Assembly: GCA_949825025.1 (NCBI GenBank)
Contig: OX463786.1
Span: forward strand, 8,419,094-8,483,093
Reading direction: 5' to 3'
DNA length: 64,000 nt
From: Siphlonurus alternatus
Lineage: Eukaryota; Arthropoda; Insecta; Ephemeroptera; Siphlonuridae
The notes beneath the pieces are model-generated. The model searched no databases. It was not told the DNA's origin and worked only from the letters and a program-made list of their open reading frames with translations. Made by a program: the position numbers and the translations under genes. Positions 1 through 64,000 of the stretch are shown piece after piece. Positions within the stretch are counted from its first letter, which is position 1, and the number at the start of each line of letters is the position of its first letter.

Positions 1-1983
1 AATATATTTATAAACGTATGGTGTATAATTGCAACAAAAGCTAAAGATATAACATACACTTTCATTCTGGCAAATTTTGACAATTTATTAAATCCCCCAC
101 TTCGTACAGAAAAATATAATATTTTTATATTTATTTAAATTTTTTTGTATCAAAATTTAATTAAAAAAAAACTTGAAGCCAATTTCTCCACAATGTGAGA
201 AATTTAACTTCGATGTTTAAAAAATTCACATTAATTTTTACGATAAGGTATTATATAATGATGATAGGAAGTTGAAGTTTCGTAAGAAATAAATGTTTTC
301 ATCAAATTCGTAGTCTCAAAATATAAGTGTTGTATAAACTATAAGGTTTTGAAGTGATTATAGACCTTATGTATATGTAGCGTAAGGTTTATAATTGTAA
401 CAAAACATTTGTGATTTATACGACATTTACATTCTGAGGCGACGCGAAGGTACACAAGTACACACTTACTCGTCTTACTTAAGATGAAGCCTACTTACAT
501 TTTGTTTTCATTTAATTTGAAAATACTTTTAATTTATTTGTTAACAATTAGAATTCAATTATTACTCAAAAATTTGTATTTAATTAAATTTTTTGGTCTA
601 ATTTTAAGACTGTTTTTGATTACTCAAATATTTATCATTTTATATATTTTTTTTTTGTAAATTTAATTAGTAACAATTTCGATTCTGACAAATTTAATTT
701 ATTATAACTTAAATATTTACCTTTTTATAAATTTTTTGATATATTATTTATCGATTTAATTAGTAAAAAATCGAATTAATTCCATAACTCAATTTGTTTT
801 TAATTTTTTTTATAACGCATTGCAGACATGTAAATATGTGTTGCAAATTTGTATATAATATTTATTTATTACTCGAAAATATTTTTTTAGGGTTATCTTT
901 GCAATTTAAAATTTCGACATATTTATTATACTTTTATTCTTAATTTAAAATCAATTTAAAAATTTTCACCCTTTGGCCCCATTGTATTGAAATATTTATT
1001 ATATTTATAAAGTTCGATATCTTAACAATTTATTTCAAAATATACACGTATAAATGTAATATAATTTGTAAAAAAAATAGTGACAAGTAGAAAGAAAGTT
1101 ATAATTACTCATATTACTTAATTACACTGAATAAATTTTCTAAAGTATATTGTTGTTTTCAAATTGATATGATATTCCTCCAAAAGATTAAAGTTTCTGG
1201 CCGTCATATTCGCATTTCAGCATTCAATTTTCATCAATTCAAAACCTTCTGCAAATTTTCAAAATAGAAAAACAATTCAAATTTCCAACTAGTTTCAAGA
1301 GGAATATCATTGTTTTAGTGTTCTTAATTAATATTGTCACAATGTCATATCATTATATTTATAGAAATTATTTATTTAATTTATTTATATGTTAACTATT
1401 TATTTTGTGCTGTCTGCTATGTAGATAATTATTTATTTATGTATACTGTTTTTGTGTGTATATTTATAATTATTAATTTATTACCTCATTTAAGGTTAGT
1501 GATAACAAATAATAATTATAGTAATTTGGTTTAATTTTGAAATCATTTTTTTTTTTTTTTTTTTAATTTCAATATATTTTTTTAAAGTTTCTTATTGCAT
1601 ATTATATTAAATTATTTCAATGGTTTCAAAATTACTATAATATATAAGTGCCAAATATATGTTATTTATTTAATGAATGAAAAATAAACTAATCTTAAAA
1701 AAATAATCATTATATTGCGATTACTTTTTTAAAGAGATTAATTTGTTTTTCTGACGACTGATCATTAAAAATATAATTCCTAAATTATTTATTTAAAAAA
1801 TGTATTCTGATTTAACTCATGTGTATTTATTTTTGTAACAATTATAAAATCACTGTGATATTCAAAATACATGTACACCTCTTGGGATAATATAACTAAT
1901 GTTATTTCTCCCAAGATGTGTTTTTGCATGCATCGCCTGATTTTCTATTACTGATATATTAAAAAAATATTGTAATTTTGCAT

Positions 1984-2142
1984 GATCTACAGTCTAACAG
2001 ATCTTAGATTACCTGTAGACACTATGGCGCCAAGCTCCAGACAGTCTAGACTGAATGGCGGCATCCATAAGATCCTTAATATTTATTTTCAAGATGTCCG
2101 CAGCGCGCAGTTGAAATCCACACGTAAACTAAGATTATTAAT
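1984..2142 (+). repeat. Dispersed repeat, copy 1 (second copy at 51800-51940, opposite strand)
   Basis: A stretch of about 150 bp starting near CAGTCTAACAGATCTTAGA and running through GGCGCCA, CAGTCTAGACTGAATGGCGG and ATCCATAAGATCCTTAATAT matches, as reverse complement, the sequence at 51800-51940 in intron 10 of the amine oxidase gene. No terminal repeats or TSD could be fixed. Confidence 0.6.
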
Positions 2143-3940
2143 ACTGTATGAACGTGAAATGTCAGTAAATCAGGTAATGCAGAGGGGACATATATTTTAT
2201 GTTCTGACTGAGTTAATTGTCCTGTATATGTTGTAATACAGTCAAGTTAAAAAATGCAACAAAGACATTAATTTTGCATGTTAATTGTATTTTAAAATTC
2301 ATCCTAAATGTGTGTTTTTAAGCTAGTTTTTTAGTTGCATTTTTAACATACTTGATTGTATACATTTTAACATATGAAAAAAAAAAAGGTATAGAATAAA
2401 ACATATCATTAATTTTAATAATGTATTTATTTGAACAATTTATAGCTTGTATGAATTGTAGAGAAATAGTAACACTTTTAAAATTTGGCCATGCAGGCAT
2501 TACAATCCTATATGTAAAGTTCAAATTGAATTTGAGAGTAAAAAATGTAAAAATATTAAATTTTAATCCCGGAGCGATAACATGTAATTATATCATGAAC
2601 AATAGCTAGTTATATAAAGAATCATTTAATTATAAAATATAATTTCAAAATTCATAAAAAGAAATCAACATTTTAGAATTTTATAAATAATTTTTGTTAT
2701 GACTGCATGGTCATTTTTTTTATTTTTCTTTTTAATTTCAAAAACGAAAAATCAGAAATGCAATATCAATCATGTTTTAAGAATAGATTTATAAAAAAGT
2801 AAGATTGTACTATTATTTATTACGGTCTCAATATAAGAGAATTTTGTAAAAAAATATTATAATTTTTATATAATTATAGTAAAAATAAAAATTTGGCTTT
2901 AGTAAATAAATTGTACTGAAATTAGTATTAGAGGAGTGTTTTAAAATGTTACGATATTTATTCCACAAATAAAAAGACTGCATTTTAAATACAATATTTT
3001 ATTTCTAATGAAACCCATACAATTGAAATAATATTATCAGTATAGGCAGGTTTGTAAATCAGTGTCATATGAAATTGAAAACAAAACAAAGATAATTCAA
3101 TTTTTTGAAAATATTAAAAATTCTGAGATATACCATTTTTCTACAAAAACCTAGTAATTATAATAGAATTTAATAAAATTATATATTGAATATTACATTT
3201 TAATTATCATATTACATAGAATTTAATAAAATTTATTTAATGAATAACATTGTAGATTTACTATTAATAATATAATTATATAAAACATTAAACGTGCTAG
3301 GATATTTTAAATTAAAAGAGATAATTTTGAAAAAAATGTATTTATTTCTTATAATTAAACCTATGCATTACAATATTTTGATTGATTTGGTGTATAACAT
3401 TATATATAAAAAAAAGCAATAAAAGTAAGCTAGGTTGAAAAATTAACAAAATACATAACTTTTGAAATGATTGAACAATTTAAAAGCATTTAAAAAGCAG
3501 AAATGTTGAAAATTAGTATTTTATATTATTTATAAAAAAAGGTGCAATTTTGTGCTGTAATTATATTGATAAAATTAAACCAAATTAAAATTCCCTCTAA
3601 CAAACATGCAGTGCACAGTGCACTTAAAAAAAAACTAATTACTTTAAAACTAAAATAAATTATTTTGTGCTCCAGTGATTATATAATTAATTATATATGG
3701 AGAAAAATTGATAATAATAAAATTAAATTCAAAAAATAAAAATAAACACCAATTAAGTACAATTTTCCACTTTAGAATTGTTTACTATAGAGATTTGATG
3801 TAAATTTACACTTTAGAAAATTCATAATGTTACCCTACTAATTTGCAGTTTTAATAGATTGCAGATTTTTAAATTTGTGCAAGTTACCCAGTTCTTGATA
3901 CGGGTTCAATCCTAGAATTACCAAAGACCACGCTATACCG

Positions 3941-3975
3941 GGGGGCGGGGGGGGGGGGAAGGGGGGGGGGCGGAG
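3941..3975 (+). repeat. G-run, possible G-quadruplex
   Basis: About 35 nt almost entirely of G, interrupted only by single C or AA, within AT-rich DNA. It has more than four runs of three or more G, so quadruplex folding is possible. No gene context is seen. Confidence 0.5.
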
Positions 3976-4573
3976 TCAAATGGCCCAATGTTAAAATCTC
4001 TACACTTAACTTTTAAAAAAAGAATCTCACTATTTTTTTTATTTTTTTGTGCGTGGTAATACATACAAAGCTGATTAATTAGCTAATCAAGTTTTAATTT
4101 TTTTTTTCCGATTCTTTTCAGCAGCCTTTCACATTTTGTACCCAGTTTAAAATTAGTTATTGGTCATTTTGACCATCCTCTTGGGTAGTAATGCTGCGGT
4201 TAATTTTAACATTCTCTAAAAAATTATCACAAAAACATAGCAGGGGAACATTATTGCTTTCACAAAGTGTACAACATGAGTGATATGTAGATACTAAAAT
4301 AAACATACATGCATTTTCATAATTCTGAAATGAGGAATTTATTATATTAATTAAAACATTTTCATAAATGAATTATTTATAAAAACAATAAATTTATTAT
4401 TTATTGCACTTTATGCATACTTTGTTGTAAAAAAAAAGAACAAAATTAATTAATTAAAAATTAATTTACCTAAAAAACAAGAGTAATAAATAATTAAATC
4501 GATTAACATTAAAATTAAGTGCAACTAAATTTAAAAGTTATAATTAAGTATAAAGATTGAAATTTAAAACTCT

Positions 4574-4694
4574 ATTGCAAAGACGTTGTTGAAGTTATTA
4601 ACATGCACTTTAACCTACACTATATACTGGCAACTGATAACAAGGGTTGATTAGAAGAGGGCTTTAAATATCCGTCAACAACGTCTTTGCAATC
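4574..4694. repeat. Small inverted-repeat element
   Basis: Begins ATTGCAAAGACGTTGTTGA and ends with its exact complement TCAACAACGTCTTTGCAAT, giving 19-bp perfect terminal inverted repeats around about 80 bp of unrelated sequence. It looks like a short MITE. Confidence 0.6.
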
Positions 4695-5178
4695 AGGGGT
4701 AAATAATATTAATCTACAAGAAATATAGAGAATGTTTCAGAGAGGGACAATTTTCAAAATACAGTTCATTCAACACACCAAATACAGCATTTCTTATCTT
4801 GTGTTTTGATTATGAAATTTACCTTTTTGCAACCTAATTTTTATCTTTATTTTGCAGAAACCTTTTTTTTTTAATTTTTAGAGTAAATTTTTAATAACAC
4901 ATAAATTAATAATTGTAAATTACATTATGTCTCTTCTTAAATGGTTATAAATTATGATTGATAACATAATTATTGCCACTACTGTAATAAGTAATCTTTA
5001 TTATTGAATTTACCAAGTATAAAATGAACAAGTGCATATAAAATTATCATAATTTTTCAGCGATGCATATAATTCTTAGGCTAGGCTAGTTGTTAGGATA
5101 ACAGGGTTTTCTCAGGTCTAATTCTACCTAAGATAAATTTTCAGGATAAGGGCTTTAAATTAAACATTCTCAGAGATA

Positions 5179-5460
5179 ATGGAGGCTTCAAGTCAGCTGA
5201 TTTTGCGATGTTCCCACCGTCCTATCCAAACCCATGTAGAAAAACAAACTCAAAATTGCTTTTTTAGCATAAAAGAATTTTTTTGGAGAAAAATAAGTTC
5301 TTGATTCATTATTAGAAGATCTCTAAATGGGGGAACAGGAGAAGTTTTCAAATTGATTGCGTTAATAATTACTGAGAAAAAATTCAAATTTTATAAAATG
5401 GAGGCTTATGGAGAAAATTTTCCCGCCGGGGAACACTTGAAGCCACCATTTCTGGAGTTG
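5179..5460. mobile_element. Fold-back MITE, family D copy 1
   Basis: Ends AATGGAGGCTTCAAG and CTTGAAGCCACCATT form terminal inverted repeats. The interior has TTCTTGATTCATTATTAGAAGA. The same family recurs at 7198-7401, 7402-7735 (opposite orientation) and 49147-49430. No coding capacity. Confidence 0.6.
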
Positions 5461-5512
5461 AAAATCATCATTCACATTATTTTGTCCTTACACGATGCAG
5501 TTGCATGATGCT

Positions 5513-5647
5513 GGGGGGTCTTCAAATAACACAACTTAACCTAAACTTAGCCTAAGACTGTCTTAGCGCAACAATAAAGAATACACTAACTTGTAAGACT
5601 GTCTTGATTTTAGGATTGTTGTAATTTGTGTTATTTGAAGATCCCCC
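5513..5647. mobile_element. Short fold-back MITE, family E copy 1
   Basis: GGGGGGTCTTCAAATAAC at the left pairs with GTTATTTGAAGATCCCCC at the right. The interior holds two AAGACTGTCTT boxes. A second copy is at 11978-12095. Confidence 0.65.
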
Positions 5648-6154
5648 GAGGTTCTTGCTGATGTCAATGACGTCACAACGCACAACCGACCATAAGCAGC
5701 TATATTTTTGAAATCTCAGCAAGGACCTTCATTCTTACTTTTCAGTCTACCGCTCATGCAGCTGCATCGTATACGTAAAAAATAATGCAAATATAGACTG
5801 TCAACTCTAGCAACTCTCTCTCTCTAGTTTTTAATTTAAGGCCCGATACTCTTTAAGCTGGTGAAGGTGTCAGGGTAAGAAGAATGTTTTCAGGGTCTTG
5901 AAGGTAATACTTAGGGAAGGTGCAATTAAAAAATGTCTGTCATAGTAATATCATTCCTCCCACCTTTTTACCTAACATTTGATACTTAAAGACAGTACTC
6001 AGGGTAGGTCCAGAGTTACCAAAAAGTTTTGGGGATGGAATATTATCACCCTGAGAGGCTCGTGAAAGTGTCAGGGTAATGAAGAATATTCGAAGAATAA
6101 CAAAAGCATCTAAGCACAGCACCCTTAGTCTAAAAGGTAATTTTCAGGGTAATG

Positions 6155-6319
6155 TTACAACAGGGTCTCGCAAGCCACCCTGAGAGTTGCCGCTGCCTTC
6201 TTGACCTCCTCTAAGGTAAGATTGCGGTTGACGGTGATTCTGAGGCTAGGCTCGGGCAGATTAACTTCTACCTGAGGAAGGTAGGACGGAGTCGTCAAAG
6301 CCAAACCTTGCTTGGCACA
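6155..6319 (-). CDS. SPTLC1: SPTLC1 exon 10 (last, with stop TAA)
   Basis: Encodes residues 414-467, beginning [10 protein letters not shown] and ending RVACETLL before TAA at 6157-6155. The acceptor is TTTTGTTGCAG and the phase is 0. It matches the C-terminal PSIR/TVEQT-like region of the family. Confidence 0.95.
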   Translation of the reverse strand, partial: CAKQGLALTTPSYLPQVEVNLPEPSLRITVNRNLTLEEVKKAAATLRVACETLL

Positions 6320-9300
6320 CTGCAACAAAATAGAAAAAAAAAAATTATTATACGAGTGTTTTTTTCTTTCAAAATGAAACAAAATTTAGTGAAATGATAT
6401 TCAATTACAGACAATTTTGAATCCAAAACTACTGACATTTTTTTTTAATGAAAAATCGTCTAAGCAATATTTATTTAATGCAAGAAAAGGACAGACAAGA
6501 CCCATAAAAACAGAAATTATCGAAGGGTGATAAATGCTATACAGTATTCAGAGGGGCCAGAGAGAAAAAAAAATATATATTGGCAGTCTTTTTCCCTGGC
6601 CCCTCTGAATATACAGTAGCATTTATCACCCTTCGATAATTTGTGTTTTTATGGGTCTTGTCTGTCCTTTTCTTTCATTAAATAACTACTGACATTAATA
6701 TTTAAATGTATGAAATATCTCACACAATACAATAGTTCTGTCCGTAAACCATAAACTGCAAGCAATCAACCTTATGTCTTAAAATTCAAGTACATATGAG
6801 TGCAGAAAATCTACACTGTTCAGGGTTTACACACAGGCCTTTCATACACCTAGAAATCCTAGCCTATACAAGAGCGCTCATTCAGACTGTACGTAGCACT
6901 GGAAAAAAGGGTTGTCTGATCCTGCAATATTAGCTACTGTAGTTCATTTTGGGGTGCTAAAGTTGCGGAAGTGTGAATATTGCCTTATTGGGAGAAAGGA
7001 AAAAAGGGGATATGGGTGGTGTTAAGAAAATAATTCTAATGCCTCCCTTGTATTATTTAAAGGACTCCGTGATTTCAGTGATTTTCTCTTCCTTGTGAAT
7101 GAATAAAACTAAGAGAAGCTAGGTATAAAATGAGACAATACTGTAGAAGTGAATAGGCAGCCATTCAAGAACATGGCTACAGGTAGGCAACTGTAGTAAT
7201 AGAAGCTTCAGGTCATCTGATTTTGTGCTGTTCCAATCTATCTATCTAAAGCCAAGACTATGTAAAAAAAAAAAAGAAGAAAAAACTTCAAAATTACTTT
7301 TTGGCATCAAATAAATTTTTTAGGGGAAAACAAGCTCTTGATTCATTATTAGAAGATCCTTAAATAGTCAAGGGGGGTGGGGGAGAAGTTGATTTCAAAG
7401 CAATAGAAGCTTCAAGTGTTCTCCGTCGTGAAAATTTTCTCCATAAGCCACCATGTTAGAAAAATTGAATTTTTTCTCAGTAACTATTAAAGCTATTAAT
7501 TGAAACCATTTCCTACCTCCCCATTTAGAGGTCTTCTGATAATGAACCAAGAATTTACTTTCCTCTAAAACTTTTTTTCAATACAAAAAAAAAAATAAAT
7601 AAATAAATAAATAAAATAAAAAATAAAAAAATAAAAAAATAAAAAAAAATTGATTTTTTTCTACATACTGTAGGTTTGGATAGGATAGGACGGTGGGAAC
7701 ACCGCAAAATCAACTGACTTGCTTGAAGCCTCTATACCTTTTATACTGGAAAAAAAAAATCTGATTTTCTAGCATGGTGGCTTATGGGGAAAAAAAAAAA
7801 AAACTGAAAAACACTTCCATCCTCTAATGGCCCCAGGCGTATCTACTACCCTAGGCCAGATGTACATACTACCCCTCTACTCATATTAAATCTCTTTGGT
7901 ACAACTCACAAGGTTAGCCACGGTGTCCAGCAGGGTTTCATCTCTCTGCCTGTCTCCCGAGGAATGTCTCAGGACAAGATGTTTGACGGGAGAGTCTCGA
8001 TGTCCCAGCAGTTTCAGTTCCCCAGACACGGATTTCAGTTCATCATGCACCCAGTGGCTGCACTGCTGTAGCTCCGAGAACATCGCGGGGTTCTTCTCAA
8101 TCAGGTCCAGGGCTGCGATCGAGGCAGCGGCAAGAAGTGGAGGTACGGACGCAGAGAAACAATAGCCTGAAACATTTTGAAACAGTTAGTTTGAATTAGT
8201 GGGAGGAAAAATGTTGCATTTTTGAGAAATTAACATGTCGTCACCTAAGAATGCAAATCACATAACTACATAAAAATTTGATGTAACTCTAAACCTTATC
8301 TCACTAGAACATAAGGGTCAAAGTTACATCAATTTAATTTTGTAGTTATGTGATTTGCATTCTGAGGCAATGATATTATGGACAGTCTGTATGAAATTTT
8401 GTCTTGCATAAATAAATAAAGGATACAAAGTTATATGTAACTCTGATTTTTTTTCAGATTTTTTCAAGTAAAGGAACTATATTTAGCTATGCCCTTTGAA
8501 GGTATAGAGAACCTCGTTAATTCTGTTTAGTTTTTGTTTTAACTCTTTAAAATCCGTAAAATCATGCTGCAAAACGCTGTGATATCATAGTTATGTAATG
8601 CCTTTTTCTACATTGGTATTAAATATTTACATGACTATGTATGATGTAGAGCATTTTGCATGACAATCTAAATAAAATAATAATAGTAATATGTAATAAT
8701 AAAATTCTGAAAAAATAAAAATTAAAAAATAAGAGTACATAACGTGAGATGCAATACAGTAAAAAAAAAAAAAAAAAAATCATGCAAATGGAGTATCAAC
8801 CTTATTTATTTTTATTATTGCAGAAATGGATAGTAATGCTATTGTGATTTTTTTCCGATTTTTTACAACCTGGGAACTATTTTTAAAGAATTATTGAAAG
8901 TTCTTTTTGTGACTTCACGAGGCGCTGCTCCTTAAGAAAAAGATAGGACTTGCTGCCGCGTGACGTCACAAAAAAGACTTTCAATAATTTTTTAAAAATA
9001 GTTCCCGGGCTCAAAAAAAGCTGAAAAAAATCAGGGTAGCATAACATTGCACCCTCTATCCATTTCTGCAATAAAAAAAATAAGGATGATACTCCATTGT
9101 CCATTATTTTTTGTGTACCTAGTCCGGAGAGTCGCTGATGTTCGACAATGAAGCTCGAGCCGACACAGAATCCTCCCACAGATCCGATAGCCCACTCCAG
9201 ACTGCCTGAGATCAAGTCAACCTCCTTCAGCTGCGAACACATATTGTTAAACTAGAGTGGGGCATTTATTTATATAGGATCAATAAATATTAGAAGATAA

Positions 9301-12300
9301 ACATTCATAAGTTTGCTTTTAACTGAACATTTGCCCCATAAAACATTGTGCAATGTAAAGAGAGGACAAATAGCACTATCAAATTATTCTTATAATAGCA
9401 AAAGTTATAAATACTTTTAATGGAGTTTAAATCTTCAGTGAATGCACTAGTCTGAAATAATAAAGCTATCTTGATGGTGGGCAACAATGAACTGTATACT
9501 GCATCTGGTGAGTGCAATTATACGCTTATTATGAGGCAACTTATTATTGCAAATGACTATGGTAGGCAGATAGCTCACTGTTCAGGATGAGGGACTAATT
9601 ATCATATAGCACTAATCTTATTTTCTATTCATTTCAATTTTCCATTTCAAATTATTATACTTATGGAAAATAAATCTTTTGGGGTATTTTTATACTTAAT
9701 GCATAGCATAGAGTATACATTTTTTATAATAATACACTGTACTGTATTATAATTATATCATGAAAATTAATGGGTGCGATTCACGAAGCAGTTAGCCAGG
9801 TTTCTAACTACATTTAGCTTAACCACGTTTAACTATACGTATTTTATGTTGTGTTAAACCACATAGTTAAACGTGGTTAAACTAAATGTAGTTAAAAACC
9901 TGGCTAACTGCTTTGAGAATCACGCCTAATAAATCCTGGTGCAGATTAACTTTACTTTAATTTATCTATTTTATTTTTAATATTTTGCCAACTGCATTGG
10001 TATATCTTGAATTAAACAAATGAAAGTAGCAGGTAGTATTTCTGGCATTTTAACTATTTACTAGGTTTTGGAAATCTCAATTTTGTTAGTATTGCTGTAC
10101 CACCATAAAAATAAATTGGAAGGGTGATTTATTTAGGAAAGATTGGGTAAGGGGTGAAAGGAGGAGGGGGTGGGAGTCGTAGAAAGTCTTTAGGAGAAAG
10201 AAAGCCAATATATTTTTCCTTATACCTAAAATCAATACAGAGGGTTGATACCCCTCTTTCCTTCCTCCTTTGGTGGCACCTCTACTTATCTTGCATGCAT
10301 ACCACATAAATTGAGGCATTTTTTATTATTACAGCATATTCTGCTATTGGCATAAGTATTCAAACTTACGAACAGTATTGCTACAGTATAACAAAATAAT
10401 ATGAATACGAGCAGCCATGGCCTAATTTAGATATTAGCTACAGGAGGCCATGGAAACCTATAGAGTTGTTTGCTGTTTTTGTTTACGAGGGAAAATAGCA
10501 TAGCAGGTATACGGACGGTCAGGAGGGTAGAAAAGAGAAAGTGGAGGTCCAACTACTATGGCATTAGATAGGAGAAATGATAAAAATAAATAGAAAATGG
10601 GAGTTTTGATTGTTCTATAATGATGGGATTTTTTTTATATACTATCGTTTATTGGCGTATTTTTAGAATTTTTTTAAACCTGATTTGTTTTGTTTAATAA
10701 AGTGAAAAAAAAAATACATAATTTGTTTATATACTAGTCTGTGCATTCTGGTCCTCCATAGGGCAGCCTAACTTACAGGGGCATGACGTCAGCGCAATCA
10801 GCTCTATAGCAGGAAGCCCTGCACACCTCTCGAATTCAGGGCACTTCTCTAAACCCCCGAAATTCTCACCGGCACATTGTAGTACTCCGTGAGTCCTCGA
10901 CCGGTCTTGCCCAACACTCCGAAGGAGATCCCCTCGTCTAAAAACATCCTCAGCTTGTACTTCTTACGCAGCTCCACCAGTTCTGGCAGGGGGGCGATCT
11001 CTCCAGTGTTCATGTAAATTCCCTCTATCACGAGAAATCGTCGAGTGGCGCGAGCTTTCTGCGGAAACTGTACGGTCACAAACACAAACATACAAGTTAG
11101 TAAAGAAGTAGATAGACAGGGAGGAAGTTTCCTTGTTGGTTTTGGAACCAGTGCAACATGAGAAAGTAAGAAAGAAAAGAAAGCATAAAACAAGTACGTT
11201 AATAAGGTATAACCCTTGTCTGGAATAATGACCTACCTGTCTACAATATCGTCTGATATATCAAGTGAGGGCAATGAACAACCTGCATGAAAAAATTTTA
11301 TTGCAAAAATGAATAGAGGGTACTAAATTATGCTACTCTGATTTTTTTTTCAGTCCCAGAACTATTTTTAAATAATTATTGAAAGTGCGGCGACGCCCTC
11401 TGGAGGCGTCTATAGGTGTCTAGACCCAATTCTTTTTTTTTAAGGATTCAGGGGTGCCAACTAAAATTACAGAACTTTCAATAACTATTTAAAATTTAAA
11501 AATAGTTCCGGTACTAAAAAAAAAAATTGAAAAAATTCGGAGTAGCATAATTTGGTACCCTCTATTCATTTCTGCAATGAAAAATTTTCATGCAAGTGGT
11601 CCATTATGATTATGATTTACAGCCCATAATCACGCACCTGATATAAGCCAAATCTCGCTTTATATTTGATTTATTTTAATGTAAATTATCCTCTCTTTGA
11701 CTACGGAGCAAGGGATGAGACTGAACGTTCGGGAGTGAGGCAAATCTTCTAACAGGCAAGTGGAGCTTAATATGAAGGTTTTGCGTTGCCAAGTCGTTAG
11801 CTACAAATACTACAATTTGGCAACGCTGTATCATTAAAAGTTTCTCTCCTGCTATTGGTACTTCTTTAAAAAAATTTCCCGCTATTTTTCCTCTTACAAG
11901 ACCGGAAGAAGAAACTTTTTGATTCAACGCGAGCCGTGTAAAAGAGCAAGCGTTAGCCTTCCATATTATATAGTTTAGGGGGGTCTTCAAATAACCTAAA
12001 CTTGACCTAAGACTGTCTTAGCGCAACAATGAAGAATACACTAAGACTGTCTTAATTTTAGGATTGTTGTAATTTGTGTTCTTTGAAGACCCCCCAGGCT
12101 CCTTCACATGACCAACCTTGGCATCAACTTCAGCCTGCTCCATCAGCAGTCTCTCCAGATCCTCGACGTCGTTGTGTTTGAAGTACTTGACCTTGCTGCG
12201 AGAAGCGTCCAGTCCTTTCTGTATAGAGAAGTTCACTTTCTCATCCCTGCAACATCGTGGTATCACATTATCTGAAGTACCAGTACAATAAAAAAAAGTA

Positions 12301-13407
12301 AAATAGAATAAAGTACACAGTTTTGTTAACAATATCTGTGACAGCAAAAGTTGCCATAGACAAACAGTCACCCTCTGCTTGCAACTGACGAAGCATTTAG
12401 ATGTGAAACGTCTTAAGGTAAAGATAATACGCCCAATGTTAATCAAAATTCCATTCATGAAAATTATGAAAAAAATTTAAAATGTTCTCCTTTACATACC
12501 TGATCAGAAGGTAAAATATCAGGCATACAAAAACGAACTAGTTTTGGAGTTATTAATTTTTAAAGTTCATTAATTTAACATGGAGAAATGGAACTTCCAT
12601 AATAAATTAGTCAAATTTAAAAATTAATAACTCGAAAACTAGCTCGTTTTTGTATACCTGATATTTTACCTACTGATAAGGTATGTAAAGGAGAACATTT
12701 TAAATTTTTTTCATAATTTTCACGAATGGGCTTTTTATTAACATTGGGCGTGTTATCTCTACCTTAATGAAATGTAAATACTGCACATAATTTTTTAGAA
12801 AACCTGTGACCAAAAGGTTTTCACCTTTTCTGACTTTTTCGATTTGTAAGGCTTCGCTGGTTATTCTCTCTCCCCTCATTTTTATAACACTGTATGACAA
12901 TGCCCATAGTAAATATTTCTAATATTTTAAATACTTGAGAAGTGCAGTACAGCTATTACATTAGAAAATTTCCCTCTCCAGCTGAAGACAACTGTGTAAA
13001 TATTCAAACAATACATCAGCACGATCTGTTGGTTACGAAAATTTTGTAGAAAACACAATCAAACAGCACTCACGCAAAGATGATATCATTCCGTTTGGAG
13101 TAGGCTGGGATGGCACTGGCGATGGTAGAGAAGCCGTAAGAGTAGACGCAAGCCTCCTCAGTGTTGGTGAAGGACGCCAGCCTCTCCTCAAGTTCCAAGT
13201 GGACGTCTGTCGAGAAACAGTCCCATTAGACTTTCAGGCAACGTAGAAATGTGATAGTATTAAGATCAGTTATAAATTTGTAGCTTAGCAACCACTTGTG
13301 ATATGGTATTTTTAGTCCCTTGTTTGCTACCTTCATCCCATTACTTATAATATTGTGTGTATTTTGGGTTAAATAAATAAATAAAAAGTCAATAATAAAT
13401 AAATAGG

Positions 13408-13482
<75 letters not shown>

Positions 13483-16400
13483 ACAAAAAACAAACAAACT
13501 CAGTGATTACTCACCGACAGTGCCGTAGAAGCCCCTGGGTCCACATGATCCGACTCCGTACTTCGAGAGACAGTGCAGGGCTGCCTCCTCCACCTGGGGG
13601 CTCTCCACCAGTCCCAGGTAGTTGTGGGTGGCCAAGTTGAGGCAGCGCACGCCCTCCAGCTCCAGGTGCTTGCCAATCTGTGTAGCAAGAACCTGCTGTT
13701 AGTATATCACACGAAGGTGTTAAACCTGTCCTTGCCAATGGACAACCTGCATGAAAATTTTTTATTGCAGAAATGAATAGAGGGTACCAAATTATGCAAC
13801 TCTGAATTTTGTCAGATTTTTTTTTTTACTCCCAGAACTATTTTTAAAACTACTGTATTTTTAAATAATTATTGAAAGTGCAATAAATGCTGATGGAGGT
13901 GTCAATAGGCGTCTCGGTCCTATCCTTTTTATTAAAGATTCAGGGGTGCCAACTGAAATCACAGAACTTTCAATAATGGACAACATACATGAAAAATTTT
14001 TATTGCAGAAATGAATAGAGGGTACCAAATTATGCTACTCTGAGTTTTTTCAGATTTTTTTGAGACCCGGAACTATTTTTTAATAATTATTGAAAGTCCT
14101 GTGATTTCAGTTGGCACTCCTGCAGCCTTAATAAAAAGGATAGAGACTGGACGCCTATTGACGCCTCCAGGGGGCGTGTCCGCACTTTCAGTAATTATTT
14201 AAAAATAATTCTGGGTCTCAAAAAAATCTGAAAGAATTCAGAGTAGCATAATTTGGTACCCTCTATTCATTTCCGCAATAAAAAATTTTCATTCAAGTTG
14301 TCTATTAATGTAAGGCTTAATTATTATTTTTATTTCTTTATTTTATTTTTTCAGTGAATCAAAACCCTTTAATCTTAAATGTTACTCATAGGGGGATAGG
14401 TGGCAGCACCTGCGGTGATAGGTTTAAAATACGTCGAGCTGTATTTAATTTTTGTAATTATATAGTTTTTATAACTGAAATAGGTGTAAAATAGTGGCCT
14501 ATAGTTTTATGAATATTAAGTGCACAGATTAGAGTGAAAAAGAACAAGAAAAGTGTTAAATTAATATTGAAAAAGTGTTTTGTTTGTGAAGCTGCCAAAT
14601 ATGGCGGCAAACAATCTCTACTCCTGTGGAAATTTTGGGATGCCGTCTGCAATTCGGTATAACCATCACTTTCCACCTCCACCATGGGCACCTCCTACAA
14701 CAGGCCAACCTGATCTACAGCATAACTACAAAGATAGCATAAGTATTTCTCAAAAAAATCTTATAGAAAAAGATGATGGTAAAATAATTGACAACAATAT
14801 TTTTTTATCCATGCAAAACGACATAAAAAAATTACACTCAACTATAGAAGAAATTAAAAGTATCATTAGCAATAACACAAATATTAAAAGACATAATACT
14901 ATAAATGAAAGAAATAATGTCGTGCATTCATATGGAGAGCAGCCATCTTTTAAGAGTATTCATAATCCTGTCGTTTCGCAGCAAGAAAGCTCGCAGTCTC
15001 GGATCAACGTGCAATATCGTGCTCGTCAGCGCACAGACGAATTCCGTCAACCAGTGCCAAGGTCGGCCCGGCCACCTGCACGTGGACCGCCGCGTCACAC
15101 ACCACGTCATCATGAGCCTGCGGGTATTTCTCCTCTGCCACTGAGAAATTTTTACTCACCATTGTCATCGAATGTAAACAACATTCCACACCGAAACCTA
15201 CCTCAACGTCAACAAGCACCACGGCCTAATTCACGTGAGTTACAAACAAGAATTAGGTCACACAAAAACTTTAAATTTTCAGAAGAGAGAGGTGATTTGT
15301 TTGACTGTCCTCCGGGTATAGCTTTCGCCCACTCTACTGCAGAGGATCTGTGGATGGGACGTGGAGTCGCCTCTGTTGTTAAACGCAAATATGGCAAAGT
15401 CTCCTTTCTTAAAAGTCAGTTAAAAAAGAAGGGAGAGGTAGCAGTATTAGAAACTGAGGAGAGAATAATATTTTATTTAATATCAAAAACTACATGTAAT
15501 TCTTTGCCATTTATGGAAGATTTACGATCATGCTTAAAAAATCTGAAACTGGCCTGTCAAATCCTTCAAATAAAGCAACTAGCTTTACCTCGCATTGGTA
15601 GTAAGCGTGATCGTTTACCATGGGAGCAGGTTAGAGAAGAATTAATTGATATTTTCAAAAATATGGATATAGCCATAACGGTATATTATGACTGGAAACA
15701 CAAAAAAATGGAAAAGAACGAGGAGCAGACAATTCCAAAATCTCTTGCTGGAGATTACGTCACAAAAACTTTAGATAATCCAGAAGCAAATGTTTCATTT
15801 AATACACTGACACCTCAAATGGCTCTCGAAAGCAAAATTTCAACCTCTCCACCTGTTACCCGTCCTCCTGTCGTCACACATGTTGCAGAGGACATTGTCA
15901 AGCAGGTGGTGGTACCGTCAGCCGACCAGCAGCAGGCGACATCCACTGCCCTGGATGAGCCAGTACATAGGTCGGAGAAAAACGCTTTAGCCGTGTCCCT
16001 CGAAAGTGGAGACAAGGTAACATCACCAGCAGCATCGGCGAGAGCGGTGGGGACCGCCACGCACAGCCCGAGTCGTGTCACGACTGGGATGGGGAACACG
16101 CTGCCAGATCGTGGTTTGTCCTTGCTCCCCAGTGCTCCTCCATTCTCCCCATTTCAACAACTCCATAATAAATTTTCCCCAAGTGCACCGAATCTCTCAC
16201 AGTTCACACAAAATACTGGTGAGTCATCAGTTTTGTTATCATCTCTTTTTCCCGCAGTTGAAGACGAGAAAGAGGTTGAAAGGTACAATCAGGCAATTAA
16301 ATCTGCTGATTTAAATAAATCAGCCCTTGATGAATATAATGAATTTTGTGAAAATACATTAGCAGATGATAATGGTTTTGAGCGTAATGATAATAATAGG

Positions 16401-19400
16401 GTTCAGCATTCTCCTGAAACAATAAATCAAAACCACCATCGTCTTCGACCCCGAAATGTTGCTCAAAGTCAAAATTTTTCCCGCAAAAAAAGTCAGATCA
16501 AAAAAATTTAAGGGATAATTTAAGTGTAATTTCAATTTTGCAGCTAAATATTCCTGGCTTTAAATCAAAATTAACATTATTTGAATCATTACTTGAATCT
16601 GAAAACACTGATATAGCGCTGATATGTGAACATGGGCTTAAGGATGATGAATTAAATACAATTGTATTTCAAAACTATAAGCTAGTAAGCTCTTTTTGTC
16701 GCGCTTTACAAGTAAAAGGAGGGGTAGCAATATTTGCTAGAAAAGAGATGAATATTAGTAAAATAAACATAGAGTCAATAGAGTCATGTTTTGAATGCTG
16801 TCTTGCAAAATTAAAAATTAGTAAATCACAGAGCATATTTTTTGCATCTTTATATAGGTCCCCGAAATATTTCAAAAAAGGTGTTTTGTGTATAGAAGAA
16901 AAGAGTATTGATAAATTTTTAGATTGTTTCGAGGATATGTGTCTTAAAATTTTAGACAAATGTAAAATAAATGATAAAATAATATTAGGTGGAGATGTAA
17001 ATATCAATATTTTGAAAACAAACAATGTCACAAATCGATATATGGACTTACTGCAGTCATTTTCTTTATATATTATAAATCAGCTTCCAACCAGAGTAAC
17101 TAATGAAACTGCAACATTAATAGACCATATAATAACAAAAAATACAGAATTTGTTCAACAATATTTTAGTAAAAAAACTATTTTATCTGATCATAACTAC
17201 ACTGTTGTTAAATTCAAGTTTAGTTCAATTGATACAATAAAGCACAGTAAAATTGTTACCAGGCTAGTCTATTCCCCATGTTAAATATGTCGTCAAGATT
17301 GGTTGCCTGCTTTTAGGGGTTATTCAAACTTTTCTACCTACTCTGTAGATGGAGTTACCGTCAGATTCTGTCGCAGGTGGTAACCACATGCGACGGGGGA
17401 GTAGAGGTGCATCATCCCCAACTTGCGCTGAGGCCGGGGGGTACTGACCGTGTTATTCTCCGCTCCCGCTTGTTTGTTTAGTAAAGAAAAAGGAAGAAAA
17501 AAACATTCATGCAAGCCATTAGCTGTCAAATCTAACCACAATTTATGATATCCCTTTTTTGACGAAATTAATTAATATATCTACGATATTTTTTTTATTA
17601 AAATCAGGCGCAGAATAAAAAAATAATGCCAGCCCTTTTTTAAAACTTTCAATACGATGCTCCGATCGCATACATAGAGTTAATATTATCGCATAAAAAA
17701 AAAGTGGAACGAGTGATTCCACAATTGAAATGATGAAACAACTCCAAGTGAGTAAAAAGGGGGTCAAAATTGTTGAGTGCGTTGAAAATTTAATACGAAA
17801 ATACGATAAAATTCATGAAGAAAAACTACCCTGAGCTTTATTCTCACGCCCACGTTTATACTTAACAAGAGAGCATATTTTATGATTACATAAATAATGT
17901 TGGCAAAATCATAATAAATATATTATATATTTTTTTATAATAATTGTATTAATTATAAAATGTTACTTTTACTTTTTAAGCAAACTGTCCTTTGTCTCTA
18001 TGTTGTATAATGTAGAGCCACAACAGAAATAAATAAATAAATATAATATCTATCAGCGCGTGTATATTGAATTCACGGTGGCAGATGATAGCCTCTGATG
18101 GTAATTTTTAAACGAACAGTAAGCTACATCAAATTTTTTTTATTACATTTTATTTTATTAAAATTAAATAATGAATAGAATAAAATAATCATTTGTTATA
18201 AAAATATTTCAAAATTCATAAATTATAACTTTATATATTTACTTATAAGTCTTATATAAGTATAATTATTAGAGCGCGGAAAAAAGTCAAATTTTTTTCG
18301 AAAAATAGGCGCCTAAAAAGTCAACTTATTTTTGGAAAAAAGTCTACAAAAAAGTCACTCGTTTTATAAAATAGTCCATAAAAAATTCACTTTTTTTTTT
18401 TTTAGAAACTGCAGCAAAAAGGCGTTTCTAAAGTGCTATTTAAAAGTTGTTTTTTTATATTTCTTTACACAGACTGAAGTCTTTGTTTCTTTGCTTCTTT
18501 ACTTTTTTTTTTTTTTTTTTTTTTTTTACAATATGAAAAAAAGAGCTGAAATGCACTAAAAATATGTCAAAAAGTCACAAAAAGTCATCTTTTGCCAAAA
18601 TAGTCTAAAAATCCAAAAATAGTCTAAATAGTCTTTTTTTTAATAGGCTCATTTTAATCCACTTCCGGAGATCGGTGGATATCCTAAATGACAACAAAAT
18701 AGTCCTCATGTGCACAAATAGGCAAAATGACTTTTCCGCGCTCTAATAATTATATACTTTACTATACTTATAGCAAATAAACTTTTTAATTTCTTTCTAA
18801 AATAGTATCACATCTTGTTTTTTTTTTATTATTATTATTTAGAATTTTAAAATATTTTAAATTTAAAATAAATATAATGAAGTAATTTTTTTATTTTTAC
18901 TAGCACGCTCATTTGAGATCTTTTGATACGTTGATCCGAAATCATATATATATATATATGTAAGCAGAAAAGTACTCAGTTCTCGAGTTCACAGTTCACA
19001 TGCGTTTTATATATACGCATTTTTTTTTATGTTCTGGCAGGGTAAAGAATCTTCGGTCAGTTTTCAGTCAGATCCCCTCGAGCGCTTGCCCCCCTCCTCC
19101 TCTCATTCTTCAGTCCGTAGCGACAAACTACAGCGCCCCAACCTCGTTTGGTTAATTTTTAAACCTCTTCAACCCCTAAGTGTTAAATGTAATGACAGCC
19201 TGCGCCATCTAAAAAGGAGGTAGAACCCTAGATCAGTGACGACAAAAATCCCTATAGCTCTAGAGTTATAGGTATTCTTTATTATATGTTGTTACTTATA
19301 CAGTTAGAAATTTTAGCCAAGAAAATTATGAATACTTGTTTAGAATGTTAATTAATGAAAATTGGTTAGAAGTATTAAAGCCTGAATTAAGTATAGAAGA

Positions 19401-21722
19401 AAAATGGGAAATATTCATTAATATATTTTTGTTTCATTTCAATGAAGCATTCCCCAAAAAAACAAAAAAAGTTGATATGTGTTTAAATAAGCCAAGTTGG
19501 ATTAAAAATAATCCTCATTTAGCAGTAGAAGGGAAAGTGTTAAAAGAATTATTTATAGAAGCAAAATATATTAATCCTGACTTAATGCCAGAGTACAAAA
19601 ATAAATTAAAAATACATAAACAGAAAATAAATAAGGCAATAAAAGCTGAGGGTGACATTGAAATAAATAAAGCTGATAATAAAATAAAAGCTGGATGGAA
19701 AATTATAAAAAGTAAATGCACTCTCTCAAAAGTAAATAATAATAACAATAATTGCGTTATAGAAATTACAGTTGATGGTGAGCCAGTATCATCTCCTGCT
19801 GAAATAAGTAACATTTTAAATACCTATTTTGTTAAAACAATTGAAAATTTAATTTCTGAGAATTTTTCTAATACCTTTAAATCTATTGATAATCAAAATT
19901 TCATTCATTTAGAAACACAGCAAAAATTTGAATTTCAAAATATTGACTATTTTAAACTGTTACAGCATATTAATAACCTGCCAAATAAAAATGCGGCAGG
20001 ACCAGATGAGATACCGTATACGGTAATAAAATACTGTAAAAAATTATTAACAGTTCCTTTAACATTTCTCATTAATAACTCCATTACACAGGGAGTATAT
20101 CCTAAAATTTTAAAAAAATCTATTGTCAATCCATATTTTAAAGAGGGTGATAAAAAATTAATAACTAATTATAGAGGCATAACTAAATCTTCAGTGTTTT
20201 CGAAGTTATTTGAAAGTGTTTTGGATGAACAATTAACAAATTATAGAATAGAAAATGACCTTATTGCACAATGTGAGCATGGTTTTGTGAAAAATAGATC
20301 CACTACTACTGCAGCCTTTGATCTTTTAAGTACAGTATACTCAGCCATTGACAATAAAAAATTTTGCATTGCTATTTTTTTTGATTTATCAAAAGCTTTC
20401 GACTCCCTAAACAAAAAAATTGTAATTAATAAATTGAAAAATATTGGGGGCGTTGAAAACAGTTTAAAATTAATTGACTCATATCTCTCTGATCGGCAGC
20501 AATATGTTGAAATCAATTGTGTTACAGACAGCAAGAATTCTTTGGTTAAATCTGATATCCTACCCCTAACATTAGGGGTTCCGCAGGGGGGAAAAATTTC
20601 TCCAAGCTTATTTGGTATTGGAACAAATGATATTTTCAATCATATACTAAGTGCTAAAATAATTAAATATGCGGATGATACAACAGCAGTTATTGTTGCC
20701 GATACGGAAGAAGAATTATTATTAAAAACAAAGCAAACTTTATGTGATATGAAAAAATGGTGTGATAGCAATCAATTAGTATTAAATGATAAAAAAACTG
20801 CTTTTATTCAATTTCACTCTTACAGAAATATACAGTCTCATAGTTACTTACTTAAATTAAATAATAACGCTCAATCAATTAAAAGAGTCGAATATACAAA
20901 ATTCTTAGGATTTAATATTCAGGAATGTTTGGACTGGAAGACACATATTGATTATGTTATAAAAAAAATAAACTCAGCAAATTTTGTACTTTTCTCCATC
21001 AGGGACCATGTATCAATTGAATCTCTTTTCTCAATTTATTATGCTTATGTTTATTCGCATTTAACTTACGGTCTTATTTTCTTTGGAACTGATAATCAAT
21101 CAATATGCAGGCTTTTTATTGCACAGAAACGATCATTAAGAACAATGCTGAGATTTAGGAAGAGAGATTCATGTGTATCGCATTTTAAAAGACACAATAT
21201 GCTAACGTTGCCTTCATTGTATATTTTAAACAGTGCACTATTTAGAAAACAGCATTCTGAATTATACGATCATAATCAGCATTCATATGAAACAAGAAAC
21301 AGAACAAAAACTGTAGTAGCTAATCACAAATCAGCTTTATTGGAGAAAAGTCCTTTATATCAGTCAGCTAAAATTTATGACTTTTTACCAGCATGTATTA
21401 GAAACATTGATAGTCATAAATTGTTTAAAGCAAAACTGAAATCTATCCTGATAAAAAGAGAATTTTATTCAGTGAAAATGTTTTTTGCTAATAAGCTACC
21501 TGAAAATTGTCTTGTAGAGTAAATAATTGTAAACTTGATATTATAATGTTTCAGTATATAGTGATGACATAATATATATGGATCTTTATTGTAATATATG
21601 ACTCTTAAAATATTGTAATTTTGTATATAATTTATTTTAAAGAACTTTGTTTGCATTGCTAATGTTGTATAGTTTTAGGAATGACGTGATTTATGTTGTA
21701 TTGTACAGCCATTAATCAAATA

Positions 21723-21756
<34 letters not shown>

Positions 21757-24700
21757 TTTGAAGATTTTTAAAGGTAAGAGGAATGAAAGGATTAGGTAAA
21801 AAAAAAAAGGGTTTGGTTGGATGTGATTGCATAATATTTGAAAAAGTACTTTGTGCAATACAGTGTAGAAGGCAAAAGAGAATCATGAGTATATCTGAAG
21901 CAAGTGGAGTAATGAATCAAGTACCGGTACTGTGGACAGCCGAGGTAATAATGCTGCTGCTTACTCCGTAAGGTGTATGGCATCATTTATGTATGTATGT
22001 ATGTTACTCATGCAAGATGTAAGTTAAGTTCTAATAAAATAATTCTCTTGACGACCACATAATCATTCGCCGTCAAGCCTTCAAAAAGCAAAAAAAATTT
22101 TTTTTTTTTTTTTTTTCATGTACAGTATTTCAACTTTTTTCTCCAATTTTTAAAATGTTTTAACGATTAATCTCAGTTACTGCTAGAGTCAAAGAATATT
22201 TCCCTCCAAACGAATAAAATGAAATAAATTTTAAAAAATCGAGAATGTTCTAAAACTTAATCGCTTATGATTTAAGCAAATTCAGTCTTGCAGTTTTTTT
22301 ACAACAGCTCCATTTTTGGTTTTTGTCCATAAGGCCAATGTTAAACTTCTACCTCAGTTTCCATAAAACTGATAAGACAGATTCGCTTCAAAATTTGTAT
22401 GCCACCTATTGATGGTGAGTTCTAAGTTCTCTGCAAGTCTCGTTGCATTCAGGCGGTACGATTGCGAGATAGCAATCTACTGAGATTCATCATTAAAGTC
22501 TTCTACACCCTTTTCATGCTTTAAAAGACATGTGGGTTGTTTTGACCCTTGCTTGCTAGGGTTAAATACTTTATCTAGTGGTGCTTACTTTTCCAGTAAC
22601 AACTCGAGGGTTTAAAGCTCTGTGATTGGCTGGTACATCCGATATCAGAGGCTCAGGCGTCCAATCAGAAACCAGCTCTTCCATCTCCTGTAATATACAT
22701 ATTCAATTTAGGTCCTGATAGCTTACAAAGTTATTGAATTACATGCATTATATAATTTTAATAAGTTAATAAAGTTAATACCCTTGACACCATTTTTACC
22801 CTTTTGGGTGTCATGGCCAAGTGTTTATAACCTTGTCAGTAAGAGTTATCTCGTGACCGAGCTGGGGCTATTACCAGTTACTCAGAACCAGTGGTGAAAG
22901 TAAGCCGGTGCGCACCAGTGCGCCGCACTGGTAAGACATTTGACGCCAGTGCGGCGCACTGGTAAGACACTGATCGAAATTTACCAAAAAAATCAACAAT
23001 TTTTAACGAAAAAAATAATATTGCAAGTGTGAACAGATAACATTATAATCATGCTCAATGCATGATAGTTATTGTATTTTTTTTTTCTCTCTCACGAAGT
23101 TTTAACTTGCACTTTCTTAAAATTTGTTCTAAAAAAATAATTGAAATCTACTCGATCTATTCACTTATATTTTATTTTTTCATTACGTAAAAAATAAAAA
23201 CGAATTAATAATATGAGGTATGAAATGGAGTACTGACCTCAAAATTTTTTATTGCAGAAATGGATAGAGGGTGCAAAGTTATGCTACTCTGATTTTTTTT
23301 CCGATTTTTTAGAGCCCGGCAAATATTTTTTTAAATTTATTGAAAGTACAGAAAAAGTGCCGCCTCTTGCCGCCTCTCTTAATAAAAGATAGGACCCAAA
23401 AGGGACGTGGATTCGAACCCGACCTCGCTAAAACTTTTTAGCAATACTTCCCGGTCCCTAAAAAATCTGAAAAAAATCAGAGTAGCATAACTTTACACCC
23501 TCTATCCATTTCTGCAATAAAAAATTTTGAGGTCGGTACTCCATTGTTGCATTGTTAATAAGTAGTAAATGCTGCAGTCAAACATTATTATAAATTAAAA
23601 GACTATATATGTTTAAAAAGTTAATTATAATATTTTATCATAAATGCACTTTTTATGGCGAGCCTTTTAGAACAGATTTATTTATTATATTATTTTTTTT
23701 AGATTTTTTAAATCTAAGAAATATTTTTAAAAGTTTTTTTTTTAAAATATCTGTAGGTTTATTGTTTACTATTTTTTCTTCAATTTTTATATGAAGTGAT
23801 CATGATGTTTTATTACATGATCATGGAAGTGGTAAAATCGTTAGAACTTTTTTAAAATTGTAACCGTTCATCTTTTTGGAATATTTTGTTTAAACTAATT
23901 TTCGAGACATTTAAAACAATAATTTATTTATTTAAAAAAATGTAACATTTATTAAAAAAAAATAAAACATTCTAAATTGTAAAACAGTTAATTAAAATAT
24001 TTTTACAGTATTAACACTGCTGCCAGACATGCATAGACAACTAAACGAACAACAAAGTGCTTGTTTGTGATTTTTTTTTATGTAAAAATTTATATTTAAA
24101 TTTTCATTAGGCAACACAGGAAATATTTTTGAATATTTTTTTCATCAATTTAGTGTGACACTATATTTTTTTTCGCGGTTAAAAAGTTTTAAAAAGTATT
24201 TAATTTTACTTAATTTGTGGGTTAATTCTCATAAGAATTTCCAATATTTTTCCAGAAAAATGACAGTAAAAAAATGTTTTATTTGTAAATCGAAAATCTA
24301 TTAAAGAAATTCATCATAGATTATACTTATTGTTAGATATTTTTTAATTGGTTCCATAGTTCAGATGAAGTGTGAGTAAACAGTAAAATGCTGCTTTCTG
24401 TGCCATAAATTTGCATGTTAAAAAATTAAGCCTCCGAAACACCAACTTTAAGAATGTTTTTAATTTCTAGATATAGAGGGCATTTTAAAATATTTTTAGA
24501 AAACAAATTCTTAAAAAAAATAATAATAACCCCTCACTCTAATTGAAAAATCTCTTAGGGGTGCATCCCTGTAAAAAAAAAAAAATATATTATAAATCAA
24601 TTTCAGTGCAACTTTTCAATGAAAAAAATTAAGCCACGCCCCTTTTTCCCAGAAAATCGCGCCTCCGGCGGGGGTTTGGGCCCTTCAGGCCTCTATCTGA

Positions 24701-25334
24701 AGCGCACTGGTAAGATATCTAAACTACTTTCACCACTGCTCAGAACCAATGACTTTATACTGGGCCCAGTGTATAGGAAAGGAGAAGGAGGGTTCTGAGT
24801 CTATTTAGGGCCCCTACAGGGGACGAGAAAGTGATTTGGGACGCCACCAATGACTATAGTCATTGACTCAGAACCCTCCTTTCCTGCACTCTTCTGGGCT
24901 CCTACTACCAGATCTGAGCAGCCTGCAGTATTTGAACTTACAGGGAGAATCACTTATGTATGTAATTATACCAAGAATAATGCTGTAAAGGCAGAACTAG
25001 AAAACAAAATGCCATGTCCTATTACATAACAAGGTTGAATGGCAACTTAGGAGGAAGGAATAAAGGAAATGATGGTGGATGGGATATTAATCAAATTATT
25101 AATTTAAAATACTTGCCTTCGCCGTGAGCTTTTGTAAATCTTGAGGATTATAACTTTTTCTTAACAAAAGCCATAGTAGCCATAAAACAAGACCTGCTTC
25201 CAAAACAATATGATAAGTTGGAGCCTGTAAACAAAATTTCAATCTTTAATATCACAGTGAAAATATCAAATATATAATCATATTACCTGTCTAAATGCTT
25301 CATAAAACTCTGCTAATACACTTTCAGTACCCAT
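6155..25334 (-). CDS. SPTLC1: Serine palmitoyltransferase subunit 1 (long-chain base subunit 1), ten exons
   Basis: Non-catalytic subunit of serine palmitoyltransferase, the ER enzyme that condenses L-serine with palmitoyl-CoA in the first step of sphingolipid synthesis. The CDS joins, in transcription order, 25334-25287, 25224-25117, 22687-22589, 13677-13515, 13206-13074, 12246-12117, 11058-10870, 9230-9119, 8166-7910 and 6319-6155. That is 1404 nt or 467 aa, close to the 473 aa of human SPTLC1. Residues 22-37 form one hydrophobic transmembrane segment. The alpha-oxoamine synthase PLP-fold region follows from about residue 85. The conserved [13 protein letters not shown] places Cys130 at the site mutated in human HSAN1 (Cys133). 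As expected for LCB1, the active-site lysine segment of LCB2 is replaced ([12 protein letters not shown]). All junctions are phase-consistent; intron 2 is GC-AG. It is divergent from the amine oxidase gene, and its first two exons are duplicated at 40485-40702. Intron 3 carries the LINE. Confidence 0.95.
6471..6684. repeat. Inverted repeat with flanking direct repeats, in the last SPTLC1 intron
   Basis: Arms of about 90 bp starting near AAGAAAAGGACAGACAAGAC and ending near GTCTTGTCTGTCCTTTTCTT face each other around a 25-nt T/A-rich loop. The motif AACTACTGACATT occurs on both sides (near 6428-6440 and 6685-6697), suggesting target-site duplication with about 30 bp of extra sequence at the left. 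Confidence 0.6.
7198..7401. mobile_element. Family D MITE copy 2, truncated or partial
   Basis: Starts AATAGAAGCTTCAGGTCATC and continues like 5179-5460 (TTGATTCATTATTAGAAGAT). It runs directly into a third copy in opposite orientation, so its right end is missing. Confidence 0.45.
7402..7735. mobile_element. Family D MITE copy 3, opposite orientation
   Basis: Starts AATAGAAGCTTCAAGTGTTC and ends GACTTGCTTGAAGCCTCTAT. The interior has an A-rich expansion (AAATAAATAAAT). It is the reverse complement of the 5179-5460 arrangement. Confidence 0.5.
7910..8166 (-). CDS. SPTLC1: SPTLC1 exon 9
   Basis: Completes codon 328 and encodes to residue 413: GYCFSAS, then [18 protein letters not shown] and [20 protein letters not shown]. 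The acceptor is TGTTTCAG, the donor GTGAGT. It belongs to the C-terminal small domain of the PLP fold. Confidence 0.93.
8247..8362. repeat. Fold-back element in SPTLC1 intron 8
   Basis: AGAATGCAAATCACATAACT at the left pairs with AGTTATGTGATTTGCATTCT at the right, with a second paired block GATGTAAC/GTTACATC inside. About 116 bp, no coding content. Confidence 0.6.
8790..9095. mobile_element. Fold-back MITE, family B copy 1
   Basis: Terminal GGAGTATCAACC and GGATGATACTCC flanked by AT on both sides. The arms carry TTGCAGAAATGGATAG and, inside, TGACTTCACGAGGCG and CGTGACGTCACAAAA. It ends 24 bp from SPTLC1 exon 8. Confidence 0.7.
9119..9230 (-). CDS. SPTLC1: SPTLC1 exon 8
   Basis: Encodes residues 291-327 plus one base: [20 protein letters not shown], then [17 protein letters not shown]. 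The catalytic lysine position of LCB2-type subunits is not a lysine here, as expected for LCB1. Acceptor TTCGCAG, donor GTACAC. Confidence 0.94.
9771..9928. mobile_element. Fold-back MITE with GATTCAC...GAATCAC ends
   Basis: GCGATTCACGAAGCAGTTAG and CTAACTGCTTTGAGAATCAC ends plus internal CCACGTTTAACTAT and ATAGTTAAACGTGG form a hairpin of nearly full length. A related, interrupted copy surrounds 49147-49430. Confidence 0.65.
10465..10805 (+). repeat. Dispersed repeat, family F copy 1
   Basis: Non-palindromic repeat of about 340 bp. It runs from GAGTTGTTTGCTGTTTTTG, through TATACGGACGGTCAGGAGGG, to GGTCCTCCATAGGGCAGCC and CATGACGTCAGCGCAATCAG. Related copies are at 27937-28345 and, more diverged, 42757-43100. 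Confidence 0.6.
10870..11058 (-). CDS. SPTLC1: SPTLC1 exon 7
   Basis: Encodes residues 228-290, phase 0 at both ends. [20 protein letters not shown] and [20 protein letters not shown] are highly conserved core PLP-fold segments (VVEGLYMNTG and EE/DESxSFGxLGxxGRG in relatives). Acceptor TTCCGCAG, donor GTGAGA. Confidence 0.96.
11275..11606. mobile_element. Fold-back MITE, family A copy 1
   Basis: Ends AACAACCTGCATGAAAA and TTTTCATGCAAGTGGTCC. The arms carry ATGAATAGAGGGTAC and GTACCCTCTATTCATTTCTG. The asymmetric centre contains CGCCCTCTGGAGGCGTCTAT and GATTCAGGGGTGCC. Confidence 0.65.
11978..12095. mobile_element. Short fold-back MITE, family E copy 2
   Basis: GGGGGGTCTTCAAATAACC pairs with GTTCTTTGAAGACCCCCC. 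It is nearly the same as 5513-5647 and sits 21 bp inside intron 6, next to the exon 6 donor. Confidence 0.65.
12117..12246 (-). CDS. SPTLC1: SPTLC1 exon 6
   Basis: Completes Ala184 and encodes to Lys227: [20 protein letters not shown] then [14 protein letters not shown], matching the AIQKGLQASRS and FKHNDMADLERLL region of SPTLC1. Acceptor TGTTGCAG, donor GTTGGT. Confidence 0.95.
12378..12419 (+). ncRNA. Hammerhead-ribozyme-like core (candidate only)
   Basis: CTGACGA (12385-12391) is followed by a short possible stem (GCAT...ATGT) and then GAAACGTC (12405-12412). CUGANGA, stem II and GAAAC-GUC are the arrangement of short-stem-III hammerheads known from Penelope-like retroelements. Weak points: an extra A before the stem, a weak stem II and an imperfect stem I. 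It overlaps the left edge of the fold-back at 12413-12776. Confidence 0.25.
12413..12776. repeat. Fold-back element, family G copy 1
   Basis: TTAAGGTAAAGATAATACGC at the left pairs with GCGTGTTATCTCTACCTTAA at the right. Inside, AAAATGTTCTCCTTTACATA and its complement also pair. Related fold-backs are at 36598-36975 and 59517-59933. Confidence 0.65.
13074..13206 (-). CDS. SPTLC1: SPTLC1 exon 5
   Basis: Completes Asp140 and runs to codon 184: [20 protein letters not shown], then [20 protein letters not shown] and DIIF. This is the large-domain segment preceding the PLP region of the partner subunit. Acceptor TTCTCGACAG, donor GTGAGT. Confidence 0.95.
13378..13492. repeat. (AAAT)n microsatellite beside the SPTLC1 exon 4 donor
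   Basis: About 100 bp of AAAT repeats, ending just over 20 bp from exon 4. In the direction of SPTLC1 transcription it is a (TTTA)n tract immediately inside intron 4. Confidence 0.85.
13515..13677 (-). CDS. SPTLC1: SPTLC1 exon 4
   Basis: Encodes residues 86-139 plus one base. It contains [13 protein letters not shown] and [16 protein letters not shown], diagnostic for LCB1, with Cys130 aligned to human Cys133. It is GC-rich compared with surrounding introns. Acceptor CTACACAG, donor GTGAGT. Confidence 0.96.
13736..13973. mobile_element. Family A MITE copy 2, right half missing
   Basis: Starts ATGGACAACCTGCATGAAAA and continues through GATTCAGGGGTGCCAACTG to AGAACTTTCAAT, where copy 3 begins. 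Its right arm is absent. Confidence 0.55.
13975..14308. mobile_element. Family A MITE copy 3
   Basis: ATGGACAACATACATGAAAA at the left and TTTTCATTCAAGTTGTC at the right; full-length fold-back with central ACGCCTCCAGGGGGCGTGTC. It directly abuts the broken copy at 13736-13973. Confidence 0.6.
14580..16511 (+). CDS. LINE ORF1 protein with TARG1/OARD1-like macrodomain
   Basis: 643 codons, intact. Residues 1-60 are Pro/Asn-rich; residues 61-100 are polar and may form a short coiled coil. Residues 140-225 are Arg/Pro-rich and basic, suitable for RNA binding. Residues about 229-371 resemble the OARD1/TARG1 macrodomain (ADP-ribosyl-acyl hydrolase): [62 protein letters not shown]. From memory, human TARG1 uses Lys84 and Asp125; the matching residues here are Lys303 and Asp344, both kept. 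The C-terminal 270 residues are low complexity (Ser/Thr/Pro, then Asn) with a basic end. I see no CCHC zinc knuckle or RRM. The host ADP-ribose function inside a retrotransposon ORF1 is inferred, not shown. Another ATG (codon 8) could also be the start. Confidence 0.85.
   Translation: MFVKLPNMAANNLYSCGNFGMPSAIRYNHHFPPPPWAPPTTGQPDLQHNYKDSISISQKNLIEKDDGKIIDNNIFLSMQNDIKKLHSTIEEIKSIISNNTNIKRHNTINERNNVVHSYGEQPSFKSIHNPVVSQQESSQSRINVQYRARQRTDEFRQPVPRSARPPARGPPRHTPRHHEPAGISPLPLRNFYSPLSSNVNNIPHRNLPQRQQAPRPNSRELQTRIRSHKNFKFSEERGDLFDCPPGIAFAHSTAEDLWMGRGVASVVKRKYGKVSFLKSQLKKKGEVAVLETEERIIFYLISKTTCNSLPFMEDLRSCLKNLKLACQILQIKQLALPRIGSKRDRLPWEQVREELIDIFKNMDIAITVYYDWKHKKMEKNEEQTIPKSLAGDYVTKTLDNPEANVSFNTLTPQMALESKISTSPPVTRPPVVTHVAEDIVKQVVVPSADQQQATSTALDEPVHRSEKNALAVSLESGDKVTSPAASARAVGTATHSPSRVTTGMGNTLPDRGLSLLPSAPPFSPFQQLHNKFSPSAPNLSQFTQNTGESSVLLSSLFPAVEDEKEVERYNQAIKSADLNKSALDEYNEFCENTLADDNGFERNDNNRVQHSPETINQNHHRLRPRNVAQSQNFSRKKSQIKKI
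16538..17284 (+). pseudogene. LINE ORF2, 5' part: apurinic/apyrimidinic-like endonuclease
   Basis: Exonuclease-endonuclease-phosphatase domain of a LINE. Motifs in order: QLNIPG (Asn), ICEHGL (Glu), FASLYRSP (Tyr/Arg), LGGDVNIN (Asp/Asn), [15 protein letters not shown] (Asp) and ILSDHNYTV (Ser-Asp-His). No ATG precedes the first motif. The frame is open upstream through the ORF1 stop, in the -1 frame relative to ORF1, so a frameshift or non-AUG start is needed. The reading frame is cut by an insertion at 17275 and stops at 17284 inside it. Confidence 0.85.
17275..19272. mobile_element. 2.0-kb insertion inside LINE ORF2, 5-bp TSD TATTC
   Basis: TATTC at 17270-17274 is repeated at 19273-19277, and the ORF2 reading frame resumes in phase exactly at that repeat. 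The insert begins CCCATGTTAAATATG and ends GAGTTATAGG. It has no transposase-like ORF and no convincing long TIR (a weak TTAGGGGTT inverted match lies about 35 and 95 bp inside the ends). A hAT MITE (18270-18745) is nested in it. Class unknown. Confidence 0.7.
18270..18745. mobile_element. Non-autonomous hAT MITE with 8-bp TSD
   Basis: TIR TAGAGCGCGGAAAA and TTTTCCGCGCTCTA, flanked by ATAATTAT at 18262-18269 and 18746-18753. TAGRG-type ends with an 8-bp TSD fit hAT. The interior is T-rich with repeated AAAAAGTC and AATAGTC motifs. Confidence 0.8.
19278..21522 (+). pseudogene. LINE ORF2, 3' part: reverse transcriptase
   Basis: Open from the TATTC duplication to TAA at 21520-21522. RT motifs: [18 protein letters not shown] (RT1), [13 protein letters not shown] and [16 protein letters not shown] (RT2-2a), [16 protein letters not shown] (RT3), [15 protein letters not shown] (RT4, catalytic Asp), [15 protein letters not shown] (RT5), [11 protein letters not shown] (catalytic YADD) and KTAFIQFH (RT6). 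The C-terminal part has the [12 protein letters not shown] and ETRNRTK block common to jockey/CR1-like LINEs. The GGK instead of GSV/GSI after VPQ is unusual. There is no RNase H domain. It is a pseudogene fragment only because the 2-kb insertion separates it from the endonuclease; the frame itself is intact. Confidence 0.9.
21756..22588. other. SPTLC1 intron 3, remainder
   Basis: AT-rich intron sequence between the LINE tail and exon 3, with a T19 run near 22100. I see no exon, RNA gene or defined repeat in it. Confidence 0.6.
22589..22687 (-). CDS. SPTLC1: SPTLC1 exon 3
   Basis: Residues 53-85, phase 0 at both ends: [20 protein letters not shown] then [13 protein letters not shown], matching the EELIEEWQPEPLVPPVP stretch of SPTLC1. 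Acceptor ATATTACAG, donor GTAAGC. It is a single-copy exon; either copy of exons 1-2 could splice to it. Confidence 0.95.
22889..24738. mobile_element. hAT-like element CAGTGGTGAAAGT, copy 1 (1850 bp)
   Basis: Ends CAGTGGTGAAAGTA and TACTTTCACCACTG, with 8-bp TSD CTCAGAAC at 22881-22888 and 24739-24746. Subterminal GCGCCGCACTGGTAAGAC repeats are at the left, and CGCCTCCGGCGGGGGTTTGG is at the right. No transposase ORF, so it is non-autonomous. It contains a family B MITE at 23227-23542. A second copy is at 58959-61116 and a fragment at 35690-35860. Confidence 0.85.
23227..23542. mobile_element. Fold-back MITE, family B copy 2, nested in a hAT element
   Basis: GGAGTACTGACCTC and GAGGTCGGTACTCC ends, flanked by AT. 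The homologous site in the other hAT copy (near 60035) reads through without it, which fixes the boundaries and a 2-bp AT duplication. The centre is rearranged relative to other copies. Confidence 0.75.
24750..24895. repeat. Inverted repeat just outside the hAT element
   Basis: GGAGGGTTCTGAGTC and GACTCAGAACCCTCC are complementary, with CAATGACT also present on both sides. About 145 bp, function unknown. Confidence 0.45.
25117..25224 (-). CDS. SPTLC1: SPTLC1 exon 2 (proximal copy)
   Basis: Residues 17-52: [20 protein letters not shown] then [16 protein letters not shown]. It includes the N-terminal membrane anchor (about residues 22-37). The donor is GCAAGT (a GC-AG intron); the acceptor is TTTACAG. 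Confidence 0.93.
25287..25334 (-). CDS. SPTLC1: SPTLC1 exon 1 (proximal copy, start ATG)
   Basis: [16 protein letters not shown], phase 0 donor GTAATA. The start is chosen because it is the only ATG in frame with the conserved exon 2 and gives an N-terminus of typical length. Confidence 0.9.
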
Positions 25335-25737
25335 TATTAAAAAATATGCGACACAATTTTTTAAAAATCAGATAACACAGCTTTGGTTTTTATGAATCAC
25401 TTTTCTACCGGCACGCCCCACTGATTCACTGAACAGGTGCCACCTTCGATGTACCAACTGAAATAATTATAATTTTACTTCACAAAAAATGTCAAAATAC
25501 AAAAAATAATAAATTTAAAAAATTAGTTATAATTTTTCAAATTAAATTTAAAAATCAGTAGGAGAAATTAGTTTAAAAAATTGATAAAAAAAAATTAAAT
25601 GTAAGTTGGCATGTATAATTTTTATCAGCTGTTCACAAGGCTACGCCCCCTAAATTTTTTGCAGTGAACCCGGCTCGTGAAAAATCAATAATATCCGTAA
25701 CTTCCAGGGATATTATGCGTGTAATAAGTTTTAGAAA
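25335..25737. promoter_or_regulatory. Shared divergent promoter, copy 1
   Basis: About 400 bp between the two start codons. It contains CAGCTG near the oxidase side, a GC-box-like CTACGCCCCCT, and GAACAGGTGCCACC toward SPTLC1. No TATA box is obvious at a fixed distance; transcription starts are unknown. Confidence 0.6.
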
Positions 25738-25825
25738 ATGAAATACGCGGCAGTAATTATTGGTGCAGGAGCTGCAGGTGTGGCTGCAGCAACTAGACTG
25801 CTCAGAGGAGGTGTAAAAAATATCG
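25738..25825 (+). CDS. Amine oxidase exon 1, distal copy (possible alternative first exon)
   Basis: Same sequence as 41106-41193: starts MKYAAVIIGAGAAGVAAATR, with donor GTAAGT. It lies 15.7 kb upstream of exon 2, beyond the island. It could splice to exon 2 at 41539 and give the same protein, or be inactive. Confidence 0.5.
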
Positions 25826-26068
25826 GTAAGTTAATTACATTTTGTAAACAGCTGTTGAATTTTTCACGTGTCATATTTAGCTTTAACGTTTATGGATAAA
25901 TTTTGAATTAAAACTTCATTTCAAAGCATTAAATTAATTCCATGCAAATACTTGATTATATTGCAATTTTGAATTATTATAATTTTTACTTTTAAGTCCT
26001 TGATTTTATGATCTTATGATATCTTATCATAGAATTTGCATATTTCAAGGTGATAAAAAAAGAACGGC

Positions 26069-26360
26069 GCTATTCGCACGTTATTTCGGTGTAAATAAGA
26101 CAAATACTGCTATTCGCACCGAATTATTCTGTAAATAAGACATAAAAACGCTATTCGCACGTTAAAATGGTGAGAAAGTTGACGTGCGAATAGCAGTTAC
26201 TACTTACTGTTGCTATTCGCACGTTATATTCTGTACACGATATTAACGTGCGAATAACACATGTAAAGAGTAAATGCTATTCGCACGTTATATTTTGAAC
26301 ACGTTATTAACGTGCAAATAGCACAAGTAAGGAGTAAATGCTATTCGCACGTTATTTTCT
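26069..26360. repeat. Palindromic 12-mer array, left edge of the island
   Basis: GCTATTCGCACG occurs near 26069, 26109 (ending CACC), 26150, 26212, 26275 and 26340. Its complement CGTGCGAATAGC or a one-base variant occurs near 26182, 26247 and 26310. The spacers share AATAAGACA or GAGTAAAT. Later units form hairpins of about 45 bp. Confidence 0.8.
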
Positions 26361-26855
26361 GTACAAATTGTAGTGAACGAAAAAATCCCGAGAAAAGAAG
26401 AATTGGGACGCAACTCTCCACTTTTTTTTATCTTGTGCGCATGCGCCGATTTCTTCACGCACGCATGTTTAAATCCACAGTATAGAGAAGATAGTAGAGA
26501 AAGTCGTATGTTAGAATCGAAGTCGAAAACTGCTCGCGTCAACGGCATGTTTGTCCGCCGCAATGTTAAAATCATAGGAAAGGGGCACGACCAAATGGGG
26601 CATCCTGCAATGTTATGGTATAGGAGAATCAACTATAATCTGCTCTAACTCGGAAATTATTAAAGCTAGCACAGTGGAACTTTCACTAAAATATTAGAAA
26701 AAAAAATCTAGTATTTTTTACAAAAAAAAAGTAAGCTCTTAACCCAATATTCAAAAAGTGTCAAAAATTGACTTCAGCTCCCCCGTAGCGCAGGTATGGG
26801 AGTTTGGCTACTATCTTTCCTATACTGTGTTTAAATCATATATTAATATTAATAT

Positions 26856-27849
26856 CAGAGTCTTCTGCGCGCAATGTTTCTAACAAAACATTGTTCAATG
26901 TCTGTCGCGTGGCCCGATTATTGCGTGACGCTTTAGTTCCATTTTGCGCCCGCCAGAGTGACCAGAGGCGCCACTAGCGAGCGGTTTTTGTTGACTATGT
27001 GCCATTGTTTAACATAGGAAATTCGCGAGTTGACGCCTAAATGTAACGATAACTTCCAAAATATCACACCAAAAGTATAAAAAAATATCATTATTTCGTA
27101 CTACAATTGATCCAGGTAATGTAAAAAATTAATTATTAGTAAATATAACGGTACTTTATCTTATTTTTAGCACATAGAAAAGACGACGCAGACTGAGGTT
27201 GGCGTTTCATTGCCTTTAATGTGATTCTATGCAATCATAGATGTTAGATGGGACTCCAGTCACTCCAGCATTAAAGTCTAAAAGCATAGAAACTTGTAAA
27301 TTATCGAATTACTGCTATTTCTTCAGGATATAAGAAATTCAAAGGTACAATTTTAAAACCCTATTATATTGCTTTTTATTTTTAAATAAATCAACAAATG
27401 GACACTGGTGCGGCTGGTAAGGGCAGCCAAGTCCTGCCAGAACTGCTAGCTAAAAAATTTTAGAGCTTACAAGCCCTTGGGAACACAGAAATGATATACA
27501 TTACTTACACCATGGTTATCGCTCCACATTTCTTCGACCGTTTCAATGATAAAAAACCGTTAAAAATTCTTAATTTTTTCTATAAAATTGCCGCGCATGT
27601 TTTTTTCCATTTAACTTGAATTTTGAAAACATGTCCTCAATTTTCTAATTATTTCTATTAGTTTTTCATGTTATTCATAATGCTTCCCTTGATAATTACC
27701 GCTCGCTGGTGGCGCCGCCACCGGCAAAAAATTGTAAACAGCGGAGTTTGTTTACTTTTTTCCTTTCTCGCGTTCAACAATCGAAAATTACACCACGCGA
27801 CAGACATTGAACAATGTTTTGTTAGAAACATTGCGCGCAGAAGACTCTG
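26856..27849. mobile_element. Non-autonomous hAT element with long TIRs (994 bp)
   Basis: Starts CAGAGTCTTCTGCGCGCAAT and ends with its complement; the TIR exceeds 50 bp. The 8-bp TSD ATTAATAT is at 26848-26855 and 27850-27857. Internal CGCCACTAGCGAGCGG and CCGCTCGCTGGTGGCG also pair. No transposase ORF. Confidence 0.85.
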
Positions 27850-27936
27850 ATTAATATATAATACAAATTTATTTTCATTGTATTTCAAATTTCACTCGTG
27901 ATCTTATTATAGCTACAATGACATCTACTAAAACAG

Positions 27937-28345
27937 AGTTGTTTGCTTTTTTTGTTTTACGAGGAAAAATAGCATAGAAGGTATACGGACGGTCAGGTCG
28001 GTCAGGAGGGTAGAAAAGAGAAAGTCATGGAGGTACAGCTATATATAATACTATATGGCATATTATATAGATAGGAAAAAATGACAAAAATAAGTAGAAA
28101 AAAATAGTTTTGATTGTATATATCCGTTCTATATATAATGATGGGATTTTTTATACTATATCGCCGCGTTTATTGGCGTATTTTTAAAATTGTTTAAACC
28201 TGATATGTTTTGTTTAATTAAGTGAAAAAAAAAATCAAAATACGTAATTTGTTTATATCTATAATTAATCTGTGAATTCTGGTCCTCCATAGGGCAGCCT
28301 AACTTACAGGGGCATGACGTCAGTGCAATCAGCTAATTAACTCTA
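27937..28345 (+). repeat. Dispersed repeat, family F copy 2
   Basis: Counterpart of 10465-10805, longer because of many small TA-rich insertions (for example TTCTATATATAATGATGGG against TTCTATAATGATGGG). It ends at GGCATGACGTCAGTGCAATC. Confidence 0.6.
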
Positions 28346-28374
28346 TATACTGGGTACATAGTCATTGACCTATA

Positions 28375-28690
28375 TAGATAGCCCTTTTTGAGATAGTCTG
28401 ACTTAGGTCCCCTCTTTCCATGGGCCTGCGGATTCTCATTCTGTATATATTATATATTTAGAAATATATGCCTGCAGCCATGTGCATCACAATTAAAATA
28501 ATTTCATTGAATATTATAATAATTATTGTTTACGCTGTTCGATATATTATAATTATTATACTCTATAATGTACAGCTATTTGAGACAATATATAGCCTAT
28601 TATAACTACATAGAATGAGGGCCCGCAGGCCCATATATGGCAAGAGGGGACCTAAGCATCTCAGATTAGCTCAAAAGGGGCTAGATCACG
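28375..28690. repeat. Inverted repeat
   Basis: TTAGGTCCCCTCTTTCCATG, GGGCCTGCGG on the left and CCCGCAGGCCCATATATGG, AGAGGGGACCTAA on the right form the arms; the centre is TA-rich. Confidence 0.5.
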
Positions 28691-28712
28691 AGAGTGAAAT
28701 TTAAAATACAAC

Positions 28713-29038
28713 GGAGTATATCGACCTGAAACTTTTTTATTGCAGAAATGGATTATAGAGGGTGCAAAGTTATGCTACCCTGATTTTTTCCAGTTTTTTT
28801 TTGCGGCCGGGAACCATTTTTTTAAAAATATTGAATCTCTTTTTTGTGACGTCACGAGGCAGCAAGTCGGCAAGTCCTATCTCTTTCATAAGGAGCGGCG
28901 TCTCGTGACGTCACGAAAAGAACTTTCAATAAATTTTAAAAAATAGTTCCTGGTCTCAAAAAAATGTGAAAAAAATCAGAGTAACTTTGCACCCTCTATA
29001 ATCCATTTCTGCAATAAAAAATTTAAGGTCAATACTCC
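28713..29038. mobile_element. Fold-back MITE, family B copy 3
   Basis: GGAGTATATCGACCTG and AAGGTCAATACTCC ends. It has GTGACGTCACGAGGC and CTCGTGACGTCACGAAA in the centre. Both arms carry the same extra 3 bp (GGATTATAGAGG and CCTCTATAATCC) not seen in other copies. Confidence 0.7.
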
Positions 29039-29442
29039 AATAATAACATTGAATCGTGTGGGGTACGTAATAATTAAGCCATGATGCAGTAGCATTAATA
29101 GCATTATCAATATCATATTATCGCGATCGATAAATAACGAATTTTAATGCCATGCAGCTAGAGAAAATGTATAATAAATTACAATCATCATTGTAAAATA
29201 CAATAAGTAAAATATAATGCAATAGGTAATTGAAATTGTGTTCATGAATTTCGATCATTAATTGTAATATTGTATACGTCCTGCTGCATATAATAATGGT
29301 GTGTATAATATATTTATAGTTGATTAGTTGCAGTTTAAATTCCTGGAATATAATATATAATACCAAAAAAATTATATGTCTCTCGGTATACACGGCGGAC
29401 CAAAAATAATGATAAATATACAACAAATTAAAACCAATTAAA

Positions 29443-30092
29443 GTAGAGTGAGCGATTTCATTTTTTGGAATATTTTATTTTCTAAAACTAGTTTAACTCG
29501 CCCTCTATTGAAAACCAAAAAATTCCATCTCAAATAGCTTCACCACAAAAAATTCCCAAAGTTGGTGTTTCGGAAGCCTTTAACGTGCATCCTTATGGAA
29601 CAGAAAACAGCTTTTTACTCCAAATTTGTCTGAACTATGGTATACCAATTAAAAAATACGTACGTAATCTACGATGAATTCTTTAATGGATTTTCAAATA
29701 ATTTTTTTTTTTTTTACCGAGCCGTTTTTCCATGCAAAAAAAAAATATTTAAGTTTTTGCGGGTTAATTCCCATAGAGATTTTCAAGATTTTTTTCCGAA
29801 AAAACGGCCCCGTAAAAAAAAAATTATTTGAAAATCCATTAATAAAGAATTTATCATAGATTACGTACGTATTTTTTAATTGTTACCATAGTTCGGACGA
29901 AGTTGGAGTAAAAAGCTGTTTTCTGTTCCATATAAGGATGCATGTTAACGGCCTCCGAAACACCAACTTTGGGAATTTTTTGTGGTGAAGCTATTTGAGA
30001 TGGAATTTTTCGGTTTTCATTTCTCAATAGAGGATGAGTTAAACTATTTTTAGAAAATAAAATATTCCAAAAAATGAAATCGCTCACTCTAC
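29443..30092. repeat. Large fold-back, family H copy 1
   Basis: GTAGAGTGAGCGATTTCATT and AATGAAATCGCTCACTCTAC ends, with arms of about 320 bp. The arm sequence (CCGAAACACCAACTTTGGGA, CATAGATTACGTA) also occurs once inside the hAT element at 58959-61116. Confidence 0.7.
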
Positions 30093-30117
30093 TTAAACTA
30101 TCATGATGCAATTCATG

Positions 30118-30530
30118 AGTTGTAAAATGTTGTTCAAAGAGCTAAACATATATTCTACCATTGCCAGCTTTGTATATAGCTCAAGTATTAATGTTTGTTA
30201 AAAAGAACCCGCATTATTTTGAAAAATGTAAATTCAAGCATAATTATACTACACGGCATAAAGATAATTTTGTACTCTCACGCCGTAGAACAACAGCATA
30301 TCAACAAGGACTACTATACAGTGCACAAAAATTCTTTAACCATATCCCTATGTACATAAAATGTGAAAATAGTTTGCCCATGTTTAAGAAGAAAGTGAAA
30401 GAATATCTTCTTCAAAAAGAGATATACAAGATGGACGATTTTTTTTAAGACTGAAATGAATTAACCACCATTATTTATGTATGTATTATTGACTTGTCTT
30501 TATGGAAGATTAATAAACTTCTTATTTCTT
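30118..30530 (+). pseudogene. LINE ORF2 C-terminal fragment and 3' UTR
   Basis: A 5'-truncated tail: LFKELNI, then after a frameshift near 30147 LPLPALYIAQVLMFVKKNP, HNYTTRHKDNF, GLLYSAQKFFNHIP, FKKKVKEYLLQKEIY and a stop at about 30448. This matches the post-RT region of jockey/CR1-like LINEs, a different family from 14385-21755. The 3' end has AATAAACTTCTTATTTCTTA. Confidence 0.75.
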
Positions 30531-30845
30531 ATTTAAAATTTAATGAATATATTATAAAATCTTAAAAATCGATCTTCTGTTAATATAGAACTGGAAAATC
30601 AAACTGAGTTTTTTATACTGTATATAAATTAACTTTAATTGAGCAGGCAGTATGCAGTGCTTGAAAAAAAAAAATATATATATAAATTAAGAAAAGAAAT
30701 AAAATATTAGTTTCGGCCAAAATTAATAAGTTGGCAATTATTGTTTTTGTAAATTGATTTTTTTTAGAGGAAATTTTTTTTTTCAAAGAAAGAAGATTTT
30801 TTTAATTTGAACTTTTATTAGAAATTAAATATTTTATTACAATTA

Positions 30846-31016
30846 ATGGACAACCTGCATGGCCAATTTTTTATAGCAAAAATGAATAGAGGGTACCAAA
30901 TTATGCTACTCTGAATTTTTTCAGACTTTTTTAAGTCCTATAGAACTATTTTAAAATAAATATTGAAATTGCGGCTACGCCCTCTGAAGGCGTCAATTGG
31001 CATCTAGGCCCCAGCC
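30846..31016. mobile_element. Family A MITE copy, left half only
   Basis: ATGGACAACCTGCATGGCC, then TGAATAGAGGGTACCAAATT, ending in CGCCCTCTGAAGGCGTCAAT. The right arm is replaced by unrelated G-rich sequence. Confidence 0.5.
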
Positions 31017-31434
31017 AGTGGCTTAGCCAGGATTTGCCCAAGAAGGGGGGGGGGGTCCTCAGGATAAAGATCAAGAAAACACCCAATAGGCCGCCACAGA
31101 CGCTCTATTTCTAGAGAACACACCGCTTTTTTTGGGGTAAAGTTGTGGAAAAATACTATTATAGAAAATGTATATGGTCTAGCTGAGGCACGGACTGGCC
31201 TATCCTAGCGTGGGTTAGTGGGCCGCGACAAAAGTGGGTCGCCGGGGCAAATGAGGGCCGCCGGCCACAAAGAAAAAAAGAGGGTAAAAAAGAGAAAAGA
31301 AAGAGGGAGAAGGAGAAGGAGAAAAAGAAAAATAAGAACAAAATGATAACAACCAACTATTAGCGAAATTAAAGAGATTTTTAAAACCCATGATGCATGC
31401 AATGAACAATTATTATTATATATAATGGACCATT

Positions 31435-32115
31435 TTATCTTAATGTAGAGCTCCTTTCAGGACAAAAATGAGTTAGTATTTTCTAAAAATCATTCAAGTG
31501 ATCCACCGTATCGAACCGAAAAAAAAATCTCTCACATAAATCTTTGCCAGAAAATAAATCCAAAGTCAGAGTAATTAAACGAGTCGCTTAACATTTTAAG
31601 GCCTTACCTATATAACCAAGACACTCGAATATCTCGAAAAAAAAAACCCTAGGTCTTAGGAGATATGAAAAAAATATAGCGATGTTCTGTGACACGAGCT
31701 TTAACCAAAAACCAAATATTTTTTTTCGCTCGAATCCATTTATCCGTAAAAAATAACAGTCTATATAATAGCAATGTTCATTCCCATAAGAGTTTTTCTT
31801 TATTTTTGTACGGAAAAATGGTTTGGAGCCAAAAAATTTGGTTGGTCATAGAACCAAAGAATTAATATTTTTTCTATGATAGAAAATCGTTACATTTTTC
31901 ATACCACCTAACGGTGTATTTCTTTCTTTTATTTTCAAGATATTCGAGGGTCTTTGTAAACGACACGTTTGCTGTAACTTTGGAATTTTTTCTGGCAAAC
32001 CTATAAGAGATAGAATTTTTTGGAATTCGGTTTGATATGGAGGACCACTTGAATTATTTTAAAAAAATACTAACTCAATTAACTGATAGGAACCTCATAG
32101 GAACTCTACTTTAAG
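31435..32115. repeat. Large diverged fold-back
   Basis: TAGAGCTCCTTTCAGGA near the left and TCCTATGAGGTTCC/AGGAACTCTA-like sequence near the right; GAGTTAGTATTTT pairs with AAAATACTAACTC. About 680 bp with internal mismatches; TATTCGAG and CTCGAATA blocks inside. Confidence 0.5.
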
Positions 32116-33487
32116 CTGAAATTACACGGTACAAAATTTCAAATTATTGAACACTGCATTCAATTTTTCATTTTTTATAAGAAAATTTCCACGCTATTTG
32201 TTTGTATTATAGAGACTTTTTTTTTTTTTTTTTTTTTTTTTTGTAAGAAAATATTGATAAAAAAATGTATCATGTAATAACGTCTTTCATAAATCAAGGA
32301 ATTTATACACAGTATGCCTGGTATACTGCGCTCGTGATGTTATATGAAAAATCAGGTCTTTCTAAGTACTATGGGAGTTTTATCCAGGGCAGACTATATA
32401 TATGCGACCCAGGAAATTTTAGTACTTTCTAATAAAGTTAAATCACTAAATTTGGAATAATAAAAAATAACTATATCATTATATATTATATTACATTACA
32501 ATCAAGTGGAAATTAACAGGCATCAGAAAAATATTTCAGAGATTAAATTATTTTAATGAATTTTGGTTACATTAATTTGATGAAAACGGTATTAAAAATA
32601 AAATTTCACTACAAAATGAAAAAAAAAAAAAAAATGTATTAAACATTTATTCTTAAAAGAAGGGCATTTCAATTTTAATTAATGCAGAAGGAAATTAAAA
32701 ACTAAAATTTAAACTTGCATACAAGTACTCAAAATTACGTATAATATATTAAGAAAATTCCATTTTCAAACTCGTACGTAATTAATTTAATTTAAATACT
32801 CGGTTTATTAAGCAATTAATTATTAATATATACTTATATTGCATGTTACAGTATTTTTAGTCTTGTCTTGATTTATATTTTGTCCAATGGACACGCGCGT
32901 GCCATGCCTTATAAGTTTTTTTTTTTTTTTTTTGCATAAATGAATGAATGTAGATGATAATGGGTACCAAATTATTTTTTTAATGACATATAATTTTAAA
33001 TATATTTTTAAAACCAATTGTATATATATATATTTGCAACTAAAAATATATTTAGTAGTTTCATTTTTTTTTTCCTTAAAAAACATAATTGTACATAGGA
33101 TTTCTATGAAATATCATTAAATAATTTATTTCAGTTTTTAGTGTAATTTGTTAAAAATTTAGTGAAAATTCTAGTGAAATCCTAAAAAAAAAATCGCACC
33201 TGCGGCGGGCTACTGGGGAGCTACGCCCTCCCAGACCCCCCTTTCGAGTGTTAGCCTCAGCCTCTGTGGGCCGTCGTTCCTTCTCGCTCGGTGGGCCGTT
33301 GCGGCCCAGGGAATCAATAATTAATAAAATAAAAATAAGACTAGCTAGCTGATGCAATTTTTTTAAAATGTTGTATTTTTTCACCCCATTATTTTTATTT
33401 CTTTTTAATACGTGCACTATATAACGTAATAAATATAGCTTAATATAATTTGAGTAAATCATTTTAGTTAAATCAAGTAATATTCAT

Positions 33488-33980
33488 CAGCAGTGGGCAT
33501 ACATGACAAAAATGTGTGAATTGCTCCAAAATACCAATCAATCAAGTAATTCATCAATATAACCACTTTTATATTATTTTTATTACTTTTATGATATTAG
33601 TTTTATGATTAGTTTTATTAGTTTTATATACAAATATATTATATAGTACACTGATGTAATTCGGATATTAAATTTTTTCGGAAGAAGATTGAGTTCTATA
33701 TATTATTATATAGGTATAATGCTTTCTAAACACAGTTCATATATATATATGAACTGTGTTTAGAAAGCATTATTTATATAATAATATATATATATATAGA
33801 ACTCAATTTTCTTCCGAAAAAATTTAATAGCCTAATTACATCAGTGTACTATATAACTATATAATATATTTGTATATAAAACTAATAAAAATAATATAAA
33901 AGTGGTTATTATTGATGAATTACTTGATTGATTGGTATGTTGGAGCAATTTACACATTTTTGTCATGTATGCCCCTGCTG

Positions 33981-33985
<5 letters not shown>
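33488..33985. repeat. Large palindrome with TA-microsatellite centre and edge
   Basis: CAGTGGGCATACATGACAAA pairs with TTTGTCATGTATGCCCCTG. The centre is CACAGTTCATATATATATAT followed by its complement. Arms of about 240 bp differ mainly by TA-repeat length. Confidence 0.75.
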
Positions 33986-34017
<32 letters not shown>

Positions 34018-34076
34018 GGTTTAATAGACAATAATGGTTGCATTTTTTTATTTCATAATTAGAAAATATACCTAAA

Positions 34077-34165
34077 ATTATGCTTTTCTGAATTTTTTCA
34101 GATTTTTTGGAGTGCGGGAACTAATTTTAAAAAAATATTTAAAATTTCTGAATTAGGGTGGTACA
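34077..34165. mobile_element. Partial family A/B MITE arm
   Basis: AATTATGCTTTTCTGAATTT, TTCAGATTTTTTGGAGTGCG and GGAACTAATTTTAAAAAAAT match one arm of the fold-back families; no opposite arm follows. Confidence 0.4.
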
Positions 34166-35081
34166 CCTGATGGGACAACCGTGACGTCATTTGTCGTGCT
34201 GTGATGCAACGTTGCTGCAGGACATCGGTGATCTGGCGAGAACTGGTCACCGCACTCTCCAACACTGTTCTTGATGCCTGTTTTATATTTTTAAGGCATG
34301 TTGAGACGAGCCAGAATTAATCATTTATTTAGTTGCCATAATTCTTTGGTAGGAAAAAGCTACGCAGTGTTCGATATAATATAGAAAATATAATTAATCT
34401 ACATAGTGCAGCAGCATTATTAATTTTGGACTAAAGAAAACTAGTTAGTTAAAATTAATACAGTATTTTAATTGTAAGAAATGCAACTCGTATGATCCAT
34501 CCTGCAGGCTTTCGATCGAGGCGCCTCGATCATGGCCCATAATATATATATAACTCACCTTATTTTGAGCACTGCATGCTTATACAAATAGTTTGAAATG
34601 ATTTTTTCACATTGATATAATACGAATATACGAGACCTATATCTGTATAAGGTATAAACATAATTATGTAGTAATATTAAAATTATATTGTTATCGCACC
34701 ATGTAATTTTGCTTATTTATAATATAAGAAAAAAAACAAGAAAATATAATTAAAATAATTATTATAAATATTTGGAGTATTTTTATTAATGTTACTAAAT
34801 AATGAGATTGTAATATTTTATTGCAATTAACAATTTACAACATCACTTACTTTACGTATGTGATATTATGTGAAGCAAAAACAAAAAAATCATGCAAAGA
34901 ATAAAACTGTTCGTTTCTGTATATTTCATTGTGAATAAAAAATGAAAATATTAATTTGTGAATTGCGATATCTATTTTTTTTTACCAACATAAATGTTCG
35001 AAAATTGAGTTCAATGTACATTAGGATGTTGTCATTCATGTCCTTTTTTATTTTTGTTGATACGGATCACTCCTAACTCGC

Positions 35082-35270
35082 GCTATATATGCGACCACGA
35101 GTACGAGAAAACGTGGTCGCGGCCGCCGCGCGGCCGTACGCTTGCATGTAAAAGATCGCTTCGACCTTAAGCGATGTGACGTCATCGCTACTAGCCGCGT
35201 GGCATTCTTTCGCTCATATCTAGACAACGGTGCGACCTAAGCAACTAAAACTTGCGTCCGGACTCTTAAT
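35082..35270. other. CpG-rich patch in AT-rich DNA
   Basis: Dense CpG over about 190 bp, including GTGGTCGCGGCCGCCGCGCG, TGACGTCATCGC and GCGTCCGG, in contrast to the AT-rich island. No ORF or RNA gene is recognised. It could be a promoter remnant or TE-derived. Confidence 0.35.
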
Positions 35271-35406
35271 TGTGAGGACCATATCTGCACATGAATTTTC
35301 AAGTTCAGGAACAAGTATTAAATAGTAAGCAAGTTCTGCATTGCTCTCTGCTTTATACAACTGAGTCTAAAGACAGATAGCTGTATTTTTAGCCTGTTAT
35401 GACGTC

Positions 35407-35560
35407 CATGCGCGGATTCAGAAAAAAAAAACGGGTGCATGCATGGGCTGCCTCCAATAAGGCCATAATGTTAAATAAAAAAGTTGCCCATGTTAAATCC
35501 AACTCTTCGGGGGAGGGGGCCGTCTACAGCCCCCCTCCCCCTTTCCTGGATCCGCGCCTG
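35407..35560. mobile_element. Short hAT MITE (154 bp)
   Basis: CATGCGCGGATTCAG and CTGGATCCGCGCCTG ends, flanked by ATGACGTC (35399-35406) and ATGACGCC (35561-35568), a 7-of-8 TSD. A related fragment starts near 50265. Confidence 0.7.
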
Positions 35561-35689
35561 ATGACGCCATCGATCGAGTCATGCTGATCCGATGCATGAT
35601 TAATTATAAACTTAATTATATAATTATATTGAATAGTAACGTACGTGCCATGATTTTTATAAGTAGATGCAATAATATAATAATAACCA

Positions 35690-35860
35690 GTGGTGAAGGT
35701 AGTTTTAATATTTTACAAGTGCGCTTCAGATAGAGGCCTGAAGGGCCAAAAACCACTCCGGTGGCCCAGTTGTATCATGTCCGGAGGCACGATTTTTTGG
35801 GAAAAAGGGGCGTGGCTTCTTATTTTTTAATATTGAAATGTTGTTTTAAAATTGATTTAT
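35690..35860. mobile_element. Fragment of the CAGTGGTGAAAGT hAT element, inverted
   Basis: CAGTGGTGAAGGTAG, then GCGCTTCAGATAGAGGCCTG and AAAAAGGGGCGTGGCTTC, equal to the reverse complement of the right end of 22889-24738. The remainder is missing or diverged. Confidence 0.65.
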
Positions 35861-36008
35861 AGTATTTGAATATATCTTCATTTTAAGTAAAATTAAATAA
35901 TTATCCAAACGTTGAAAAATTAACTAAATAAATAACAATTTAATGAGTGATTTAAATTAATTTCTTAAAAAAAAATCAAAAATATTCCTTGTGCTATATG
36001 CTATATCT

Positions 36009-36439
36009 CAGAGGGGTGTCAAACTCGCAGCCCGCGAGGTCGTTTTCAGTTGCCCGTCAACAAATAATAAAAATAATTGAGTTTACGAATAAAAACAGAA
36101 AAATAAAATCGTCGAATTTAAAAAAATCGGCTTCAAAAACTTAAATTAATAATTAAATTTTATTTTTAGTGAAATATCCCTATGTTTCTGTATAAAAATG
36201 TTAAAAAATATGAACTGCCATGACCCCGTTTCTAAAAAATAAAAAAAAATGCGTCTGAGGCGGGCTACGGGGGCCGGGGGGCTAGCGCCCCCAGACCCCT
36301 TACTGTATCGAAGCCCTGCACTACCTCGACTTCAAAACCGTATCCCCCCTCTCCCCCCACCACGCAAGGCCCCACGGCCCGCGGTCAGCTGCAGTTTCTC
36401 CCATGTGGCCCGCCACTAGAAATGAGTTTGACACCCCTG
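36009..36439. mobile_element. Non-autonomous hAT element (431 bp)
   Basis: CAGAGGGGTGTCAAACTCG and GAGTTTGACACCCCTG ends, with exact 8-bp TSD CTATATCT at 36001-36008 and 36440-36447. Ends of the CAGGGGTGTCAAACTC type are widespread among animal hAT elements. Confidence 0.85.
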
Positions 36440-36597
36440 CTATATCTAATAATCTAATAATTTTATTAATCAGCTAATAAAAATTTTAATATGAAAAAAA
36501 AAAATCACTACAGTGATTTCTACAGCAAATCGATCTTTATTGTTTAAATGACAGCAGAATTAATATAGTAAAAATACTTCACAGTTAACTTTTAAGG

Positions 36598-36975
36598 GTA
36601 TTATGGGTAAGGTAATGCGAGCCCAATGTTAAAAAAAAAAAAAAAATCTCACACATGAAATTTATGAACAAAATTTAAAATGTTCTCCCTTACATCCCCT
36701 AATATCAGTGACTAAAATATCAGGAATGCAGACAAATTCAGCTAGTTTTTGAGTTATGATTTTTAAAGTTGACTAATTTAATTAAAATGGATTTTTCCAT
36801 TTTAAAGTAGTCAACTTTAAAAGTTCATAACTCAAAAACTATACGAATTTATGTACCTGATATTTTTGCTACTGATAGGGGATGTAGAGGAGAACATTTT
36901 CTTATTTTTTTTCCCCCATAATTTTCATGATATCATTTTTTTAAAATTATTTTTAACGTTGAGCGCGTGCGTTAG
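36598..36975. repeat. Fold-back element, family G copy 2 (diverged)
   Basis: GGTAAGGTAATGCGAGCCCA at the left and GAGCGCGTGCGTTAG at the right. Inside, AAAATGTTCTCCCTTACATC pairs with GATGTAGAGGAGAACATTTT. Same arrangement as 12413-12776. Confidence 0.55.
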
Positions 36976-38254
36976 TTTCCCCTGAATTACGATTTGAAAT
37001 GCTTTATAATTTAATCAAATATTACATTTTTTTAAATATTTAACTTAATAATGCTTTAAATGCCTTAAAAAATTATTTAAGAAAAAAATTTCAAAAATAG
37101 AGAATTATTTTTATTATTATAAATTGTAATGCTTATATTTGTTTCGGTAATTAACTTTTATTTATTTTAGATCTTGTTGTTATTGTTCTCCCTTGGCATC
37201 GATTATAAGAATTAAAACCTAGCCATATTAAATATATGGTCCAACTGTACAGTCATCTCGACATCTCGGCCCCTATATAGCTGCTGCTTTATGGCTCGAT
37301 CGCTACTTATACTTGCTCGCAATGTTAGAGTCACATGAATGCACGTGACTAAATTTTTGCGATACTTAATCTTCAAAAAATTAAAAAAAAAAAAAAAGAT
37401 TAAAGTTATTTGTTTGTTTTCTACAAAATTCATTACAATGAAGAATTTTTTAAGGAATTAATTTTATTAACCTAGCACTGACGTTACTGACTACAATTTG
37501 ATCTCCTAAATATGCAATGCGATCCCGAATCCTTTGCCCCGCTTCGTTTGAACTCCGGCCTTGCGTAAATTAGACCCTCTTAACTACCTACCTATAATAC
37601 GTGGGACAGAGAAGGCACTGCTCCCCTCTACCTCCTGAATTTAATATAATTAAAAATTAATTTGCATTAATATACAAATGTACAGTAAATGAAACAGGAA
37701 AAATATGTATAGTTTAAGTCCGTGGTTTAGTATTTATGACGCATCAGCAAAAAGTTGTTTTGCAGAATTTATATATACTTTAATTAATTTTATTAGTTGC
37801 AGTCAAAAAATAAAATATAGTGTTTTTTTTTTATGCATTAAAAAAAAATTAAAGCAAATAAAATAGTCGTCGCAGATAATATAACATAATATATATGCTT
37901 CATAAAAATAATTTATTTCAATCATATATTCATATTTCATTCAATCGATCGTAATTTAAGTAGATTAAATATGAAATTTAATGCCTATTAACTTTGAAAA
38001 CTGCATATTTTATTTTATACACTTTTGATACTGGGAAACCGTATTGATAATTTTCTTTAATATATAACGTACTTTTAATAAAAATTACTAATCTCTTATA
38101 TCTTATATGTAATTCTCATAATTATACCTTCCGCTATAATAATCATGTATTACAATACATCCTTGTGTGTGGTTCCCTGGTTCCCCAAGCTTTAAACATC
38201 ACTTTGGTCCATTGATAAAAAGTAGAGGTGTACGTCCGCGCGTCCTGCATGATT

Positions 38255-38365
38255 AGGTTTTCCATGGTTCCCTCAGTCTCATGGCACTTGGGCGTCTTGG
38301 GCACCTCAGCAAATGCTGGGACGCGTAACAGGCCATGCCGTGGCCACCAGCCATAACTACCTTAA
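38255..38365. repeat. SINE-like fragment
   Basis: GGTTTTCCATGGTTCCCTC, then CAGCAAATGCTGGGACGCG and GCCATGCCGTGGCCACCAG resemble a SINE-type tail I associate with insect genomes (tTTTCC.TGGTTTCCC and AAATGCTGGG). Recognition is from memory only. Confidence 0.35.
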
Positions 38366-38694
38366 TGGACAACATACACGAAATTTTTTTATTGAGGTAC
38401 CAAATTTTGCTACTCTTAATTTTTACAGATTTTTTTGAGACCCGGAACTATTTTTAAATAATTATTGAAAGCCCTGCGATTTCAATTGGCACCCCTGCAG
38501 CCTTAGTAAAAAGTATATAGACTGGACGCCTATTGACGCCTCTAGGGGGCGTGGCCGCACTTTCAATAATTATTTAAAAATAGTTCTGGGTCTCAAAAAA
38601 ATCTGAAAAAATTCAGAGTAGCATAATTTGGTACACCAAATTCATTTCTGCAATAAAGAAATTTCATGTACTATGTTGTCCATTATCCCTTAGA
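38366..38694. mobile_element. Family A MITE copy, inside the island
   Basis: ATGGACAACATACACGAAAT and TACTATGTTGTCCAT ends. The left arm lacks the TTGCAGAAATGAATAG block kept in other copies; the central GGGGGCGTGGCCGC is kept. Confidence 0.6.
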
Positions 38695-39004
38695 TGCACC
38701 CATTTACCCCGCCGCGAGCTGTAAGTTCTTAGGGGTGCCTGTATATACAGTGTATATATATCCTTAATTGTAAAAAAAAAAAAATAACAAATTAATTAAT
38801 TAATAAAAAAATAAATATAAAAAAATATTTTTAATGTTTTGTATATTGCATCATATATTGTATTTGATCTGCTACCTATCAATTAATTTAATTTTTTTCC
38901 CCTCCCTTGCGCTATAAAAGCTTAAAAATCTCATAGAGTTAAAGAAGTAAACAAATTGTGACATTAATTAATTCTTAAACTATTATAGCTGCAATGTATG
39001 TATT

Positions 39005-39665
39005 AAAGTAGAGTGAGCGCGAGTTCATTTTTTTAATATTTTATTTTTTAAAAATAGTTTAAGCTGCCCTTTATTGAGAAATGAAAACCAAAAAATTCCA
39101 TCTCAAATAGTTTCACCACAAAAAATTCCCAAAGTTGGTGTTTCGGAGGCCTTTAACGTGCATGCAGCCTTTTATGGAACATAAAACCGCGTTTTACTCC
39201 AACTTTTTCTGAACTATATGGTACCATTTAAAAAATACTTTCGTAATCTATGATGAGTTCTTTAATGAATTTTCAAATAAAAAAAAATTTTACGGGGTCG
39301 TTTTCTTCGAAAAAAATCACGAAAATCCTTATATGGGAATTAACCCGCAAAAACTTAAAGATTTTTTTCCGAAAAAAAGGCTCCGTAAAATTTGTTTTTA
39401 TTATTTAAAAATCCTTTAAAGAATTCATCATAGATTACGTAGGTATTTTTTAAATGGTAGCATAGTTCAGAAAATTTTGGAGTAAAACGCGGTTTTATGT
39501 TCCATAAGGCTGCACGTCAAAGGCCTCCAAAATACCAACTTTGGGAATTTTTTGTGGTGAAACTATTTGAGATGGAATTTTTTGGTTTTCATTTCTCAAT
39601 AGAGGGCAGCTTAAACTATTTTTAGAAAATATAATATTAAAAAAAAATGCAATCGCTCACTCTAC
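39005..39665. repeat. Large fold-back, family H copy 2
   Basis: AGTAGAGTGAGCGCG and CGCTCACTCTACT ends. The arms match 29443-30092 (GGTGTTTCGGAGGCCTTTAA, GAATTCATCATAGATTACGT). Confidence 0.7.
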
Positions 39666-40094
39666 TGTAATGATATTCTATATATATAATGATCAATAAA
39701 AAAATATATGATATAGTCATATAGTTGATGTCTATATTATAGCTAGTGCTGAGAGTATGATATAATTAGATAATTTGATATAAAACATCAATCGGCGAGT
39801 CACACGTATGATTCGAGTATATATAGAACCACGGCTCCACAGCGCTGCATGTCACAGCTTATATCCCATTATTCATTATTCAATCATAGTATCGTTCACT
39901 TCACTTAAACCTACTGCCACTCCGCCACTGCCCACTTCGTTCTGAGGGTCCCTCCTAGCTATGCGCCCTTTATACTCGTAAAGTAAGTAATGGGACTTTC
40001 TTTTGTATCAGGAATTAAGTCAGCTGACAATATTTTAGTGAAAATGCACCTGACATTATGCTGACTTGAAGGCAATGCTTTAAAAAGTTAACCC

Positions 40095-40164
40095 CCTCGA
40101 GGACTCGAACCTGCAACGTAACGATTTGAAAGCCGACACGCTTACCACTGCGCCACGGCAGGTC
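40095..40164 (-). repeat. tRNA-like sequence (probable SINE head or tRNA pseudogene)
   Basis: On the minus strand an A-box-like TGGCGCAGTGGT and a B-box GGTTCGAGTCC are spaced as in tRNA genes. The anticodon and T stems do not pair well and the acceptor ends do not match, so I do not call a working tRNA. It lies about 65 bp from the right-edge array. Confidence 0.45.
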
Positions 40165-40228
40165 GTTGCAGAAGTCGCTGCTAGTCTTCATATTTAACAT
40201 TCTTTTTGACGTGCAAATAAGGTGCTCA

Positions 40229-40397
40229 ACGCTATTCGCACGGAAAAAACGTGCGAATAGCAACTACACGTTAAATTCGCTATTCGCAGAGAAATAACGT
40301 GCGAATAGCACGCACTCGTAAAAGGTGCTATTCGCAAGGAAATAACGTGCGAATAGCGGCTGTAGCCTTATTCGCACGGAAATAACGTGCGAATAGT
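40229..40397. repeat. Palindromic array, right edge of the island
   Basis: Four units of forward CTATTCGCACGG (or one-base variants) facing CGTGCGAATAG across GAAATAA-like spacers, with units about 37-48 bp apart. The last unit ends directly at the duplication junction (40397/40398). The same motif forms the left edge at 26069-26360. Confidence 0.85.
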
Positions 40398-40484
40398 CAA
40401 GGTTGAATGGCAACTTAGGAGGAAGGAATAAAGGAAATGATGGTGGATGGGATATTAATCAAATTATTAATTTAAAATACTTGC

Positions 40485-40592
40485 CTTCGCCGTGAGCTTT
40501 TGTAAATCTTGAGGATTATAACTTTTTCTTAACAAAAGCCATAGTAGCCATAAAACAAGACCTGCTTCCAAAACAATATGATAAGTTGGAGC
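40485..40592 (-). CDS. SPTLC1 exon 2, distal duplicate
   Basis: Same as 25117-25224, including the GC donor. It could serve an alternative, distal SPTLC1 transcript splicing to exon 3, or be non-functional. Confidence 0.45.
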
Positions 40593-40654
40593 CTGTAAAC
40601 AAAATTTCAATCTTTAATATCACAGTGAAAATATCAAATATATAATCATATTAC

Positions 40655-40702
40655 CTGTCTAAATGCTTCATAAAACTCTGCTAATACACTTTCAGTACCC
40701 AT
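40655..40702 (-). CDS. SPTLC1 exon 1, distal duplicate
   Basis: Same as 25287-25334 ([16 protein letters not shown]), with the duplicated promoter upstream. Confidence 0.45.
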
Positions 40703-41105
40703 TATTAAAAAATATGCGACACAATTTTTTAAAAATCAGATAACACAGCTTTGGTTTTTATGAATCACTTTTCTACCGGCACGCCCCACTGATTCACTGA
40801 ACAGGTGCCACCTTCGATGTACCAACTGAAATAATTATAATTTTACTTCACAAAAAATGTCAAAATACAAAAAATAATAAATTTAAAAAATTAGTTATAA
40901 TTTTTCAAATTAAATTTAAAAATCAGTAGGAGAAATTAGTTTAAAAAATTGATAAAAAAAAATTAAATGTAAGTTGGCATGTATAATTTTTATCAGCTGT
41001 TCACAAGGCTACGCCCCCTAAATTTTTTGCAGTGAACCCGGCTCGTGAAAAATCAATAATATCCGTAACTTCCAGGGATATTATGCGTGTAATAAGTTTT
41101 AGAAA
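40703..41105. promoter_or_regulatory. Shared divergent promoter, copy 2
   Basis: The same 403 bp as 25335-25737. This copy is nearest to the intact amine oxidase gene and is therefore its probable promoter. Confidence 0.6.
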
Positions 41106-61613
<20,508 letters not shown>

Positions 61614-61775
61614 CTACCTCGGTGTATTTTTGTCAGTCAGTTTTGGGTGTTCTTGATTATTTGATGTGCCATTCTATGATATTGTTTTTTTCAAATCAAA
61701 ATTTTCAAATTTACTATTTAAAATATATTTTTTAAACACACGATATGGTCTTACTTATAAAATGTGAGCTACGTG

Positions 61776-61814
<39 letters not shown>

Positions 61815-64000
61815 TTTAACTTGGCAATCGTTTACTGAACAATTAAAAAAAAAATGTCTATACGTACATCAAATTTATATTGTTAAAATTTATGTTTTTA
61901 GGCTCTTAACATATTTTTTGAATGGAGATTCGAGGTTGAAAATCCTTAAAAGTCTTATATGCTCAATATCAAGCGCTACGTGGTAGACATTTTTTTTCAA
62001 TGAAAGCTTCTTGAATAACAGTTTCAGAAGAATTTTATTTGAGATGTTGAATTATATTCTATGTGTGGAGATAACTTGTTAAAAACGATTGAAAATGAAC
62101 TTCATATTTTTGTTGTTAACTGCCATATTGTATTATAATTGTTTATAACCAGCAATCAACAATTAAGTCATATTTGAGCTATTTTGCTAGCTGAATTCAA
62201 ATAGTTTAATCATACTCTGAATTGTATAATGTCAGTACCCTGAGAAAGTGGGGTATCTCCAATTTGGGTTTGTCCAAAATGGGCCCAAATGAGACCTCTG
62301 GGCCAGGAATTATGAGAAATTACCGGTATTCACTCCAGGCTATATTATTCTAATTAAGAGTAATATTAACATCATGGGGATGGTAACATTAAATTTTTAT
62401 ATTACCAGAAAGAGGGGGTGGGGGTCAGTTAGTTGCTGCATGGGTGAGAGGTGAAAAAAAATTGCAAAAAAATTCACTTTTCCCATAAAAAATTTCAAAG
62501 GGAAATTTGTAAACAAAAATATATCCTGGGTGCAATCCTGCTTTTGTATTTATTATCCTCTTTTTAAATGCGTAACTTTTGAAACTATTTTTAATGAAAA
62601 ATGTTCAAATTTTATATTATGAATCGTGATACAATCAAAATTTGTTATCTATTTTATAAATATTGTAGTTGAAATATTTTCTAGTGACAATTACTTTATC
62701 TAATTAATAATTTTTGTGTATTCTATGTCAATCTTATTAAAAGAAAAGGATAGGAATAACCAGCAAGGCCTTACCGATCGAAAGAGTCACAGCAGGTGGA
62801 AATTCTTGTGGTCACAGAGGTTCACTCGAAAGTTTTTACATTTTTGAAACGTTTCGCATCGTGGAGATGCTTCTTCAGTCACAAGAAGAAGTAGAAGGAT
62901 TCTACTTCTTCTTGTGACTGAAGAAGCATCTCCACGATGCGAAACGTTTCAAAAATGTAAAAACTTTCGAGTGAACCTCTGTGACCACAAGAATTTCCAC
63001 CTGCTGTGACTCTTTCGATCGGTAAGGCCTTGCTGGTTATTCCTATCCTTTTCTTTTAATAAGATTATCACAACCTAAATGGTTTATTTTCCTTAATTTG
63101 TGTATTCTATGTCACTTTTATAATTATTGATTTATTTGGGTTTATTTTTTTGAGAGTCATTACTTTTTAAATGGTTTCTTCCATATTGAAGAGCTGTTAT
63201 ATTATTTAATTATGCTATTTAATTTATACCTATGATTTTTGCAATGATTGTTTAAAATATGTTTAGTATTTTTTTAGTGATATTTATAAGAAAAAATGGA
63301 AGTTAAAATGGAAATTGTATTTTGTATGAACAAAATTGTCCGCTGACTTAAATATTTTGGTATTGCTACTGCTTTTTTCAATGTAAAAATCCTAATTATT
63401 GTCAAATTTTGTATTCTTTTATGTGCTAAAATTAAGTTAAAATTCTGCAGCTTGGTACAAAAATTTTGCCTTCTTTTCACTCTACGCTAACATTTTCAAA
63501 TCATAAAATATATCATAAATCAAATATGAACTGAATATTTCTTAAAATAAAATATTTAAACTCTAAATGTTTTGAACTATGCTAAGAAATCAATCTGTAT
63601 TTGCACTTATTTTAATCATAGTAGTTTCATTATGCACTATTATGCATGAAATGCGCTTTACAATTAATATAAATGTACAATCAAATTTTTATTGCCATAT
63701 TAAACTTTATCATCGGAATTTTTGAAATAATTACAGTATATCTTTTTAACGATAACTCATCAAATTGTTGTATTTGTGTGAGTTATTAAATTCTTTCATA
63801 TTTGCTTTTTACTTTCTATTTATAAAATGCTTTGATAGCATGCAATAAAATTGCAATGTTTGTTAATTCTTTTTTTGAAAATATAAAATAAGGTGTATTT
63901 AATCTACTTGCTGGTCAAATATTAATCAATTTGTATAATTAATTTGTAAATTTTCCTATACTGGAATATTTGTCATTTTTTTATGTATTTTACATTTGAG
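61614..64000. other. Region downstream of the amine oxidase gene
   Basis: AT-rich, no further gene seen. AATAAA at 63844-63849, followed by T/G-rich sequence, is one possible poly(A) signal; others are equally possible. The palindrome at 62730-63066 would be in the 3' UTR if that signal is used. Confidence 0.5.
62730..63066. repeat. 337-bp near-perfect palindrome, probably a Penelope-like or other retroelement remnant
   Basis: Arms of 167 bp meet at a 3-nt GGA centre (62897-62899) with matching positions throughout; I saw no mismatch. TTTGTGTATTCTATGTCA (18 bp) occurs at 62713-62730 and again at 63097-63114, a TSD typical of target-primed insertion. Each arm has CTGAAGA, a 5-bp stem GCATC/GATGC and GAAACGTT, like hammerhead cores known in Penelope-like elements. 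Confidence 0.75.

Follow-up and report, generated by a model that had tools for sequence, protein, structure and literature searches.

A LINE and its neighbours in the window

The window, that is, the whole stretch of 64,000 nucleotides that was analysed, carries on its forward strand an element that, judged by its sequence, is a LINE (non-LTR retrotransposon), with a reverse transcriptase (RT) of the non-LTR type and an AP-type endonuclease (EN) ahead of it (Table 1). In this copy ORF1 is still open and ORF2 is interrupted by an insertion. The two frames overlap at 16418-16511 in the -1 register, with the A-rich runs CAAAAAAAG and CAAAAAAATTT. ORF1 residue numbers are those of an earlier sequence-only reading of this DNA, counted from the TTG at 14580. 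Related loci of the same genome carry L numbers, the window's own being L170.

Table 1. Features of the LINE copy in the window
Feature	Position	Strand	Remarks
LINE ORF1	14571..16511	+	646 codons stop to stop; 636 aa from the first ATG (14601)
N-terminal amphipathic helix stretch, probable coiled coil	14778..14930	+	judged by eye from sequence
Arg/Pro/His-rich basic linker	14928..15266	+	pI 11.9, net charge +13
TARG1-type macrodomain	15258..15686	+	ORF1 residues 227-369 counted from 14580
Arg261 = human TARG1 Ala42	15360..15362	+	Arg in 33/33 LINE loci
Lys303 = catalytic Lys84	15486..15488	+	equivalence to human TARG1; 33/33 loci
Lys342-Arg343 = human Gly123-Leu124	15603..15608	+	altered pocket loop
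Asp344 = catalytic Asp125	15609..15611	+	equivalence to human TARG1; 33/33 loci
Variable Ser/Pro-rich linker and C-terminal segment	15687..16508	+	by eye recognisable in L173, L200, L201, L202
ORF2 N-terminal part, AP-type endonuclease	16418..17284	+	Pfam Exo_endo_phos E 1e-4, 22.6 bits (cut-off 24.5, just missed)
2029-bp insertion (17260-19288) in ORF2	17253..19295	+	7-bp target duplication TTGTTAC (17253-17259, 19289-19295)
ORF2 C-terminal part, reverse transcriptase	19264..21522	+	RVT_1 E 3.4e-26
(TAT)n microsatellite 3' tail	21726..21754	+	

Stretches resembling the N-terminal amphipathic helix were also seen by eye in the ORF1s of other families. The nine ORF1s scanned gave no Pfam match to RRM, CCHC, PHD or the SGNH esterase domain. 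The C-terminal linkers of the L175, L177, L179 and L188 ORF1s contain in-frame tandem repeats of about 15 residues (for example SVNDGTTPGEESGLA and VSVNNGRPAEEVPAL), whose number, by eye, differs between L177 and L179.

The best PDB match of the window RT is the RT of the R2 retrotransposon, and its database relatives are ORF2-type proteins with EN and RT, many of them carrying PF03372 or PF14529; insects are named among their sources, which points to an arthropod genome. No Pfam match to RNase H was found in ORF2, which fits the Jockey superfamily (CR1, L2, Jockey, Daphne, Crack). The site occupied by the insertion is uninterrupted in copy L171, which has a stop in the examined part of its ORF2, and no terminal inverted repeat was seen at the two ends of the insertion. 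In L200 and L201, EN and RT share an uninterrupted frame, 909 and 913 aa long, respectively. The window contains no further copy of ORF1, EN or RT.

The LINE is located upstream of exon-like pieces on the reverse strand (7886-13825), which read like what we take to be serine palmitoyltransferase subunit 1; none of the three that were scanned matched a Pfam model. On the forward strand, 42388-57835 contains exon-like segments of a flavin amine oxidase, which is probably a polyamine oxidase; Pfam Amino_oxidase matches the part at 55537-55980 (E 1.4e-7) and, below its cut-off, that at 42388-42672 (E 0.0046). The stretch 30146-30448 (forward strand) resembles by eye the C-terminal end of another LINE ORF2, with no Pfam match, and 44379-45281 is repetitive and, by eye, has open frames rich in Cys, His and Met on either strand (HPDA..., GCASGC...). 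Neither Rfam (gathering thresholds) nor ARAGORN detected anything within the window.

A LINE lineage with a TARG1-type macrodomain in ORF1

The sequence-only reading had placed a TARG1/OARD1-like macrodomain at residues 229-371 of ORF1, and profile searches bear this out to within two residues. Pfam Macro matches the window ORF1 above its cut-off (E 5e-6, 26.9 bits, cut-off 22), and the best phmmer match in the PDB is human TARG1 (4j5r, E 5.9e-30), which covers the whole domain (residues 8-150 of a piece starting at 15237, equal to 230-372 of the frame from 14571 and to 15258-15686); the next PDB family reaches 6.1e-5. The motifs that had been named are in place (GDLF at 238, GEVAVL at 285, FYLISK at 298-303, PRIG at 337, and DRLPW at 344). 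The alignment with human TARG1 is gapless, with 60 of 143 residues identical (42%). A chance match was rejected, as the alignment scores 283 against at most 53 for 500 shuffles of the piece and a frame as long as ORF1 is expected by chance at the local GC content with a probability of about 1e-19. An AF2 model predicted from an 84-row alignment (pLDDT 88.3, pTM 0.84) superposes on TARG1 in Foldseek (4j5s, TM 0.97 by target), a result that is not independent of homology because the 84 rows are TARG1-like relatives; the single-sequence AlphaFold model has a pLDDT of 44.5. By homology and fold, the domain is a macrodomain of the TARG1 type.

We searched the genome (456 Mb, 102 contigs) with ORF1 and obtained 354 candidates, 69 of which were scored, all with E < 1e-46. 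Among these 69 scored loci of the 354 candidates, 65 have no stop within the match and 39 have an open frame of 789 aa. The DNA of 33 of the 69 (L170-L202) was examined. All 33, on 10 contigs, carry the macrodomain with EN behind it (30 of 30 for L170-L199, three of three for L200-L202). The RT core is present in 10 of the 11 loci whose DNA reaches far enough (the window, L173, L175, L176, L177, L181, L184, L188, L200, and L201; the RTs of those from L173 to L188 were read through the adjoining stretches L203-L205 and L209-L212). The exception, L202, has no RT match past residue 176 of the RT piece. In L171, L172, and L174 the first 230-236 residues of the RT piece match and the examined DNA ends inside it. 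The arrangement first read in the window, a macrodomain captured by a LINE and positioned in ORF1 ahead of EN and RT, thus recurs at the loci examined, with EN in 33 of 33 and the RT core in 10 of 11. One animal genome has a LINE lineage whose ORF1 includes a TARG1-type macrodomain in each of the families examined.

The window family itself consists of three copies that are 98-100% identical in ORF1, the two others (98-99%) being located on other contigs and having the same 646-aa open frame, which suggests that it was active recently. An artefact, either a host gene mis-joined to a LINE by the assembly or a one-off fusion in the window copy, is barely credible given these two near-identical copies, the order of macrodomain ORF1 and EN in 33 of 33 loci on 10 contigs, and the RT core in 10 of 11.

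Pfam Macro scores above its cut-off in only three of the nine ORF1s scanned. It misses L188, L177, and L200 or scores them below cut-off, and phmmer matches these to TARG1 at E 1.5e-26, 3.7e-29, and 1.1e-27, respectively. Routine Pfam annotation would therefore overlook many of these LINE macrodomains. The macrodomain was also searched for in protein databases, once with ORF1 as a length frame (206 candidates sharing words) and once alone (13 candidates); none scored E <= 0.001, which is weak evidence as exact 5-residue words were required. No relatives were found in viral contigs with the window macrodomain and RT as queries. A search of viral contigs with the LINE macrodomain alignment gave three loci; in the 10 kb examined, neither EN nor RT was matched significantly at any of them.

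In a tree whose only other members are human TARG1 and 22 prokaryotic or phage relatives picked from 162 translated, the 17 distinct LINE macrodomains group as a single clade (ultrafast bootstrap 99, SH-aLRT 94, 200 of 200 bootstrap trees). A single clade (100/100) is also obtained for the RTs of six macrodomain families, now only 50-72% identical, when they are compared with 18 ORF2 relatives chosen among the 120 database hits listed out of 788. Most simply, the macrodomain would have been captured once, before the present families diverged. Candidate donors are the host, as in the sequence-only reading, and an insect RNA virus, in which case the LINE would have taken the macrodomain from viral RNA and not from a cellular TARG1 gene. 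A viral origin is compatible with either reading of function discussed below. The best viral structural match is VP8 of Kadipiro virus (BFVD A0A8E0KJF2, 36% identity, TM 0.85 by query, rmsd 4.6), the next viral fold matches include proteins of virga-, negev-, and flavi-like viruses that are named after thrips, and it has been published that insect LINEs captured a helicase from RNA viruses (PMC5563155). However, human TARG1 is closer, at 42% identity against 36% for VP8, and we regard a viral donor as quite improbable.

The trees of macrodomain and RT conflict with strong support. The macrodomain tree joins the window to L173 (100/99), and the RT tree joins it to L200 and L201 (100/100). Between the window and L173 the macrodomain is 91% identical, the endonuclease 47%, and the RT 52%; the window's RT comes closest to L200 and L201 (65%), two loci with which its macrodomain shares only 35-37% identity. 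Identity of the window and L173 ORF1 DNA drops from about 90% to about 62% at residues 360-400 (counted from 14571), directly behind the macrodomain. L181 and L185 similarly share 87% of macrodomain residues and 43% in the EN part. The conflicting trees and the identity drop show the macrodomain and the N-terminal half of ORF1 moving together, as one module, from one LINE family to another, which agrees with published reticulate evolution of ORF1 in the Jockey superfamily (PMC4120745).

Pocket residues and constraint

Residue equivalences to human TARG1 were taken from the model and chain 4j5r, which share numbering, and the pocket was compared across 33 of the 69 listed loci (17 distinct sequences), in one genome. 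The sequence-only reading had both catalytic residues kept. Lys84 and Asp125 are indeed present in all 33 loci, none of which lacks the macrodomain region, and His32, Gly43, Ala45, Pro91, Pro118, and Trp129 are likewise the same as in human TARG1 in 33 of 33. The pocket, however, is not that of a plain TARG1. Besides the arginine at position 42, Leu124 is replaced in all 33 loci (Arg in 32, Lys in one). Gly123 is retained in 28 and is Lys (codons AAG or AAA) in the window's branch, which comprises the five loci L170-L174. The loop up to Asp125 thus reads GSKRD in the window against GCGLD in human TARG1, and GCGRD, ACGRD or ACGKD in the sister families. Among other pocket positions, Asp20 is Asn in 22 of 33 loci, Asp37 is kept in 14 and replaced in 19, Cys33 is kept in 23, and Ser35 in none. 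The invariant or near-invariant positions are encoded by different synonymous codons: CGT, CGA, CGC or AGA for Arg42, AAA or AAG for Lys84, CGT, CGA, AGA or AGG for Arg124, and GAT or GAC for Asp125.

Outside the LINEs, Gly123-Leu124 was found in 115 of 115 non-redundant relatives, a figure that is biased because the genome-scan pattern and one of the two viral-scan patterns contained GLD. Independently of these patterns, the pair is present in eight of eight phage or plasmid proteins (tblastn; eight fetched of 22 records hit) and in seven of seven viral contigs carrying the other pattern of the viral scan. At position 42, 31 of the 115 relatives have Lys or Arg, so a change at 42 alone is tolerated elsewhere.

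Human TARG1 uses Lys84 to react with the distal ribose, and the intermediate is then resolved by residue 125 (PMC7050489, which gives residue 125 as Glu; chain 4j5r has Asp). Its substrates are ADP-ribose on acidic residues and on phosphate ends of nucleic acids, and O-acetyl-ADP-ribose (PMC7050489). ADP-ribose binding and activity are lost in G43E, I44E, and G123E (PMC5928194). Given the altered pocket (A42R, L124R/K, G123K), the catalytic pair alone does not imply that the window copy binds ADP-ribose. The window's G123K differs from G123E in that a lysine could hold phosphate and not repel it, and a loss of binding is therefore possible.

Nei-Gojobori omega was calculated for four inter-family pairs (L170-L173, L181-L185, L180-L185, and L175-L177, in this order), not all independent, as L180, L181, and L185 are related. 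Omega is 0.081, 0.075, 0.047, and 0.090 in the macrodomain, compared with 0.779, 0.488, 0.356, and 0.485 in the ORF1 N part, 0.418, 0.639, 0.535, and 0.678 in the ORF1 C part, and 0.317, 0.384, 0.185, and 0.153 in the endonuclease part, ratios that are rough because dS varies by segment (0.13 in the N part and 0.48 in the macrodomain of L170-L173), which recombination and base composition may explain. By dN alone, too, the macrodomain has the lowest value in each of the four pairs. Two further pairs were considered: in L175-L178 dS is saturated in the macrodomain, and L201-L202 are too similar to inform (two synonymous and no non-synonymous changes in the macrodomain). The macrodomain is the most constrained of the compared segments (N part, macrodomain, C part, EN). 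Since its constraint exceeds that on the endonuclease of the element itself, a passenger role is unlikely.

Possible function and relation to known systems

Taken as a whole, a single capture followed by the evolution of an enzyme-type ORF1 protein (ORF1p), whose macrodomain would bind and remove ADP-ribose, is in our estimation somewhat more probable than not. The short coiled coil would oligomerise ORF1p, the Arg-rich linker would bind LINE RNA, and the macrodomain would bind ADP-ribose and take it off the LINE ribonucleoprotein. Possible sites of the modification are acidic residues of ORF1p, ORF2p or host partners, and the phosphate ends of RNA or of nicked target DNA; the basic residues 42 and 124 by the pocket would favour a substrate linked to nucleic acid. 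In the window's branch the pocket changed again with Gly123 to Lys and may have moved towards pure binding. Invariance of Lys84 and Asp125 despite codon turnover favours catalysis, or covalent ADP-ribose chemistry, across the lineage; in the branch of the window itself, non-catalytic binding would be about as likely. The G123K change in five of 33 loci, the loss of Leu124 in all 33, the changes at Asp20, Asp37, and Ser35, the RT match of L202 that ends early, and the RNA binding of TARG1 outside its pocket speak against the enzymatic explanation. That the enzyme is simply dead, as G123K in the window copy alone might indicate, was dropped for the lineage as a whole, as 28 of 33 loci keep Gly123.

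The macrodomain may instead be a pseudo-enzyme, an RNA- or PAR-binding and packing module of ORF1p for which hydrolysis is not the job, and in which the basic substitutions (at 42 and 124 throughout, and at 123 for the branch of the window) would strengthen binding to the phosphate backbone. Human TARG1 still binds RNA after G43E or G123E has destroyed ADP-ribose binding, and the authors' model assigns this activity to basic surface patches close to the pocket (PMC5928194). RNA binding alone could thus be why the domain was retained. The lack of Pfam RRM, CCHC or PHD matches in the nine scanned ORF1s, and the position of G123K and L124R in the catalytic loop, point in the same direction. Yet such a scaffold needs neither Lys84 nor Asp125, which are both unchanged across all 33 loci even though their codons vary synonymously, and the net charge of the window domain (+5) is not above that of human TARG1 (+6). 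We consider a pseudo-enzyme unlikely.

More specifically, the enzymatic explanation could mean that these LINEs have their own ADP-ribosyl hydrolase, essential for transposition, which would erase host ADP-ribosylation from the ribonucleoprotein or from the RNA and DNA ends of target-primed reverse transcription, with a pocket retuned by the two conserved basic residues. This proposal is tentative, and on balance somewhat doubtful. If true, it would represent a retrotransposon counterpart of the viral macrodomains, which are reported to counter PARP-mediated ADP-ribosylation (PMC5156301, PMC6521996). The presence of the domain suggests that these LINEs bind or erase an ADP-ribose mark used in host stress and defence. 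A role in counter-defence against PARPs draws on analogy and is therefore weaker than the enzymatic interpretation. Human L1 is restricted by ZAP/PARP13, which recruits active PARPs, but the zinc fingers of ZAP/PARP13 are enough for restriction and overexpression of PARP1 did not inhibit L1 (PMC4441479). The lineage opens two questions to testing, namely whether the LINEs of an animal are restricted by ADP-ribosylation and what part enzyme-type ORF1 proteins play in transposition. The sister families with Gly123 and the window's branch with Lys123 offer a natural structure-function series.

The available portions of PMC4245714, PMC11203168, and PMC8195603 mention no macrodomain in a LINE, and we found no report of one in a non-LTR retrotransposon in the accessible text of the open-licence literature; an earlier Repbase note is possible. 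TARG1 is described as only occasional in invertebrates, present in the fruit fly and lost in the honey bee, and few viral TARG1-like proteins retain all essential residues (PMC4245714). Compared with TARG1 (OARD1, C6orf130), a hydrolase of the ALC1-like class, the LINE domain differs in being embedded in an ORF1 protein, in its loop (GSKRD in the window, not GCGLD), and in the arginine at position 42, and its hydrolase activity is putative. Identity with the DarG antitoxin macrodomain was rejected: the LINE domain shares only 24% of its residues and scores far under the NCBIfam cut-off (33.9 against 250 bits); the PADLOC DarG model, which shows no cut-off, matches at E 2.3e-12. With the ORF1s of the Jockey superfamily the macrodomain LINEs have modularity and the exchange of ORF1 pieces in common, whereas types I-V, as described in the available text of PMC4120745, are without a macrodomain. 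The closest parallel in layout is the enzyme-type ORF1 (type IV, for example ZfL2-1), which comprises a coiled coil, an Arg-rich motif, and an SGNH esterase (PMC3905857); for this type the authors suppose, as a speculation, that the RNA is bound by positively charged peptides, the Arg-rich motif among them. The macrodomain ORF1 has a macrodomain fold and no esterase match, but the order of its parts is alike: a probable coiled coil, a basic linker, and a domain of catalytic type, with no structural RNA-binding domain found.
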